DNA of 64,000 bases from Streptomyces roseochromogenus subsp. oscitans DS 12.976. GTDB taxonomy: Bacteria > Actinomycetota > Actinomycetes > Streptomycetales > Streptomycetaceae. Shown here in pieces: positions 1-64,000 of the stretch (position 1 is the first letter of the stretch; each line of letters starts with the position of its first letter). The position numbers and the translations under genes are program-made. The stretch is taken from NCBI RefSeq assembly GCF_000497445.1, contig NZ_CM002285.1, forward strand, positions 8,287,038 through 8,351,037, read 5' to 3'. The notes beneath the pieces were generated by a model. It had not been told where the DNA came from. It saw only the letters and a list, made by a program, of their open reading frames with translations, and did not search any database.

Positions 1-179
1 TCGGCGGACAACAGACCGACCGCGCGGGTGCCCACCACCTGGGCAGCCGGGTACGCCAGCAGCCGCTCGGCGTTGGGCGTCCAGCCCGTCACCACGCCCT
101 GCGCGTCGACCAGCAGGGGCGCGGCGTCGGCCACGTCGAACCGCTGCCGGGCAACGTCCTGCTCCTCGTGAGTGCCCAC
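1..179 (-). CDS. PAS-domain signalling protein, N-terminal part only (cut by window edge)
   Basis: The reading frame opens with GTG at 177-179 on the minus strand, preceded by an AGAGAGG ribosome binding site, and runs off the left edge after about 59 codons. The visible residues (a cytosolic start, then an APLLVDAQGVVTGW stretch and NAERLLAYPAAQVVGT) have the pattern of a PAS fold: a first strand followed by the helix containing the A-E-x-L-x-G/A-Y motif. In streptomycetes this start is typical of PAS-PP2C (SpoIIE-like) phosphatases or PAS-GAF regulators, but the output domain lies outside the window, so only the PAS assignment is supported. Confidence 0.6.
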   Translation of the reverse strand, partial: MGTHEEQDVARQRFDVADAAPLLVDAQGVVTGWTPNAERLLAYPAAQVVGTRAVGLLSA

Positions 180-263
180 GGTCGACCTCTCTGTAGCTGA
201 GAGTGGTCTACCCCCTCTTGGCTCAATCGTCACTCTTCGGCCATCGGGTGGAGGAGTACGGAC

Positions 264-296
264 GAGCGGGGAGCGGCGCGCGGCCGCTCCCCGCTC
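264..296 (-). terminator. Hairpin terminator after rocD
   Basis: A perfect 14-bp inverted repeat (GAGCGGGGAGCGGC and its complement) with a 5-base loop starts three bases beyond the ornithine aminotransferase stop codon. There is no strong U tract, as is usual for high-GC actinobacterial terminators. Confidence 0.6.
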
Positions 297-299
297 CGG

Positions 300-1520
300 T
301 CACGAACCCAGCACCTTCTCCAGTGCCGCCAGCGCGGAACGCAGTTCCTCCGCGGCGATGGTCAGCGGGGGCGCCAGCCGGATGGTGGACCCGTGGGTGT
401 CCTTCACCAGGATCCCCTCGCGCATCAGCCGTTCGCTGATCTCACGGCCGCTGCCGATCGCCGGGTCGATGTCGACGCCCGCCCACAGCCCGCGCGCCCG
501 GAAGCCGATCACGCCCCGGCCGACCAGCGCGGCCAGCCCGTCCCGCAGGACCGTGCCCAGCTCGGCCGCCCGCAGCTGGAACTCACCGGCCTCCAGCAGC
601 TCGACCACGGCCGTGCCGACCGCCGCCGCGAGCGGGTTGCCGCCGAACGTCGAGCCGTGCTCACCCGGGTGCAGCACCCCCAGCACCTCACGCCGGGCCA
701 CCACCGCCGACACCGGCACGATCCCGCCGCCGAGAGCCTTGCCGAGCAGCAGCACGTCCGGCACGACATCCTCGTGCTCGACGGCGAGGGTACGGCCGGT
801 GCGGCCGAGGCCCGACTGGATCTCGTCGGCGATGAACAGACAGCCCTTGCGGCGGGTCAGCTCGCGCACCCCGGCGAGATAGCCGGCCTTCGGGATGATC
901 ACGCCGGCCTCGCCCTGGATCGGCTCGATCAGCACGGCCGCCGTCGTCTCGTCGACGGCCTCCTCCAGTGCGGCCAGGTCGTCGTACGGCACGATCTTGA
1001 AGCCGGGCGTGAAGGGGCCGAAGCCCGACCGGGCCGTCTCGTCCGTGGAGAAGCTGACGATCGTCGTCGTACGGCCGTGGAAGTTCTCCGCCGCGACCAC
1101 GATCGTCGCCCGGTCGGCGGGGACGCCCTTCACGTCGTACGCCCACTTGCGGGCCACTTTGATGCCGCTCTCCACCGCCTCGGCTCCGGTGTTCATCGGC
1201 AGCACCATGTCCAGGCCGGTCAGCTCTGCGAGCCGCTCGGCGAACTCCGCGAGGCGGTCGTTGTGGAAGGCGCGCGAGGTCAGCGTGAGCTGGTCGAGCT
1301 GGCGGTGCGCGGCCTCGATCAGCGCCGGGTGCCGGTGGCCGAAGTTCAGCGCCGAGTAGCCGGCCAGCATGTCGAGGTAGCGGCGCCCCTCGACGTCCTC
1401 CACCCAGGTGCCCTCGGCGCGGGAGACGACCACGGGCAGCGGGTGGTAGTTGTGTGCGAGGACCGGCTCCTCCGCACGGATCAGGTCGGCGGACGTACGC
1501 GTGCGCGCGGGTGCGGTCAT
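300..1520 (-). CDS. rocD: Ornithine--oxo-acid transaminase (ornithine aminotransferase)
   Basis: A 406-residue class III PLP-dependent aminotransferase that converts ornithine and 2-oxoglutarate to glutamate semialdehyde and glutamate. The frame shows the subgroup landmarks: a substrate region with NFGHRHPAL, the MNTGAEAVESGIK segment, the PLP-binding FIADEIQSGLGRTG block and the catalytic lysine in LLLGKALGGG, then the GSTFGGNPLA segment. I chose the ATG at 1518-1520 because it overlaps the upstream dimethylargininase stop (TGATG) and has GGAG just upstream; an in-frame start eight codons earlier lies inside that gene. The coupling suggests arginine derivatives are degraded to ornithine or citrulline and then to glutamate. 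Confidence 0.9.
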   Translation of the reverse strand: MTAPARTRTSADLIRAEEPVLAHNYHPLPVVVSRAEGTWVEDVEGRRYLDMLAGYSALNFGHRHPALIEAAHRQLDQLTLTSRAFHNDRLAEFAERLAELTGLDMVLPMNTGAEAVESGIKVARKWAYDVKGVPADRATIVVAAENFHGRTTTIVSFSTDETARSGFGPFTPGFKIVPYDDLAALEEAVDETTAAVLIEPIQGEAGVIIPKAGYLAGVRELTRRKGCLFIADEIQSGLGRTGRTLAVEHEDVVPDVLLLGKALGGGIVPVSAVVARREVLGVLHPGEHGSTFGGNPLAAAVGTAVVELLEAGEFQLRAAELGTVLRDGLAALVGRGVIGFRARGLWAGVDIDPAIGSGREISERLMREGILVKDTHGSTIRLAPPLTIAAEELRSALAALEKVLGS

Positions 1521-2329
1521 CAGCGGATCTCCTGGGTGCAGCACTTGATGCCACCGCCGGCCTTGTGGAACTCGGACAGGTCGACGGGGACGGGGACGTA
1601 ACCGTGGCCGGCGAGGTTCTCGGCCAGCGCCTCGGCCTGCGGCGCGATGAAGACGTTGCGGCCGTCGGACACGGAGTTCAGGCCGAACGCCAGCGCGTCC
1701 TCACGGGTGGCGAGGACCGCGTCCGGGTACAGCCGGCGCAGCACCTCGCGGCTGCCCGCCGAGAACGCCTCCGGGTAGTAGCAGATGTTGTCGTCGTCGA
1801 GGACGAACAGCGCCGTGTCCAGGTGGTAGAAGTACGGATCCACCAGGGTCAGGCCGATCACCGGATGGCCGAGGAACTCCTGGGCCTCCCGGTGCGCCTC
1901 CCGGGTGGTGCGGAACCCGGTGCCGGCCAGTACATACCGGCCGGTCCACACCAGGTCGCCCTCGCCCTCGGTCACGGACTCCGGGCGGTACACGTCGTAG
2001 CCGGCCGTCTTGAACCAGGTGTCGTAGTGCACCGACTCCGCGCGGCGCTCCGGCGCGTGGAACAGCGAGCCGAAGACCCGGCCACCGACCACGAACGCGG
2101 CGTTCGCGGCGAACACCATGTCCGGCAGGCCGGCCACCGGCTCGACCGACTCGACGGTGTGCCCATGGGCGCGGTAGGCGCGGATCAGCCTCTGCCACTG
2201 CTCCTGGGCGAGATCCACGTCGACGGGTTTGTCGGGGTGCATCCAGGGGTTGATCGCGTACTGAACGGCGAAGTGTCTGGGTTCACAGACGAGGAAGCGC
2301 CGAGGGCGCAGCACACGGCTTTCGGACAC
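1520..2329 (-). CDS. ddaH: Dimethylargininase / amidinohydrolase family protein
   Basis: A 269-residue protein of the guanidino-group-modifying superfamily, with the usual DDAH length. The DMVFAANAAF motif near residue 70 is the substrate carboxylate-loop signature, YHLDT near residue 168 carries the catalytic histidine, and the C-terminal GGGIKCCTQE holds the nucleophilic cysteine. The family hydrolyses N-omega-methylarginines to citrulline and methylamines; related enzymes hydrolyse arginine itself, and the sequence alone does not separate these. It is the first gene of a two-gene unit with rocD, with a one-base stop/start overlap, and an Lrp/AsnC-type regulator lies just upstream on the same strand. 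Confidence 0.8.
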   Translation of the reverse strand: MSESRVLRPRRFLVCEPRHFAVQYAINPWMHPDKPVDVDLAQEQWQRLIRAYRAHGHTVESVEPVAGLPDMVFAANAAFVVGGRVFGSLFHAPERRAESVHYDTWFKTAGYDVYRPESVTEGEGDLVWTGRYVLAGTGFRTTREAHREAQEFLGHPVIGLTLVDPYFYHLDTALFVLDDDNICYYPEAFSAGSREVLRRLYPDAVLATREDALAFGLNSVSDGRNVFIAPQAEALAENLAGHGYVPVPVDLSEFHKAGGGIKCCTQEIR

Positions 2330-2482
2330 AGAGGGTTTCCTCCGGTTTCCTGTGTGTCACTGAGGGGTGCCACAACGGTAGAAACGGAGATCGGCAACCG
2401 ACAAGCGTGAAAAGTTGCGCACATACGCAGCATCACTGCGTTCTGAGCGCGACCCACGCACGAGTGCTGCGCATGGTCCGCG

Positions 2483-2968
2483 TCATTCCGGGGCCGGCTG
2501 CGTGGCGCCCGCTTCGGGGCTTTCCGGGAGCAGATGGGACAGGACCATCACGCTGATCGTCTTCCTGATGAACGGCTCGGTGCGGATCCGCTCCAGCACT
2601 TCCTCGAAGTGCCCCACGTCCCGAGCCCGGACGTGCAGCAGCGCGTCCGCGCCGCCGGTCACCGTCATGGCCGCCGTGATCTCCGGATGGTTCCGGACGA
2701 CCTCCGCGAGCCGCCGGGGCGGGGCCGCGCCCTCGCAGTACACCTCGACGTACGCCTCCGTGCGCCAGCCCAGCGCCGACGGCTGCACCGTGGCCGTGAA
2801 CCCGGTGATCACCCCGGTCTCGCGCAGCCGGTCCACACGCCGTTTGACCGCGGTGGACGACAGCCCGATCGTCGCGCCGATCTCGGCGAAGCTGGTCCTG
2901 GCGTTCGCCATCAGGGCGGTGATGATCTTCCGGTCCAGATCGTCGAAGGAAGCGGTCCTGCTGTTCAT
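2483..2968 (-). CDS. Lrp/AsnC family transcriptional regulator
   Basis: A 161-residue one-component regulator. Residues about 7-65 form the AsnC-type winged helix (LDRKIITALMANARTSFAEI, then the recognition segment STAVKRRVDRLRETGVI), followed by a RAM/AsnC ligand-binding beta-alpha domain to about residue 150. The ATG at 2966-2968 is preferred because it places the HTH at the usual distance from the N terminus. It lies 153 bp upstream of ddaH in the same orientation, so control of the arginine/ornithine genes by an amino-acid effector is a reasonable inference that is not proven here. Confidence 0.88.
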   Translation of the reverse strand: MNSRTASFDDLDRKIITALMANARTSFAEIGATIGLSSTAVKRRVDRLRETGVITGFTATVQPSALGWRTEAYVEVYCEGAAPPRRLAEVVRNHPEITAAMTVTGGADALLHVRARDVGHFEEVLERIRTEPFIRKTISVMVLSHLLPESPEAGATQPAPE

Positions 2969-3005
2969 GCGGGCACTGTAATCAGCCAAGCCCGCCGCGG
3001 GGGAC

Positions 3006-3173
3006 CTAGGACTGGGTGACGACCATGGCGAGGGTCAGCAGGCCCAGGACGACCCAGCCGAACCACAGCCAGCCGTTACTGCCGATCGCGACCGTGTAGG
3101 CGGTCACGACGACGAGTCCGCCGACCGTGAGAGCCCCCATCGCCTTGGTGGAACCGTTCGTGGAACCGGGCAT
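3006..3173 (-). CDS. Small two-helix membrane protein (hypothetical, 55 aa)
   Basis: A short frame opening with ATG at 3171-3173, preceded by GAGGAGGGTGTCGCG, a good ribosome binding site. It has a polar N terminus and two predicted membrane helices (TVGGLVVVTAYTVAI and WLWFGWVVLGLLTLAMVV) separated by GSNG. I know of no function. It follows the CtaG-like gene on the same strand with a 116-bp gap. The strong ribosome binding site and clear hydrophobic periodicity support real translation. Confidence 0.6.
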   Translation of the reverse strand: MPGSTNGSTKAMGALTVGGLVVVTAYTVAIGSNGWLWFGWVVLGLLTLAMVVTQS

Positions 3174-3289
3174 CGCGACACCCTCCTCATGGTCCGTCCT
3201 CGACCATGGTGCCCCGGATTCCGCCCGGAGGGGACGGCTCCGCCCAGCGGTGCCGTTGATCTCCTGCGGCCTGACCCGCCGGCCGGGCC

Positions 3290-4240
3290 CTAGCCCTCGC
3301 GTGCGTTCAGCGAGGCCAGATAGGCGTTGTACGCCTCCAGCTCCTTGTCGCCGTCCCGGTCGGCGGCTCGGTCCTTGCGCTTGGCCTGCCGCTGCTCGGA
3401 GCCGTACCACTGGAACAGCAGCGCGATCAGCACCAGCACGGAGGGGATCTCGCTGAACGCCCAGGCGATCCCGCCGGCCGCGTTCTGGTCGGACAGCGCG
3501 TCGATGCCGAGCGAGGCCGGCGGATGCTTGAAAGTTTCCACCATCGGCGTCGACGCCATCATCAGCGCGATACCGAAAAACGCGTGGAACGGCATGCCCG
3601 CGAACAGCTCCAGCATCCGCATCAGATACCCCGGCCGGTGCGGGCCCGGGTCGACGCCGATGATCGGCCAGAAGAACACCACGCCGACCGCGAGGAAGTG
3701 CACCATCATCGCGATGTGCCCGGCCCTGGAACCCATCAGGAGGTCGAAGAGCGGGGTGAAGTACAGCGCGTACAGGCTCGCGATGAACAGCGGGATCGTG
3801 AACGCCGGGTGGGTGATGATCCGCATGTACCGGCTGTGCAGCAGCGCCAGCAGCAGCTCGCGCGGGCCCTTGCGCCCCCGGCCGGCGGTCGGCAGCGCCC
3901 GCAGTGCGAGCGTGACCGGCGCGCCGAGCAGGATCAGGATCGGCGACAGCATGCTGATGATCATGTGCTGCACCATGTGCACGCTGAACATGACCATGCC
4001 GTAGTCGTTCAGCTTGGTGCACATCACCAGGGCGATGGTCAGCACACCGACGACGTACGACACCGTGCGGGACACGGGCCACGCGTCCCCGCGCCGCCGC
4101 AGCCGTACGACACCCCAGCCGTACAGACCGAGCCCGAGCAGGCAGACGACGAGGAAGAACGGGTCAGTGGACCACTGAAGCCCCCGTCCCAGCGTGAACG
4201 GCGGCAGATCCATCATCATGCCGTGCCCGCTGTGATCCAT
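3290..4240 (-). CDS. ctaG: CtaG-like cytochrome c oxidase assembly membrane protein
   Basis: A 316-residue multi-pass membrane protein of the caa3-type CtaG family. The N terminus is histidine- and methionine-rich (MDHSGHGMMM), as expected for a copper-handling protein, followed by about seven hydrophobic helices with the characteristic MVQHMIISMLSPILILLGAP block around residue 90 and an MMVHFLAVGVVFFWPIIG helix. Family members help deliver copper to, or assemble, terminal oxidase. It sits downstream of phosphofructokinase but separated from it by a hairpin, so it is likely transcribed on its own. Confidence 0.85.
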   Translation of the reverse strand: MDHSGHGMMMDLPPFTLGRGLQWSTDPFFLVVCLLGLGLYGWGVVRLRRRGDAWPVSRTVSYVVGVLTIALVMCTKLNDYGMVMFSVHMVQHMIISMLSPILILLGAPVTLALRALPTAGRGRKGPRELLLALLHSRYMRIITHPAFTIPLFIASLYALYFTPLFDLLMGSRAGHIAMMVHFLAVGVVFFWPIIGVDPGPHRPGYLMRMLELFAGMPFHAFFGIALMMASTPMVETFKHPPASLGIDALSDQNAAGGIAWAFSEIPSVLVLIALLFQWYGSEQRQAKRKDRAADRDGDKELEAYNAYLASLNAREG

Positions 4241-4292
4241 CCGGCGGCTCCTGATTCGTGGGGGTTGTACGAGTTGTCCGCCCCAAGACTAG

Positions 4293-4327
4293 AACCGCCC
4301 CCGGCCACGACCGTGACCGGGGGCGGG
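4293..4327 (-). terminator. Hairpin terminator between pfkA and the ctaG-like gene
   Basis: A 10-bp GC-only inverted repeat (CCGCCCCCGG / CCGGGGGCGG, 4295-4304 with 4317-4326) with an inner CACG/CGTG stem. It lies about 36 bases past the pfkA stop codon. Confidence 0.55.
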
Positions 4328-4362
4328 TTGTTCTCGGGTGAACCACAGGACTCCCGGGTGAA

Positions 4363-5388
4363 CTACAGGACGCACTCCGCCTCGTCGTACCGCTCCACCG
4401 GCACGGTCTTCAGGGTCTCGACGGCCTCCGCCAGCGACACCATCACGATGTCGGTCCCCCGCAGAGCCGTCATCTTCCCGAACTCGCCGCGATGCACGGC
4501 CTCCACCGCATGCCAGCCGAACCTCGTGGCGAGCACCCGGTCGTACGCCGTCGGCGTCCCGCCCCGCTGCACATGGCCCAGGATCACCGGCCGCGCCTCC
4601 TTGCCGAGCCGCTGCTCCAGCTCGACGGACAGCTGCCGGGCGATGCCGGCGAAGCGCTCGTGGCCGTAGATGTCCTTGCCGCCCTCGTCGAAGTCCATGG
4701 AGCCGGGCCTGGGCTTGGCCCCCTCCGCCGCGACGACGATCGCGAACCGCTTGCCGGCTTCGAACCGCTCGCCGACCTTCGTCGCCAACTCCTCGATGTC
4801 GAAGGGTCGTTCAGGCACGACGATGGCGTGGGCGCCGGCCGCCATGCCGGAGTGCAGCGCGATCCAGCCGGTGTGCCGGCCCATGACCTCCACGATCAGC
4901 ACGCGCTGGTGCGACTCGGCGGTGGTCTTCAGCCGGTCCAGGGCCTCCGTCGCCACGGTGACGGCCGTGTCGAAGCCGAAGGTGACATCCGTGACAGCGA
5001 TGTCGTTGTCGATGGTCTTGGGCACGCCTACGATCGGCAGCCCGCCCGCCGACAGCAGCTGGGCCGCCTTCAGCGTGCCCTCACCGCCGATCGGGATGAT
5101 CGCGTCCAGGCCGAGTTCCGCGACATGGCCCCTGGCCCGCTCGACACCGTCCCGCAGATGTTCCGGGCGGACCCGGGAGGAGCCGAGGATGGTGCCGCCG
5201 CGCGCCAGGATGCCGCCCACGGCGTCCAGGTCGAGCTTGAGGTAGTCGCACTCCAGGAGGCCCTTCCAGCCGTCCCGGAAACCGATGACCTCGTCGCCGT
5301 GGTCGGCGACGGCGCGGTGCACGACGGACCGGATGACGGCGTTCAGGCCGGGGCAGTCGCCGCCGGACGTGAGGACACCAATGCGCAT
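4363..5388 (-). CDS. pfkA: 6-phosphofructokinase (ATP-type)
   Basis: A 341-residue phosphofructokinase that phosphorylates fructose-6-phosphate in glycolysis. Motifs in order: the nucleotide loop GVLTSGGDCPGLNAV at the N terminus, GGEGTLKAA around residue 100 (glycine at the position that favours ATP over pyrophosphate), PKTIDNDI with the catalytic aspartate, the MGRHTGWIAL substrate segment and HVQRGGTPTAYDR near residue 280. The longer open frame begins 42 codons earlier, but the ATG at 5386-5388 directly precedes the conserved first strand and matches the usual family length. The 200 bp upstream probably hold the promoter. Confidence 0.93.
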   Translation of the reverse strand: MRIGVLTSGGDCPGLNAVIRSVVHRAVADHGDEVIGFRDGWKGLLECDYLKLDLDAVGGILARGGTILGSSRVRPEHLRDGVERARGHVAELGLDAIIPIGGEGTLKAAQLLSAGGLPIVGVPKTIDNDIAVTDVTFGFDTAVTVATEALDRLKTTAESHQRVLIVEVMGRHTGWIALHSGMAAGAHAIVVPERPFDIEELATKVGERFEAGKRFAIVVAAEGAKPRPGSMDFDEGGKDIYGHERFAGIARQLSVELEQRLGKEARPVILGHVQRGGTPTAYDRVLATRFGWHAVEAVHRGEFGKMTALRGTDIVMVSLAEAVETLKTVPVERYDEAECVL

Positions 5389-5589
5389 AGCCCGAAATAC
5401 CTTCTCAACGTGGGCCGGGTAACCGGACCACGTTGTCCGGCGGATTCCCGGCCACCCTACCGGCGTGAGGGGGTCGCTCCGTAGCGGGCGTCCGCCTGCT
5501 GGACGCGCCCGCACATGTGAGCGGACGGTCTGTCAGGCGGGCCCACCAAGAGACTGCCGGAGCACGCTGGAAAACCGGTGCAGCGGGGC

Positions 5590-6318
5590 TTACGCGGGCT
5601 GCTGAGCAGCGGCGATCCGCTCGTCGCGGAGTGCCTCGTACCAGCGGTCGTCGACCGGCGGCAGCGCGTTGACGTCGAGCGCCAGCTTCAGCAGCAGATC
5701 GGCGATCTGCGGGTTACGGGCGAGGACCGGGCCGTGCATGTACGTGCCGAACACGGTCCCGCTGTACGCGCCCTCCGTGCCGTCCCCGGTGCCGTTGCCC
5801 TTGCCGATCTTCACCCGGGCGAAGGGGCGGGCGGTCGGTCCGAGGTGGGTGACGCCCTGGTGGTTCTCGAAGCCGCTCAGCTGGGGCAGTCCGAGCTGCG
5901 GGTCGATGTCGGCGAGGACGTCGCCGACGCACCGCCCGTCCTCGCCGCGCACCGAGACCACGTCGAGCAGGCCGAGACCCGGCTCGCGCTGGCCGAGGTC
6001 GTTGATGAATTCGTGGCCGAGGATCTGGTAGCCGGCGCAGACGGAGAAGACGATTGCGCCGTTCTGCACCGCGCGCTGCAGATGCCCGTCCCGGCGCAGC
6101 CGCTCGGCCGCGAGCCGCTGCGGCCGGTCCTCGCCGCCGCCGATCAGATAGATGTCGCCGGAGGTCGGGATCGGCTGGTCGCTGCGCACGTCGAGCCGGG
6201 CCACGTCCAGGCCGCGCTGCCGGGCCCGCCGCTCCACGACGAGGGCGTTGCCCTGGTCGCCGTAGGTGCTCAGCAGGTCCGGGTAGATCCACACCAGCCG
6301 CAGTTGGTTGTCGCTCAT
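5590..6318 (-). CDS. gatD: Lipid II isoglutaminyl synthase, glutaminase subunit
   Basis: A 242-residue CobB/CobQ-type glutamine amidotransferase. The nucleophile elbow is VFSVCAGYQILG (catalytic cysteine near residue 93) and the partner histidine is in TYMHGPVLARNP near residue 200; FENHQGVTHLG is the subgroup signature. It supplies ammonia to MurT, which amidates the D-glutamate of lipid II. The murT gene ends 29 bp upstream on the same strand, the usual murT-gatD arrangement. The amidation affects cross-linking of peptidoglycan in the cytoplasmic steps of wall synthesis. Confidence 0.88.
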   Translation of the reverse strand: MSDNQLRLVWIYPDLLSTYGDQGNALVVERRARQRGLDVARLDVRSDQPIPTSGDIYLIGGGEDRPQRLAAERLRRDGHLQRAVQNGAIVFSVCAGYQILGHEFINDLGQREPGLGLLDVVSVRGEDGRCVGDVLADIDPQLGLPQLSGFENHQGVTHLGPTARPFARVKIGKGNGTGDGTEGAYSGTVFGTYMHGPVLARNPQIADLLLKLALDVNALPPVDDRWYEALRDERIAAAQQPA

Positions 6319-6347
6319 GAGGTGATCGCCCTTCGAAGATCAGAAGA

Positions 6348-7586
6348 TCAGTTGCCGACGCGGCGGCGCAGGTCCTGGAACGCGGTGTAGTTCGCGATGA
6401 CCTCGATCCGGCCGGGCGGGCACAACTGCACGGCCTGGTCGAGGTCCTCGCAGACCTGGAAGTGCTGGTTCGCGACCTCCAGACGGACGGCGAGGTCCAG
6501 CTTGCGGTCGCCGATCACGAAGATCGGGTGGCCGGTCAGCCGGGTGTAGTCGACGTCCCACAACCAGGAGGTGTCGGTGCCGTCGGCACCGCGCGCGTTC
6601 ACGGACAGGATCACCGGGGCGGGCGGCGGGTCGATCAGGGAGAAGGTCTCCAGCCAGCCGGCCGGGTTCTTGGCCAGCAGCAGCCGCAGATCACGGTTGA
6701 GGAACTGCACGACGTCGTACCGGCCGGCCACGGCCTGTACCTGGTACATCCGCTCCAGAGCGACCTGCGGCGGCACCCCGAAGACGGCGGCGACGGCCGC
6801 GGACGAGGCGGCGTTCGCCTTGTTGGCGCGGCCCGGCAGCTGCAGATGGATGGGCCAGGCGGAGCCATGCGGGTCGAGCACGTGGTCCCCGGACAGCGCC
6901 CAGGACGGCTGGGGCCGCCGGAAGCCGCACTCGCCGCAGAACCAGTCGTCGCCGGGGCGCTGCATCACGCCACCGCAGGACGGGCAGGACCAGGCGTCGT
7001 CCTTCCACATCTGCCCGGCCGCGACCCAGATCACGTTCGGCGAGGAGGAGGCGGCCCACACCACCAGCGGGTCGTCGCAGTTGGCGACGACGACGGCCTT
7101 GGAGCCGGCCAGGCCCTCGCGCCAGTTCTCGGCCAGCATCCGGGTCTCGGCGGCGCGGTCCAGCTGGTCACGGGAGAGGTTGAGGAGCGCGATGCACTTG
7201 GGAGCCGTGTCCCGTGCCACACCGGCCAGGTACTTCTCGTCGACCTCGATGACACCGAACTTGGCGTCCGACCCACCTGCGAGTGCGGAGGTGATACCGG
7301 CCGGCATGTTGGCGCCGAGCGCGTTCGACACGACCGGGCCCGCGGCGCGCAGCGCCTCCGCGATCAGCCGGGTGGTCGTGGTCTTGCCGTTGGTCGCCGA
7401 CACCAGGACGACGTCCAGGTTCTGCGCGAGCCGGGCGAGTAGGGCGGGGTCGAGTTTCAGCGCGACCCGGCCACCGATCACCGACCCGCTGCCGCGCCCC
7501 GCGGCGCGAGATGCCGCAGCGACCGCCTTGCCGGCGGTCACGGCCAGCTTGGCCCGCGGCGTGAGCGGGTCCGAGTTGCCTGCCAT
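6348..7586 (-). CDS. murT: Lipid II isoglutaminyl synthase, Mur-ligase subunit
   Basis: A 412-residue Mur-ligase-fold protein. The ATP loop SATNGKTTTTRL lies near residue 83. A four-cysteine zinc ribbon (CPSC ... CGEC near residue 210) interrupts the central domain and is diagnostic of MurT rather than MurC-F. A C-terminal DUF1727 region follows. It activates the alpha-carboxyl of lipid II D-glutamate with ATP for amidation by ammonia channelled from GatD, encoded directly downstream. It is divergent from peptide deformylase, with 152 bp between the starts for both promoters. Confidence 0.9.
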   Translation of the reverse strand: MAGNSDPLTPRAKLAVTAGKAVAAASRAAGRGSGSVIGGRVALKLDPALLARLAQNLDVVLVSATNGKTTTTRLIAEALRAAGPVVSNALGANMPAGITSALAGGSDAKFGVIEVDEKYLAGVARDTAPKCIALLNLSRDQLDRAAETRMLAENWREGLAGSKAVVVANCDDPLVVWAASSSPNVIWVAAGQMWKDDAWSCPSCGGVMQRPGDDWFCGECGFRRPQPSWALSGDHVLDPHGSAWPIHLQLPGRANKANAASSAAVAAVFGVPPQVALERMYQVQAVAGRYDVVQFLNRDLRLLLAKNPAGWLETFSLIDPPPAPVILSVNARGADGTDTSWLWDVDYTRLTGHPIFVIGDRKLDLAVRLEVANQHFQVCEDLDQAVQLCPPGRIEVIANYTAFQDLRRRVGN

Positions 7587-7738
7587 CAGTTCTCGATCCT
7601 CCTTGCGTACGCGCCGCGCCTGGGGCCATCCGGCAACGTGGTGGGGCCCTCAGCCTATCGAGATCCATTCGCACACCCGAATCCCGGCCCACGCCATACG
7701 CGGCGAGCATGAGCTGAAGGAACCGTACCCTTGCCGCT

Positions 7739-8293
7739 ATGCGACACGGCACGATCCCGGGCGCCCACGGGCGCGTCCGGCCACTTTCCCTGCTCGGCGA
7801 CAGCGCTCTGCACGAGCCCTGCCGCGAGGTCACCGGCTTCGGCCCCGAAGTGGCCGCCCTCGTGGAGGACTTGTTCGCGACCATGTACGCCGCGCAGGGG
7901 GTGGGGCTGGCGGCGAATCAGATCGGGGTGCCGCTGCGCGTTTTCGTCTACGACTGTCCGGATGACGACGATGTGCGCCATCTCGGACATGTGGTGAACC
8001 CCCGCCTGGTCGAGACCGACGGCGTGGTGATCCGCGGCCCGGAGGGCTGCCTGTCCCTGCCGGGCCTGGAGGCGGGGACGGCACGATACGACCACGCGGT
8101 CATCGAGGGACTGACGGTGACGGGGGAGCCGGTCACCGTCCATGGCACGGGGTTCTTCGCCAGATGCTTGCAGCACGAGTACGACCACGTGGAAGGCCGG
8201 GTTTACGCCGATCACCTCACGGGTTGGCGGAAGCGCAGACTGACCAGGCAGATCACGCGCGCTTCATGGCACCGGGCAAGTGGTCCGGCTTAA
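7739..8293 (+). CDS. def: Peptide deformylase
   Basis: A 184-residue metalloenzyme that removes the formyl group from nascent proteins. All three signature motifs are present: GVGLAANQIG, EGCLSLPG with the metal-binding cysteine, and HEYDHVEG with the HExxH histidines and glutamate. The C terminus is basic. The next gene is convergent (TetR), with a repeat-derived hairpin at 8293-8323 overlapping the end of this gene. Streptomycetes usually carry several def paralogues, so it need not be the essential copy. Confidence 0.92.
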   Translation: MRHGTIPGAHGRVRPLSLLGDSALHEPCREVTGFGPEVAALVEDLFATMYAAQGVGLAANQIGVPLRVFVYDCPDDDDVRHLGHVVNPRLVETDGVVIRGPEGCLSLPGLEAGTARYDHAVIEGLTVTGEPVTVHGTGFFARCLQHEYDHVEGRVYADHLTGWRKRRLTRQITRASWHRASGPA

Positions 8294-8323
8294 GGGGCGC
8301 GGGGAACTGCGCGACAAGCCCCC
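8293..8323 (+). repeat. Dispersed Streptomyces palindromic repeat, copy 1
   Basis: Sequence of the type AGGGGCGCGGGGAACTGCGC followed by GACAAGCC, sitting between the convergent def and TetR genes. It matches the copies at 10435 and 17960 and, in its outer parts, 27684; all are at or beyond 3' ends of genes. Confidence 0.7.
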
Positions 8324-8349
8324 ACGCACCCGCACCTGGGGAACGGCGG

Positions 8350-8994
8350 TCAGAACCCCGGACCTCCCATTCTGTCCCCCGCAGCAGCGAGACGCCCCCA
8401 CAGCAGATCGGCGAGAGACCGCACCAACTCAGCGCGGGAACAAGGCCGTTCCCCCAGCCACCAGTCCCCGGCCGCATGCATCATCCCGACGATCCCATGC
8501 CCCCATACCCGCGCCAGCTGCTGACTCTCCGGCCCGAGATCCACCCGCTCCTCGATGACCTGAGCCAGTTCCTCGCCCATGCGCCGGAGCAGCGGTGCCG
8601 AATGCTTGCCTACGTCGAAGCCCTGGTCGCCTCCCTGACTCCCCTCCGCCGGATGCATCAGGAACCGGTACACCTGAGGCCGTGCCTCGATCGCGGCGAG
8701 ATATGTGTCCAGCGTGGACTCGACCCGCTCCCGCCGGTCCGCCGGAGCGTCGAGCGCCGCCCGCAGCGAATCGAGCAGCGCGTCCGTGTGCCGCTTGGCA
8801 AGCGCGGCGTAAAGCCCGCCCTTGTCGCCGAAGTGGCGGTACAGAATCGGTTTCGTGATCCCCGCCTCCGCCGCGATCGCGTTCATCGACGCCTGTGGGC
8901 CGTCGCGCAGCACCACCCGGTCGGCGGCCTCCAGCAGCTCGCGCCGTCGGCGGTCGGCGGACCGCTGCTGCTCGGTCCGCTGTGTGGTGTCCAT
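8350..8994 (-). CDS. TetR family transcriptional regulator
   Basis: A 214-residue repressor-type protein. The N-terminal HTH covers about residues 15-62 (RRELLEAADRVVLRDGPQAS, then AGITKPILYRHFGDKGGLYAAL); the rest is a helical ligand domain. It is divergent from the acyl-CoA dehydrogenase at 9164, and the 169-bp intergenic region contains repeated GTTAC/GTAAC half-sites, so it probably represses itself and that dehydrogenase in response to an acyl-CoA or fatty acid. The effector is inference. Confidence 0.88.
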   Translation of the reverse strand: MDTTQRTEQQRSADRRRRELLEAADRVVLRDGPQASMNAIAAEAGITKPILYRHFGDKGGLYAALAKRHTDALLDSLRAALDAPADRRERVESTLDTYLAAIEARPQVYRFLMHPAEGSQGGDQGFDVGKHSAPLLRRMGEELAQVIEERVDLGPESQQLARVWGHGIVGMMHAAGDWWLGERPCSRAELVRSLADLLWGRLAAAGDRMGGPGF

Positions 8995-9107
8995 GTGCTC
9001 TCCCCACCCGTGCTGATTCGGTGACGCCTGCGCAAACTAACACTGACTGTGCCCCTGACATCGAACGGGATACGAGGCGTCATCGGCGGTTGACTTTTTC
9101 TACCCGT

Positions 9108-9139
9108 CAGTAACAAACTTGGGTTACCGCTAGTAACAC
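9108..9139. promoter_or_regulatory. Candidate TetR operator
   Basis: Three alternating half-sites: GTAAC (9110-9114), GTTAC (9123-9127) and GTAAC (9133-9137). Each neighbouring pair forms an inverted repeat, with 8-bp and 5-bp spacers. The cluster lies 25 bp upstream of the acyl-CoA dehydrogenase start and in the divergent TetR promoter region. A TTGACT hexamer at 9090-9095 could be the -35 element. Confidence 0.5.
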
Positions 9140-9163
9140 CGTATCGCCGCCGCTGGAGGGGAC

Positions 9164-10390
9164 ATGGCCGAGTTCACCATGGAGCTGAACGACGAACAGA
9201 GGGAAGTCCGGGACTGGCTCCATGGCTTCGCCGCCGATGTGATCCGCCCGGCGGCCGCCGAGTGGGACGAGCGCGAGGAGACTCCCTGGCCGGTCATCCA
9301 GGAGGCCGCGAAGGTCGGCATCTACTCCCTCGACTTCTACGCGCAGCAGTACTTCGACCCCACCGGCCTGGGTATCCCGATGGCCATGGAGGAGCTGTTC
9401 TGGGGGGACGCGGGCATCGCCCTCTCCATCGTGGGCACCGGTCTGGCCGCCGTCGGTGTTCTCGCCAACGGCACCGAGGAACAGATCGGCACCTGGATAC
9501 CGCAGATGTACGGCGACCAGAACGACGTCAAGGTCGCCGCGTTCTGCTCCTCCGAGCCCGACGCCGGCTCCGACGTCGCCTCCCTGCGCACGCGAGCCGT
9601 GTACGACGAGGCGAAGGACGAGTGGGTGATCAACGGCACGAAGACCTGGGCGACCAACGGCGGCATCGCCAACGTCCACGTCGTCGTCGCCAGCGTCGAC
9701 CCGGAGCTGGGCTCCAAGGGCCACGCGTCCTTCATCATCCCGCCGGGTACGGAGGGCCTCGCCCAGGGCCAGAAGTTCAAGAAGCACGGGATTCGTGCCT
9801 CGCACACCGCCGAGGTCATCCTCGACCACGTCCGTGTCCCCGGCTCCTGCCTCCTCGGCGGCAAGGAGAAGCTGGACGAGCGGCTGGCCCGGGCGCGGGA
9901 AAAGGCCCGCAAGGACGGCGAGCGCGTCAAGAACGCGGCGATGGCCACGTTCGAGGCGTCCCGCCCCGCCGTGGGGGCCATGGCTGTCGGTACCGCCCGG
10001 GCCGCGTACGAGGTTGCCCTCGACTACGCCAAGACCCGTGAGCAGTTCGGACGGGCGATCATCGACAACCAGGGTGTGGCGTTCCAGCTCGCGGACATGC
10101 GGACGCAGATCGACGCGGCCCGGCTGCTGGTCTGGCGTGCCTCGTGGATGGCAGTCAACGGCAAGCCGTTCACTGCCGCCGAAGGGTCCATGTCGAAGCT
10201 CTTCGCCAGCGAGACCGCGAAGAAGGTGACCGCGCAGGCCATCCAGATCCTGGGCGGGAACGGGTACACGCGTGAGTACCCGGTCGAGCGGATGCACCGG
10301 GACAGTGCCATCTACACGATCTTCGAGGGTACGAGCGAGATTCAGCGGCTTGTTATCGCGCGTACGTTGGCTGGAATGCCCATTCGGTAG
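9164..10390 (+). CDS. Acyl-CoA dehydrogenase
   Basis: A 408-residue flavoenzyme catalysing alpha,beta-dehydrogenation of an acyl-CoA. It shows the N-terminal helical domain, AFCSSEPDAGSDV and KTWATNGGIANVHVVVA for FAD and acyl-CoA binding, and the C-terminal GGNGYTREYPVERMHRD and IFEGTSEIQRLVIAR signatures. The start is fixed by GGAGGGGAC immediately before the ATG. It is probably under the divergent TetR regulator. The acyl chain preference cannot be read from the sequence. Confidence 0.9.
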   Translation: MAEFTMELNDEQREVRDWLHGFAADVIRPAAAEWDEREETPWPVIQEAAKVGIYSLDFYAQQYFDPTGLGIPMAMEELFWGDAGIALSIVGTGLAAVGVLANGTEEQIGTWIPQMYGDQNDVKVAAFCSSEPDAGSDVASLRTRAVYDEAKDEWVINGTKTWATNGGIANVHVVVASVDPELGSKGHASFIIPPGTEGLAQGQKFKKHGIRASHTAEVILDHVRVPGSCLLGGKEKLDERLARAREKARKDGERVKNAAMATFEASRPAVGAMAVGTARAAYEVALDYAKTREQFGRAIIDNQGVAFQLADMRTQIDAARLLVWRASWMAVNGKPFTAAEGSMSKLFASETAKKVTAQAIQILGGNGYTREYPVERMHRDSAIYTIFEGTSEIQRLVIARTLAGMPIR

Positions 10391-10434
10391 CGCCGTCGGG
10401 GTGCGGGTGCGCTGCGGAGTGCCGGTCCGTCGTG

Positions 10435-10461
10435 GCCGGTCGCGCAGCGCCCCGCGCCCCC
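10435..10461 (-). repeat. Dispersed Streptomyces palindromic repeat, copy 2
   Basis: GGCCGGTCGCGCAGCGCCCC followed by GCGCCCCCT is a variant of the repeat seen at 17960 and 8293. It lies between the convergent acyl-CoA dehydrogenase and cupin genes. Confidence 0.55.
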
Positions 10462-10475
10462 TCAGGCCGGCACGC

Positions 10476-10997
10476 TCACCTGTGTCTCAAAGGTGTGAGT
10501 TGCTCGATGTCGTACTTGGTCCGTAGCGCCTCGATCGCCTCCTGGTCCGGGGGGCCGCCGTTGCCCAAGATCTCCAGCAGCTCCTCGAAATAGCGCTCGT
10601 GGTCGGGTGGCGGGGATGCCTGGAAGAACATCTTCGCCGGTGTGTCCGTCGGGTTCGTGAACGCGTGCGGGCAGCCCGGGGGTACGACGATCAGCGTGCC
10701 CGGAGTGGCCCGGACCACCCTGTTGCCCGAACTCGACTCCCACTTCTGCCAGTTGTCGGGGGTGCGGACGCGTGGCTCGAAGGCGAGGACGTCCAGTTCG
10801 CCCTCCAGGACGTAGAACAACTCCTCGCTGCGGGTGTGCACATGGGCGCCCACGTCGAAGCCCGGCGGGACCTCCACCTCGAAGGTGGAGGCCATCCGCG
10901 AGTGCGTGCCGGTGACCTTGAACGTCACCCGCTGGGCCGGTGTCTCCACCACACGGCCGTGGCCCGGCGGCACGAGCAGTCCCTCGCTCCAGGTCAT
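10476..10997 (-). CDS. momA: Cupin monooxygenase of the flaviolin cluster (MomA-like)
   Basis: A 173-residue single-cupin protein with the two beta-barrel motifs visible (GAHVHTRSEELFYVLEGELDVLAF and a later GCPHAFTNP). In S. coelicolor the equivalent gene beside rppA and CYP158A2 encodes a cupin monooxygenase that oxidises tetrahydroxynaphthalene to flaviolin; the identical position here (third gene, 7 bp after the P450) supports the same role. The C-terminal tail is helical. The gene order comes from known biology of this cluster; the activity of this copy is inferred. Confidence 0.8.
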   Translation of the reverse strand: MTWSEGLLVPPGHGRVVETPAQRVTFKVTGTHSRMASTFEVEVPPGFDVGAHVHTRSEELFYVLEGELDVLAFEPRVRTPDNWQKWESSSGNRVVRATPGTLIVVPPGCPHAFTNPTDTPAKMFFQASPPPDHERYFEELLEILGNGGPPDQEAIEALRTKYDIEQLTPLRHR

Positions 10998-11004
10998 ATG
11001 GCGC

Positions 11005-12219
11005 TCACCAGGTCACCGGCAGGGCCTCGGGACCCCGGATCAGCGCGCCCTTCTTGAAGGGCACCTTCTCCGGCGGTACGGCCAGCTTCAGGCCCGGCAC
11101 CCGGTCCAGGAGGGCGTCCACCATGAGTTCCTCCTCCAGTCGGGCCAGCATGTTGCCGGGGCAGAAGTGCGGGCCGAAGCCGAAGGAGACATGGGGGTTG
11201 GGGCTGCGGGAGAAGTCGATGGTCTCCGGGTCGGCGAAGACCTCCGGGTCGCGGTTGGCGGCCAGGTAGGAGTTGTACACCGCGTCGCCCGCGCGGATCC
11301 GCACACCCCGGATCTCCACGTCCTCCAGGGCGATCCGCGACAGGCCGACCGCGCTGCGGTGCGGGATCCAGCGCAGGAGCTCGTCGATCGCCTTGGGGCG
11401 GATCTCCGGTTCCGTGCGCAGCCGCTCCACCAGGTCGGGGCGGGTCAGCAGCAGATAGAACATCTGCCCGCTGTTGTTGGTGACCGCCTCGCCGCCGATC
11501 TGGAGGAGACCGGCCAGTCCGACGGCCTCCTCCAGGGTGACTTCGCCCCGGCCCACCGCGGCGCCGAGCAGCGAGGCGACGTCCTCGGCCGTGCTGTTCT
11601 CGCGCAGCCCGATCAGGTCCGAGAAGTAGGCGGCCATCTCCCGCTTGGCCTTCTCGCTGACCTCCTTGCCGTTCGAGGAGGACAGGATGAGCTGGGTCCA
11701 GGTGTGCATGGTGTGCCGGTCGGCGGCCGGGACACCCATCATCTCGCAGATCACCGCGATCGGGAACGGGCTGAGGATCGTGGCCGTGAGATCGGCGGGC
11801 GGGCCGTCCTGGAGGAGTTCGTCGACCAGTTCGTCCAGCATGGCGCGCGCCTTCTCGCGCACCCGCTCCACGCCCTTCGCGGTGAACGCGGCCGCCACCG
11901 AGCGGCGCAGTCGGGTGTGGTCGGGCGGGTCGAGGAAGCCGACCGCGCCCGGGTCGGGGATGAAGTGCGGGGCCAGCCGGGTGACCGGCTTCTTCATGAC
12001 CTCCTCGCGGCTGAATCGGGGGTCGTTGGTCACCATGCGGACGTCGTCCATCCGGGTCACCAGCCAGGCCCAGCCCTCGCCGTTGGGCAGCTGGATGCGG
12101 GTGACCGGTCCTTCGCGCATCAGCTCTCTCAGCACCGGGTCGAAGTCCGTCCCGGTCAGGTCGAGCGCCGGCCAGTGCCGGATCGGGGGCAGGGTCTCGG
12201 TGAGCGTCTCGTCGGTCAT
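11005..12219 (-). CDS. Cytochrome P450 of the CYP158A type (flaviolin coupling)
   Basis: A 404-residue soluble P450. It has the heme-binding FGFGPHFCPGN loop near residue 350, the ExxR motif in DELLRW, and the PERF-like region RDPEVFADPETIDF. In the I helix the usual acid-threonine pair reads GGEAVTNNS, with alanine where threonine is normal, as in structurally studied CYP158A2. CYP158A enzymes couple flaviolin into dimers and trimers that give brown UV-protective pigment. Start codon and stop are each within 7 bp of the flanking rppA and cupin genes, so the three are one operon. Confidence 0.88.
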   Translation of the reverse strand: MTDETLTETLPPIRHWPALDLTGTDFDPVLRELMREGPVTRIQLPNGEGWAWLVTRMDDVRMVTNDPRFSREEVMKKPVTRLAPHFIPDPGAVGFLDPPDHTRLRRSVAAAFTAKGVERVREKARAMLDELVDELLQDGPPADLTATILSPFPIAVICEMMGVPAADRHTMHTWTQLILSSSNGKEVSEKAKREMAAYFSDLIGLRENSTAEDVASLLGAAVGRGEVTLEEAVGLAGLLQIGGEAVTNNSGQMFYLLLTRPDLVERLRTEPEIRPKAIDELLRWIPHRSAVGLSRIALEDVEIRGVRIRAGDAVYNSYLAANRDPEVFADPETIDFSRSPNPHVSFGFGPHFCPGNMLARLEEELMVDALLDRVPGLKLAVPPEKVPFKKGALIRGPEALPVTW

Positions 12220-12226
12220 GCCGTAC

Positions 12227-13291
12227 TCATGCCGTTTCTCGGTCAGGGCTGCGCCAGCGGCCCAGCGCCATTTCCGCGGTGATGCCGGGTCCGAACCCGG
12301 CGAGGAGCCCGCGCGCCCGGTGCTCGGCGCCGCCCTCGTCGAACATCCGGCGCAGCGCGTCCAGCACGACGCCGGAGGCGATGTTGCCGTACTCGGTGAG
12401 GGTGGCCCGGCTGAACCGGAACGCGTGCGGGTCGACCTGGAGGAACTTGCTCAGGTCGTCGAGGATGCGAGGCCCGCCGGCGTGGACGATGTAGAAGTCC
12501 AGGTCGGACGCGTCCCAGCCGTGCGTCCCCGCGAGGTCTTGGAGGGCCGGGGCCAGCGGTTCCATGGTGGCCGGCACCCGCTTGTCGAGCAGGAAGTGGA
12601 AGCCTGTCGCCCGGACGTCGTACATGATCCACTCCTCGGTCTTCGGGATCAGATACGAGCCGTTGCGTTCCAGCTCGATGCCGGTGCCGCCGATGCCGCG
12701 GACCACGGCCGCGGCTATGCCGTCACCGAACAGGCCGTTGGAGAGCAGCGAGCCGACACCTAGGTCGGTGGGCTGGTAGCACAGCGAGCAGAACTCACAG
12801 GCCACGATCAGTGCGTTGGCCTCGGGGTAGGCCGTGCAGAAGTCGTGCGCGCGGTTGATCGCCGCGCCGCCGGCCGCACAGCCCAGCTGGGCTATGGGGA
12901 ACTGTCGGGTCGTGGGATCGAAGTCCATCTCGTTGATCAGCCACGCCGTGAGCGAGGGCATCATGAAGCCCGTGCACGAGACGTAGATGATCATGTCGAT
13001 GTCGGTGGTGAGGAGTTCCGCGTCGTCGAGCGCCCGCTGTATCACCGCGGGGACGCGGGCCTTGGCCTCGGCCTCGTAGAGCTTGTTGCGCTCCTCGAAG
13101 CCGGGGTGCTTGAGGGTCTCCTCGATGGGCTGCACGATGTGCCGGGTCCTGACGCCCGTGTTCTCGATCAGCCGCAGTGCGAGCGGCAGTTGCGGGTGAT
13201 CCGCGTGACGGGAGCGCGCCAACTCCAGCGTCTCCTCCATCGTGATCACGTGCTCCGGAACCGACACCGAGGGTCTGCACAAAGTCGCCAT
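12227..13291 (-). CDS. rppA: Type III polyketide synthase, 1,3,6,8-tetrahydroxynaphthalene synthase
   Basis: A 354-residue chalcone-synthase-fold enzyme that builds 1,3,6,8-tetrahydroxynaphthalene from five malonyl-CoA. The catalytic triad falls at the canonical RppA numbers: Cys138 in QLGCAAGG, His270 in YIVHAGG and Asn303 in TEYGNIASG; Cys106 in YVSCTGF, known to matter for malonyl-primed THN synthases, is also present. It is the first gene of the rppA-P450-cupin operon. The product is the precursor of flaviolin and of brown melanin-like polymers. Confidence 0.95.
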   Translation of the reverse strand: MATLCRPSVSVPEHVITMEETLELARSRHADHPQLPLALRLIENTGVRTRHIVQPIEETLKHPGFEERNKLYEAEAKARVPAVIQRALDDAELLTTDIDMIIYVSCTGFMMPSLTAWLINEMDFDPTTRQFPIAQLGCAAGGAAINRAHDFCTAYPEANALIVACEFCSLCYQPTDLGVGSLLSNGLFGDGIAAAVVRGIGGTGIELERNGSYLIPKTEEWIMYDVRATGFHFLLDKRVPATMEPLAPALQDLAGTHGWDASDLDFYIVHAGGPRILDDLSKFLQVDPHAFRFSRATLTEYGNIASGVVLDALRRMFDEGGAEHRARGLLAGFGPGITAEMALGRWRSPDRETA

Positions 13292-13475
13292 GAACCGTGC
13301 CTGCTTTCAGCCTTCCGGAAGGCCTTTGCCCGCCGGTCAGAGGTCGTTCACCCCAAGGAGGTGGTTCACCCACGATCACTCGGACCGGCGACGTTCTCTC
13401 GCCGGACTACTCCAGACCGGGGACACCGTGTCAGGCTCGGACGAGAAGCCGCACGTCCGCGCGAGGGAGAAAAAC

Positions 13476-14123
13476 ATGACGGCAACGGCCGGGGACCTGC
13501 TGCGCACGACCATCGGAGCGCTCGCCCCGGACCCGACGGCCAACCCCGTCGTCCCACTCGTGGAACGCGGCGAGGCACCCATTCGGACGCTGGCGAGCCT
13601 CGCCCTGGAACAGCGGTGGGTGATCCCGGCCGACCGCCGCTCCTTCGCGCACCTGGCCCAGCGCGCCGACCCCGCCGCCGCGGCCTTCTTCACCACCCTC
13701 GCGACCGGCGAGGAGCTGGCGGAGGCACACCTGGAGGCGTTCGCCCGGGCCTGTGGCGTGACGGAGGACCGCTCCCGCGCCTACGTCCCCCTGGCGGGCT
13801 GCCAGGCCTACCCCGCCTACGTCTCCTGGCTGGCCCTCAACGCCGCCCCGGCGGACGCCGTCCTGGCCCTCACGGCGAACTTCTCCGCCTGGGGCGGCTA
13901 CTGCGCCCGCATCGCCGAGGGACTGCGCACGCACTACGGCTTCACGGACGAGTCCTGCGCGTTCTTCGACTTCTTCGCCGAACCGTCCCCGGATCTGGAC
14001 GATCAGGGGACGGCAGCGGTACAGGCAGGCCTGGACACGGGCACCCTGAACGCAAACAGCGCACACACGTACGGAACCCTGCTCCAGAGGTACGAGAGCA
14101 TGTTCTGGGCAACACTGAGCTGA
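13476..14123 (+). CDS. TenA/PqqC-like helical protein
   Basis: A 215-residue all-helical protein of the TenA/heme-oxygenase-like fold. The open frame extends 78 codons upstream, but the ATG at 13476 follows GAGGGAG and begins the conserved region. Motifs such as GCQAYPAYVSWLALNA and FSAWGGYCARIAEGLRTHYGF resemble the central helices of TenA proteins. True TenA salvages thiamine pyrimidine, but the active-site cysteine pattern is not obvious to me, so the function remains open; some actinobacterial members are called regulators without evidence. It is divergent from rppA with 184 bp between. Confidence 0.65.
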   Translation: MTATAGDLLRTTIGALAPDPTANPVVPLVERGEAPIRTLASLALEQRWVIPADRRSFAHLAQRADPAAAAFFTTLATGEELAEAHLEAFARACGVTEDRSRAYVPLAGCQAYPAYVSWLALNAAPADAVLALTANFSAWGGYCARIAEGLRTHYGFTDESCAFFDFFAEPSPDLDDQGTAAVQAGLDTGTLNANSAHTYGTLLQRYESMFWATLS

Positions 14124-14137
14124 CCGAGCCGAACGGC

Positions 14138-14371
14138 CTACGGCGCCCCGCTGCTGTGCGCGATGCAAGCCACGTCGATACGATCCGCGAGCTTGGCCAG
14201 CTCAATGGTCAATGCCGCAACCGTATCCTCGTCCAGCCTCTGCTCCCCGCCCTCGACAAGTCGCAGCCACCGAGCCCCCACGGTCCGCAGCAACTTACTC
14301 ACATCGGCCGCGGCCACCTGCAAGGTCCCACGGTCGTCCACGATCAGAGGCAGAGTCACTTCGCCGTTCAC
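14138..14371 (-). CDS. Small conserved actinobacterial protein (DUF6213-like)
   Basis: A 77-residue protein beginning with GTG at 14369-14371 (VNGEVTLPLIVDDRGTLQ); the longer open frame upstream is low-quality sequence. It has a short beta hairpin followed by helices (AADVSKLLRTVG, DTVAALTIELAKLADRIDV). I recognise it as a widespread small Streptomyces family without known function. It is convergent with the TenA-like gene, only 14 bp apart, so the two may share termination signals. Confidence 0.6.
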   Translation of the reverse strand: MNGEVTLPLIVDDRGTLQVAAADVSKLLRTVGARWLRLVEGGEQRLDEDTVAALTIELAKLADRIDVACIAHSSGAP

Positions 14372-14396
14372 AGACCGGATGCTAGCCGCGCAGCGC

Positions 14397-15782
14397 TCAC
14401 GCACCCTGCCAAACCGTGGTGATGTTGCAGAACTCGCGGATTCCGTGCCCGGACAGCTCACGCCCGTACCCGGACCGCTTGACGCCGCCGAACGGGAAGG
14501 CCGGGTGGGAGGCGGTCATCCCGTTGACGTACACGGATCCGGCCTCCAGATCACGCGTGAAGCGCGCCACCTCGCCGTCGTCACGCGTCCACACATTGGA
14601 ACTCAGCCCGAACGGCGAGTCGTTGGCGATGAGCAGCGCCTCGTCCAGGTCACCGGCCCGGTACAGCGTGGCCACGGGCCCGAACGCCTCCTCCCGGTGG
14701 ATGCGCATCTCCCGGGTGATCCCGGCGAGCACGGTCGGCGGGTAGTACCAGCCCGGCCCGCCCGGCCGCTCGCCGCCGCACAGCACCTCGGCGCCGCTGC
14801 GCTTCGCGTCGTCGACCAGTTCCTCCAGGTCGGCACGCCCCTGCTCGCTGGAGAGCGGCCCGACCTCGGTGTCCTCCTCCAGGGGGTCGCCGATCTTGAG
14901 TGCCCGCATCCCGGCGACGAACTTCTCGGCGAAGGTGTCGTAGACGTCCCGGTGCACGATGAACCGCTTCGCGGCGATGCAGGACTGCCCGTTGTTCTGC
15001 ACGCGCGCGGTGACCGCCACCCGGGCCGCCCGGTCCAGGTCGGCGGACGGCATGACGACGTACGGGTCGCTGCCGCCCAGCTCCAGCACCGTCTTCTTGA
15101 CCATCTCGCCGGCGGTGGAGGCGACCGCCCGGCCCGCGGGCTCGCTGCCCGTCAGCGTCGCCGCCTTCACCCGCTCGTCGCGCAGGATCTCGTCCACCGC
15201 GCCCGCGCCGATCAGCAGCGTCTGGAAACAGCCCTCCGTGAAGCCCGCCCGGTGGAACAGGTCCTCCAGGTACAGGGCCGTCTGCGGGACGTTGGAGGAG
15301 TGCTTGAGCAGGCCCACGTTGCCGGCCATCAGTGCGGGCGCGGCGAACCGGACGACCTGCCACAGCGGGAAGTTCCACGGCATGACCGCGAGCACCGGCC
15401 CGAGCGGCCGGTAGCGCACCCGGACCCGGGACGCCCCGGAGTCCCTCACGTCCGACTCGGCGGGCTCCTCGTCCGCCAGCAGCGCCTCGGCGCGCTCGGC
15501 GTACCAGCGCATCGCCTTCGCGCACTTCGCGGCCTCCGCACGTGCCTGCTTGACCGGCTTGCCCATCTCCAGGGTCATGGTCCGGGCGATCTCCGGCTGG
15601 TCCTCGTCCAGCAGATCGGCGGCCTCGTTCATCAGGCGGGCCCGTTCGGCGAACGAAGTGGTCCGGTACGTGCGGAACGTGGCCTCGGCGAGCTGGAGCC
15701 GGCGTTCCAGCTCTTCCTCGCCCATGGGCTCGTACGTCTTGAGCGTCTCGCCGTTCGCCGGGTTCACCGTCGCGATGGGCAT
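14397..15782 (-). CDS. gabD: NAD(P)-dependent aldehyde dehydrogenase (succinate-semialdehyde type)
   Basis: A 461-residue class 1/2 aldehyde dehydrogenase. It has the [10 protein letters not shown] cofactor loop, the general-base glutamate in [12 protein letters not shown] and the catalytic cysteine in [12 protein letters not shown], with the C-terminal [12 protein letters not shown] segment. The length and the [14 protein letters not shown] start match the short succinate-semialdehyde dehydrogenase group, though other semialdehydes are possible. The ATG at 15780-15782 is preceded by GGGAGGT. It is separated from the Nudix gene upstream by 75 bp. Confidence 0.82.
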
Positions 15783-15857
15783 GGCTGACCTCCCTGGGAG
15801 CGGGCTTGACTCGACCTTCGCGCGCGGGCGTGCCGTCCGCAACGCGTGGCGTCCGGT

Positions 15858-16331
15858 TCAGTCCGAGTGCTCGGCCAGGCGGTCGAGAAACGCGGTCTGG
15901 GCCGTGATGATCAGCTCCCGGGCCCGGTCCAGGCCGAGCCACTCCACCCGGTCCAGCTCGGGGAACTCCTGCTGCCGGCCGGACCTCGGCGGCCACTCCA
16001 TGGTGAAGGTGCCGGGGCTGAAGGCGCTCAGGTCCGGGTCCGCCTCGACGGCCCACGCCGTGACGATCTTGCCGTTCTTCTGCACGACCTCGCCCAGCGG
16101 TACGGCCGTCCCGTCGGGCGGCGCCAGCCCCAGCTCCTCGCGGAACTCGCGCCGGGCGGCCTCCCAGGCGGGCTCGTCGGGCTCGTACTCGCCCTTGGGG
16201 ACCGTCCACGCGCCGGCGTCCTTCTTCGCCCAGAGCGGGCCGCCCATATGGCCGAGCAATACCTCCAGGCCGTCATCGGTGTGCCGGAACACCAGTAGTC
16301 CCGCACTGCGCTTCGTCGCACGCACCGTCAC
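15858..16331 (-). CDS. Nudix hydrolase
   Basis: A 157-residue Nudix protein. The Nudix box is complete: glycine in PKGEY, then REFREELGL with the metal-binding glutamates about 16 residues later. The GTG start at 16329-16331 overlaps the stop codon of the ligase gene by four bases (GTGA), so translation is coupled. N-terminal RSAGLLVFRHTDDGLEVLLGH is typical of the diadenosine-polyphosphate or nucleotide-cleaning type. Pairing with a DNA ligase suggests nucleotide-pool sanitation or repair; the substrate is unknown. Confidence 0.85.
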   Translation of the reverse strand: MTVRATKRSAGLLVFRHTDDGLEVLLGHMGGPLWAKKDAGAWTVPKGEYEPDEPAWEAARREFREELGLAPPDGTAVPLGEVVQKNGKIVTAWAVEADPDLSAFSPGTFTMEWPPRSGRQQEFPELDRVEWLGLDRARELIITAQTAFLDRLAEHSD

Positions 16332-17866
16332 GGTGTGACCTCCGAGTGGGCCGCCAGCAGGGTCTCCACCGTATCGGCCTCCTCGGGGCGTTTGTCCTCG
16401 CGGTAGCGGACCACGCGGGCGAAGCGGAGAGTGACGCCGGCCGGGTAGCGGGAGGAGCGCTGGAGGCCGTCGTAGGCGATCTCCACGACGAGTTCGGGGC
16501 GGACCCGGACCACCCAGCCGTTGTCCTCGACGGCCAGCTCCTGGAGCTTCTCGGTCTGCCAGGCGAGCATCGCGTCGGTCATGCCCTTGAAGGTCTTGCC
16601 GAGCATGGCGAAGGTGCCGTCCGGGTTGCGAGCGCCGAGGTGGAGGTTGGAGAGCTTGCCCGTGCGGCGGCCGTGGCCCCACTCGGCGGCCAGCACGACC
16701 AGGTCGAGGGTGTGGACGGGCTTGACCTTCAGCCAGGAGGCGCCGCGCCGGCCCGCGCTGTAGGGCGCGTCCAGCGCCTTGACCACCACGCCCTCGTGAC
16801 CACGGGCCAGGGTCTCGGCGAGGAACCGTTCCGCCTCCGTGATGTCCCCGGGTCCGGAGGCGACCGTACGGCGCACCCGCATCGGCTCGGGCACCAGCCG
16901 GGCCAGCTGCGCGTGCCGCTCGGCGAACGGCAGGTCCAGCAGATCGGCGCCGTCGACCGACAGGGCGTCGAAGAACACAGGGCAGACCGGGACCTGACCG
17001 GCCGCCTTCGCCACGTCCGTCCGGGAGCCGACCCGGCCCGCCGTCTCCTGGAAGGAGCGGGGCCGTCCGGCCGCGTCGAAGGAGATCACCTCGCCGTCCA
17101 GGATGAACCGCTCGCCCCGCAACTCCCGTGCGGCGGCGGTCACTTCGGGCAGCCGGTCGGTGATGTCGTCCAGGGTGCGGGTGTGCACCCGGACCGTGTC
17201 GCCGTCCCGGTGAACCTGCACCCGGATCCCGTCCAGCTTCTCCTCCACCGCGCACGCGCCCAGCTTCTCCACCGCCTCGGCGACCGAGGACGCGGTGTGG
17301 GCGAGCATCGGCAGCACGGGCCGGCCGACCGTGAGCCGGAAGCGGTCCAGCGCCCCGGGGCCCTCGGCGAGCAGGGCCTGGGCGACCGTCTGCAGCGACC
17401 CGGCGAGCATCACCGCCCGGCGCACGGCGGCCGGGTCCGCGCCGGTCGCCCGGGCGAGGCCCTCCACGGCGACCGCGTCCAGTGCGCCCTGCCGTACCTC
17501 GCCGGTGAGCAGACCGCGCAGGAAACGCTGCTCGTCCTCGGTGGCCGCGCCCATCAGCTCGCCGACGAGCCGGGCCCGCTCCGCCTGCGAGCCCGGCCCG
17601 GACACCTTGCCCAGCTCGCTGAGCAGCGCGTCGACCTCCCGGACCGTGAGGGTGGGCTCGGCGGCCGGCGGCACCGGGCGGCTCAGCACCTTCCAGCCGA
17701 CGCCGAGCCGGCCCTGCGGCAGCCGGCCGGCCAGATACGGGATGACGACCGGCACGTCGTCCGCGTCCGCCTCCCGGAACAACTCCGCGAGCAGCGCCGT
17801 CTTGCGGGACCGTGCCGCCGTCGCGGCGACCTCCTGGGACACCTGGGCGAGCCGGGCCAGCAACAT
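16328..17866 (-). CDS. lig: ATP-dependent DNA ligase
   Basis: A 512-residue ATP-dependent ligase, distinct from the NAD-dependent replicative LigA. The N-terminal helical DNA-binding domain spans about residues 1-200; the adenylation motif I is EEKLDGIRVQVHRDG near residue 213 with the nucleophilic lysine, followed by FILDGEVISFD (motif III) and GHEGVVVKALDAPY (motif IV), then an OB-fold C-terminal domain. Such ligases act in repair or stationary-phase end joining. The 3' end overlaps the Nudix gene. No Ku gene is visible nearby. Confidence 0.92.
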   Translation of the reverse strand: MLLARLAQVSQEVAATAARSRKTALLAELFREADADDVPVVIPYLAGRLPQGRLGVGWKVLSRPVPPAAEPTLTVREVDALLSELGKVSGPGSQAERARLVGELMGAATEDEQRFLRGLLTGEVRQGALDAVAVEGLARATGADPAAVRRAVMLAGSLQTVAQALLAEGPGALDRFRLTVGRPVLPMLAHTASSVAEAVEKLGACAVEEKLDGIRVQVHRDGDTVRVHTRTLDDITDRLPEVTAAARELRGERFILDGEVISFDAAGRPRSFQETAGRVGSRTDVAKAAGQVPVCPVFFDALSVDGADLLDLPFAERHAQLARLVPEPMRVRRTVASGPGDITEAERFLAETLARGHEGVVVKALDAPYSAGRRGASWLKVKPVHTLDLVVLAAEWGHGRRTGKLSNLHLGARNPDGTFAMLGKTFKGMTDAMLAWQTEKLQELAVEDNGWVVRVRPELVVEIAYDGLQRSSRYPAGVTLRFARVVRYREDKRPEEADTVETLLAAHSEVTP

Positions 17867-17912
17867 GCAGCCATCGTGCCTCAGCGCTCCGCTGGGTGCG
17901 CGGTGCCTTCGG

Positions 17913-18941
17913 CTATTCGTCTGCCTGGTGAGGTGCGTTGCCGGCTGCGGCGCCGTTGAGGCTGGTCGCGCAGTTCCCCGCGCCCCTTTGGGGGGCGCTT
18001 GCGTCCAGGTCGGCGAAGAGCAGCTCCGCGTTGAGCGCCGCCCCTGCCCGGTACCCCCGGCTCGCCGCGTTGATCACCTGCTCCGCGAAGCCGCTCGCGT
18101 TGCCCGCCGCCCACAACCCGGGCACGCTCGTCAGGCCCCGCTCGTCGATCACCGGGTAGCTGCCGAACGGCGTCTCGCGGAGCTCGGCGCCCAGCCGCAC
18201 CAGCAGGTCGTTGTTCGGTACGGCGCGCGGGGCGACGTACAGGACCTCGCGGTCGTGGACCGTGTCTTCCCCGGAGGGGGTACCCCCAGTGAGCCGGACC
18301 CCGGTGAGCCGGTCGTCGGTGACGACGAGTTCTGCGACCTTCCCGGGTACGACCGCGACCCCGGCGGCGGCGAGCCGGCGCAGGTCGTCGTCCGTCAGCT
18401 CGGACTCGCTCATCTCGTGCAGGAAGAACCGCACGTCCTTCGTCCACTGGGTCACCATCAGCGCCTGGTGCACGCTCAGCGGCGAGGTCGCGAGCACCCC
18501 GGTCGGCAGGTCGCGGACCTCCCAGCCGTGGCAGTACGGGCAGTGCACCACGTCCCGGCCGAACCGCTCGGCCAGCCCCGGCACCTCGGGCAGCTCGTCC
18601 TTCAGGCCCGTGGCGATCACCAGCTGCCGGGCCCGTACCGTCCGGCCGCCGGCGAGCGTCGCCGTGAAGCCCCCGGCGTCCTTGCCCGCGTCCACCACCC
18701 GGTCCCGGACCAGCTCCACCCCGTACCGGGCGATCTCCTCGCGCCCGACCGCCAGGAACTCGGCCGGTGACATGCCGTCGCGGGACAGATAGCCCTGCAT
18801 GTGCGCGGACGGCGCGTTGCGCGGCTCGCCCGCGTCGACCACCAGCGTGTGGCGCCGGGCCCGGCCGAGGACCAGCGCGGCGGACAGCCCGGCGGCCCCG
18901 CCGCCGACCACGACTGCTTCGTACCTGTTGTTCTCGGTCAT
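17913..18941 (-). CDS. Thioredoxin-reductase-like FAD-dependent oxidoreductase
   Basis: A 342-residue two-domain flavoprotein. The FAD loop is VVVGGGAAGLSAALVLGRARR at the N terminus, and a redox CPYC pair sits in HCPYCHGWEVRD near residue 135, as in thioredoxin reductases, although the following residues place it in the divergent NAD(P)/FAD oxidoreductase branch. The ATG at 18939-18941 is the start nearest the conserved strand. The last about 20 codons read through a dispersed genomic repeat and give a RGAGNCATS tail, so the natural C terminus was probably altered by repeat insertion. It is divergent from an XRE regulator. Confidence 0.82.
   Translation of the reverse strand: MTENNRYEAVVVGGGAAGLSAALVLGRARRHTLVVDAGEPRNAPSAHMQGYLSRDGMSPAEFLAVGREEIARYGVELVRDRVVDAGKDAGGFTATLAGGRTVRARQLVIATGLKDELPEVPGLAERFGRDVVHCPYCHGWEVRDLPTGVLATSPLSVHQALMVTQWTKDVRFFLHEMSESELTDDDLRRLAAAGVAVVPGKVAELVVTDDRLTGVRLTGGTPSGEDTVHDREVLYVAPRAVPNNDLLVRLGAELRETPFGSYPVIDERGLTSVPGLWAAGNASGFAEQVINAASRGYRAGAALNAELLFADLDASAPQRGAGNCATSLNGAAAGNAPHQADE
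17960..17988 (-). repeat. Dispersed Streptomyces palindromic repeat, copy 3 (inside a coding 3' end)
   Basis: GGCTGGTCGCGCAGTTCCCC followed by GCGCCCCTT, the complement of copy 1. It lies within the last codons of the thioredoxin-reductase-like gene and encodes the GAGNCATS-type tail. Confidence 0.7.
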
Positions 18942-18970
18942 GACGTGACGGTCGCTCGATCCTCGCGCGA

Positions 18971-18999
18971 TTGACAAACCGATTTGCCGATCCTGCAAT
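18971..18999 (+). promoter_or_regulatory. Consensus-like promoter, possibly giving a leaderless transcript
   Basis: TTGACA at 18971-18976 and TGCAAT at 18994-18999 are separated by exactly 17 bp, close to housekeeping-sigma consensus. The -10 box ends only seven bases before the ATG at 19007, so transcription would start at or next to the start codon. A CAAA-CCGA-TTTG inverted repeat (18975-18986) overlaps the -35 box and could be an operator. Confidence 0.55.
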
Positions 19000-19006
19000 A
19001 GGGGCC

Positions 19007-19582
19007 ATGAGCACGGACGACGTACTGGCGGAAGTCGGCCCCCGGCTGCGGCGCATCCGCAAGGAGCGGGAGGTGACCCTGGCCGCGCTGTCCGAGGCGA
19101 CCGGGATCTCCGTGAGCACCCTCTCCCGGCTGGAGTCGGGCCTGCGCAAGCCCAGCCTCGAACTGCTGCTGCCGATCGCCCAGGCCCATCAGGTGCCGCT
19201 GGACGAACTGGTCGGCGCTCCGCCGGTGGGGGACCCACGGGTGCGGTCCAAGCCGATCGTGCGCGGCGGGCGCACCCACTGGCCGCTGACCCGCCAGCCC
19301 GGCGGCCTCCAGGCCTTCAAGGTGCTGGAGCCGCAGCGGAAGCAGGAGCCGGAACCGCGCACCCACGAGGGGTACGAGTGGCTGTACGTGCTGTCGGGGC
19401 GGCTGCGGCTGGTCCTCGGCGAGCACGACGTGGTGCTGTCGGCGGGAGAGGCGGCCGAGTTCGACACGCGCGTGCCGCACTGGTTCGGGTCGACGGGCGA
19501 GGGGCCGGTGGAGTTCCTCAGCCTGTTCGGGCCGCAGGGGGAACGGATGCACGTCCGGGCGCGGCCGACGTCCCGGAAGTGA
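19007..19582 (+). CDS. XRE-family regulator with C-terminal cupin
   Basis: A 191-residue regulator with an XRE helix-turn-helix at about residues 10-65 (RLRRIRKEREVTLAALSEAT, SVSTLSRLESGLRKPSLELL) and a cupin sensor domain from about residue 100 (HEGYEWLYVLSGRLRLVLGEH, then an AGEAAEFDTRVPHWFGS loop). The ATG at 19007 is chosen over an upstream TTG because that TTG is part of the promoter. It is divergent from the flavoprotein gene with only 65 bp between the starts, so mutual control is likely. Confidence 0.85.
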   Translation: MSTDDVLAEVGPRLRRIRKEREVTLAALSEATGISVSTLSRLESGLRKPSLELLLPIAQAHQVPLDELVGAPPVGDPRVRSKPIVRGGRTHWPLTRQPGGLQAFKVLEPQRKQEPEPRTHEGYEWLYVLSGRLRLVLGEHDVVLSAGEAAEFDTRVPHWFGSTGEGPVEFLSLFGPQGERMHVRARPTSRK

Positions 19583-19628
19583 CCGACACGACGCGCGCCG
19601 GGGTGGGTCCGGCTGTTCCCTGATGGGC

Positions 19629-19640
19629 AAGCGACCGCTT
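19629..19640. promoter_or_regulatory. Candidate operator palindrome
   Basis: AAGCGACCGCTT is a perfect inverted repeat (AAGCG/CGCTT, two-base spacer) 49 bp upstream of the quinone oxidoreductase start. Palindromes of this type are common TetR-family targets before acyl-CoA dehydrogenase operons, which is what follows here. Confidence 0.45.
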
Positions 19641-19688
19641 AGTATGCGTCGGACCCGGTCAGACGAAGCAGTCCCGTGGAGGCCCCGC

Positions 19689-20654
19689 ATGCAGGCATGG
19701 CAAGTGCACGAGAACGGCGAGCCCAGCGAGGTGATGCGCCTGGCTGAGGTGGAGCGGCCCACACCCGGTGACGGACAGGTGCTGCTCCGCGTACGTGCCG
19801 CCAACGTCAACTTCCCGGACGCGCTGCTGTGCCGGGGCCAGTACCAGGTGCGCCCGCCGCTGCCGTTCACGCCCGGCGTGGAGATCTGCGGCGAGACCGA
19901 GGACGGCCGCCGGGTGATCGCCAACCCGGCCCTGCCCTACGGCGGTTTCGCCGAGTACGCGCTCGCCGACGCCCGCGCCCTGCTGCCCGCGCCCGAGTCG
20001 CTGGACGACGCCGAGGCCGCCGCGCTGCACATCGGCTACCAGACCGGCTGGTTCGGCCTGCACCGCCGGGCCCGCCTGGAGGCGGGGGAGACCCTGCTGG
20101 TGCACGCCGCCGCCGGTGGCGTCGGCAGCGCCGCCGTCCAGCTCGGCAAGGCGGCCGGGGCCCGGGTGATCGGTGTCGTGGGCGGCGCGGACAAGGCCGC
20201 CGTGGCCCGCGAGCTGGGCTGTGACGTGGTGGTCGACCGCCACGGCGAGGACGTGATCGCTGCCGTGAAGGAGGCCACCGGCGGCCGGGGTGCCGATGTG
20301 ATCTACGATCCCGTCGGCGGCGAGGCCTACGCCCAGTCCGCCAAGCTCGTCGCCTTCGAGGGCCGCATCATCGTCGTCGGCTTCGCCAGCGGCACCATTC
20401 CCAGCCCGGCCCTCAACCACGCGCTGGTGAAGAACTACGCGATCCTCGGCCTGCACTGGGGTCTGTACAACACCAAGAACCCCAAGCTCATCCTGCGCTG
20501 CCACGAGGAACTGACCGAACTGGCCGCCCGGGGCGCGATCAAGCCGCTGGTCAGCGAGCGGGTGCCGCTCGGCGAGGCCGCCGTGGCCGTGCAGAAGGTG
20601 GCGGACGGCCGGTCCACCGGCCGGATCGCCGTGGTGATGGAGGGAGCAGCATGA
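19689..20654 (+). CDS. NADPH:quinone oxidoreductase-like MDR-family reductase
   Basis: A 321-residue medium-chain reductase without the catalytic zinc site. It has a GroES-like N-terminal half, then the nucleotide-binding LLVHAAAGGVGSAAVQLGKAAGARVIG segment near residue 140 and a C-terminal dimer region. The ATG at 19689 is preceded by GGAGG; the longer open frame upstream spans the operator. It overlaps the next gene by four bases (ATGA). With two acyl-CoA dehydrogenases following, it probably reduces or oxidises an unsaturated acyl or quinone intermediate in a degradation pathway. Confidence 0.85.
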   Translation: MQAWQVHENGEPSEVMRLAEVERPTPGDGQVLLRVRAANVNFPDALLCRGQYQVRPPLPFTPGVEICGETEDGRRVIANPALPYGGFAEYALADARALLPAPESLDDAEAAALHIGYQTGWFGLHRRARLEAGETLLVHAAAGGVGSAAVQLGKAAGARVIGVVGGADKAAVARELGCDVVVDRHGEDVIAAVKEATGGRGADVIYDPVGGEAYAQSAKLVAFEGRIIVVGFASGTIPSPALNHALVKNYAILGLHWGLYNTKNPKLILRCHEELTELAARGAIKPLVSERVPLGEAAVAVQKVADGRSTGRIAVVMEGAA

Positions 20655-21832
20655 CGGACGCCGACGAACTGGTCCGCCGCACACGGGAGTTGCTCGCCGA
20701 GCATCCCCCGGCGAGCACGGACCGCCTGGACTTCCTGCGCGCCCGCTTCGACGCCGGCCTCGCTTGGGTGCACTACCCGGAGGGCCTCGGCGGACTGGGC
20801 GCCCCGCGCTCCCTGCAGGGCGTCGTGGACACCGAACTGGAGGCCGCGGGAGCCCCCGACAACGACCCCCGGCGCATCGGCATCGGCCTCGGCATGGCCG
20901 CGCCGACCATCCTCACGTACGGCACCGAGGAGCAGAAGCGGCGGTATCTGCGGCCGTTGTGGACGGGAGAGGAGGTCTGGTGCCAGCTGTTCAGCGAGCC
21001 CGGCGCCGGCTCCGACCTGGCCGCGCTCGGCACCCGGGCCGTACGGGCAGGCGAGGACTGGGTCGTCAACGGGCAGAAGGTGTGGACCTCCAGCGCCCAC
21101 CTCGCCCGCTGGGCCATCCTCATCGCCCGCACCGACCCGGACGTGCCCAAGCACGCGGGCATCACCTACTTCATCTGCGACATGAGCGACCCGGGCGTCG
21201 AGGTCCGGCCGCTGCGCCAGATCACCGGCGAGGCCGAGTTCAACGAGGTCTTCCTCACCGACGTCCGCATCCCCGACGCCCGCCGCCTCGGCGAGGTCGG
21301 CGACGGCTGGCGGGTCGCCCAGACCACGCTGATGAACGAGCGCGTCTCCATCGGCGGCATGCGTCTGCCCCGCGAGGGCGGCATGATCGGCCCGGTCGCC
21401 CAGACCTGGCGCGAGCGCCCCGAACTGCGCACCCACGAACTGCACCAGCGCCTGCTGAAACTGTGGGTCGAGGCCGAGGTCTCCCGGCTCACCGCCGAAC
21501 GCCTGCGCCAGCAGCTCGTCGCCGGCCAGCCCGGCTACGAGGGCTCCGGCATGAAGCTCGCCTTCGCCCGCCTCAACCAGGAGATCAGCGGCCTGGAGGT
21601 CGAACTCCGCGGCGAGGAGGGCCTGTTGTACGACGACTGGACCATGCGCCGTCCCGAGCTGGTCGACTTCACAGGGCGCGACGCCGGCTACCGCTATCTG
21701 CGCTCCAAGGGCAACAGCATCGAGGGCGGGACCAGCGAGGTCCTGCTGAACATCGTCGCCGAGCGCGTCCTCGGCCTGCCCGCCGAGCCGCGCACCGACA
21801 AGGACGTCGCCTGGAAGGACCTGGCCCGATGA
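20651..21832 (+). CDS. Acyl-CoA dehydrogenase, first of a pair
   Basis: A 393-residue acyl-CoA dehydrogenase. FAD/acyl motifs LFSEPGAGSDLAALGTRAV and GQKVWTSSAHLARWAILIAR lie in the middle, and YLRSKGNSIEGGTSEVLLNI near the C terminus is the conserved terminal helix. Paired genes of this type, as here with the one overlapping it downstream, commonly form alpha2beta2 heteromeric dehydrogenases for sterol side chains or branched acyl-CoAs. Start and stop overlap the neighbours by four bases each. Confidence 0.9.
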   Translation: MTDADELVRRTRELLAEHPPASTDRLDFLRARFDAGLAWVHYPEGLGGLGAPRSLQGVVDTELEAAGAPDNDPRRIGIGLGMAAPTILTYGTEEQKRRYLRPLWTGEEVWCQLFSEPGAGSDLAALGTRAVRAGEDWVVNGQKVWTSSAHLARWAILIARTDPDVPKHAGITYFICDMSDPGVEVRPLRQITGEAEFNEVFLTDVRIPDARRLGEVGDGWRVAQTTLMNERVSIGGMRLPREGGMIGPVAQTWRERPELRTHELHQRLLKLWVEAEVSRLTAERLRQQLVAGQPGYEGSGMKLAFARLNQEISGLEVELRGEEGLLYDDWTMRRPELVDFTGRDAGYRYLRSKGNSIEGGTSEVLLNIVAERVLGLPAEPRTDKDVAWKDLAR

Positions 21833-22902
21833 CCGATCTTCTCTACTCCGAGGAGGAAGAGGCGCTGCGCGCCGCCGTCCGTGATCTGCTCACGGACCAC
21901 TGCGCGCCGGCGGACGTCATCGCCCGCGGCGAGTCCGACGCCCCGCACGACCTCGCCCTGTGGAAGTCCCTCGCCGAGGGCATGGGCCTCGCCGGGCTCC
22001 TGGTGCCCGAGGAGCAGGGCGGCCAGGGCGCATCCGCCCGCGAAGTGGCCGTCGTACTGGAGGAGTTGGGCCGCGCGGTCGCCCCCGTGCCGTACCTCAC
22101 CAGCGCGGTCGTGGCCACCGAAGCCCTGCTGGCCTGCGAGGACGAGGAACTGCTGGGACGGCTGGCCTCCGGGCGCACCATCGGCGCCCTCGCCGTCGGC
22201 CTGCACGCGGCTCCGGGCGCCGCCGTCCCGACCGTACGACTCGAAAACGGCACGCTGCACGGGGAGCTGACCGGCATCGCCGACGCGGCCGTGGCGGACG
22301 TCCTGCTCGTCCCGGCCGACGACGGCGGGCTGTACGCCGTGACCGCGGACGCCGTGACGGTCACCCCGCAGGTCTCCCTGGACCTGACCCGGCCGCTGGC
22401 GACGGTACGGCTGGCGGACGCCCCCGGCCGCCGTATCGGCGCCGCGGAACCCGCCGTGCGACGTGCCCTGCGCGCCGCCGCCGGACTGCTCGCCTCCGAG
22501 CAACTCGGCGTCGCCGACTGGGCGTTGACCGAGACGGTCCGCTATCTGAAGGAGCGCAAGCAGTTCAACCGGCCGGTCGGCGGCTTCCAGGCTCTCAAGC
22601 ACCGGCTCGCCCAGCTGTGGCTGGAGGTGGTCAGTCTCCGGGCGGCCGCCCGCGCCGCCGCCGACGCGCTCGCCTGTGGCGAGGACGCGGAGATCTCGGC
22701 CGCCGTCGCGCAGGCGTATGCGGCGCCCGTCGCCGTCCACGCCGCGGAGGAGGCGCTGCAGCTGCACGGCGGCATCGGTATGACCTGGGAGCATCCGATC
22801 CACCTGTATCTGAAGCGGGCCAAGGCGGACTCGATCGCCTACGGCACGGCGGGAGCGCACCGGGAAGCGCTGGCCGAACTGGTCGACCTCCAGGCACCTT
22901 GA
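21829..22902 (+). CDS. Acyl-CoA dehydrogenase, second of a pair
   Basis: A 357-residue partner subunit. The N-terminal half is shorter and less conserved; the C-terminal domain has RKQFNRPVGGFQALKHRLAQ-type sequence and LQLHGGIGMTWEHPIHLYLKRA, the usual active-site helix. The ATG at 21829 overlaps the previous stop (ATGA), so translation is coupled. As in known heteromeric pairs, one chain may lack full FAD contacts. A perfect 11-bp hairpin at 22915 ends the operon. Confidence 0.88.
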   Translation: MTDLLYSEEEEALRAAVRDLLTDHCAPADVIARGESDAPHDLALWKSLAEGMGLAGLLVPEEQGGQGASAREVAVVLEELGRAVAPVPYLTSAVVATEALLACEDEELLGRLASGRTIGALAVGLHAAPGAAVPTVRLENGTLHGELTGIADAAVADVLLVPADDGGLYAVTADAVTVTPQVSLDLTRPLATVRLADAPGRRIGAAEPAVRRALRAAAGLLASEQLGVADWALTETVRYLKERKQFNRPVGGFQALKHRLAQLWLEVVSLRAAARAAADALACGEDAEISAAVAQAYAAPVAVHAAEEALQLHGGIGMTWEHPIHLYLKRAKADSIAYGTAGAHREALAELVDLQAP

Positions 22903-22914
22903 TCCCGGCCCTGT

Positions 22915-22942
22915 GAAGCCCGCCCCGCCAAGGGCGGGCTTC
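22915..22942 (+). terminator. Hairpin terminator after the acyl-CoA dehydrogenase operon
   Basis: GAAGCCCGCCC / GGGCGGGCTTC, an 11-bp perfect stem with a 6-base loop followed by TT, 12 bases after the stop codon. Confidence 0.75.
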
Positions 22943-23064
22943 TTCACGGGGCTGCCTCCGTCGAAGTGAACAACGCGCCAACTCCCCGCGAGACAGCGCC
23001 CCTTGGATGGCAAGGCCACGCATACTCTCCCCGGTCCCATCCGGCACCTCCAGGGAGGCAGAGC

Positions 23065-23928
23065 ATGGCCCTCACCACCCGTCGCAGAGCCCTCACCACC
23101 CTCGGCGCCGCGCTCGCCGGCGCGGTCGTCCTGCCCGGGTCACAGGCCTGGGCGGGCAGCTCCCACCGGGGTCGGCGTCCGCTGTGGAACGCGCACGCCC
23201 ACAACGACTACGAGCACCCCCGGCCCCTGTTCGACGCGCTCGACCACCGTTTCGGCAGCGTCGAGGCCGACGTCTTCCTCGTCGGCGACCAGCTCCTCAT
23301 CGGTCACGACAGTTCCGAGCTGGACCCGACCCGCACCCTCGAATCCCTCTACCTCGACCCGCTGGCCGCGATCGTGCAGGGCAACCACGGCTCGGTGTAC
23401 CGGGGGTGGCGCCGGCCGCTGCAGCTCCTCGTCGACATCAAGACCGAGGGCTCCTCGACGTACCTCGAACTCGACCGCCATCTGCGCCGCTGTCCGCACC
23501 TGTTCACCCGGTACGACCACGGCCGTATCCACCGCGGACCCGTCACCGCCGTCATCTCCGGCGACCGCGCCGCCCGTATCCCCATGGAGGCACAGCACGA
23601 GCGGCTCGCCTTCTACGACGGCCGGCTCACCGACCTCGGCAGCACCGCCCCCGCCTCCTTCATCTCACTGATCAGCGACAACTGGACGCAGGTCTTCACC
23701 TGGTCGGGTGACGGCACATTCCCCGCCGCCGAACGGCGGAAGCTGTACGGCATCACCGCCGCCGCACACGTGCAGGGGCAGCAGGTGCGGTTCTGGGCCA
23801 CGCCGGACGCCGCGGGACCGGCCCGCGACGCCCTGTGGACGGAGCTGCTCGCCGCCGGCGTCGACTACCTCAACACCGATGACCTGGCAGGCCTGGAGGC
23901 CTTCCTCGACTCTCATCCCACCGCGTGA
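23065..23928 (+). CDS. Exported PI-PLC/glycerophosphodiesterase-like protein
   Basis: A 287-residue protein with a Tat-like signal (TTRRRALTTLGAALAGAVVL, cleavage likely after the AWA near residue 30). The mature part begins with a NAHAHNDYEH motif and FGSVEADVFL, as in phosphatidylinositol-specific phospholipase C/GDPD TIM-barrel proteins; the LLVDIKTEG and YLNTDDLAGLEAFL segments fit later strands. It probably cleaves a phosphodiester outside the cell. The ATG has AGGGAGG upstream; the longer frame is not used. Substrate unknown. Confidence 0.78.
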   Translation: MALTTRRRALTTLGAALAGAVVLPGSQAWAGSSHRGRRPLWNAHAHNDYEHPRPLFDALDHRFGSVEADVFLVGDQLLIGHDSSELDPTRTLESLYLDPLAAIVQGNHGSVYRGWRRPLQLLVDIKTEGSSTYLELDRHLRRCPHLFTRYDHGRIHRGPVTAVISGDRAARIPMEAQHERLAFYDGRLTDLGSTAPASFISLISDNWTQVFTWSGDGTFPAAERRKLYGITAAAHVQGQQVRFWATPDAAGPARDALWTELLAAGVDYLNTDDLAGLEAFLDSHPTA

Positions 23929-24030
23929 CACCACACGTTCGGGGGACACGTCAGCCGCCCGGACGAACCCTCCGCTACGCCACACTTACGGCCGAACGCC
24001 GCACAAGGGGCGTGGCGGAGGAGGTTCCCG

Positions 24031-24225
24031 ATGGCCATTTCCATCTCTGCGGTGCTGTTGCTGCTGATCCTGGCCGTGATCTTCATGCGTAACGGCGCGC
24101 TGAAGATCTCCCATGCGCTGGTCTGCGTGCTGCTCGGCTTCTATCTGGCCGGCACGAGCATGGCACCCACCATCCACAGCGGACTCACCACGACCGCCGA
24201 CCTGGTGAGCAGCTTGCGCCCCTGA
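24031..24225 (+). CDS. Small conserved membrane-associated protein (64 aa)
   Basis: A 64-residue protein with one N-terminal membrane segment (ISAVLLLLILAVIFM) and a second hydrophobic stretch (ALVCVLLGFYLAGTSM). GGAGGAGG lies just before the ATG, a strong ribosome binding site. The APTIHSGL tail is hydrophilic. I recognise the type as common in streptomycete genomes but know no function. It ends two bases before the convergent glycosidase gene. Confidence 0.65.
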   Translation: MAISISAVLLLLILAVIFMRNGALKISHALVCVLLGFYLAGTSMAPTIHSGLTTTADLVSSLRP

Positions 24226-24227
24226 GA

Positions 24228-25466
24228 TCAGCCGGCGGAGAACACGCCGATGCCATTCGCCACAGGACGCTCGGCGCCACTGCTGGGATGGTTGCGGACC
24301 GTGACGGTGCTCGCGCCCGCGTCGCGGGTGACCAGCTCCGAGGAGCCACCCCCGTCGAGGTTGAACGCGTCGGACGCGCCCAGCGAGCGCATGGTGCCGG
24401 CCTCCTCGGCGACCGTCATACCGGTCCGGTAATCGGCGCCGCCGTCCAAGGCCAGGATCAGCAGTTGCCGTCCGTCGTCCTTGAAGCCCACGACCGTGCG
24501 CACCGCCGAGGTGACGTTGTCGAGGCCGGAGTGCGCCTCCCCGTCCTCCAGGACCGGGAAGCCGCCGATGGCGAACGTGTAGGGCACCGCCGCCGACGCG
24601 GCCACCAGACGGTGCGTCACGCTCACCGCGTCACCGGCCGAGAGCTTGCGCAGCTGCTGTGCGCCCTCCTCGCGGCCCACGAGGACCGTGGTGTCCGCCG
24701 GGATCGAGCCGCTGCCCGGGGTGCCGGCGGTGGAGACCACCCGGCCGCCCCGCACCTTCACCTCGTACGTGTCCGTGCTGCACGGCGCCGACCGCTGGGT
24801 GTCGGTGCCGCACACGGAGCGCATCCGGGAGGCGCTGCCCCACCGGTAGGTGAAGGCGCCGACGGAGTTCTCCGGGAGCGCGTACTGGTTGAGGCCCTTC
24901 AGTGTGACCGTGCCCTCCGGTGTGTCGACACTGCCGACGAGGGACAGCCGGTCCAGCCGGGCCCGTCGGTCGGTGCCCACCCCGAAGACGTCCTCGGTGG
25001 TCGTGCCCGGCGGCAGCGAGGGCCCGAACCGCTGGCCGTTCGGCACCGCCGCCTTGAGCACCTGCCCGTCCGCGATCGCCGGTCCGACGCTCGCGCCGGT
25101 GGCCTCCACGCCCGGGTGCTGGGTCTCGGTGATGTTGAAGAAGTCACCGTTGACGCCCGCGACCGCCCCGGCCGAGTCCGCCATCGCCGAGACGGTGGCC
25201 CGGGCCGCCACCGCGCCCGGGTGGAGCAGGTCGACCCGGACGTGCGGATTGGCCAGGTCGACCGTGAGCAGATGGGCGTGGGCCGGGCCCGCGCTCGCGT
25301 CGACGTCGAACTGCCGGTACGTGACGCCCGGCGCGATCCGCTTGCCGTCCGGAACGGCGCCGGCCGGTGCCGCCCCCGCGAGGGCCGCACCGGCCAGCAT
25401 TCCGAACGCCGTGACAACTGTGAGAACCGTTCTGCCCGCTGCCGAACGCCTGCGACGTCTGGTCAC
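24228..25466 (-). CDS. Secreted phosphodiester glycosidase family protein (NAGPA domain)
   Basis: A 412-residue exported protein with a basic N terminus and hydrophobic signal (TVLTVVTAFGMLAGAALAGA). The C-terminal phosphodiester glycosidase (NAGPA/DUF2233) domain is marked by VAGVNGDFFNI near residue 120, LILALDGGADYRTG and AFNLDGGGSSELVTRD near residue 375. The family cleaves N-acetylglucosamine-1-phosphodiester bonds; in bacteria the substrate may be teichoic or wall polymers. GTG start after GGGGGC. Confidence 0.8.
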   Translation of the reverse strand: MTRRRRRSAAGRTVLTVVTAFGMLAGAALAGAAPAGAVPDGKRIAPGVTYRQFDVDASAGPAHAHLLTVDLANPHVRVDLLHPGAVAARATVSAMADSAGAVAGVNGDFFNITETQHPGVEATGASVGPAIADGQVLKAAVPNGQRFGPSLPPGTTTEDVFGVGTDRRARLDRLSLVGSVDTPEGTVTLKGLNQYALPENSVGAFTYRWGSASRMRSVCGTDTQRSAPCSTDTYEVKVRGGRVVSTAGTPGSGSIPADTTVLVGREEGAQQLRKLSAGDAVSVTHRLVAASAAVPYTFAIGGFPVLEDGEAHSGLDNVTSAVRTVVGFKDDGRQLLILALDGGADYRTGMTVAEEAGTMRSLGASDAFNLDGGGSSELVTRDAGASTVTVRNHPSSGAERPVANGIGVFSAG

Positions 25467-25550
25467 CGTGCCCCCTGAAGTCTCGTCAACTGTCCCTGTC
25501 GTACGAGTGTCAAGGGGCAGTGGACCAGAGCGCGGCGACCGCCGGGCCGA

Positions 25551-25910
25551 CTAGACGTCGACTACGCGAGAACGGGTGAGAAAACGCACCCCCTCGGGTG
25601 CTTCCAGCGAGAATCCGCTCCCCCGTCCGGGGACGACGTCGACGATCAGCCGGGTGTGGCTCCACGCCGCGTACTGACTCCGGGACATCCAGAAGGTCAC
25701 GGGCTCGGCCACACCGTCCACGGTCAGCTCCGCCAGCAGCACGTCCGAGCCGCCGGTGCGGAACTCGCCGTCCGGGTAGCACATGGGCGCGCTGCCGTCG
25801 CAGCAGCCGCCGGACTGGTGGAACATCAGCGGACCGTGCTCGGCGCGCAGCCGCCGCACCAGGTCGGCGGCCTGAGGGGTGAGTTCGACGCGCGGGGTTT
25901 CCCCATCCAT
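25551..25910 (-). CDS. DUF779 domain protein
   Basis: A 119-residue DUF779 protein, recognisable by HQSGGCCDGSAPMCYPDGEF with its paired cysteines near residue 33 and the WSHTRLIVDVVPGRGSGFSL segment. The family is usually encoded next to ExaC/AdhX-type aldehyde dehydrogenases and is thought to assist them. Here the nearest such dehydrogenase is 17 kb away at 42518. The role in this organism is unproven. Confidence 0.8.
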   Translation of the reverse strand: MDGETPRVELTPQAADLVRRLRAEHGPLMFHQSGGCCDGSAPMCYPDGEFRTGGSDVLLAELTVDGVAEPVTFWMSRSQYAAWSHTRLIVDVVPGRGSGFSLEAPEGVRFLTRSRVVDV

Positions 25911-26016
25911 GGGTCACCGTCCTGAAGAGCCGGGGGCAAGGGCGCGGATCCGATCCAGTCTCACGGATCGTCACAGGCCCGTCCAGAAGGCGTACGTTGC
26001 CCTGCGGCGGACGCGT

Positions 26017-26364
26017 TCAGCGGTGGCTGAGCACGTTGACGACCCGCCCGTCGGGGTCCCGCACGAAGAACCGCCGTACGCCCCACTCCTCGTCCGTGAG
26101 TGGGTGCACGATCTCCGCGCCGCGCTTGACCATCGTCGCGTAGGCCGCGTCGACATCCTCCACCTCGATGCTCAGGTCCGGGGCGACGGGCGCGGTGCGG
26201 TCCTCGGTCATCACGCTGAGCTGTACGGCCGGGCTCCCGGGGGAGGCCAGCGTCACGATCCAGCCGTGGTTCATGACCTCCTCCAGCCCCAGCTCTCCGT
26301 AGAACTCGGCGCTCTGCCGCGGTGCGGCCGAGTGGATGTTGGGCATGACGCGGCGGACAGGCAT
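26017..26364 (-). CDS. VOC/glyoxalase superfamily protein
   Basis: A 115-residue single-module VOC protein: two beta-alpha-beta-beta-beta units, ending with a conserved FFVRDPDGRVVNVLSH strand, the usual site of a metal-ligand glutamate or asparagine. ATG at 26362-26364 gives the standard length; a longer frame begins upstream. Substrate not deducible; such proteins include glyoxalases, dioxygenases and antibiotic-binding proteins. It is divergent from the hypothetical gene at 26441. Confidence 0.8.
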   Translation of the reverse strand: MPVRRVMPNIHSAAPRQSAEFYGELGLEEVMNHGWIVTLASPGSPAVQLSVMTEDRTAPVAPDLSIEVEDVDAAYATMVKRGAEIVHPLTDEEWGVRRFFVRDPDGRVVNVLSHR

Positions 26365-26440
26365 CTCGCGGCTCCTCGGGCGGTGGGCTGTCGTGGACGG
26401 TGGCCAGAGTAGTGAGCCATGCGCCTGAGAGGATGCGGGC

Positions 26441-26935
26441 ATGTGCGCCTTCTTCAGCCGGCCCGAGCCGCGCCTCGTGCTCACCGGCGATTATCCGCTG
26501 TGGGACGAGGCGCTGGCGGTCGTCAACCGGGACCTGGCGGCGACCCTCCCCGACCAGCGTCCCCTGCGCCTGATCGCCTACGCGGATTCCGCGGACCTGG
26601 ACGAGCAGGTCTTCGTCGCCCTCTCCAACGGCGAAGCGCACGGCAACTCCCTGATACCGGCGGAGGCGCAGTCCGCCGCCGAAGCCCTGATGGCCGTCGC
26701 CGACGCCGCCCAGGAGACGGTGACGGAGCGGCTGTGGCGGGCGTGGCCGCTCTGCACGGTCCATGACCTCGGCATGCACCCGCGCGACACCGACGGACGG
26801 CCGTCCTGGTGGTGCGCGGGCGGCTCCCGCCACGGCGACCCGGCCCATGTCCGCGCGGCGGTGGGCGAACTGGACACGATCCACCGGCCTCGCCGCCCCC
26901 ACCGCAAGCGCCCCAAGGACCGCAGGCTCCGCTGA
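26441..26935 (+). CDS. Conserved hypothetical protein (164 aa)
   Basis: A soluble acidic protein with a very basic tail (RPRRPHRKRPKDRRLR). Residues 10-110 show alternating helices and strands without a motif I recognise. The region around HDLGMHPRDTDGRPSWWC (near residue 108) has a histidine/cysteine combination that could bind metal, but that is a guess. It starts 77 bp from the divergent VOC gene and is convergent with the truncated permease. Confidence 0.65.
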   Translation: MCAFFSRPEPRLVLTGDYPLWDEALAVVNRDLAATLPDQRPLRLIAYADSADLDEQVFVALSNGEAHGNSLIPAEAQSAAEALMAVADAAQETVTERLWRAWPLCTVHDLGMHPRDTDGRPSWWCAGGSRHGDPAHVRAAVGELDTIHRPRRPHRKRPKDRRLR

Positions 26936-26970
26936 CCTGCCCGGCCGCCCACGCCCGGCCCCAGGCGTCC

Positions 26971-27657
26971 TCAGACAGTGGCGCCGACCCGGCGCATCAG
27001 CAGCGCGTACGCCGCCGAGGACGCCAGCAGGCCCGCCGGCAGGGCCAGGTCGACACCGCCCAGGGCGGCGGCCACGGGTCCGCTGCAGACGGTGTCGACG
27101 CGCAGTGCGGAGGCGGCCGCACCGGCCCCGAGGGCCGGCACTCCGGCCAGGTTGAACCCGCAGGTGTACCAGAAGGGCCCGGTGCGGGACTCGTCGCCGA
27201 GGGCGACGCCGTCGTAGCGGTTGCGGCGCAGCAGGATGCCGGTGGCGTGGACGGCCGTGCTCGGGCCGAGCAGGACCACGGTCAGCTGCGGCACGGTGCC
27301 GACGGTGTCGAAGAAGTTCGAGACGAGCAGCGCGTACAGGGTCGGCGTGACGGAGACGGTGCCGTCGACGAGGACGCTCCGCGAGCGCCGGATGCGTAGG
27401 CCGATGGCCTGCCGTGCGAGACCGGCGCTGTAGGCGGTCAGGGCGTTGAGGGCGACGGTGCCGAGGACCGGCGCGAGCAGGAACAGGGGGCGGAACCAGC
27501 CCGGCAGCAGCGGCTGCAGCGCGAACTCCGGGTCGTTCATGTCAACGGCGGTCGCGGCGAGCGCGCCGGTGCCGCAGACCAGGATGCCCGCCAGGAAGCC
27601 GCCGAACACCGTCCAGCCGGCCGCTGCCCGGGCGGGCGCGGTGGCCGGATCACGCAT
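26971..27657 (-). CDS. Truncated NCS1-type permease (C-terminal half only)
   Basis: A 228-residue membrane protein matching only the C-terminal half of cytosine/purine NCS1 permeases: SNFFDTVGTVPQL, then a GILLRRNRYD loop, FWYTCGFNLAGVPALGA, and VAAALGGVDLALPAG helices. Full NCS1 transporters are about 450-500 residues, so roughly five helices are missing. The ATG at 27655-27657 has only a weak ribosome binding site, and the frame further upstream comes from a dispersed repeat (27684). This is probably a non-functional remnant. Confidence 0.6.
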   Translation of the reverse strand: MRDPATAPARAAAGWTVFGGFLAGILVCGTGALAATAVDMNDPEFALQPLLPGWFRPLFLLAPVLGTVALNALTAYSAGLARQAIGLRIRRSRSVLVDGTVSVTPTLYALLVSNFFDTVGTVPQLTVVLLGPSTAVHATGILLRRNRYDGVALGDESRTGPFWYTCGFNLAGVPALGAGAAASALRVDTVCSGPVAAALGGVDLALPAGLLASSAAYALLMRRVGATV

Positions 27658-27683
27658 CGAGAGACAGGGGTCCGAGCGCCCTC

Positions 27684-27746
27684 CAGGGGCGCGGGGCGGT
27701 ATCGACATGCGCCGCGTGGGCGCGACCAGCCAGGACGGCGCCGCAG
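27684..27746 (-). repeat. Dispersed Streptomyces repeat, longer variant, copy 4
   Basis: Starts AGGGGCGCGGGGCGGTATCG and continues through GCGCCGCGTGGGCGCGACCAGCC. It shares both flanks (AGGGGCGCGGGG and GCGACCAGCC) with the other copies but has a longer interior. It lies at the broken 5' end of the permease remnant and just past the dedA-like stop. Confidence 0.55.
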
Positions 27747-27772
27747 ACCACCGATGGCACAGCGCGGCACTC

Positions 27773-28399
27773 TCAACGGCGTTCGCGCCGTCCCCGCCAC
27801 GCTTCGATCAGCAGCGGCAGCATCGACACGACGACCACCACGGCCACCAGCGGCAGCAGATAGTCGTCGAGGTGCGGAACGGACGCCCCCAGGCTGTACC
27901 CCGCGAGGACGAGCGCCTGCGACCACACCACACCGCCGACGCTCTGCCACAGCGTGAGCGTCCGCACGGGCACCCCGAGCGCGCCGGCCACCGGATGCAG
28001 AACCGTCCGCAGGAACGGCACGAACCGGCCGATGACCAGCGCCTTCCCGTAGCCGTACCGCGCGAGCAGTTCCTCGGCCCGCGCGGCCGCCGTCTTGACC
28101 CGCCGGCTGGAGGTGCGGGCCAGCAGGGCCCGGCCGCCGTGCCGGCCGATCAGATACCCGGCCTGTCCGCCGGCCACCGCCCCGACGGCCGCGCACAGCA
28201 GCACCTGCCACAGCGCGAGCCGGGGCGGCTGGTGAGCGGTGCCGGCGCACAGGACACCGGCGGGGAACAGCAGCGTGTCGCCGGGCAGGAAGAAGCCGAC
28301 CACCAGCAGACCGGACTCGGCGAAGATCACCACCAGGACGCCGAGCGCGCCGAAGGCGGCCAGCACCGAGGCGCTGTTCATCGGGTTGACGGCTGTCAC
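27773..28399 (-). CDS. DedA family membrane protein
   Basis: A 208-residue DedA/VTT-fold protein. Family motifs: ESGLLVVGFFLPGDTLLFPAG near residue 30, AGYLIGRHGGRAL and GRFVPFLRTVLHPVAGALGV, with several hydrophobic helices. The GTG at 28397-28399 has GAGGAGG at proper spacing; an internal ATG six codons later is possible. DedA proteins contribute to membrane lipid recycling and proton-motive-force homeostasis. The preceding genes on this strand are pseudogenes. Confidence 0.85.
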   Translation of the reverse strand: MTAVNPMNSASVLAAFGALGVLVVIFAESGLLVVGFFLPGDTLLFPAGVLCAGTAHQPPRLALWQVLLCAAVGAVAGGQAGYLIGRHGGRALLARTSSRRVKTAAARAEELLARYGYGKALVIGRFVPFLRTVLHPVAGALGVPVRTLTLWQSVGGVVWSQALVLAGYSLGASVPHLDDYLLPLVAVVVVVSMLPLLIEAWRGRRERR

Positions 28400-28557
28400 C
28401 TGGCCGAGCCTCCTCGCAGGGGTACTCGCTCACCAGCATCGCCCGCGCATCCCGAAACCGCCCGCGTCATGACCGGACCGTTCCGGGAGACCGGCCGCGA
28501 CACCGAGCGGCGCCGGGCGACGGGTCGCGAGTCACCGGGGCCCCGCCGGGCGTCGGG

Positions 28558-28905
28558 TCAGGCGGACCGGAGCAGTTCGCGCAGCACGGTGGTGTCCATG
28601 GCATGGGCCCGGGACGGGAAGACCTTGCCGACGAGCACCGGCTGCGTCTCAGGGCCGGGGTCGGCGACGCCGTCGGACAGGACGAGGACGCGGTGGCCGC
28701 GATCGGCGGCCTCGATGAGGGGGACAGGACGACGCCCCTGGTGCTGATTCCGGCGAGCACCAGGGTGCCGATGCCGCGGTCGCTCAGCTGCTGGTGGAGG
28801 TCGGTCGTGGAGGCCGAGCCGTAGCGGATCTCGCGTACGGCGATGTCGCCGCCCGCGGGCACGATCCGTTCGTCGATCTGCGTGACCGGGTCCTCGTGGT
28901 GCGGG
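28558..28905 (-). pseudogene. Isochorismatase-family hydrolase remnant
   Basis: Translation of the minus strand gives VTQIDERIVPAGGDIAVREI then GTLVLAGISTRGVVLS, which are the last-third motifs of cysteine hydrolases of the isochorismatase family. The frame then breaks at a run of five C (G5 at 28719-28723 on the plus strand), and the continuation LIEAADRGHRVLVLSDGVAD runs in another frame to TGA at 28558-28560. The first about 90 residues, with the catalytic aspartate, are missing. Confidence 0.6.
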
Positions 28906-29019
28906 GAGGGGGGCTCACGAAGGGTTCTCCTGGTGGGGGGTTTGCCGGTTTTCCCGGTTTCCCGGGCCGTGCGGGGTATCGGCCCGTCGGCCGGGCTCGC
29001 GGCGCATCAGCCGTCGGTC

Positions 29020-30040
29020 GAGGGTCGCTCGCGCCGTCGTGGAAGACGAGGCCGCCGATCACGGCGGAGGCGATGGTTCCGAGGTATCCGAAGGTCCGGA
29101 ACAGTCCGGAGGCGGTGCTGATCTGGTCCTGTGGCACGTCCAGGCAGAACGCGGTCTGGTTGCCGACCGTGGCGGCGGCGGCCGAGGTGACGCCGAAGAC
29201 CAGGGAGACCGGCACGATGGCGATCGCCGGGCTGCGCGAGGTGAGCCGCATGATGCCGACCGAGCCGAGCAGCATGGTCACCGCCGAGGCGATCAGCGGT
29301 CCGCGTACCAGGTTGCGGCTGGCGAGCGGCCGCGAGGGCAGCGCGGAGACGGCGCCCATCGGCAGCAGCAGAAGTCCGGCCGCCACGGCGGACATCCCGT
29401 GTGCGGCCTCCATCCAGGGTGAGTGCCTGGGCACGGCCACCAGGACGAAGACGGCTGGCGCGGCCCATGCGAGCTGCGGCAGCCGCATCAGGAAGATGAC
29501 CAGCGCGCTCATCGACACCGCGAAGCCGAGGGTGCCGGGCAGGTCGATCCGGTAGGCGACCTGGCGCCGGCGGCTGTCACGGCGGTCGAGCGGCGGATCC
29601 TCGGGCAGCCATCGCCATCGCCATCGCGATCGCGGTGACCGGGATGTTGATCAGGACGGCCCAGCGCCAGCCCGCGGCGCCCGCCAGCAGCCCGCCGATC
29701 GGCGGTCCGACGGCGGTGGTGGCCATGTCCGCGATCGCGACTCCGCCGAGCGCCCCGCCTGGCGGAGCTTCTCCTGTGGGACGGCGCTGGCCGGATAGAG
29801 CGAGGAGACCGGTACGGCGGTGCCGCCCACGGAGACGTGCAGCTCGGTGGCGATGGGCACCAGGGGCGATGGGCACCAGGGCGGTCCCGATGAAGGAGCT
29901 GTTGACGGAGTTGAGGCTGGAGCCCACGTAGAGCGGGGTGGTGAACCTCCACGCGAAGGGCTCGCGGGCGAGATCGCCGGCCGGGGCCTCGGCCTGCCCG
30001 GTGCCGGTCGTCCTGGGGCGCCGTCGCCGTCGCCGGACAT
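29020..30040 (-). pseudogene. MFS drug-efflux-type transporter remnant
   Basis: Scattered frames match one 14-helix-type MFS exporter in order: PFAWRFTTPLYVGSSLNSVN and TALVPIA at the start, ATELHVSVGGTAVPVSSLY, then VGPPIGGLLAGAAGWRWAVLI, PGTLGFAVS, a loss of helices, and AGLLLLPMGAVSALPSR to GTIASAVIGGLVFHDG. A perfect 16-bp tandem duplication at 29849-29880 shifts the frame after TALVPIA; further deletions remove several helices and the C terminus. Confidence 0.65.
29849..29880. repeat. Perfect 16-bp tandem duplication
   Basis: GGCGATGGGCACCAGG occurs twice back to back (29849-29864 and 29865-29880). On the minus strand it doubles the CTGGTGCCCATCGCC coding stretch of the MFS remnant and causes a +1 shift because 16 is not a multiple of three. 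Confidence 0.9.
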
Positions 30041-30502
30041 CGCGCTGTCGCTCAGATCGGCCCCGGCGAGCCGCTCCAGCAGCTCGATGGCGTTCTCCAG
30101 GACCTTGAGCTCGTCCGGCGCGACGACCTGGTCGATGGCGCACGCCAGGAAGGAGGCGCGGCCGGCGAACAGCTTGTGGACCAGCTCGGTCGCGGACGGA
30201 GAGGGACTCATCAGCTGCCGGCGGCCGTCCTGCGGGTCCGGCTCGCTGTGGGTCAGGCCGGCGGCCTTGAGTACCGCCAGGCTCTGCGCGATGGACTGCG
30301 GGCCGGCGTGCTCCACGTGGCGAGCCGCGCCGCGGTGACCGGGCCCTCCCGCACCACGCTCGCCGGCAAGCCGAGCTGTGTGGGTGTCAGACCGGTCGCA
30401 TGCTGCCCCGACTCCGCGCAGGCGTGCGCGGAGCCGTTTCATCGCGTCGTGGAGGCGCTGCGCGGTCGCGGTGGACTGCTGCGGCCTGGGGTTCGTGTTC
30501 AT
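30041..30502 (-). pseudogene. MarR-family regulator with compensating frameshifts
   Basis: The start (RLHDAMKRLRARLR) and the C-terminal half (QSIAQSLAVLKAAGLT, then LFAGRASFLACAIDQVVAPDE) are in one frame. The middle, which should be the DNA-binding wing, is readable only one frame over (ESGQHATGLTPTQLGL to EGPVTAARLAT). A base gained near 30420 and a base lost near 30318 (ACGTGG where ACGGTGG is expected) would explain this. The frame stays open but about 33 residues are scrambled, so the protein is unlikely to bind DNA. Confidence 0.55.
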
Positions 30503-30569
30503 GACCGCAGCCCAAGAACTCGACAAGCAGGTCTGCCAAGTTGCTTGGCGAGCTCGGCGGGGGTGGGGC

Positions 30570-31532
30570 TCAGGCGTGGGCCCTGAGGAATTCGATGAGC
30601 GCCGTGTTCACCTCGTCCGGGCGCTCCTGCTGGGTCCAGTGTCCGCAGCCCGACAGTTCGAGGGGCTCGCGCCACAGATTGGGCATGAGGCCGGGGAGTT
30701 TCGCGATGAGCTCGGGCGTACCCGGGAACGCGGGGACGACATCGCGGTCGCCGTAGATGTAGAGGGCGGGCCGGGTGACGCGGGCGCCGTGCCACGGAGC
30801 GGTCAGTTCCCAGTTGCGGTCGAGGTTGCGGTACCAGTTGAGAGCGCCGGTGAAGCCCTTGGAGAAACTCTCGGTGAGCGCGTCGAGGTCGTCCTCGGTG
30901 AACCACTCCGGCAGTACGTCGGGGTCCTGCATGTCCGCGAGCCAGCCGCGCTCGGGGTCGACAAGTGGCTGTTGGCCGTCGCCGGCGTGCGGTGCGTCGC
31001 CGGAACCCCAGTAGAAGAACTTCCGCAGAGTGGTGCGCGTGTCCTTTGCGAACTCGGCGTCGGCGACACCCGGCCGGTTGAAGTAGTTCCAGTAGAAGCG
31101 GCCGCCGAACATCTTGTCCATGGCGGCCAGCGGGGCCTGTGTCCCCCGGAACGGCGGCGGCACGCTGAGCCCGGCCACCGCGCGCACCAGGTCGGGCCGC
31201 AGCAGCGCGGTGTGCCAGGCGACCGGTGCGCCCCAGTCGTGCCCGACGACGTACGCCTGCTCCTCGCCCAGGGCCTGCACCAGCCCGACGACGTCACCGA
31301 CGAGGTGGAGGATGGAGTACGCGCCGACGTCCTCGGGACGGTCGCTGCGTCCGTATCCACGCTGGTCGGGGGCGACCACGCGGAAGCCCGCCTCGGCCAG
31401 CGGGCCGAACTGGTGGTGCCAGGAGTGCCATGACTCGGGGAAGCCGTGCAGGAGCACCACCAGGGGGCCGTCGCCCTGCTCGGCGATGTGCAGCCGAATG
31501 CCGTTCACGTCAATCATTCGATGCTCAACCAT
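30570..31532 (-). CDS. Epoxide-hydrolase-like alpha/beta hydrolase
   Basis: A 320-residue alpha/beta hydrolase. It has the oxyanion HGFPESW motif, the nucleophile elbow GHDWGA with aspartate as nucleophile (epoxide hydrolase or dehalogenase type rather than serine esterase), a cap with several tyrosines, and the catalytic histidine in GCGHWTQQE near residue 298. Best described as a soluble epoxide hydrolase, though haloalkane dehalogenases are related. It follows an SRPBCC remnant on the same strand, 40 bp downstream. Confidence 0.85.
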   Translation of the reverse strand: MVEHRMIDVNGIRLHIAEQGDGPLVVLLHGFPESWHSWHHQFGPLAEAGFRVVAPDQRGYGRSDRPEDVGAYSILHLVGDVVGLVQALGEEQAYVVGHDWGAPVAWHTALLRPDLVRAVAGLSVPPPFRGTQAPLAAMDKMFGGRFYWNYFNRPGVADAEFAKDTRTTLRKFFYWGSGDAPHAGDGQQPLVDPERGWLADMQDPDVLPEWFTEDDLDALTESFSKGFTGALNWYRNLDRNWELTAPWHGARVTRPALYIYGDRDVVPAFPGTPELIAKLPGLMPNLWREPLELSGCGHWTQQERPDEVNTALIEFLRAHA

Positions 31533-31599
31533 GCACCCGAGCGTACGTGAAGTGATCTTCGGTGCGGCGCTTTGAACTGCCGCTCCGCGGCCGTCCGTC

Positions 31600-31830
31600 G
31601 CCGTACCGGCGTGCGCTGTCAGGTCGTCCGCCAGCCGCCGCAGGCAGCGGTTCAGGTGCCGCCGTCAGAACGGGCCCGAGAAGCGCAACTTCGGCTCGAC
31701 GGTCCCGGACCAGGTGATGTCGGTGCCACCCTGCGGCGCCTAGCCGAGTTCGACCGTACCCCGACAGGAGCGGAACTCGACGATGGGGACCCGACTCGTC
31801 CCCGTCTCGCGGCGGCGCGGCGTACGACCC
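31600..31830 (-). pseudogene. SRPBCC (polyketide cyclase-like) gene remnant
   Basis: The minus-strand frame shows IVEF, RGTVEL, APQGGTDITWSGTVEPKLRF and RRLADDLTAHA, which are the final strands and helix of an SRPBCC lipid/aromatic-binding protein. It is interrupted by TAG at 31740-31742 and TGA at 31665-31667, where the family has sense codons (the latter where a tryptophan is usual), and the first half is missing. From here to 32036 I see no gene. Confidence 0.45.
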
Positions 31831-32036
31831 GCGAGGGCGGTCCGTGCCGGGGTCCGGTGCCGTCGCCGTGGCAGCCCCGGGTCGCGGCAGAGCACTTGGC
31901 GGCCACGGTCCTGGCCCCGTCAGGGTCGGGCGAGGGCACGTCGGCGTCCCAGGGGGAGACGACGTCTTGGCGACGGAAGCATCGGCTGACGCCGCGCGGG
32001 ACGTTCGCCACGCTGGACGCGCAGAACACTGGTTGT

Positions 32037-32816
32037 TCAGAACAAAGGAGGCTGACCGTTGGAGGCGCCGAGACCGCCGTCGACGGGGATGTGGGCGCCG
32101 TTGACGAAACGGGCGTCGGAGCTGGCCAGGAAGGCGATGACATCGGCGACTTCAGCCGGTTCGGCGGGGCGCCGCATGGGGATGCGCTGCCGGAACGCGG
32201 CGAGCGTCTCCTCGTTCTCGACGATGGGCGCGACCACCGCGGTGCGGGTGAGACTCGGGTGTACGGCGTTGACCCGCACGCCTTCGTGGCCGTGATCGAG
32301 GGCCATGGCGTTGGTCAGGTTGACCAGTGCTCCCTTGGCGGCGTTGTAGGCGGCGAGGCCCCAGTCCCCGCCGAGCCCGGACACGGAGCCGACGTTGACG
32401 ATGCAGCCGCCGTTGCGCCGCAGATGAGGCAGCGCGGCCCGGGACGCGAAGAAGACGCCGTCGACATCGACCGCGAAGATCTGGCGCCAGGTGGGGGTGT
32501 CGGTGTGCTCGACGGTTCCGGGCGCGGCGATGGCGGCGTTGTTGACCAGCACGTCCAGTCGGCCGTATTCCTGCGCCACTCCGTCGATCACTGCGGTGAC
32601 CGCCGACTCGTCGGAGACGTCCGCGACGCGTGGGACGATCGTCGAACCGGCCGGGGCCTCGGCGGCGGCCGCCTTGAGCCGGTCCTCGGTCCGCCCTACG
32701 GCGATCACCGTGGCGCCTTCGCGCCCGAGACGGTACGCGGTGGCGGCGCCGATGCCGGACCCGCCGCCGGTGACGATCACGACCTTGCCGGTGAACCGCT
32801 TCCCGTCCACAGTCAC
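32037..32816 (-). CDS. SDR-family NAD(P)-dependent oxidoreductase
   Basis: A 259-residue short-chain dehydrogenase. Rossmann motif VIVTGGGSGIGAATAYRLG at the N terminus, NNAAIA near residue 90, the serine in VNVGSVSG and the catalytic YNAAK in GLAAYNAAKGALVN near residue 155, then HPSLTRTAVV. GTG start at 32816. Substrate is an alcohol or ketone that cannot be named from the sequence. It lies in a region with decayed neighbours but is itself intact. Confidence 0.88.
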   Translation of the reverse strand: MTVDGKRFTGKVVIVTGGGSGIGAATAYRLGREGATVIAVGRTEDRLKAAAAEAPAGSTIVPRVADVSDESAVTAVIDGVAQEYGRLDVLVNNAAIAAPGTVEHTDTPTWRQIFAVDVDGVFFASRAALPHLRRNGGCIVNVGSVSGLGGDWGLAAYNAAKGALVNLTNAMALDHGHEGVRVNAVHPSLTRTAVVAPIVENEETLAAFRQRIPMRRPAEPAEVADVIAFLASSDARFVNGAHIPVDGGLGASNGQPPLF

Positions 32817-33255
32817 TCCTCATCGCACGCCAACCGGTCAGTCACCGGTGTCAGGTAAACCGACAGCGAGAGACGGCGCAAGAGCGCCGCCTGCGAGCGG
32901 AAACATACAGACACAGGACCTGGTCCGGCCGGGGCCGTCGGGGTTGCGTTGCGGAGTCGGTGCGGCACTCCCGGCCAGGTCCCCCTCGGTGACGAACGCC
33001 CCGGTCTGGTAGTTCTCGGCCACTGTCCCCGCACATCAACGCGGATCCGGTCCGGGAGTCCCACCGGGCTGGGTCGAGTAAGTGCCGCCGCACGACGCCC
33101 GCATACTCGGCCGACTTCCAGCCGTTCTGCACGCCGCCGATCCAGGCTGTTTCTGTTCGCACCTATGTCTCGTGCGATTACGGTGTCGCTTCTTCTGAAA
33201 GACATTCACCGAAGGGCGAGAGGGAGTCCGTACGACGCAAGGAGGCCTGACATCC
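32817..33255. other. Intergenic stretch without a supported gene
   Basis: About 440 bp between the SDR start and the operon at 33256. Short minus-strand frames look protein-like in places (for example NGWKSAEYAGVVRRHLLDP near 33115 and ENYQTGAFVTEGDLAG near 33000) but are in different frames and have no good starts, so they may be remnants of a gene I do not recognise. The part next to 33256 is less GC-rich and should hold the promoter of that operon. Confidence 0.4.
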
Positions 33256-34314
33256 ATGTCCAGCACCAGCGTGAAGAACCCTGTAGGCCGGGCCTATCTT
33301 GGCGATGTGTTTATGCGCCACCCACTGACGACGCGAAACCAGGAGGAGCTCGACATCGCCGCCAAGGCTGATTCCATCCTGAGTCGCCAGCCGAACGCAC
33401 TGAAGAGGGTCCCTGAGGGCGGGGGAAAGCCGATCAGCCCTGTCGGTTTTTCCTTGAACCAGGTGCGTTACGGGGGATTTCCGCAAGAGGAGGATACGGC
33501 GCATCAGCGCGGGTGGCGGGCCTACATGAACTTGGGCGTGCCCCTCATCGAAGAGCAGAGCGACATCGAGCAGCCTCCCCCCGACATGTTCTCCAAGCAG
33601 ACGTACATCAATGGAACCGACCCTGTCGAAGTCACCGCGACGGACACGGTCGAGTTCTCGATCTCGAACACGATCAGCTGGTCGCTCCAGGGGCAGGTGC
33701 AACTCACGTTCGGGGCGAAATCGTCCGTGTCGTTACAGCAGCAGCTGCAGAAGAGCATGGCGGTGAACCAGTCCCAGAAGACCACCCTGAAGAACAGCAA
33801 GGACAATCAGGGCGTCGACAACGAGTCCCAGTCGCAATCGACAAGTACGACGACGGCCACGGGTTCGGCCACGGGGACTGGTGAATTGTCGGCACAGCTG
33901 ATGCTCGGGGTCACCGCTTCGGTCAGCGGTTCGCTGACCACTTCCTGGAAGCACACGTCAGCGATCAGTGTGAAAGTCAGCAGTCGGGTGGACGTGCTGG
34001 CCACGACGCGACGTCAGATCAGGAGGTTCGGCTACGAATTTCCTGTCACCTTCGGTGGGTGGGTCGCCTTGTACTACCCCGAACCGGTAGCGGTCCAGTC
34101 GTCTCCACCGCAGGCCAAGGATCCGAAATACTCCCGGGTCATCGCCTGGCCACTCGGCGAACTCGCCGACAACAGCAATAACTTCGACATGGCCGACGAG
34201 GGAAAGCGGTTCATGCAGAAGGGGACGGCCGAAGTCGTCGCCGTCCGTGTGGGGGAGCATCGGGTCTTCCAGCCCGAAGAGATCGATTACAAGAACCAGA
34301 AGAAGCCCCTCTAG
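33256..34314 (+). CDS. Unrecognised beta-rich protein, aerolysin/ETX-MTX2-like architecture
   Basis: A 352-residue protein with no signal peptide. Residues 1-110 are mixed and hydrophilic. Residues about 125-245 are long alternating polar/hydrophobic strands rich in Ser, Thr and Gln (TVEFSISNTISWSLQGQV, LSAQLMLGVTASVSGSLTTSW) flanking a charged, Ser/Thr-rich segment, followed by SVKVSSRVDVL and FPVTFGGWVALYYP. That layout resembles aerolysin-type pore-forming proteins, whose strand pair refolds into a barrel, but I see no decisive motif. GC content is lower than in neighbours and codon 160 is TTA. AGGAGG precedes the ATG. The next gene starts 8 bp after its stop. Confidence 0.75.
   Translation: MSSTSVKNPVGRAYLGDVFMRHPLTTRNQEELDIAAKADSILSRQPNALKRVPEGGGKPISPVGFSLNQVRYGGFPQEEDTAHQRGWRAYMNLGVPLIEEQSDIEQPPPDMFSKQTYINGTDPVEVTATDTVEFSISNTISWSLQGQVQLTFGAKSSVSLQQQLQKSMAVNQSQKTTLKNSKDNQGVDNESQSQSTSTTTATGSATGTGELSAQLMLGVTASVSGSLTTSWKHTSAISVKVSSRVDVLATTRRQIRRFGYEFPVTFGGWVALYYPEPVAVQSSPPQAKDPKYSRVIAWPLGELADNSNNFDMADEGKRFMQKGTAEVVAVRVGEHRVFQPEEIDYKNQKKPL
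33733..33735 (+). promoter_or_regulatory. In-frame TTA leucine codon (possible bldA control point)
   Basis: Codon 160 of the 33256 gene (in VSLQQQL) is TTA. In Streptomyces TTA is read only by the bldA tRNA, so translation of this gene, and of the coupled one downstream, is likely tied to development or stationary phase. I noticed no other in-frame TTA in the window. Confidence 0.85.
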
Positions 34315-34322
34315 GAGAGCTG

Positions 34323-35456
34323 ATGTCTTTCAAGAACGTCTTCGACAGCGGCGGCGACGAAGCCGGCTCAGCCGAGCAGTCCACCCAAGCGCTCAACAGT
34401 GACACCCCTGGCGCTGGAGACATCTCGGGGGCCGTGCGCGACCTGGAGGGTCAGCGCGACCCATGGCTGGTGCGCCAGACGGCGCACGGGGCGCTCGATG
34501 TGATGGGGTTCCTCGGCCCCCTCTTCCAGAAGTTCCAGGACGTGTCCGCCGATCAGCGTCAGGTCTCCGAAGATCCCGGTTCGGTGTCCGGCATGGCATC
34601 GTCGGCCATGGACAAGGCATCCGCATCACTGAAGGTGGAGATCCGCGACGAAGACCTGCCGCGCATCAGCGACACCAGGAGCTTCCTCCTGATCACGACG
34701 GGTCTGGGGAGGTCCGAAGGTCTCGCGGTGGACCCGGCACGGAAGACGGCGTACGTCCCTGACCGGAGCGGCCGGAAGCTGTCCGTGGTGGATCTCGCCA
34801 CCGGCGCCCAACGCGTGGTCGCCGGCGGCCTGGGCGACATCGGCGACGTGGCCGTGGACCGGAACGGCACGGCCTACACCACGGACTACGGCGGCTCCCG
34901 TCTGCTCGCGGTGGACCTGGCCAACGGCTCCTCCCGCCAGGTCGCCGCCGTCCCGGCGGCGTACGGCGTCGCGCTGGACGGAACCGGCAAGGCCTATGTC
35001 GCCAACTGGAACGACGGACAGCTCGTCGCGGTCGACCTGCAGAGCGGCGAGAAGAAGACGATCGCCAGCGGTCTGGTGCACGCCTCCGGAGTGGCGCTGG
35101 ACCGGAACGGCAAGGCGTACGTGGGCCAGAGCGACGGCACCACCCTGTACGAGGTCGACCTGGCCGACGGCACCAAACGTGTCGTGACCAGCCTCCCGGC
35201 GGCGAACACCGCCCGCGTGGAACTCGACGGCGCCGGCAAGGCATATGTCACCGATCAGTCCGGCGGCCGGCTGTACGAGGTCGGCCTGGCCGACGGCGCG
35301 CAGCGTGTGGTGGCCTCCGGCCTCGGCCACCCCTTCGGCGTCGCGCTGGACGGCGGCAACGGCCAGATCTACGTCAGCAACCAGGAGGGCCAGTTGTGGC
35401 GGCTGTCCCAACGCGCCGCCCAGGCCCTGGGAGGCATCGGGAAAGTCGTGGCGTGA
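34323..35456 (+). CDS. NHL/SMP-30-like beta-propeller protein
   Basis: A 377-residue protein. The N-terminal about 115 residues are polar and partly helical (AVRDLEGQRDPWLVRQTAHG, LFQKFQDVSADQR). From about residue 125 there are six imperfect repeats of about 41 residues, each with a VALDRNGKAYV-like strand and a LVAVDLxxG-like strand, as in NHL or SMP-30 six-bladed propellers. No signal peptide. The AGGAGAG ribosome binding site overlaps the preceding stop codon, so it is co-translated with the 33256 gene. Propellers of this kind bind proteins, ligands or polymers; the partner is probably the upstream product. Confidence 0.8.
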   Translation: MSFKNVFDSGGDEAGSAEQSTQALNSDTPGAGDISGAVRDLEGQRDPWLVRQTAHGALDVMGFLGPLFQKFQDVSADQRQVSEDPGSVSGMASSAMDKASASLKVEIRDEDLPRISDTRSFLLITTGLGRSEGLAVDPARKTAYVPDRSGRKLSVVDLATGAQRVVAGGLGDIGDVAVDRNGTAYTTDYGGSRLLAVDLANGSSRQVAAVPAAYGVALDGTGKAYVANWNDGQLVAVDLQSGEKKTIASGLVHASGVALDRNGKAYVGQSDGTTLYEVDLADGTKRVVTSLPAANTARVELDGAGKAYVTDQSGGRLYEVGLADGAQRVVASGLGHPFGVALDGGNGQIYVSNQEGQLWRLSQRAAQALGGIGKVVA

Positions 35457-35462
35457 GCGCCC

Positions 35463-35513
35463 GTGCGTGACGGGTCGTCCGGAAGCGCTGCCCCGGATGA
35501 CCCGTCATCGCAC
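35463..35513. terminator. Bidirectional hairpin terminator between convergent operons
   Basis: GTGCGTGACGGGTCGTCCGG pairs with CCGGATGACCCGTCATCGCA across a 10-base loop, with one bulge and one mismatch over about 20 bp. It lies 7 bases after the propeller stop and 40 bases beyond the metallopeptidase stop on the other strand. Confidence 0.75.
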
Positions 35514-35552
35514 CATGGTGCTCCGCACCAGGAGACCGTCTGGCACCCGGAC

Positions 35553-36962
35553 TCAGGACCGTGCCGGTGGCAAGGGCGGCAGCTGTTTCTCGTGGAGCCA
35601 CGCGTGCAGCACCGGCTCGACGGCCGTCGGCGCGTACCGGCCGGCATGGGCGATGAAGGCGGCGGTGTCGGCGCTGCCGCCGCGGTGCGCGTGGTGCCAG
35701 CCGCGCAGCAGGGCGAAGAAGCGGTCGTCGCCCAGCGTCAGCCGCAGGGCGTGGAGCGTACACGCGCCCCTGTTGTAGACGCGGTCGTCGAAGATGCGGT
35801 CCGGTCCGGGGTCGGCGATCCGCAGGCGCTGCGGCCTCCTCGCCAGCGTGTGCCAGGCCGCCCGGGCGATGGTGTCCGCGGAGTCCTCGCCGATGTGCTC
35901 CGACCACAGCCATTCGCCGTAGGTGGCGAAGCCCTCGTTCAGCCAGATGTCGCGCCAGTCCCGCAGACTCACGCTGTTGCCGTACCACTGGTGGACGAGT
36001 TCGTGGGCGACGAGCGTCTCCCACGTCCGGGCGCCGTCCACGTGGTTGCGCCCGAAGACGGACGCGGTCTGGTTCTCCACGGGCTGGTCCAGCTCGGCGT
36101 CCACGACGACCGCGCCGTAGGTCTCGAAGGGATACGGCCCGAACCAGCCGGTGAACACCTCGAACATGGCGGGCTGGCGGGCCAGATCGTACCGGGCCCG
36201 GCGGGACAGATAGGTGGGGTACGCGTCGCGGCCGGTGACCCGGCGGCCGGTCGAGGTGTCCCGGGCTTCCCAGGTGTCGTGGGTGAAGCGGCCGGTGTAC
36301 AGCGCTGCGAGATAGGGAGCCATGGGGCCGGGGTGGTGGTACGTCCAGCACTCGGTGGGCCCCCTGCGGCTCCGGTCCACGAGAGCGCCGTTGGCGAGCG
36401 CGTGGTGACCGCGCGGCACGGTCACCCGGAAGGTGAACTCGGCCTTGTCGTCCGGACGGTCGTTGCACGGGAACCACGACGGGGCACCGAGCGGCTGGGC
36501 GGCCACCAGTGTCCCCTCGTTGGCGTCGCCGGTACGGTCCCAGCCGATCTGCCCGAACGGCGTGCGCACCGGGCCGGGCCGGCCGCCGTAGCCGATCTCC
36601 ATGGTGAAGGGCGTGCCCGCCGCGATGGGGCGCCGCACGGGCAGGACCAGCTTGTTCCGTTTCCGGCCCGGACCGACGACGGCCCCGTCGATCCGGGCGT
36701 CGTGCACGGTCAGGCCCGCGAGATCCAGCTCGACCTGCCGTAGCGGCCGGTCCGCCACCGCCTGGATGCGGGCCCGGCCGTCGAGCGTGCCGGCGGCAGG
36801 GTCGTACGCCAGGTGCAGGTCGTAGGAGAGCGTGCGGTGGCCGTACGTTCCGTGGCTCGGAAAGTAGCGTTCGGCCTGCCTCGCCCCCTCGTCGGCGGCC
36901 GTCGCGGCCAACGGCACCAGCGCCGCGCCGCGGATCAGCGTCCGCCGGCTGCACCAGGTCAC
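35553..36962 (-). CDS. Exported M1-family zinc metallopeptidase, candidate polylysine-degrading enzyme
   Basis: A 469-residue gluzincin aminopeptidase. The N terminus SRRTLIRGAALVPLAATAA is a Tat-type signal, so it is exported. The exopeptidase motif is VENQT in place of GAMEN; the zinc site is HELVH at residues 320-324 with the third ligand Glu343 in NEGFA. The GTG start at 36960-36962 overlaps the stop of the Pls synthetase gene by four bases, so the two are translated together. Epsilon-poly-lysine producers are known to make zinc aminopeptidases that degrade the polymer, often encoded beside pls; that role is the best hypothesis here. Confidence 0.85.
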   Translation of the reverse strand: MTWCSRRTLIRGAALVPLAATAADEGARQAERYFPSHGTYGHRTLSYDLHLAYDPAAGTLDGRARIQAVADRPLRQVELDLAGLTVHDARIDGAVVGPGRKRNKLVLPVRRPIAAGTPFTMEIGYGGRPGPVRTPFGQIGWDRTGDANEGTLVAAQPLGAPSWFPCNDRPDDKAEFTFRVTVPRGHHALANGALVDRSRRGPTECWTYHHPGPMAPYLAALYTGRFTHDTWEARDTSTGRRVTGRDAYPTYLSRRARYDLARQPAMFEVFTGWFGPYPFETYGAVVVDAELDQPVENQTASVFGRNHVDGARTWETLVAHELVHQWYGNSVSLRDWRDIWLNEGFATYGEWLWSEHIGEDSADTIARAAWHTLARRPQRLRIADPGPDRIFDDRVYNRGACTLHALRLTLGDDRFFALLRGWHHAHRGGSADTAAFIAHAGRYAPTAVEPVLHAWLHEKQLPPLPPARS

Positions 36963-39900
36963 GCCGCCTCACCTCCGGCGAGCGGTGCGGCGGTGCCGGT
37001 CGCGGAGACACCGGCGATGGGGTTGCCGGCCCAGCGGGTGCCGTCGGGCACCGTCTCACCGCGCATCACGAGGGACGACGCGGCGATGGACGCGCCGGTG
37101 CCGATGGTGGTGCCGGGCAGGGCGATGCTGTGCGGGCCCAGGGAGGCGCCCGCCGCCAGGTGCACGGTGTCCATCCGCATGATCCGGTCGTGGAAGAGGT
37201 GGGTCTGCAGCACGCAGCCGCGGTTGACGCTTGCCCCGTCGTCCAGGCGGATCAGATCGGTCTCCGGCAGCCAGTAGGTCTCGCACCACACCCCGCGTCC
37301 GATGCGTGCGCCAAGGCTGCGCAGCCACCAGTTCAGTGCGGGCGTCCCCAGGTGCGCTCCCGCCCCCCACGGAACGGCCAGCACCTCCACGAACGTGTCG
37401 AACAGCTCGTTGCGCCACACGAACGACGACCACAGCGGACGCTCGCCCGGCTGGAAGCGGCCCACGAGCAGCCATTTGGCACCGGTCGTGGTCAGACAGG
37501 CCACCAGGGACGCGGCCAGCAGCAGCGGAGCGCCGACGAGCGCGACCAGAGGCAGGCCGCCGAGGTCAAGGGCTTCCTGCTCGGTGAGCAGCACGCCCTC
37601 GGCCAGCAGCGTGCCGATGATCACCGGCAGCAGACGGCACAGCTCCACGGCCGCGCGGGCCGCCACCAGCCGCCGGGGCGGCGCGAACGTCCGGGCCGGA
37701 TCGGCGGCACCGGCCACCCGGGGCAACGGCATCGCCGGCCGCCCGATCCACGACATCCCGGGCTCGCCCTGCGCCGGCGCGTCGGAGAGGACACCCACCA
37801 GGGCGTGGTCGGCGACGTCGCGGCCGGGGTCGACGATCCCCGAGTTGCCGACGAACGCCCGCGAGCCGATGCGCACCGGCCCCAACCGCATCCATCCGCC
37901 GCGCAGTTCGAACGGCGCGACGAGCGTGTCGTCGGCGAGGAACGCCCCGTCGTCCACCTGGAGCAGCGACGGCAGGGGCAGCACGGTCGAGATCTCGGTG
38001 CCGCGGCCGACACGCGCGCCGAGCAGCCGCAGCCAGTACGGCGTGGCCAGGCTCGCGTAGAGGGGGAACAGGCTTCCCCGGGCGCCGTCGAGGATGCGTG
38101 TCACCAGCCACGCGCGCCAGGCCACCCCGCCGTCCGCGCGGTGCAGACCCGGTGTGATCGAGCGGTTCAGCAGGCGTACGGTGAGCGCGCTGATCAGCAT
38201 CCCGCACACCGTGGTCGTCACCGCGAACAGCGGTGCGGTGGCGAGCAGTTTCAGGGCCGCCCCGGAAAGCGTCGCGGTGTGGCGCACCAGCAGCCAGGTG
38301 GCGAACAGCGCCGGCGCCGCCGCCAGCAGGGACAGCAGCGGCAGCACGGTGAGGGACAGCGCGTAGGCCAGGTGCCAGCGGCGCCGACGGTCCTGCGGCG
38401 GCGCGGGCCACCCGGCGCCGGCGATGCGTTCGGCGGGCTCGGCCGGCCGGGCCGGTGAGCCGGTCCACACATGACCGTCCGGGATCCGGGCGTCCAGGCA
38501 GCTGCCCGCGGTCAGCTCCGCACCGCGCCCCACGACAGCGCCCGGCAGCAGCGTGCTGCGGTGGCCCACCCGAGCGCCCGCGCCGATGGAGATCCGGCCG
38601 ATGTGCAGCGTGTCACCGTCGAGCCACCAGCCCGCGATGTCCGCCTCGGGCTCGACGCTGCATCCGTCGCCCAGCTCGGCCTGGCCCGTCACCGGGGGCA
38701 TGGTGTGCAACCGCACGTCCCGCCCGGTCCCGCAGCCCAGGAGCCGGGCGTACCGCGCGGCCCACGGGGTGCCGAGCAGCGACGGGACGCCGAACGCCGC
38801 CACCGCCCGTTCCGCGCTCCACAGCCGCAGATGGACCGCTCCGCCGCGCGGATGGGCGCCCGGAGTGATCGAGCCGGCCAGCGCGCGGGCCAGGCCCGCC
38901 CCGATCAGACAGCGTATCGGCGCGCTGAACAGCACCGCCCAGCCCACGAGGATCAGCCACCACGATGTGTGCGGAGCCCAGCTGTGCGGCGCCACCCAGC
39001 CGAGCACGTCGTCCGCCGCCGCCAGGCCGACCAGGCCGCGCAGCCCCGTGATCGCGTAGCCGGCCAGGGAGACGAAGAACTGCACGACGGCGGTCCGCCG
39101 GGGTACCGGCCGGGCCGGCTGTACGGCCTCCGCAGTGCCGGCGAGGGAGTCGAGGTGGGCGGCCATGCGGTGCAGCACCGAGTGCCGGTAGAGGTCGGCG
39201 ACGGACAGTCCCGGATACTCCTCGCGCAGCACCGACGCCATACGTGCCGCGGTCAGACTGGTGCCGCCGAGCCCCACGAAGTCGCTGTCGGGGCCGGGCC
39301 GCAGGCCGAGCAGCTGCTCCCAGACGTCCGCCAGCCGCGCGGCCGTTCCGTGCAGCTGGTGAACCGTGCCACCGGCACCCTCGCCGTCGGCGAGCGGCAC
39401 CGGCCAGGGCAGGGCTTTCCGGTCGGCCTTCCCCGAGGCACGCGTGGGCAGATCGGCCACCTCGGCCAGCAGCGGCACCAGCGGTGCGGGCAGCCGCTCG
39501 CTCAGCAGTGCCCTGGCCTTGTCGGCCTCGAAGACGGCCTGTCCGTCGCGGGCCGGCTCCGGGACGACGTAGCCCACCAGCACCTGTGCGCCGGCCGCCG
39601 TCGACTGTACGGCTGCGGCCGCCCCGCGCACCCCGGGCAGGGCGAGCAGGGCCGCGTCGATCTCGCCGAGTTCGACGCGCCGTCCGCCGAGCTTGACCTG
39701 GTCGTCGACGCGTCCCAGGAACACCAGTCCCTCGGCGTCGGCGCGCACCAGATCGCCCGAGCGGTAGGCGCGCGGCGAGTCGAGGGCGGGGCATGGCCGG
39801 AAGCGCTCCGCGTCCTTGACGGGGTCGAGGTAGCGCGCGGTTCCGGCGCCGGCGATGACCAGCTCGCCCTGCTCTCCGTACGCCACCGGTTCCCCGGCCT

Positions 39901-40921
39901 CGTCGACCACGGCCAGCTCCCAGCCCGCCAGCGGCAGTCCGATGCGGACCGGACGCCGGGGCTCCAGCCGGGCGGCGCAGGCCACGACGGTGGCTTCCGT
40001 GGGGCCGTAGGTGTTCCACATCTCCCTCTCAGGCCCCGCGAACCGTTCGACGAGGCCGGGAGGGCAGGCCTCGCCGCCGAGGATGAGCAACCGGACCCGG
40101 CGCAACGCCGCTTCGGGCCACATGGCCAGCAGGGTCGGGACGGTGGAGACGACGGTGATGTCACGCTCGTCGAGCCAGCCGCCGAGTTCGTGGCCGGCCC
40201 GCACCAGTGAGCGTTCGGCCGGCACCAGACAGGCGCCCGAGCGCCAGGCCAGCCACATCTCCTCGCAGGAGGCGTCGAAGGCGACGGACAGCCCTGCCAG
40301 GACGCGGTCGCCGGGGCCCAGCGGCCGGCCGGGCAGGAACAGGTCCGCCTCGGCGTCGACGAAGGCGGCGGCGGAGCGATGGGTGACGGCCACGCCCTTC
40401 GGCGCGCCGGTCGAACCGGACGTGAAGATGATCCACGCGTCGTCGCCGGGCGCGGGCGCACCGCGGTCCACCGCGGCTCCGCACGGTGGCGCAAGGTCCA
40501 CGGGCTGCGGATACGGCCCCAGCACGCGGCACACGCCCGCCTCGCGGAAGACAGTGGCGGCACGCTCCTCAGGGTCGTCGGCGTCGACCGGCACATAGGC
40601 CGCTCCGCAGTACAGGATCGCGAGGATCGACAGATACAGCTCCGCGGTACCCGACGGGACCCGGACTCCCACCCGGTCGCCGGGGCCGATTCCCAGTACG
40701 GCGAGCCGCTGTGCGCGGCGGTCGGCCTCGGCGCACAGCTGACGGTAGGTCAACATCTCGGTACCCGTGTCCAGGGCGGGCACGTCCGGGTGTATGGCGG
40801 CGGTGGACTGCAGGACGTCGATGAGGGTGCGCGGCGACGCAGCTGCCCCGGAGCGGAACAGCGCCCGGTCGCCGGGCGGGTTGTGGGGAGGGTGAGGCGC
40901 ATCGAGTGCGGGCGAAGACAA
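36959..40921 (-). CDS. pls: Pls-type non-ribosomal peptide synthetase, probable epsilon-poly-L-lysine synthetase
   Basis: A 1320-residue membrane NRPS with the known Pls layout. Adenylation domain about 25-505 (FTSGSTGAPKG at 166, YRSGDLV, LGRVDDQVKLGGRRVELGE, catalytic Lys498). Carrier domain about 520-590 with phosphopantetheine site Ser555 in GLGGTSL. Then six membrane helices in three pairs (about 611-676, 855-940, 1085-1145), each pair followed by a left-handed-helix, acyltransferase-like domain. The ten pocket residues (D216, A217, E220, S259, I280, G282, T304, V312, V313, K498) spell DAESIGTVVK, close to the lysine code DAESIGSVCK. TTG start after GAGG. It precedes and overlaps the M1 peptidase. 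Confidence 0.93.
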   Translation of the reverse strand: MSSPALDAPHPPHNPPGDRALFRSGAAASPRTLIDVLQSTAAIHPDVPALDTGTEMLTYRQLCAEADRRAQRLAVLGIGPGDRVGVRVPSGTAELYLSILAILYCGAAYVPVDADDPEERAATVFREAGVCRVLGPYPQPVDLAPPCGAAVDRGAPAPGDDAWIIFTSGSTGAPKGVAVTHRSAAAFVDAEADLFLPGRPLGPGDRVLAGLSVAFDASCEEMWLAWRSGACLVPAERSLVRAGHELGGWLDERDITVVSTVPTLLAMWPEAALRRVRLLILGGEACPPGLVERFAGPEREMWNTYGPTEATVVACAARLEPRRPVRIGLPLAGWELAVVDEAGEPVAYGEQGELVIAGAGTARYLDPVKDAERFRPCPALDSPRAYRSGDLVRADAEGLVFLGRVDDQVKLGGRRVELGEIDAALLALPGVRGAAAAVQSTAAGAQVLVGYVVPEPARDGQAVFEADKARALLSERLPAPLVPLLAEVADLPTRASGKADRKALPWPVPLADGEGAGGTVHQLHGTAARLADVWEQLLGLRPGPDSDFVGLGGTSLTAARMASVLREEYPGLSVADLYRHSVLHRMAAHLDSLAGTAEAVQPARPVPRRTAVVQFFVSLAGYAITGLRGLVGLAAADDVLGWVAPHSWAPHTSWWLILVGWAVLFSAPIRCLIGAGLARALAGSITPGAHPRGGAVHLRLWSAERAVAAFGVPSLLGTPWAARYARLLGCGTGRDVRLHTMPPVTGQAELGDGCSVEPEADIAGWWLDGDTLHIGRISIGAGARVGHRSTLLPGAVVGRGAELTAGSCLDARIPDGHVWTGSPARPAEPAERIAGAGWPAPPQDRRRRWHLAYALSLTVLPLLSLLAAAPALFATWLLVRHTATLSGAALKLLATAPLFAVTTTVCGMLISALTVRLLNRSITPGLHRADGGVAWRAWLVTRILDGARGSLFPLYASLATPYWLRLLGARVGRGTEISTVLPLPSLLQVDDGAFLADDTLVAPFELRGGWMRLGPVRIGSRAFVGNSGIVDPGRDVADHALVGVLSDAPAQGEPGMSWIGRPAMPLPRVAGAADPARTFAPPRRLVAARAAVELCRLLPVIIGTLLAEGVLLTEQEALDLGGLPLVALVGAPLLLAASLVACLTTTGAKWLLVGRFQPGERPLWSSFVWRNELFDTFVEVLAVPWGAGAHLGTPALNWWLRSLGARIGRGVWCETYWLPETDLIRLDDGASVNRGCVLQTHLFHDRIMRMDTVHLAAGASLGPHSIALPGTTIGTGASIAASSLVMRGETVPDGTRWAGNPIAGVSATGTAAPLAGGEAA

Positions 40922-41284
40922 TGTCGTGCCTCTGGTGTTCGGCCCCGACGGGCTTGGGTTGTTGCTTTACGCGGTGTCAGATGCCCTTACGTCACAAGAT
41001 GGTTCACCAACCCATTGCAATTGATTCACAACCTAATCATGGGCCGAAATTGATGAACTGCAAACCAGGGCGAGGGGTGTTGGTTTCAGTGGTTGTGCGT
41101 TGTCTTCTGCCCCGGAAAGAAGGTGGTGTGAGAATGGTTCGGATTCTCTGGCGGAGTTCTTGCCGAAGTCATGTAACTGGTTCGCAGCACTTTACTGAGC
41201 TTGAACTCATGGTGTCGCGGTGACATATCTGGTCCGGAGGGCGAGTCCGTGGGTGTACCGGGGGGAGTTGCGATCTTCGGCCGC
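40922..41284 (-). promoter_or_regulatory. AT-rich regulatory region upstream of pls
   Basis: About 360 bp without a gene. The part from 40960 to 41230 is strikingly A+T-rich for this genome (for example CCAACCCATTGCAATTGATT near 41007) and contains several short TTGTGA- and TTGCAA-like elements on the minus strand. I could not fix a -35/-10 pair. It most likely carries the pls promoter and binding sites for its activators. Upstream of it lies transposase debris. Confidence 0.45.
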
Positions 41285-42135
41285 TCCGGAGGGCAACAGG
41301 TGCAGTGCTGGTGCCGCTGTGGGGCAGGCCGACCTTGGCGGCGGTGGACCGCAGTCGGGCAGTGACCAGTTCACTCACACGGTGCCCGGACTCGGGCTGC
41401 GCTGGCCGGTTGTGGAGGTTGTGGAGCGGGCTGTCGCAGGGGCCGTCCTGCCGGGGCCGGAGGGCGAGGTCGGGAACCTGGTCGGTGGTGCGGCGGCTCG
41501 TGCCGTTCAGCAGGCCGTCCCGGTGCGACTCGTCCACGGCCCAACTCCCGCGGGCATGCTCGCAGGTGGAGCGCCAGCAGCGTGGACCCGCTCAGGTCCG
41601 GCGCGAGCAGATGCGGGGAGACGGTGTCGCCGCCGGCCCTGACCCGAACAACTGCCGGGAACGAACCCGTCGGGTCGGCACCGGATACAGACTGGCCTCG
41701 AATGCGACCAGGCAGTCCTTGACGCCGTACCGCGGATGCCGGTCAGCGACGAGATGGGGCCGCTTCGGCAACGGCCGCAGGGCAGCGTGATCCCGCTTGG
41801 CCAGCAGACCGATCACCTCCAGGTGCGTGCCGGTGGTCCCGCGCCCGCCGCAACGGCACCCCGTTCACGAAGGCCGCGTCCAGCCCGATGACCGAGCCGA
41901 AGGACCGCCCGGCCGGCACATGATCACGGACGATGCGAAGTTGTAGTGCCCGGCAAACGCGACCGCCTCCGGGCGCACGGGAACCACCTCGCCCGGGGCG
42001 ACGTGACGGCGCACGACCGTCTTGGTCCGGTCGTGGACGATCGTCCTCGGGACGCCGTAGAAGTGGGCCAACGCCCGCCGGTGGCGGTTCCAGAACGTCG
42101 CCAGCTCCATCGATAGCGCCGCCGGTATCCACGCG
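41285..42135 (-). mobile_element. Degraded IS21-family transposase (istA) remnant
   Basis: Minus-strand frames together match the C-terminal half of an IstA transposase in order: FWNRHRRALAHFYGVP, VHDRTKTVVRRHVAPGE and AVAFAGHYNF (to 41935), then after a deletion of about 20 codons IVRDHVPAGRSF, then LRPLPKRPHLVADRH and GVKDCLVAFEASLYPVP in another frame (to 41650), then MDESHRDGL and AAKVGLPHSGTSTAPVALRSG near 41285. At least three frame changes and an internal deletion make it inactive. No IstB gene and no clear terminal inverted repeats were seen. Confidence 0.7.
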
Positions 42136-42468
42136 CCCGCCGGTCGCCCGGCGGACAGTGTGGTGCGTGAGCGTGAGTCCACCGTGCCACCCGTGCGGCC
42201 TTGGCGACCAACTTCCACCCCCGCATTCCACGTGTCCTTGTCGTCCGCCACGACGCGAAGGAGTCCGGGCCGGCGAGAGCCTGAGCCTGGTCCGGCAGAT
42301 CGAGACTCTCCGTCCAGGAGAGGAAGTCCAGGGCCGGCTCCCTCGCCAACCGCACCTGTGACCAGCTTCGGGCCAGGGCGCCCCTTGGGTATCTGCAGGA
42401 CGAGGACAGGACGAAACGCATTGCAGGAGGCCGGCACCGTGACACACTGTGCTGAGCGGGCCCAGCGG
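42136..42468. other. Unassigned stretch upstream of the transposase remnant
   Basis: No supported gene. One minus-strand frame reads EPALDFLSWTESLDLPDQAQ near 42310 and looks protein-like, but it is short and I cannot place it. It may be further debris linked with the IS21 remnant. Confidence 0.35.
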
Positions 42469-42506
42469 AAGGCGCCTGATGGGCAAACGCCCAGGTCAGG
42501 CGCCTT
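42469..42506 (-). terminator. Strong two-stage hairpin terminator after the aldehyde dehydrogenase
   Basis: AAGGCGCCTGA / TCAGGCGCCTT gives an 11-bp perfect outer stem, and TGGGC-AAAC-GCCCA an inner stem. It is 11 bases downstream of the aldehyde dehydrogenase stop codon. Confidence 0.85.
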
Positions 42507-42517
42507 CTCTCGTGCCT

Positions 42518-44041
42518 CTAGAAGAAGCCGAGCTTCTTCGGTGAATACGAGACGAGGAGGTTCTTGGTCTGCTGGTAGTGCTCCAGCATCATCTTGTGCG
42601 TCTCGCGGCCGATCCCGGACTGCTTGTAGCCGCCGAACGCCGCGTGCGCCGGGTAGGCGTGGTAACAGTTGGTCCACACACGGCCCGCCTGGATCGCGCG
42701 GCCCGCGCGGTAGGCGGTGTTGGCGTCTCGCGTCCAGACGCCCGCGCCGAGTCCGTACAGCGTGTCGTTGGCGATCTTGATGGCGTCGTCGAAGTCGTCG
42801 AAGGACGCCACCGAGACGACCGGGCCGAAGATCTCCTCCTGGAAGATCCGCATGCGGTTGTCGCCCTCGAAGATCGTGGGCTGGACGTAGTAACCGCCCT
42901 TCAGCTCGCCGTCGTACTCGACGCGTTCACCGCCCGTGAGTACCTTCGCGCCCTCCTGCCGGCCGATGTCCAGGTAGGAGAGGATCTTCTCCAGCTGGTC
43001 GTTGGAGGCCTGGGCGCCGATCATCGTGTCGGTGTCGAGCGGGTGGCCCGGCTTGATCTGCCGGGTGCGTTCGACCGCCGCCTGGAGGAAGTCCGCGTAG
43101 TGGCCGCGCTGGATCAGCGCCCGGGACGGACAGGTGCAGACCTCGCCCTGGTTGAGCGCGAACATGGTGAAGCCCTCGAGCGCCTTGTCCCGGAAGTCGT
43201 CGTCGTGGGCCCAGACGTCGTCGAAGAAGATGTTCGGGGACTTGCCGCCGAGCTCCAGGGTGACGGGCTTGATGTTCTCCGAGGCGTACTGCATGATCAG
43301 CCGCCCGGTCGTGGTCTCCCCGGTGAACGCCACCTTCGCCACCCGCGGGCTCGACGCCAGCGGCTTGCCCGCCTCCACACCGAAGCCGTTGACGATGTTC
43401 AGCACGCCCGGCGGCAGCAGGTCGGCGATAAGACTCACCCAGTAGTGGATGGAGGCCGGGGTCTGCTCGGCGGGCTTGAGGACGACCGCGTTGCCCCCGG
43501 CGAGCGCCGGCGCGAGTTTCCACGCCGCCATCAGGATCGGGAAGTTCCACGGGATGATCTGCGCGACGACCCCGAGCGGCTCGTGGAAGTGGTACGCCAC
43601 CGTGTCGTCGTCGATCTCGGCGAGCGACCCCTCCTGCGCGCGGATCGACCCCGCGAAGTAGCGGAAGTGGTCGATCGCCAGCGGGATGTCGGCCGCCAGC
43701 GTCTCCCGGACCGGCTTGCCGTTCTCCCAGCTCTCGGCCACCGCCAGGGGCTCCAGGTGGGCCGCCATACGGTCGGCGATCTTCAGCAGGATGTCGCTGC
43801 GCTCCGCCGCCGACGTTCGGCCCCACGCGGGCGCGGCCTCGTGCGCCGCGTCCAGTGCCCGCTCGACGTCCTCCGCGGTGCCGCGCGCGATCTCGGTGAA
43901 CGGCTGCCCGTTGACCGGCGACGGATTCTCGAAGTACTGCCCGCGCACCGGCGGCACGTACTCGCCGCCGATGAAGTGGTCGTAGCGCGCCTGGTAGGAG
44001 ACGATCGCGCCTTGGGTGCCCGGCGCCGCGTAACGAGTCAT
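42518..44041 (-). CDS. NAD-dependent aldehyde dehydrogenase (ExaC/acetaldehyde type)
   Basis: A 507-residue aldehyde dehydrogenase. Catalytic cysteine in [14 protein letters not shown] near residue 302, general-base glutamate in [16 protein letters not shown] loop [16 protein letters not shown], and the C-terminal [15 protein letters not shown] signature that marks the ExaC/AdhX/ThcA group (acetaldehyde, chloroacetaldehyde and similar). ATG at 44039-44041 after GGGAGG. It lies 56 bp downstream of a GAF-domain activator in the same orientation, and a strong hairpin follows its stop. Confidence 0.9.
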
Positions 44042-44097
44042 GCTGGTCTGCCTCCCGGTGCAGCGCTGCCCGCCGTTGGGCAGCGGTCGGCGCGAGG

Positions 44098-45453
44098 CTA
44101 GCCGGGCGGACGTTGCAAGTACGTTGCGCCGCGGGTCCGCCCCGGTATCCGGCCGGACGGCGCCGTCAACTCGCCCTCCAGCGCTGTGAGCCGGGCCCGC
44201 ACCGGGGCGGTGGGCCGCACGGCGGCGAGCGCCCGCCACACCGCCACATCGTCCTCGCCCCAGGCCGCGTGCGCCCAGTCCGCCAGCAGGTCCGGATCGC
44301 GGTGCGCGATCAGCGCCGTGCGCAGCCCGCCGGCGATCCGCTCCCGCAGCCGTACGATCGCCGGTGCCTGCGAACCGGGCAGCAGCGGGCCGGTGTAGGC
44401 CTCCGCAGCGGCCGTGAGTGCCCCCGCCGCCAGCCGCCGCTCCACCACGGTGACGTCCGACTCGACCGCTGCCGTGAGCCGGTACGGCCGCGAGGCGAGC
44501 AGCCCCGGCCCCAGCAGCCTGCGCAGCCGCGTCAGTTCGGCACGCAGGGTGACCGGGGTCACCGACTCGTCCGCGTACAGCGCGCACAACAGCCCCTCTC
44601 CGGTCAGCCCCTCTGGATGCCGGGCGAGCAGGACGAGGATCTCGCTGTGCCGGCGACTGAGCCGGACCCGGCGGCCGTCCAGGACCAGCTCGGCCTCGTC
44701 CCGGCCCAGCGCGCTGAGCAGCGGCGTGTCCGGGGCGGTCCGAGGCGGCGCGAGCAGCGCGAGCTGCGCCTCCGCGGCCCGCGCCACGGCCTGCACGAAA
44801 CCGAGGCTGTGCGGATGCGCCAGCCCGTTCCCGCCGGTGATGTCCACGGCGCCCAGGACCCGGCCGGTGCGCGGATCGTGCACCGGTGCCGCCGCGCAGG
44901 TCCACGGCTGGACCCGCCGTATGAAGTGCTCCGTGGCGAACACCTGCACCGGCCGGTCAACGGCGACCGCGGTGCCCGGCGCGTTGGTGCCGACCGCGCT
45001 CTCCGACCAGCGCGCCCCCGGCACGAAGTTCATCCCGTCCGCCCGGCGCCGGGTCGCCCGGTGTCCCTCGACCCAGAGCAGCCTGCCGTGCGCGTCGCAC
45101 ACCGCCAGCAGATGCTCGCCGTCGGCCGCGAACGTGCCCATCAGCTCCCGGAACAGCGGCATCACCCTGGCCAGCGGGTGCTCCGCCCGGTAGGCGCCGA
45201 GGTCGCTGTCGGTCAGCTCGACGCTGGCGGTGCCGTCCGGCCCGACTCCGGCCCGTGCGCTGCGCCGCCAAGACTCCGCCACCACCGACCGCACCGGGCG
45301 CGGTACCGTGCCCACCCTGGTGAACGTCTCGTGCGCCCGGCGCAGCACACGCACCCGCTCGGCGGGGTCGGCTCCCGGTTCCAGAGCCACCCACGGATCG
45401 GTCAACTCGGCCTCCCCAGACGGTGAAACGGTGATGTCGGTACTGCGACCCAT
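44098..45453 (-). CDS. AcoR-like GAF-domain regulator
   Basis: A 451-residue regulator. Residues about 75-230 form an AcoR-type GAF sensor ([60 protein letters not shown]). The C-terminal part has no AAA domain or Fis helix, unlike sigma-54 activators; instead residues 255-360 look like a winged-helix/SARP-type output ([40 protein letters not shown]). It is probably the activator of the aldehyde dehydrogenase encoded immediately downstream, responding to aldehyde or alcohol. It starts 10 bp after the amidase stop. Confidence 0.82.
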
Positions 45454-45463
45454 CGTCTTCCGG

Positions 45464-46114
45464 CTAGGCGAAGTTGACCAGTCTCATGTACCGCACCCAG
45501 TCCCAATTCGGACCCGGATCGGTGTGGTCGGTACCGGGCACCTGGTAGTGGCCGATGATGTGCTCCCTGTCCTTCGGGATGCCGTACTTGGTGCAGATAG
45601 CCGCCGTGAGCTTTGCCGACTGCGTGTAGAGGGCGTCGGTGAAATAGGCGGGCTGGTCCACCCATCCCTCGTGTTCGATACCGATGCTGCGGGTGTTGTA
45701 GTCCCAGTTGCCCGCGTGCCACGCGATGTCCGCCTCGTGCACGCACTGGGCGATGTGCCCGTCCGCCGAGCGGACCAGATAGTGCACGGACACTTGCTTC
45801 TCCGGGTTGGCGAAAATCGCCAGCGCGTTGGCGTACGTCTCCTGCGTCACATGGATGATCACGCGGTCGATGGCGTAGCTGTCGGGGCGCTCGGACGCCG
45901 TGTAGTTGGAGGTGCTCGCCGGCTGCCAGTCGGCGGGCGGGTAGTCGACGCTCGCGGACCGCGCATCGGCTCGTGGATCGGGAAGCAGCACATAGGGAAC
46001 GGCTGCGAGCGCCGTCCCCTTCAACAGCCAACGCCTGCTCAGACGCGGCAGCGCCGGGCTCGCCGCTTGTGCCGTCTCTCTTGGCTGTGCCGTACCGGCC
46101 GGGTCCATGTCCAT
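45464..46114 (-). CDS. Tat-exported N-acetylmuramoyl-L-alanine amidase
   Basis: A 216-residue type-2 amidase with a twin-arginine signal (RLSRRWLLKGTALAAVPYVL). The mature enzyme has zinc-ligand positions in VIIHVTQET near residue 87 and GHYQVPGTDHTDPGPNWDW near residue 185, and the general-base region SIGIEHEGW. It cleaves the bond between muramic acid and L-alanine in peptidoglycan outside the membrane. It precedes the GAF regulator closely but has no obvious functional link to it. Confidence 0.88.
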   Translation of the reverse strand: MDMDPAGTAQPRETAQAASPALPRLSRRWLLKGTALAAVPYVLLPDPRADARSASVDYPPADWQPASTSNYTASERPDSYAIDRVIIHVTQETYANALAIFANPEKQVSVHYLVRSADGHIAQCVHEADIAWHAGNWDYNTRSIGIEHEGWVDQPAYFTDALYTQSAKLTAAICTKYGIPKDREHIIGHYQVPGTDHTDPGPNWDWVRYMRLVNFA

Positions 46115-46332
46115 CGGCGGGTGCCTTTCGGGATGTGGGGGTGAGGGGGTGTCAGGGAACGTGGGGCCTCAGGCGTCGTGACCACTTCGGGAGTCGTGGG
46201 AGTTGCCGGGGGCTGTTAGGGGGCCGGGGCTGCGGGGGTGTCAGGAGTCGTGAGCGCCGGGATCCGAAGGGCGGGGGAGGGTGCCCCGGCCCGCGGGGAC
46301 GCCAACCGCTGGGCGCCCGCGGCGACGCCCAC

Positions 46333-46374
46333 CGCGAGTCGCCTGCCGAGAGGCCTGTCGCGAGTCGCCTGCCG
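46333..46374. repeat. Short direct repeat in an intergenic region
   Basis: CGCGAGTCGCCTGCCG occurs at 46333-46348 and again at 46359-46374 (26-bp period), with further degenerate GGCGACGCC units nearby. The 286-bp gap between the amidase and acetamidase genes contains nothing else I can assign. Confidence 0.6.
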
Positions 46375-46400
46375 CGACGCCTACGGGGACGTGGTCGGCC

Positions 46401-47414
46401 TCAGCCGCGCAGCGCTCGGGCGGTCTCCCGCAGCCGCGCATGCACACCGCGGTACGTCTCTCGGGCCGGCAGCCACTCCTTGCGGAGCTTGGCCACGCAC
46501 GTGTAGTTCGTGTCGCACACGTTGGCCAACGGTGACTCGACCGCCTGGGTTGCGAATTGGTACGCGTCCGGCGCACTGAACCCGTAGTCGCGCACCAGCC
46601 ACTGCACCAGGTCGAGCTGCGATATCCGGAACGCGTCCTCCAGGGGGCGGGCCGAGCCGGTCGAGATGATGTGGGTGTCCGACTCCAGTCGGGGCCACGG
46701 CGTGGCGATGTCCTTGAGGAGGTCCACGACCACCACGGTGTTCATCGCGCACTCCACGGCCACGCCGCAGGTCTCGCCCTCGCCCTGCCGGGCGTGTCCG
46801 TCGCCGAGGCTGAGCAGGGCGCCCTCGACATTGACGCCCAGATAGCAGGTGACGCCGGCCCGCATCTCGGGCGTGTCCATGTTCCCGCCGTGGGCGTCCG
46901 GGACCAGGGCCGAGCGGACCTCCAGATTGGCGGGGGCCACGCCGACCGTCCCGTGCATGGGGTCCAGGGGCAGCTCCACCTCGATGTCGCTGTCCTGCGC
47001 TTGGAAAAGGGCGGTGCGGCGCGCACGGTCCAGCCGCCAGATCCAGACGCGCTCCGGCAGCGGCGGCTGCAGCGTGGCCGTGGTGTGCGTGGAGGTGAGT
47101 GCGCCGAAGAGCGGGACCGTCGTCGACGCTGCCCAGTCCCGGGCCGGTTCGATCGACACGAAGTGTACGGCCACGGTGTCGCCGGGCTCGGCGCCCTCGA
47201 TATGGAACGGGCCGGTCTGCGGATTGAGGAACGGGAACTCGCAGACCTCGGAGACGAGGTCCTTCTCGGAGCGCACCCGCCCGGCGAAGCAGTCCTCCGT
47301 GAACAGGTCGAGAACCGTGCCGGGTGCGATCCGCGCCATGGGCGGTGCGCCGCCGAACGTCCAGGCGTATGCGTCCGGTTCCGGGCGCACGGTAAGGATC
47401 AGGGGGTCAGTCAT
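46401..47414 (-). CDS. Acetamidase/formamidase family protein
   Basis: A 337-residue FmdA/AmdA-family amidase, one-domain beta-rich fold. Family landmarks: TEDCFAGRV near residue 37, NPQTGPFHIEGAEPGDTVAV, and HGGNMDTPEMRAGVTCYLGV with the metal/active-site region near residue 180, then GDGHARQGEGE. It hydrolyses short amides such as formamide or acetamide to ammonia and the acid. It lies 147 bp downstream of an APC permease in the same direction, which probably imports the amide or an amine. Confidence 0.85.
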   Translation of the reverse strand: MTDPLILTVRPEPDAYAWTFGGAPPMARIAPGTVLDLFTEDCFAGRVRSEKDLVSEVCEFPFLNPQTGPFHIEGAEPGDTVAVHFVSIEPARDWAASTTVPLFGALTSTHTTATLQPPLPERVWIWRLDRARRTALFQAQDSDIEVELPLDPMHGTVGVAPANLEVRSALVPDAHGGNMDTPEMRAGVTCYLGVNVEGALLSLGDGHARQGEGETCGVAVECAMNTVVVVDLLKDIATPWPRLESDTHIISTGSARPLEDAFRISQLDLVQWLVRDYGFSAPDAYQFATQAVESPLANVCDTNYTCVAKLRKEWLPARETYRGVHARLRETARALRG

Positions 47415-47561
47415 CGTCGAGGTGGTCCCTTCTGACGGGGGGCGGTCGTGGGACGGGACCCGCGGCTGCGGCCGCTCCGGGCCGACGGGCTTGCGGAGGG
47501 GTGTCTCAGCCGCGCGGCGTCGGCGGGTCGGAGGGGAGGCCGTAGGCGGGGCGTGGGCAGG

Positions 47562-49046
47562 TCAGCGCGGCACCGTTCCGTCCTGTCGGTCGTCGGTCGG
47601 GTCGTATGCGTCGAGGTGCACCCGCGCGGTCTCGGCTATGCGCTCGGGGTGACGCCGTATCAGCAGAAGGAGCACTGCAACGCCTCCCGCCATCCAGACG
47701 CCGACGATCGGGCCGGCGTAGGACACCGGAGGCGTCAGCTCGGTGACGAAGTCGAACGCCGGAATCCCCGCGGCCGTCAGCAGGGCCGGGACGAAGGCCG
47801 CCGTGCCGAGTACCGGGAACAGCAGATGCCGTAGCGGCTTGAAGTCGGCCCGGCCCGCCCGCAGGAAATAGCCGGTACAGGCGAGGTTCACGACGATGTA
47901 GACACCGACGACGACTGTGACGACCACCGTGGCGAGCAGCAGGAACGCGGTCACCGGGTCGTAGCCGAAACCGAGCCCCAGCACCGCCCCGACGGCCACG
48001 AGGGCCTGCAGCGCGATACCGGCGACGGGGGAGCGGCGCCGGGGGTGGAGTGTGGCGAGCAGGCTGGGCAGGACCCGGATGCGGGCCAGGGCGAAGGCCG
48101 TACGGGTAGAGACGTTGGCGCACGCGTTGGCGTTGGCGATCGTGGAGTTGATCACCGCCAGGAAGACCGGCACCCAGAAGAGACCGAAGGAGGCTCGGGC
48201 GACACCGTCCCAGGAGGCCGCGCCCGAGGCGCCGAACTTCGCGAACCGGTCCGGACCGAAGGAGACGGTCATCGCATAGGTCGTGAGCACGTAGAACAGC
48301 CCGATGCCCAGAGCCGCTCCGAGGACCGCGCGGCGCATCGTCCGCCGGGGGTCGCGTGTCTCCTCGGCGAGCGGCGCCGCCGCCTCGAACCCCGCGAAGG
48401 CCAGCACCGTGTACACGGACCCGGCGAACACGCCGCTGATCCCGGCATACCCGTCGGCGGTGTGCGAAGTGCCGAACACCGACAGGGTGTTGGCGTCGCC
48501 GGCCTTACCGATGAGCAGCACTGCGAACACGAGGAAGACAACGATCTCGAAGACGCCGAGGACGGTGCCGAAGCGGGCCGAGGCGCGGACGCCCAGGCAG
48601 CCGGCGACGGCGATCACACCGGCGCCCGCCAGGGACCACGGCCACCACAGATCCGCCGGATACGAGGACCACTCCTCGTGCAGCGTGCCCGCCGCCGTGA
48701 AGCCCAGCTGCAGGAGCAGCAGCGGTGGAACCAGCATCTCCACGAAGACATAGCCCCAGCCGACGAGAAAGCCGATGGCAGGGTGCAGGCCGCGCGCCGC
48801 ATACGTGGCCACCGAGCCCGCCGCGGGCAGTTCCCTGGCCAGCTCGGCCACGCAGGACGCGGTGAACAGACAGGCCACCAGGGCGATCAGCACCGCCAGC
48901 GGCAGGCTGCCACCGGCGAAGGCGGCACCGGCCGGAATCGACGCGGCCACCGCGGCGGCCGGGGCCATCGCCGTCACGCTCTGGAACAGCACCTCGCGCA
49001 ACCCGACGGCGTCGCGCCGCAGCGCCCCGGTCGTCTCCTCGTCCAT
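47562..49046 (-). CDS. APC-superfamily amino acid/amine permease
   Basis: A 494-residue transporter with about 12 hydrophobic helices. The first helix motif SVTAMAPAAAVAASIPAGAAFAG and the AFAGFEAAAPLAEETRDPRRTMRRAV segment in helix 6-7 are typical of the APC family. The C terminus is cytosolic and charged. Substrate not readable; the adjoining acetamidase suggests a nitrogen source such as an amide or amine. The 307 bp upstream (49047-49353) carry no gene. Confidence 0.85.
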   Translation of the reverse strand: MDEETTGALRRDAVGLREVLFQSVTAMAPAAAVAASIPAGAAFAGGSLPLAVLIALVACLFTASCVAELARELPAAGSVATYAARGLHPAIGFLVGWGYVFVEMLVPPLLLLQLGFTAAGTLHEEWSSYPADLWWPWSLAGAGVIAVAGCLGVRASARFGTVLGVFEIVVFLVFAVLLIGKAGDANTLSVFGTSHTADGYAGISGVFAGSVYTVLAFAGFEAAAPLAEETRDPRRTMRRAVLGAALGIGLFYVLTTYAMTVSFGPDRFAKFGASGAASWDGVARASFGLFWVPVFLAVINSTIANANACANVSTRTAFALARIRVLPSLLATLHPRRRSPVAGIALQALVAVGAVLGLGFGYDPVTAFLLLATVVVTVVVGVYIVVNLACTGYFLRAGRADFKPLRHLLFPVLGTAAFVPALLTAAGIPAFDFVTELTPPVSYAGPIVGVWMAGGVAVLLLLIRRHPERIAETARVHLDAYDPTDDRQDGTVPR

Positions 49047-49353
49047 GTCCGTCCCCCGATGTCTGTCAGCCCGCTGCCACCCGACGCGTGTGAAATACCG
49101 TCAACCATTCGGCATCAGCTGATCTTGACGATTCGTCTGCTGGCGCCTCGCGTGAATCACGGTACGGCGCAGGTGGGTTGCGCAGAAGAGCCCGCACCGG
49201 TTCCGTGGAGAAGCACCCTCTTGTGGAAAACCCGGCCACCCGTTCGGGTGAACATCAGCCGTCACCGGGCCGGTTGTCCCCAGCCCGGCGCAGCGGCAGA
49301 CCCTCCCGCCGGTCGTATTCGGCGCTCAGCGGCAGGCCCTGGCACAGGGGATC
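49047..49353. other. Intergenic promoter region of the APC permease
   Basis: No open frame with support. The first 110 bp are moderately A+T-rich (for example CATCAGCTGATCTTGACGAT near 49113) and probably hold the permease promoter. The rest, up to the ROK gene stop, shows no structure I can name. Confidence 0.4.
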
Positions 49354-50562
49354 TCAGGGCCGTTCCGCCACCACGGCCGGATCGTCCAGCACACCCCGGA
49401 CGACCGAGTGCGCCGCGCCCAGCAGGGGGCCCTCCGGGCCCAGCCGGGACACCGTCACCGGGCAGGGCGGGCCCGCCGTGCGGCTCGTCAGCTCCGTCTC
49501 CAGGGACGGCAGCAGCCAGGGGGAGAGGCCGGCCAGGGCGCCGCCGAGGACCACCGTCTCGGGGTCGAGGAGATTCACCGCCCCCGTCAGGGCGATGCCG
49601 AGCGCTGTTCCGGCGTCCCGCAGGGCCGCCCGTACGCTCTCGTCGCCCTGGTCGGCGCGCCCCGCGAGCAGGCCCACCGGGTCCTCGCGCGGCTCCAGCC
49701 CCGCCGCGCGCAGCACCGCCTCCTCGCCCGCGTACTGCTCCAGGCAGCCCCGGCCGCCGCACGGACAGAGCGGCCCGTCCGGCCGCACGGGTACGTGGCC
49801 CAGCTCGCCCGCGAAGCCGCGGGTGCCACGCAGCAGTCCGCCGCCCACGACGACCGCCGCGCCGATGCCGATCTCGGCCGACACATGCAGGAAGTCGCGC
49901 GGGGTGCCGTCACCGAGCCACAACTCCGCGAGCGCACCGTAGTTGGCCTCGTTGTCCACGGTCAGCGGCCAGTCACCCGGAAGCAGGGCGCCGAGGTCGG
50001 TGTCGTGCCAGTCGAGGTTCGGGGCGCGGACGACAGTACGGCCGTCCCGGGCAACGAGTCCGGGCACGGCGACCGCGAGCCCGGCGGGCCACAACGCCTC
50101 CCGCTCCGCCTCCGCCACGACGCGGCGCACCAGCTCGGTCAGCTCCTCGACCGCCGGTCCAGGCGCCCGGCCCCGGTTCGCCGTGTGCCGCACGGCCCGC
50201 GCGCGGACCTCGCCGCGCAGATCGACCGCGCACACCGCGAGGTGGTCGACGCCTATCTCGGCCCCGATCCCGGCCGGACCGCGGCCGCTCACCGCGAGCG
50301 CCGACCCGGGCCGGCCCACCCGGCCCGGCCGCTCCGGACCCAGTTCCTCCAGCAGCCCCCACCGGATCAGCTCGTCCACCAGCGTCGACACCGCCGCCCG
50401 GGTCAGCCCGATGCGCGAGGCGACCGCGGCCCGCGACAGTGAACCCTCGGCGCTGACGGCATGCAGCACGCGGGCCAGGTTGCGCCGGCGCATGCCCTGC
50501 TGGGTGTCCGGCAGGGCGCGGCCGGCGCCCGGCGGGCGGGCTTCGTGCAGCGGTGCGGTCAT
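49354..50562 (-). CDS. ROK-family transcriptional regulator of the xylose genes
   Basis: A 402-residue ROK repressor. Winged HTH at about residues 18-75 (RRRNLARVLHAVSAEGSLSR, AAVSTLVDELIRWGLLEEL), then a sugar-kinase-like domain with the zinc motif CPCGGRGCLEQYAG near residue 260 and the GIGAAVVVGGGLLRG phosphate region. The ATG at 50560-50562 is preferred; an in-frame start 13 codons earlier reaches almost to the xylB stop. It is 35 bp downstream of xylB, so it is probably the XylR-type repressor of xylA and xylB, releasing DNA with xylose. Confidence 0.87.
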   Translation of the reverse strand: MTAPLHEARPPGAGRALPDTQQGMRRRNLARVLHAVSAEGSLSRAAVASRIGLTRAAVSTLVDELIRWGLLEELGPERPGRVGRPGSALAVSGRGPAGIGAEIGVDHLAVCAVDLRGEVRARAVRHTANRGRAPGPAVEELTELVRRVVAEAEREALWPAGLAVAVPGLVARDGRTVVRAPNLDWHDTDLGALLPGDWPLTVDNEANYGALAELWLGDGTPRDFLHVSAEIGIGAAVVVGGGLLRGTRGFAGELGHVPVRPDGPLCPCGGRGCLEQYAGEEAVLRAAGLEPREDPVGLLAGRADQGDESVRAALRDAGTALGIALTGAVNLLDPETVVLGGALAGLSPWLLPSLETELTSRTAGPPCPVTVSRLGPEGPLLGAAHSVVRGVLDDPAVVAERP

Positions 50563-50597
50563 GCCTGAAGTCGATCCTCGGTGTCTTCCGGCCGGCG

Positions 50598-52052
50598 TCA
50601 TGCGCGCGGCGTGGTGTCCGTCCTCCGCTCCAGCAGCGGGGCCGCGTCGGAGAGTACCCCGGTGATCCGCTCCAGGGTCTCCTGGTCCCGCTCCACGGCC
50701 TCCAGCACCGGGCCCGCGGCCGTGTGCCAGCGGCGGGCCACCGCGGCCGGGTCCTCGCCGGTCAGCAGACCGGCGGCCTGTGCCGCGGCGCCGAGGGCGA
50801 CCAGTTCCCTGGCCTCCGGGACCTGCACCGGCCGCCCCGACAGCCGCCGTACCGTCTGCTGCCAGGCCGTCCCCCGCGCCCCGCCGCCGATCAGCATCAG
50901 CGGGGTGCTGCGGTCCGCGTCCTCGTCCAGGACGAGGTCGAGCGCGCCGAGCAGCGCGTGCACGGCACCGTCGTACGCGGCCTGCAGCAGTTGCCCGGGC
51001 GTCGTGTCGTGGCGCAGGCCGTGCAGCAGGCCCGAGGCGTTCGGCAGGTTCGGCGTGCGCTCGCCGTCCAGGTACGGCAGCAGGGTCACCGAGCCACCCG
51101 GCTCCACCGCCTCGCGGTCCAGGCCGAGCAGCGCCGCGACGCGGTCCACGGCGAGCGTGCAGTTCAGGGTGCAGGCCAGCGGCAGCCAGTCCCCGTGGGC
51201 GTCGGCGAACCCCGCCACCGTGCCGGTCGGATCGGCCGGGCGGTTCCTGGAGACGGCGTACACCGTGCCGGACGTGCCGAGGCTGAGCACCGGGGTGCCG
51301 GGCCGCAGGCCGAGGCCCAGGGCCGCCGCCGCGTTGTCGCCAGTGCCGGGCGCGACCAGCGTTCCCTTGGAGAACGGCAGGTCATGGCTGTCGCGCACGG
51401 TGCCGGCCACCTCTCCTGGCCGCACGACCCGGGGCAGTAGCGCCGGGTCGAGACCGACATGTGCGAGGGTCTCCGCGTCGTACGTCTCCGTCCTGGACGC
51501 CCACCAGCCGGTGCCGGACGCGTCGCCGCGGTCGGTCGTGCCCTGCCCGGTCAGGCGCTCGGTGAGGTAGTCGTGCGGGAGCCGTACCGCCTTCGTCGCG
51601 CGGACCGACTGTGGCTCGTGCTCGGCCAGCCACGCCCACTTCGTGACCGTGAACGACACGCCGGGCACACTGCCGGTGCGCTCCGCCCAGGCCTTCGGTC
51701 CGCCCAGTTCCTCCACCAGCCGGCGGGCCTGCGGTGCCGAGCGCACGTCGTTCCACAGCAGCGCCGGACGCACCGGCTCGCCCCGCCCGTCCAGCGTGAC
51801 CAGGCCGTGCTGCTGGCCACCGATCGACACGGCCGCCGCCTCGTGCGCCGCGTCGCCGCACTGGCGCAAGGCTTCGCACAGCGCGTCCCACCACTGACGC
51901 GGATCGCTCTCGCGGCCCGCACCGGAGGACACGGAGTGCGGGGCCTGGCCGCTCGCCACCACCTCGCCGGTGGCCGCGTCGACGACCAGTGCCTTCGTGG
52001 ACTGGGTGGATGTGTCCACGCCGACGACGAGCGGACCCTCGGCTGCTGACAT
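50598..52052 (-). CDS. xylB: Xylulokinase
   Basis: A 484-residue FGGY-family kinase phosphorylating D-xylulose with ATP. It has VVGVDTSTQSTKALVVD (phosphate 1 loop) at the N terminus, the SIGGQQHGLVTLD xylulose segment near residue 75, GTGDNAAAALGLGL with the catalytic aspartate near residue 230, and LIGGGARGTAWQQTVRRLSG near residue 390. Start at 52050-52052 with GGGAGAG nearby. It is divergent from xylA, sharing a 134-bp control region, and is followed by the ROK regulator. Confidence 0.93.
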   Translation of the reverse strand: MSAAEGPLVVGVDTSTQSTKALVVDAATGEVVASGQAPHSVSSGAGRESDPRQWWDALCEALRQCGDAAHEAAAVSIGGQQHGLVTLDGRGEPVRPALLWNDVRSAPQARRLVEELGGPKAWAERTGSVPGVSFTVTKWAWLAEHEPQSVRATKAVRLPHDYLTERLTGQGTTDRGDASGTGWWASRTETYDAETLAHVGLDPALLPRVVRPGEVAGTVRDSHDLPFSKGTLVAPGTGDNAAAALGLGLRPGTPVLSLGTSGTVYAVSRNRPADPTGTVAGFADAHGDWLPLACTLNCTLAVDRVAALLGLDREAVEPGGSVTLLPYLDGERTPNLPNASGLLHGLRHDTTPGQLLQAAYDGAVHALLGALDLVLDEDADRSTPLMLIGGGARGTAWQQTVRRLSGRPVQVPEARELVALGAAAQAAGLLTGEDPAAVARRWHTAAGPVLEAVERDQETLERITGVLSDAAPLLERRTDTTPRA

Positions 52053-53353
<1,301 letters not shown>

Positions 53354-53360
53354 AGGCGGG

Positions 53361-53397
53361 GGCCGGGAGGGCTGCCGCACGCGCCGCCCTCCTGGCC
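53361..53397. terminator. Bidirectional hairpin terminator after xylA
   Basis: GGCC-G-GGAGGGC pairs with GCCCTCC-T-GGCC, 11 bp with one mismatched pair, 8 bases after the xylA stop and 5 bases from the stop of the convergent SWIM gene. Confidence 0.65.
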
Positions 53398-53401
53398 CTC
53401 C

Positions 53402-54715
53402 CTAAGTGTCAGAAGTCTTTGTGTCTCCCGGATCGGCGGTGAGCCGTGCCGTGGCCAGCGCCGTCGCCGGATCACGGTCCGGTCCGCCTGCGGGGACCCA
53501 GGACCCGGCCTCGTCGCGATACGGCCACCAGCGGCCGTCCTGACCGAGGCGCAGCTGGACCCCTTCGCCCGGGACGATCCATCGGTTGCCGCTTCTGTGG
53601 AACGGCGGCCGCTCGTCCGCCTCCCAGGCCGCTTCGAGTGCAGCACGCGTGCGTGCGAGCGCCAGGCCCTCCACCTGCCACTCCTCGTCGAGCACGGCCA
53701 GCGCTGCCGCACCCCCGGCGCGCCAGGCGCGGACAGCCGTCGCCAACCCGGCGCGGCCGCGGCCCGACTCCTGGGCGAGCCGCTCGGCTGCGGCCTCGGA
53801 GGGTGCCCCGCACGCGAGTCGTACGGCGTCCTGGGCGGCCGTGACAGCGGCGCCGTCCCAGGGGTCTGAGCGGAGGGCCGCCGGATCCCGGCGGAGGGTC
53901 TCCGCAAGGAGCCGGTACGCCTCCACGGCGGTTCGGCCCGCCAGGTGCTCCAGTGCCGAGGGATCGATCCCGGGCGCCGGTGCCGTCCCGGTGGTGAGGG
54001 GCGGCGGCGCGCCCGGTGCCTGCGGGAGTCCGGGCAGCTCGGGCAGCGGAGGCAGGATGTCCCCGGCTGCCCACGCCTTCGCCGCGTCGACGCCCGCGGT
54101 TTCGGACGTGCAGGGCGTCGTGCGGGGCGCAGTGCTGCGCAGATGCAGTTCCGCCAGGAACGCGTCCTTCTCGCGCCCGCGCAGCAGCAGAAGCAGAAAC
54201 GGATCCTCATCCAGGAGTCGCGCCACCTGGTGACACAGTGCGGCGGTGTGCCCGCAGTGGTCCCATGTCCCGCAGTCGCACTCGGGCTCCAGATCGCCCA
54301 GGCCTGGCAGCAGCTCGACACCGCCGACCGCGGCGTCCTCGATCAGATGCGGCGGCAGCTCTCCGTCGAGAAGCGCGGCAAGGTGCCCGGCCTGCTCCAC
54401 GGTGACGTCCAGCAACCGTCCCCACTCCTCCTCGGACAGCTGCGGCACGAGGACGTCGGCCCGGTGGGCCGCGCCGCCGGGTTCGCGTACGACGGCGGTG
54501 ACCCGGCCCGGCCGCGCGGTCACCGCGCCCACGCCTCCCGCGCGGGCGAGCCGGCGGCCCGCCTTGACCGCGGCACCGTCCAACGCGGCGTCCTCCAGGG
54601 CCCGCAGCCATGCGCGGCCCCACCAGCTCTGCGCGAACCCACGCCCGCGCGCGGGCGGTGGCACGGCGAACGTGCGCTCCGCCGCGCGGCCGTGCTCGTC
54701 GTCGTAGCTGCTCAT
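53402..54715 (-). CDS. SWIM zinc-finger protein
   Basis: A 437-residue protein with the SWIM zinc finger CDCGTWDHCGH near residue 137 (CxC then CxH), bordered by ELLPGLGDLEPE and ALCHQVARLLDEDPF. The rest is helical, and the C terminus (EGVQLRLGQDGRWWPYRD) is a short beta unit. Its ATG overlaps the stop of the upstream SNF2 helicase (ATGA), the normal pairing in actinobacteria, so it is thought to guide or assist that helicase in DNA binding. Exact role unknown. Confidence 0.85.
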   Translation of the reverse strand: MSSYDDEHGRAAERTFAVPPPARGRGFAQSWWGRAWLRALEDAALDGAAVKAGRRLARAGGVGAVTARPGRVTAVVREPGGAAHRADVLVPQLSEEEWGRLLDVTVEQAGHLAALLDGELPPHLIEDAAVGGVELLPGLGDLEPECDCGTWDHCGHTAALCHQVARLLDEDPFLLLLLRGREKDAFLAELHLRSTAPRTTPCTSETAGVDAAKAWAAGDILPPLPELPGLPQAPGAPPPLTTGTAPAPGIDPSALEHLAGRTAVEAYRLLAETLRRDPAALRSDPWDGAAVTAAQDAVRLACGAPSEAAAERLAQESGRGRAGLATAVRAWRAGGAAALAVLDEEWQVEGLALARTRAALEAAWEADERPPFHRSGNRWIVPGEGVQLRLGQDGRWWPYRDEAGSWVPAGGPDRDPATALATARLTADPGDTKTSDT

Positions 54716-57591
54716 CGTGCCTCCCCGCGCAGTTCCACCAGCGCGGCCAGTTCCGCGTCCGTCAGCTCCGTCACAGCGGCCTCGCCGGTGCCGAGCACCG
54801 CGTCCGCCAACTCCCGCTTGCGGCTGAGCAGGTCCGCGATCCGGTCCTCCAAGGTTCCCTCGGCGATCAGCCGGTGCACCTGCACCGGACGCGTCTGCCC
54901 GATGCGGTACGCGCGGTCGGTGGCCTGGGCCTCGACCGCCGGATTCCACCAGCGGTCGTAGTGCACGACATGCTCGGCCCGGGTGAGGTTCAGGCCCGTC
55001 CCGGCGGCCCTCAAGGACAGCAGAAACACCGGTACTTCGCCGTCCTGGAAGCGCCGAACCAGCTCCTCGCGCGCGGTGACCGGGGTCCCGCCGTGCAGCA
55101 GCAGCGAAGGCACCCCACGGGCTGCCAGATGCCGTTCGAGCAAGCGGGCCATGCGCACGTACTGGGTGAAGACGAGCACGCCCGAACCCTCGGCGAGGAT
55201 CGTGCCGAGGAGTTCGTCGAGCAGCTCCAGCTTCCCCGAGCGCCCGGCGAGCCGCGGCTCGTCCTCCTTGAGGAACTGCGCCGGGTGATTGCAGATCTGC
55301 TTCAGCCCGGTCAGCAACTGCACGATCAGTCCCCGGCGGGCCATGGCGTCGGCTGCCGCGATCCGGTCCAGCGTCTCGCGCACCAGCGCCTCGTACAGTC
55401 CCGCCTGTTCGGATGTAAGGGTCACCGGGTGATCGCTCTCGGTCTTCGGCGGCAGCTCGGGGGCGATGCCGGGGTCCGACTTGCGCCGCCGCAGCAGGAA
55501 CGGCCGCACGAGCCTCGCGAGCCGCTGTGCCGCGACGGGGTCGAGACCGCCCTCGGCGGGTTGCGCGTAGCGCGCGCGGAAGGTGCCGAGGCTGCCCAGC
55601 AGGCCGGGAGTCGTCCAGTCGAGGATGGCCCACAGTTCGGTGAGGTTGTTCTCCACTGGGGTGCCGGTGAGCGCCACGCGCGCGCGTGCCCCGATGGAAC
55701 GCAGCGCCCGCGCGGTCGACGAGTAGGGATTCTTGACGTGCTGCGCCTCGTCGGCCACGACCATGCCCCAGGGCTGGGTGGCGAGCCGCTCGGCATCCAG
55801 GCGCATCGTGCCGTACGTCGTCAGGACGAACTCCCCTTCCCTGATGGACCCGAGAGCGCGCCCGGGCCCGTGGAACCTGCGCACCGGCACATCCGGAGCG
55901 AACCGCCCGATCTCTCGCTGCCAGTTGCCGAGCAGGGAGGCCGGGCAGACGACGAGCGTGGGACCGGCGGACGAGGTGTCCCTCTGCCGGTGCAGATGCA
56001 GTGCGATCAGCGTGACCGTCTTGCCGAGGCCCATGTCGTCAGCCAGACAGCCGCCCAGGCCGAGGGAGGTCATGCGGGCCAGCCAGTCGAGGCCCTGGAG
56101 CTGGTACGCGCGCAGGGTGGCGGCCAGGCCGGGCGGCTGCCCGACCGTGTCTGCCGTCCCGGTGTCCGTGAGGCGCTCCCGGAGCCGCTCCAGCCACCCC
56201 GACGACCGTACGTCGACCTGGTGCCCGTCGATCTGCGCCGAGCCCGTCAGAGCGGCGGCCAGCGCCTCGATGGGGGCGAGGGTGTGGTCCTGACGAGTCC
56301 GGGCACGGTGTGCCTGCCGGGGGTCGACGAGGACCCATCTGTCGCGCAGCCGCACCAGGGGACGCTTGGCCTCGGCGAGCCGGTCCAGCTCCTCCCGGGA
56401 CAACTCCCGCCCGCCCAGCGCGAACCACCGATTGAAGCCGACCGTGGCGTCCGGCGAGAGCAGCGACGCGGGCGCCGTGGCATCCCGCGGGGCGGCCGTG
56501 CCGTCGTCCGGCGGGCCGACGGTCGCGTGGGCCGTGAGGTCGCGCGACAGCTCCTTCGGCCAGTGCACGTCGACTCCCGCCTTGCTCAGAGCCCGCGTGC
56601 CCGTGCCCAGAAGTTCGGCGATCTCGTCGTCGGCGAGGTCCACGGAGTCGGGTACGGCGGCGGAGAGCAGCGGTGTCAACGGCGGCCAGGCGTGGGCGGC
56701 GCGGCGCAGCGCCAGCAACGCGTCGGCACGCGCGCGTGGACCGGCCGTTTCGTGTATGGCTCCCTCACCGGTCCACAGGGCGGCGGCGTCGAGGACGTCC
56801 GCCGCTCCGCTCACGCCCTGCACCTGCAGTACCGCCCGGAACCGGACCGGAGCGTCGTCCCCCTGTGCGACGTCGTCGAGCCCGGAGACCTCCACACGCA
56901 GCGACAGCCGCACACCGGCGTCATGGCCGGCGGCGATCTCGTCGGCCCACGCCCGCAGGGCGGGCAAGTGCTGCGGTTCGTGTACCGCGTACGCGGGGCC
57001 ATCGGTCACCGACGGGGCCGCGGGGGAGCGTGGGAGTACGTCGGCGACCGCGTCCAGGAAAGCGCGCAGCAGCCGTTCCGGGTCCGGCAGCCGGGGTGGC
57101 CCTTCGGCCGCGAGCGGTACCGCGTGGGCCTCCGGCGGCATGGCGGCGGCGAGTTCGCGGATCAGCTCCGAGTCCCGCGCGGACAGCGGGGCCACCCGCC
57201 AGACGTCGTGATCGCTGGGGGAGAGCCCCGGCAGCAGCAGGCCACGCGCCAGGAAGTGCAGGGCCAGTTGGCAGGCGGCACGCCAGAAGACGGACGAGCG
57301 GTGCCCTTGCGGCAGTGCACGCGCGCGTGCGAGCAAGGGCAGGGCGCGGTTCAGGGGTATGAGGAGCGCGGGCGTACGGACCGGCTCGACGCCGCCGTCC
57401 GCCGTGGGCATCACGATGTCCCATTCCGCCGGCGATCCGTCGGCGACGACGGGAGGGACCTTGCCGTCCAGCCGCCAGAACGCGATCCGGCCCGTGCGAG
57501 CGGGGTCGGACGGCATGAACGTCGTGCAGCATCGGGCCAGTTCGGAAAGTTCGGAAAGTTCGGAAGGTAGTGCCGTCGGGATGGTCTGCAC
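54712..57591 (-). CDS. SNF2-family DNA helicase/ATPase
   Basis: A 959-residue Swi2/Snf2 ATPase with an N-terminal accessory region (about 1-470) of the bacterial RapA/HepA-like type. Motifs: Walker A LADDMGLGKTVTLIAL, DEAQ box VVADEAQHVKNP, ALTGTPVENNLTELWAILDW, then LVFTQYVRMARLLERHL, LLSLRAAGTGLNLTRAEHVV and ATDRAYRIGQTRPVQVHRLI in the C-terminal helicase half. I chose GTG at 57589-57591 because GAGGAG lies upstream; a TTG seven codons earlier is possible. The start region contains the SEL repeat. It is coupled to the SWIM gene. Confidence 0.92.
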   Translation of the reverse strand: MQTIPTALPSELSELSELARCCTTFMPSDPARTGRIAFWRLDGKVPPVVADGSPAEWDIVMPTADGGVEPVRTPALLIPLNRALPLLARARALPQGHRSSVFWRAACQLALHFLARGLLLPGLSPSDHDVWRVAPLSARDSELIRELAAAMPPEAHAVPLAAEGPPRLPDPERLLRAFLDAVADVLPRSPAAPSVTDGPAYAVHEPQHLPALRAWADEIAAGHDAGVRLSLRVEVSGLDDVAQGDDAPVRFRAVLQVQGVSGAADVLDAAALWTGEGAIHETAGPRARADALLALRRAAHAWPPLTPLLSAAVPDSVDLADDEIAELLGTGTRALSKAGVDVHWPKELSRDLTAHATVGPPDDGTAAPRDATAPASLLSPDATVGFNRWFALGGRELSREELDRLAEAKRPLVRLRDRWVLVDPRQAHRARTRQDHTLAPIEALAAALTGSAQIDGHQVDVRSSGWLERLRERLTDTGTADTVGQPPGLAATLRAYQLQGLDWLARMTSLGLGGCLADDMGLGKTVTLIALHLHRQRDTSSAGPTLVVCPASLLGNWQREIGRFAPDVPVRRFHGPGRALGSIREGEFVLTTYGTMRLDAERLATQPWGMVVADEAQHVKNPYSSTARALRSIGARARVALTGTPVENNLTELWAILDWTTPGLLGSLGTFRARYAQPAEGGLDPVAAQRLARLVRPFLLRRRKSDPGIAPELPPKTESDHPVTLTSEQAGLYEALVRETLDRIAAADAMARRGLIVQLLTGLKQICNHPAQFLKEDEPRLAGRSGKLELLDELLGTILAEGSGVLVFTQYVRMARLLERHLAARGVPSLLLHGGTPVTAREELVRRFQDGEVPVFLLSLRAAGTGLNLTRAEHVVHYDRWWNPAVEAQATDRAYRIGQTRPVQVHRLIAEGTLEDRIADLLSRKRELADAVLGTGEAAVTELTDAELAALVELRGEAR
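57541..57567. repeat. Three tandem 9-bp repeats in the helicase N terminus
   Basis: TTCGGAAAG twice then TTCGGAAGG in direct succession; on the minus strand they encode Ser-Glu-Leu three times, a few codons after the probable start. Unit loss or gain keeps the frame. Confidence 0.85.
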
Positions 57592-57847
57592 AGCTCTGCC
57601 CGCACTCCTCAAATTTGACTACTGAGCCGGAGTCGCCGACGGTACAGCATGGCGAGGGCGACCCGGGCATACTGACGTCGTGATCCAGGCCACTTCACAA
57701 TCTGTTCGATGCTGGAGGATCTCACCGGCCAGGAACCCACTAGGGGTGGGTCTCGGGGACGTCTCAGGGTCGGGTTCCGGAACTGCGCGGACCTGGGAGC
57801 CGTTTTCACAGCAGAGAGCGGCAGTGGCCGTGAAGGAGGCGACGCTC

Positions 57848-58030
57848 ATGTCGAACAACGCGAAGATCGCCGTCGGGGGTGTGGCGGTCGGGTTGATTCT
57901 GTTGATCTGGCTGCCTTGGTGGGTGGCGTTCCTGATCGTGGTCGGAGTTCCGGTCGCCGCGTATCTGGCGCTGGACCCCTCACAGCGGCGCAGGCTCCGC
58001 AGGGTCACCCGCAAGGAACTCGGCCGCTGA
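57848..58030 (+). CDS. Small membrane protein (60 aa)
   Basis: A 60-residue protein with AAGGAGG at good spacing before the ATG. One long hydrophobic span with two helices (AVGGVAVGLILLIWLP, WVAFLIVVGVPVAAYLAL) and a strongly basic C terminus (SQRRRLRRVTRKELGR), so the tail is probably cytosolic. No known function. The longer open frame upstream is not supported. Confidence 0.65.
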   Translation: MSNNAKIAVGGVAVGLILLIWLPWWVAFLIVVGVPVAAYLALDPSQRRRLRRVTRKELGR

Positions 58031-58268
58031 GGGCAGGGCGGACGCCCGTAGAGGCCCGCACAGTCGGCCGCGGGGCCGGACCGGTCTCAGGGGCTGGTCC
58101 GACCCTCGCGGGACAGCGCGCGGCCTCGGGGTGCGCTTGGCCCCTGAGCCTGGGCCATGGCTTTGAAGGGAACGCGCCAAGCGTGGGACGCCTGGCCCTG
58201 GAGGGCCCCTCGGCGCGCACACCGCGCCTTTGGGGCGCACGTACCGCACCCCGTAGAGGCGTGCGGGC

Positions 58269-59201
58269 TCAGATGGGGCGTACGGCCATCTTGTCGAGTG
58301 CCTCCAGCAGGCCCGGCAGCTCGGGGCCCCGGCCCACCGGGAGGACCTCGCCCGGCTCGTCGTCGAGCAGGACGAAGGCTATGTCGTCGGTGCGAGCCAC
58401 CATCGACCAGCCGGGGCCGTCTGCGCGCAGCGTACGGGCGTCCCCGGGGGCGAACGACGAGCGCACCCGGCCGAGCGGCGGCGGCGAGTCGACGTAGGCG
58501 CGCGCCTCCGCGAGCACCCGCCTGACTCCCCGATGGCCGCTCTGGGGCATGCCCTGCCGGTCCTCCGGCGAGGGCTCCGCGGCCCGCTCGTGCCCGTCCG
58601 GGTGGTCCTGCCCTCCGGGCTTCTCCGGCCCGGCAGGTGTCTCCTGCCCGCCCGGTGCCCGCTGTCCGCCCGGCGTGTCCTGTCCGCCCGGCACGGAGAA
58701 TTTCTCGTCGTCGATCTGCCCGCGCCACGCTGCCCACTGCAGCGCGATCTCGTCGGCGCCCAGGCGGCGCTGGGCCGGCCCCCAGGTGCTGGTGTCCGGC
58801 GGGCTCAACGCAGGCCGGTCCGCCGCGTCCGGAGCGGGATCGTGCGGGGCTGGGACGCCGGGAGCCGCGACGGCGACCGCCAGCGGCCAGCCCGGCAGGG
58901 CGGCCACGACCGCGCGCTCGTCCGGCGACAGCTCGTACTCCATGCCGCAGTCCCAGGACGCGATCGCCACGGCGACCAGCGAGACGTCGTCGATGACGAC
59001 CGTCCAGCGCGCACCGTCGCCGTCCTGTCCCAGCACCAGGCCGTACCCGTCGTCGACGGGTACGAGTCCCAGCGCCGCGCATGCCTCCGGATAGTCGTCG
59101 CCCAGAACGCTCGGAAACTGTGCCGGCGTCAGCAGCACCGCCGTCAGTACGTACAGCGCATCGTCCGCGGCGGCGACGGCCTCTTCGTCGGTCCTGGCCA
59201 T
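58269..59201 (-). CDS. Conserved hypothetical protein with a Pro-Gly-Gly-Gln-rich linker
   Basis: A 310-residue soluble protein in three parts: an N-terminal alpha/beta domain (about 1-115, with DDGYGLVLGQDGDGARWTVV), a disordered linker (about 165-225) of near-repeats such as PGGQDT, PGGQRA, PGGQET, then a C-terminal domain (about 225-310, GPGWSMVARTDDIAFVLLDD). Similar actinobacterial proteins are annotated only as hypothetical. The linker varies in length between copies of this kind by unit gain and loss. It may be related to WXG100/Esx-type secretion partners, but I cannot support that. Confidence 0.7.
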   Translation of the reverse strand: MARTDEEAVAAADDALYVLTAVLLTPAQFPSVLGDDYPEACAALGLVPVDDGYGLVLGQDGDGARWTVVIDDVSLVAVAIASWDCGMEYELSPDERAVVAALPGWPLAVAVAAPGVPAPHDPAPDAADRPALSPPDTSTWGPAQRRLGADEIALQWAAWRGQIDDEKFSVPGGQDTPGGQRAPGGQETPAGPEKPGGQDHPDGHERAAEPSPEDRQGMPQSGHRGVRRVLAEARAYVDSPPPLGRVRSSFAPGDARTLRADGPGWSMVARTDDIAFVLLDDEPGEVLPVGRGPELPGLLEALDKMAVRPI

Positions 59202-59340
59202 CCCAGCCTCCCAGTGGTTCGTCCAACGGCGCGCACCCTAGTGCGAGCGGAAGCCGCTTGTCACGACTCCTCACACCACGCGGACCTGCAGGTTTCCGCC
59301 TGGACGGGGGCGAAACGACCATAGTTGGCGGGGGTCTTCC

Positions 59341-59673
59341 TCACTCCGTGGGCAGCCCGAGGAGATCGTGGGCCACTGCCGCGGGCGACTCGGAGCGCTC
59401 GCGGGCCAACGCGACGAGGGCACGGCAGGCGAGTTCGCTCACCCCGAACGACAGCGCCTCCGGGGACACCCAGGCCGCGGCCTCCTCGACCCGCTCCTGA
59501 TCGTCCTCCGCGCGGGCCACGATGTAGGCGGCAGCCGCTTCGAACAAGTTGTGTGCGCGCCTCTCCCGCGCCACCGCCGGCTGCGTGGGCGTGACGGTGC
59601 GGAGCCTGGCGGCGTACTTGCGTATCTGGCCGAACACACGGACCACCCTCCCCCTGAACGGGGCCAAGTCCAT
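59341..59673 (-). CDS. Conserved hypothetical helical protein (110 aa)
   Basis: A 110-residue, predominantly alpha-helical, Ala-rich protein (RVFGQIRKYAARLRT, ARERRAHNLFEAAAAYIVAR, VSELACRALVALARERSE). No cysteines or metal motifs of note. Its start lies 61 bp from the divergent MpaB-like gene, so a shared promoter region is likely. Conserved among streptomycetes as far as I recall, with no function assigned. Confidence 0.65.
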   Translation of the reverse strand: MDLAPFRGRVVRVFGQIRKYAARLRTVTPTQPAVARERRAHNLFEAAAAYIVARAEDDQERVEEAAAWVSPEALSFGVSELACRALVALARERSESPAAVAHDLLGLPTE

Positions 59674-59734
59674 CGCTCATCTGCTGTCATTCAACGTAGA
59701 GTTGGAATTTCTGCGGCATAAGGGGGAGGACGCG

Positions 59735-60640
59735 GTGAAGCGCTTCGAGCGGCTCGGGCAGATCCGCCGGCTGGACCCGGTGGCGGACGCGCTGGAGATC
59801 TACCGGCTCAGTGCAGCCTTCGAGTTTCCATGGGACTACACCCGCGCACTCGAGCTGGCCTTGTACCGCACCTACGCCGTGCCCAGCATCGGGCGACTGC
59901 TCGCGCGGACGGCAGAGCTGACCGAACGCACACAGAAGCGGTACGACGACACGGCGCTGCTGCTCGACACCGTCGTCGAGTACGGCTTCGCCGCAGAGGA
60001 GGGCCGTACCGCGATCCGCCGCATCAACCAGATGCACCGCAGCTACGACATCAGCGACGATGACATGCGGTATGTGCTGAGCACCTTCGTCGTGGTGCCC
60101 CGGCGCTGGATCGACGCCTACGGCTGGCGGCGGCTGTCCCGGCACGAGGTCGTCGCCGCGACCGAGTACTACCGCACCCTCGGCCGCCACATGGGCATCC
60201 CCGGCATCCCCGAGACGTACGACGAGTTCGAGACACTCCTCGACGCCTACGAGCGGGAACACTTCCGCTGGGACGAGCAGTCCCGGTCGGTCTCCGACGC
60301 CACCCTCGACCTGATGGTGTCCTGGTATCCGCGCCCTCTGGCGCCGCTGCTGCGCACCGCGACGCTCGCCCTGTTCGACGAACACCTGCTGCGCGCGTTC
60401 CGATACACCCAGCCCGGCGCGGCCACCACGGAGTTCGTGCGCCGCGCCGTACGCGCGCGTGGCCGGCTCGTCCGGCTGCTGCCGCCGCGCCGCTCCCCGC
60501 ACTTCGCACGCCAGAACTGGGAGATCAAGGGCTACCCGGACGGCTACCGGGTGGCCGACCTCGGTACCCGCCCGGTTCCCGGGCTGCGCGGCTGCCCGGT
60601 GCGACACGGGGACACCTCAGCGGCCGACACGGTCGAGTGA
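59735..60640 (+). CDS. MpaB-like oxygenase family protein (DUF2236)
   Basis: A 301-residue protein of the DUF2236/MpaB family. The GTG at 59735 follows GGGGGAGG and gives a normal length; an open frame reaching 186 bases further upstream has a poorer start. Signature segments: IYRLSAAFEFPWDYTRALEL near residue 22, RINQMHRSYDISDDDMRYVL with the conserved histidine, and RRWIDAYGWRRLSRHEVVAA. Relatives use a heme-like cofactor for oxidation of lipids or polymers (as in latex-clearing proteins). Its 3' end overlaps the convergent PadR gene by 24 bp. Confidence 0.82.
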   Translation: MKRFERLGQIRRLDPVADALEIYRLSAAFEFPWDYTRALELALYRTYAVPSIGRLLARTAELTERTQKRYDDTALLLDTVVEYGFAAEEGRTAIRRINQMHRSYDISDDDMRYVLSTFVVVPRRWIDAYGWRRLSRHEVVAATEYYRTLGRHMGIPGIPETYDEFETLLDAYEREHFRWDEQSRSVSDATLDLMVSWYPRPLAPLLRTATLALFDEHLLRAFRYTQPGAATTEFVRRAVRARGRLVRLLPPRRSPHFARQNWEIKGYPDGYRVADLGTRPVPGLRGCPVRHGDTSAADTVE

Positions 60641-61150
60641 CGCCAGGGTGTCGCGCAGCCAGGCCAGTTCGGCCCGGCTCGTGGCACGCGCGATGAGGAG
60701 CACACCGCGCCGGAACGGGTCGCCCAACTCCTCCGCACGCAGTGGCCGGTCGCCGTCGTAGAAGAAGCTCGCCGGCTCCTCCAGGAAGGCCAGCCGGCGT
60801 CGCAGTACGGCCGCCTGGGCGGCGGGGTCGTCCAGGTGCCTTAGGAACGCGAGCAGCGTGAACCAGTGGTTCTCGTCGGTGATCTCGCGCTGCGCGGGTT
60901 CGGCGAGCCGGCGCTTCAGCTCGGCGCAGCCCTCCTCTGTCAGCCTCAGCACGTGGCGCGGGGCCGCCACCGCGCCGGGCTCGGTGGCCCGGACGAGCAG
61001 CCCCGCCTTCTCCAGCCGCTTGATCGCCGGATACAGCGTGCTTTCGGCGACGGGCCGCACATGCCCGGTGAGCGCCGCGATGTGCCGGCGCAGGACGTAT
61101 CCGTGCAGCGGGGCGTCGTGGAGGAAACCGAGGATGGCGAGTTCGAGCAC
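60617..61150 (-). CDS. PadR family transcriptional regulator
   Basis: A 177-residue regulator. PadR-type winged helix at about 1-80 (LELAILGFLHDAPLHGYVLR, ESTLYPAIKRLEKAGLLV), followed by a helical C-terminal dimer domain. GTG start at 61148-61150. It is divergent from an alpha/beta hydrolase; the 113-bp gap has CCCGATACACC and GATGTATAG, resembling PadR half-sites, so it probably represses itself and that hydrolase. The end overlaps the MpaB-like gene. Confidence 0.87.
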   Translation of the reverse strand: MLELAILGFLHDAPLHGYVLRRHIAALTGHVRPVAESTLYPAIKRLEKAGLLVRATEPGAVAAPRHVLRLTEEGCAELKRRLAEPAQREITDENHWFTLLAFLRHLDDPAAQAAVLRRRLAFLEEPASFFYDGDRPLRAEELGDPFRRGVLLIARATSRAELAWLRDTLASLDRVGR

Positions 61151-61263
61151 GGCCGCATTCTTGCGCAGGGCGCTGTACCTCGCTATCCCGATACACCCTC
61201 CTCGTCATACCTCGTCTCCGATGTATAGTCCAGCGGCGTCGGAGGACACCAGGGAGGGGCGCT

Positions 61264-62019
61264 GTGAAGCAGGCCGTGTTCGACAACGAAGGAAGCCGGA
61301 TCCGCTGGACCGAGGTGCCGGGCGCGGAGCCCGCGCGGGTGTACCTGCACGGACTCGGCTCGATCTCCGCCGTCTACCACGCGCACATCGCGGCACGGCC
61401 CGAACTCGCGGGCCGACGCAGCCTCTTCGTGGACCTGCCAGGACACGGCATCAGCGACCGGCCCGGCACGTTCGGATACACGCTGGAGGAGCACGCCGAC
61501 GCCGTGGCGGCCGCGCTGGACGAATCCGGAGTCCGCGGCGCCGAGTTGATCGCGCACAGCATGGGCGGCGCCGTAGCCATCGTGCTCGCCCACCGCAGGC
61601 CCGACCTCGCCTCCCGGCTGGTCCTCACGGAGGCCAACCTCGACGCCTTCCCGCCGCTCACGGCCGGCAGCAGCGGAATCGCCGCATATGAAGAAGACGA
61701 TTTCGTGGAAACGCAGCACACGCGCGTGCTCGAAGTCGTCGGCCCGCTGTGGGCGGCCACCATGCGCCTGGCCGACCCCCGCGCCCTGCACCGCAGCGCT
61801 GTCGGGCTGCGCCGGGGCTCTGCTCCCGTGATGCGCACGATCCTCGAAAGGTTGCCTGTCGAGCGCGTCTATCTGCAGGGCGAACTCAGCGGTGCCCTGG
61901 AGGGCCGGGAGAGGCTGGAAGCCGCCGGGGTGCGCGTCGTGACGGTGCCCGATGCCGGACACAACGTCATGTTCGACAACCCCGACGCCTTCGTGGCGGC
62001 CGTGGCCGGAACGGACTGA
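61264..62019 (+). CDS. Alpha/beta-hydrolase
   Basis: A 251-residue serine hydrolase: nucleophile elbow LIAHSMGGAVAIV with the serine near residue 100, acid in the RRPDLASRLVLTEANLD region, and histidine in VPDAGHNVMFDNPDAF near residue 233. GTG start after GGGAGGGG. It is probably controlled by the divergent PadR regulator. Such PadR-linked hydrolases often detoxify phenolic or lactone compounds, but the substrate is unknown. Confidence 0.85.
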   Translation: MKQAVFDNEGSRIRWTEVPGAEPARVYLHGLGSISAVYHAHIAARPELAGRRSLFVDLPGHGISDRPGTFGYTLEEHADAVAAALDESGVRGAELIAHSMGGAVAIVLAHRRPDLASRLVLTEANLDAFPPLTAGSSGIAAYEEDDFVETQHTRVLEVVGPLWAATMRLADPRALHRSAVGLRRGSAPVMRTILERLPVERVYLQGELSGALEGRERLEAAGVRVVTVPDAGHNVMFDNPDAFVAAVAGTD

Positions 62020-62046
62020 CCCGCCCGGCCTTCAGCGTCACGACGT

Positions 62047-62655
62047 TCAGTTCGCGCACACGGCGAGCGCGAGAAAGCGGCAGTCCTCGTCGGCGTACGA
62101 CGTCATGCTCCACCCCGAACGGGCCAGCATCGGGGCGAGGTTGGCCTCGTCGCGCAGATCGTCGGGTGTGATCTGCCGGCCCTGACGCGCCGCCAGGGCC
62201 GCACGCCCGATGGGATGGAACAGCGCCAGCGTGCCACCGGGACGCACCACACGGGCCAGCTCCCGCAGGTTCGCCTCCGGACGCGGCAGATGGGCGATCA
62301 GGCCGGCCGCGAACACGGCGTCCAGGGACTTGGACACCAGCGGCAGCGCGGCGACGTCCGCGCGCAGCAGTCGGCCGTCCCGGCCCCGGCCCGCCCGCAC
62401 GGCGGCCTCGAGCATCGCCGGGGTCAGATCGGCGCCCAGCACCACCCCGGACGGGCCCACGGCGGCCCGCAGCGGCGGCAGGGCGCGCCCCGTACCGCAC
62501 CCTGCGTCCAGCACCCGGTCGCCCGGCCGCAGTTCGAGATCGGCGACGGCTGCCGCATAGGCGGGACCATCGTCCGGGAACCGGCTGTCCCAGTCGGCCG
62601 CGCGGGCGGTGAAGAACTCCTGCACATGTGTGTGGTCATCGCTCATGCTCGGCAT
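62047..62655 (-). CDS. SAM-dependent methyltransferase
   Basis: A 202-residue class I methyltransferase. SAM motif I is GDRVLDAGCGTGRALPPL near residue 46, with VLGADLTPAMLEAA next, and LDAVFAAGLIAHLPRPEANL for the post-motif. Two ATG codons three residues apart are possible starts; GAGGA lies just before the first. Convergent with the alpha/beta hydrolase, 27 bp apart. Target unknown. Confidence 0.8.
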   Translation of the reverse strand: MPSMSDDHTHVQEFFTARAADWDSRFPDDGPAYAAAVADLELRPGDRVLDAGCGTGRALPPLRAAVGPSGVVLGADLTPAMLEAAVRAGRGRDGRLLRADVAALPLVSKSLDAVFAAGLIAHLPRPEANLRELARVVRPGGTLALFHPIGRAALAARQGRQITPDDLRDEANLAPMLARSGWSMTSYADEDCRFLALAVCAN

Positions 62656-62797
62656 GATTCCTCACCGTCGCGGGGGATATGTAGGCGCACACGTTCGAGC
62701 CGGACCCGATCGTTCCGTCGCATCCGCCTGTCATATTCCAACAGCTTTCGAAATGCGCCCCCTTCGTGCGCCCGTGCCCCCCTAGCGTCCTTTGGCC

Positions 62798-63571
62798 ATG
62801 GGACACCTGGACCACGCCGCCTTCGGCTGGCTGACCCCCGTACTCTCGTACGTCATGGCCTGTATAGGCGCCGCGCTCGGACTGCGCTGCACCGTCCGCG
62901 CGCTCGCCACCACCGGCCGCTCGCGCCGCAACTGGCTCGTCACCGCGGCCTCCGCGATCGGGACGGGCATCTGGACCATGCACTTCGTGGCCATGCTCGG
63001 CTTCCGCGTCAGCGGCACCGACATCCGCTACAACGTGCCGCTGACCATCCTCAGTCTCCTCGTCGCCATGGTCGTCGTCTGTGGCGGCGTCTTCGCGGTC
63101 GGCTACAGCCGGGACCGCAACCGGGCGCTCCTCCTCGGCGGCCTCACCACGGGCCTGGGCGTCGCCAGCATGCACTACCTGGGCATGGCGGCGGTCCGGC
63201 TGCACGGCGACATCCGGTACGACCCCGTCCTCGTCGGAGCGTCCGTGCTGATCGCCGTCGTCGCGGCGACCGCGGCCCTTTGGGCGGGCCTCAACATCAG
63301 GTCGCCCCGCGCGGTCACCGTCGCCTCCCTCGTCATGGGAGCGGCCGTCAGCAGCATGCACTACACCGGGATGTTCGCGGTGAGCGTGCGTGTGGACCCC
63401 TCCGGCCACACCCTTCCCGGGGCCACGGCGATGCAGTTCATCTTCCCCCTCGCCGTCGGCCTCGGGTCCTATCTCTTCATCACCTCGGCCTTCGTCGCCC
63501 TCTCACCCACAGCCGACGAGCGAGAGGCCTCCGCCTACGCCCAGCGGCCCGTCGAGAGCATCGCCCGCTAG
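62798..63571 (+). CDS. MHYT-domain membrane sensor protein
   Basis: A 257-residue integral membrane protein with seven hydrophobic helices and three MHYT-type motifs (TMHFVAML, SMHYLGM, SMHYTGM), each at a helix end near residues 60, 128 and 188. The family is thought to bind copper and sense oxygen, CO or NO. It has no cytosolic signalling domain, so it may act through a partner, plausibly the histidine kinase starting 47 bp downstream. Confidence 0.9.
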   Translation: MGHLDHAAFGWLTPVLSYVMACIGAALGLRCTVRALATTGRSRRNWLVTAASAIGTGIWTMHFVAMLGFRVSGTDIRYNVPLTILSLLVAMVVVCGGVFAVGYSRDRNRALLLGGLTTGLGVASMHYLGMAAVRLHGDIRYDPVLVGASVLIAVVAATAALWAGLNIRSPRAVTVASLVMGAAVSSMHYTGMFAVSVRVDPSGHTLPGATAMQFIFPLAVGLGSYLFITSAFVALSPTADEREASAYAQRPVESIAR

Positions 63572-63618
63572 CGGAGCCCGGCCCGAGCGCCCCGACCCAC
63601 GTCCCGAGCGAGGAGGCC

Positions 63619-64000
63619 ATGCGCCCACCCCGTACCACCCCGAAAGCCGGCACCCCGGCGCGCCCGCCGCGCGGCCGCCGCGCACACGCCGGACCGCCCG
63701 CCGCCGAGAGCACCGACCGCCCGCTCGGCACACCACCGGCCAAGGCACGCACGCGTGCGGACCGCCGGCACCTGCGCCCCCGCACGGTCCGCGCCAAGGT
63801 GGTCAGCCTGCTGATGGTGCCGGTCGTCTCGCTGCTCGCCCTGTGGGCGTACGCCACCGTCACCACCGCCCAGGACGTCGCCCGGCTGCGGCAGTCCCAG
63901 CGGATCGACGCCGAACTGCGCACCCCGGTGGCCACGGCTGTCGCCGCCCTCCAGGCCGAGCGCACCGCGGCCGTGCGCTACGCGACCGCGCCGGGTGCGG
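63619..64000 (+). CDS. Nitrate/nitrite-sensor-type histidine kinase, N-terminal part (cut by window edge)
   Basis: The frame starts after GAGGAGG and runs to the right edge, about 127 codons. After a basic, Pro/Ala-rich cytosolic tail (about 1-60) comes a membrane helix (AKVVSLLMVPVVSLLALWAY), then DVARLRQSQRIDAELRTPV and ALQAERTAAVRY, which is the opening of an extracytoplasmic NIT (nitrate-sensing) four-helix domain, as in Cvn-type streptomycete kinases. The kinase domain is outside the window. Confidence 0.75.
   Translation, partial: MRPPRTTPKAGTPARPPRGRRAHAGPPAAESTDRPLGTPPAKARTRADRRHLRPRTVRAKVVSLLMVPVVSLLALWAYATVTTAQDVARLRQSQRIDAELRTPVATAVAALQAERTAAVRYATAPGA

Follow-up and report, generated by a model that had tools for sequence, protein, structure and literature searches.

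A predicted epsilon-poly-L-lysine synthetase operon in Streptomyces roseochromogenus subsp. oscitans DS 12.976, whose genome holds a second lysine-code pair

The window studied here (the whole stretch of 64,000 nucleotides that was analysed) very probably carries the pls gene of an ordinary operon for the antimicrobial polymer epsilon-poly-L-lysine (epsilon-PL), consisting of pls and a pldII-like gene, the product being predicted from sequence. Such a gene is of a known kind, and is ordinary apart from a second lysine-code pair elsewhere in the genome. Poly-lysine is the supported best prediction for the encoded synthetase, and this reading, already offered in a preliminary description of this DNA, is now better grounded because the pocket code is identical to that of the solved synthase 7WEW, the protein groups with Streptomyces Pls sequences and a pldII-type peptidase gene adjoins it. 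The features are collected in Table 1.

Table 1. Features of the predicted pls operon, in window positions
Feature	Position	Strand	Details
pls, predicted epsilon-poly-L-lysine synthetase, 1320 aa	36959..40921	minus	TTG start 40921, stop 36959
adenylation domain of pls, residues 1-510, pocket DAESIGTVVK	39392..40921	minus	alignment to 7WEW
carrier (thiolation) domain of pls, residues 529-590, GGTSL motif at residue 552	39152..39337	minus	Pfam + motif
Pls/PosA C-terminal membrane region of pls, residues 623-1302	37016..39055	minus	TIGR02353
pldII-like M1 metallopeptidase, 469 aa	35553–36962	minus	M1 domains, HELVH, GTG start

The preliminary description had given exactly these coordinates for the pls reading frame but had left the strand unstated. 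The TTG start was accepted because the MSSP... N-terminus of 7WEW aligns from residue 1; the frame and core motifs are intact, and the GC3 of the reading frame is 0.90. Pfam places an AMP-binding domain at residues 38–363, a carrier domain at 529–590 and one Hexapep stretch at 777–808, with AMP-binding_C slightly below its cut-off (22.6 vs 24.5 bits), and the NCBIfam model for the Pls/PosA terminal domain (NRPS_term_dom, TIGR02353) matches residues 623–1302 with an E value of 3.7e-189 and 630.4 bits, above the curated cut-off of 423.1. One A domain and one carrier domain thus lie N-terminal of the TIGR02353 region, which is the Pls/PosA layout, and no standard condensation or thioesterase domain was found in the Pfam table of the protein (both at E 0.001).

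As described in the accessible text of PMC8117764, the family layout comprises six helices and three soluble C-terminal segments. At a hydropathy threshold of 1.6 we found five C-terminal hydrophobic stretches; the first of the six expected helices peaks at 1.49, lower than the 1.59 of residues 92–115, which belong to the soluble A domain, and a sixth stretch shows only at 1.3, where A-domain stretches also pass, all of this by hydropathy scan. One soluble segment was detected as the Hexapep stretch, the number three coming from the published family description. The layout proposed earlier holds for the A domain, the carrier and the Pls/PosA C-terminal region; where six helices were expected, the scan gives five clear stretches and a weak candidate for the first.

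Alignment to GrsA in 1AMU numbering (as a control, GrsA itself returned DAWTIAAICK) gave the pocket DAESIGTVVK (D216, A217, E220, S259, I280, G282, T304, V312, V313, K498), the same ten letters as had been read before, which differ by two from the lysine code DAESIGSVCK of bacitracin synthetase as quoted in the preliminary description. The best solved relative of the protein is 7WEW, named epsilon-poly-L-lysine synthase and covering residues 1–510, to which the A domain is 73.2% identical over 507 columns and with which it shares all ten pocket positions. The same code was read, in frames anchored on the match, in every one of 80 homologous loci (the best 80 of 587 relatives). These homologues are not an independent test, since similarity was the basis of their selection and a code position falls within EREMWNTY, one of six search patterns; all the result shows is that close relatives share this code as their standard one, most of them being apparently only predicted synthetases. 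Taken with the identity to 7WEW, it marks DAESIGTVVK as the standard Pls code, and a novel or deviating pocket was rejected. The second code position is reported as A in Pls, M in PosA and F in PDAP/PDAB synthetases (PMC10522769, in the text accessible), so the A of the window protein fits lysine. The same pocket would be compatible with another diamino acid as a side substrate.

Directly after pls lies an M1 metallopeptidase gene, overlooked in the preliminary description, whose GTG start overlaps the pls stop by four bases as GTGA. In its translation, read by eye, the HELVH motif is followed 18 residues on by a glutamate, and the N-terminus (SRRTLIRGAA) holds an arginine pair that looks Tat-like. 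A plus-strand reading frame at 35463–36743 sits over this gene on the opposite strand, is without family match and was rejected. By tblastn, an M1 homologue is present in 69 of the best 80 pls loci (of 587 relatives) and directly after pls in 67 of them, starting at most about 130 bases from where pls ends (start distances extrapolated from the tblastn match); it lies farther away in L086 (602 bases) and L076 (3915 bases). It is absent from the other 11 of these 80, three of which (L026, L028 and L031) span less than 1.8 kb beyond pls, and in the remaining eight (L010, L021, L023, L024, L025, L027, L029 and L032) no homologue was found in the 5.8-6.0 kb downstream of pls. The peptidase pairing is thus not universal and, as L010 encodes a protein 84% identical to the window Pls and has no M1 gene in 6 kb, is not fixed even among near relatives. 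A pls-peptidase operon has been reported in Streptomyces and Corynebacterium, with PldII degrading epsilon-PL (PMC8117764), and PldII has been placed on the outside of the membrane (PMC9205021); in the portions of the papers seen, accounts of chain length disagree, one of them reporting a longer polymer on pldII repression. The window metallopeptidase is likely the counterpart of PldII, as judged by position and published description.

Among the matches listed, the closest relatives of the synthetase are from S. griseofuscus (88%), S. tropicalis (88%), S. naganishii (84%) and Streptomyces sp. CoH27 (84%). An A-domain tree was built from 83 of 86 rows, leaving out GrsA, the A-domain protein of L005, and L085, and was rooted at the midpoint, for drawing only, on the very long PAR_L007 branch. 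A split with support 100/99 separates 65 rows from 18, the latter being the window, 7WEW, 15 Streptomyces loci and the distant PAR_L007. S. roseoverticillatus is among these 15 loci, and an epsilon-PL synthetase has been reported in strain MN-10 of that species (PMC8117764, accessible text). In the same tree the window groups weakly with S. griseofuscus (91/39), and the pair formed by 7WEW and Streptomyces sp. NRRL F-4489 has support 100/99.

TIGR02353 scores above its cut-off at four places in this genome: the window, L006, L007 and L005. L006 (6502-10470; genome C1 about 7.73 Mb) encodes a second Pls-type synthetase of 1322 aa with the pocket DAESIGTVVK, 53.9% identical to the window protein, and its M1 neighbour is 47.7% identical to the window M1. 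In the tree L006 falls among the 65 rows, grouped with L059 and L071 (100/100). The genome holds two separate lysine-code pls–M1 operons, whose synthetases come from branches of the family that lie well apart. We put forward tentatively that the two operons could yield different forms of poly-lysine, differing for instance in chain length, or could serve under different conditions. A limited literature search for strains carrying a pair of pls genes found no relevant paper, and we make no claim that such a case is unpublished. The family was above cut-off in 110 of the 199 genomes of the genus searched, this one included, and two copies were found in at least one of ten genomes reached from named loci (Streptomyces sp. 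CoH27, both copies lysine-code, each match running past one TGA). This count is a lower bound because scoring was confined to 64 candidates per genome, a number smaller than that of the first pass in nine of the ten, and codes were read for five of the 11 loci of this survey.

The two other places are of different kinds. L007 (8898-13034; genome C1 about 0.15 Mb) is a full-length Pls-type synthetase of 1378 aa with the code DFEYFGTVTK, its second position being F as reported, in the text accessible, for PDAP/PDAB synthetases. L005 (651-8647; genome C1 about 1.60 Mb) encodes a split 872-aa protein with a carrier (by eye) and a Pls C-terminal part, without an A domain, beside a 1083-aa complete NRPS (code DIWQSTADDK), a TauD-family protein and an SbnB (2,3-diaminopropionate) gene.

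Since the architecture is common to synthetases of several such polymers (PMC8117764 and PMC10522769, portions seen), the window enzyme could in principle make another cationic isopeptide, namely poly-ornithine, poly-diaminobutyrate, poly-diaminopropionate or poly-beta-lysine, but we consider this very improbable. The second code letter is A as in Pls, not the M of PosA or the F of PDAP/PDAB synthetases, and the peptidase neighbour is as for pls, while three of the other synthetases are reported, in the accessible text, in a different context. Epsilon-poly-beta-lysine synthetase is reported to have the code DGESISVVNK, unlike that of the window, and an adjoining lysine-2,3-aminomutase gene (PMC10522769, same text); a search of this genome for that aminomutase family (TIGR00238) gave no match, the same search being positive in 9 of 14 control genomes, which argues against a beta-lysine polymer, and with both code and aminomutase against it this product was rejected. 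Compatible with a poly-lysine product is the further suggestion that the window gene is a Pls but that the L006 copy makes most of the polymer, as this second synthetase matches it in code, has an M1 gene beside it and scores higher against TIGR02353 (841 bits vs 630). The window copy, however, has the A domain closer to 7WEW (73.2% vs 63.1%) and its frame and core motifs are undamaged, and we think it unlikely that L006 is the main producer.

If the window synthetase is an epsilon-PL synthetase, its A domain, with a pocket identical to that of 7WEW, would adenylate L-lysine and load it onto the carrier domain, and the membrane C-terminal region would, as in S. albulus Pls, attach this lysine to the epsilon-amino group of an acceptor, either free lysine or the growing chain. 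The pls gene of S. albulus NK660 has been expressed in S. lividans (PMC3937719). By analogy with S. albulus PldII, the peptidase would have as its substrate the polymer lying beyond the cytoplasmic membrane, and its action may serve to protect the producing strain. The window adds one more well-supported epsilon-PL operon, of use mainly as an additional producer candidate, and the second lysine-code operon would allow a single-strain test of chain-length determinants and of the role of the peptidase.

Among known systems, PosA, the delta-poly-L-ornithine synthetase of Acinetobacter baumannii, is alike in family and architecture but differs in its reported code (DMEHNGTVSK) and single-gene operon (PMC10522769, accessible text). 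PldII of S. albulus resembles the window metallopeptidase as the product of a metallopeptidase gene adjoining pls, a likeness drawn from published description at the level of metallopeptidases in general. The epsilon-PL synthetase Pls (7WEW) is alike in pocket and N-terminus, and the published Streptomyces pls operon in its peptidase neighbour, with identity to 7WEW at 73.2% in a comparison confined to the A domain. The Pls homologue of S. griseofuscus DSM 40191 (L008) shares with the window protein its pocket code and, across 1320 columns, 88% of its residues, and there too pls overlaps by four bases with an M1 gene, whose product is 83% identical to that of the window; epsilon-PL production has been reported, at species level, for strains of S. 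griseofuscus (PMC8443760, portion seen).
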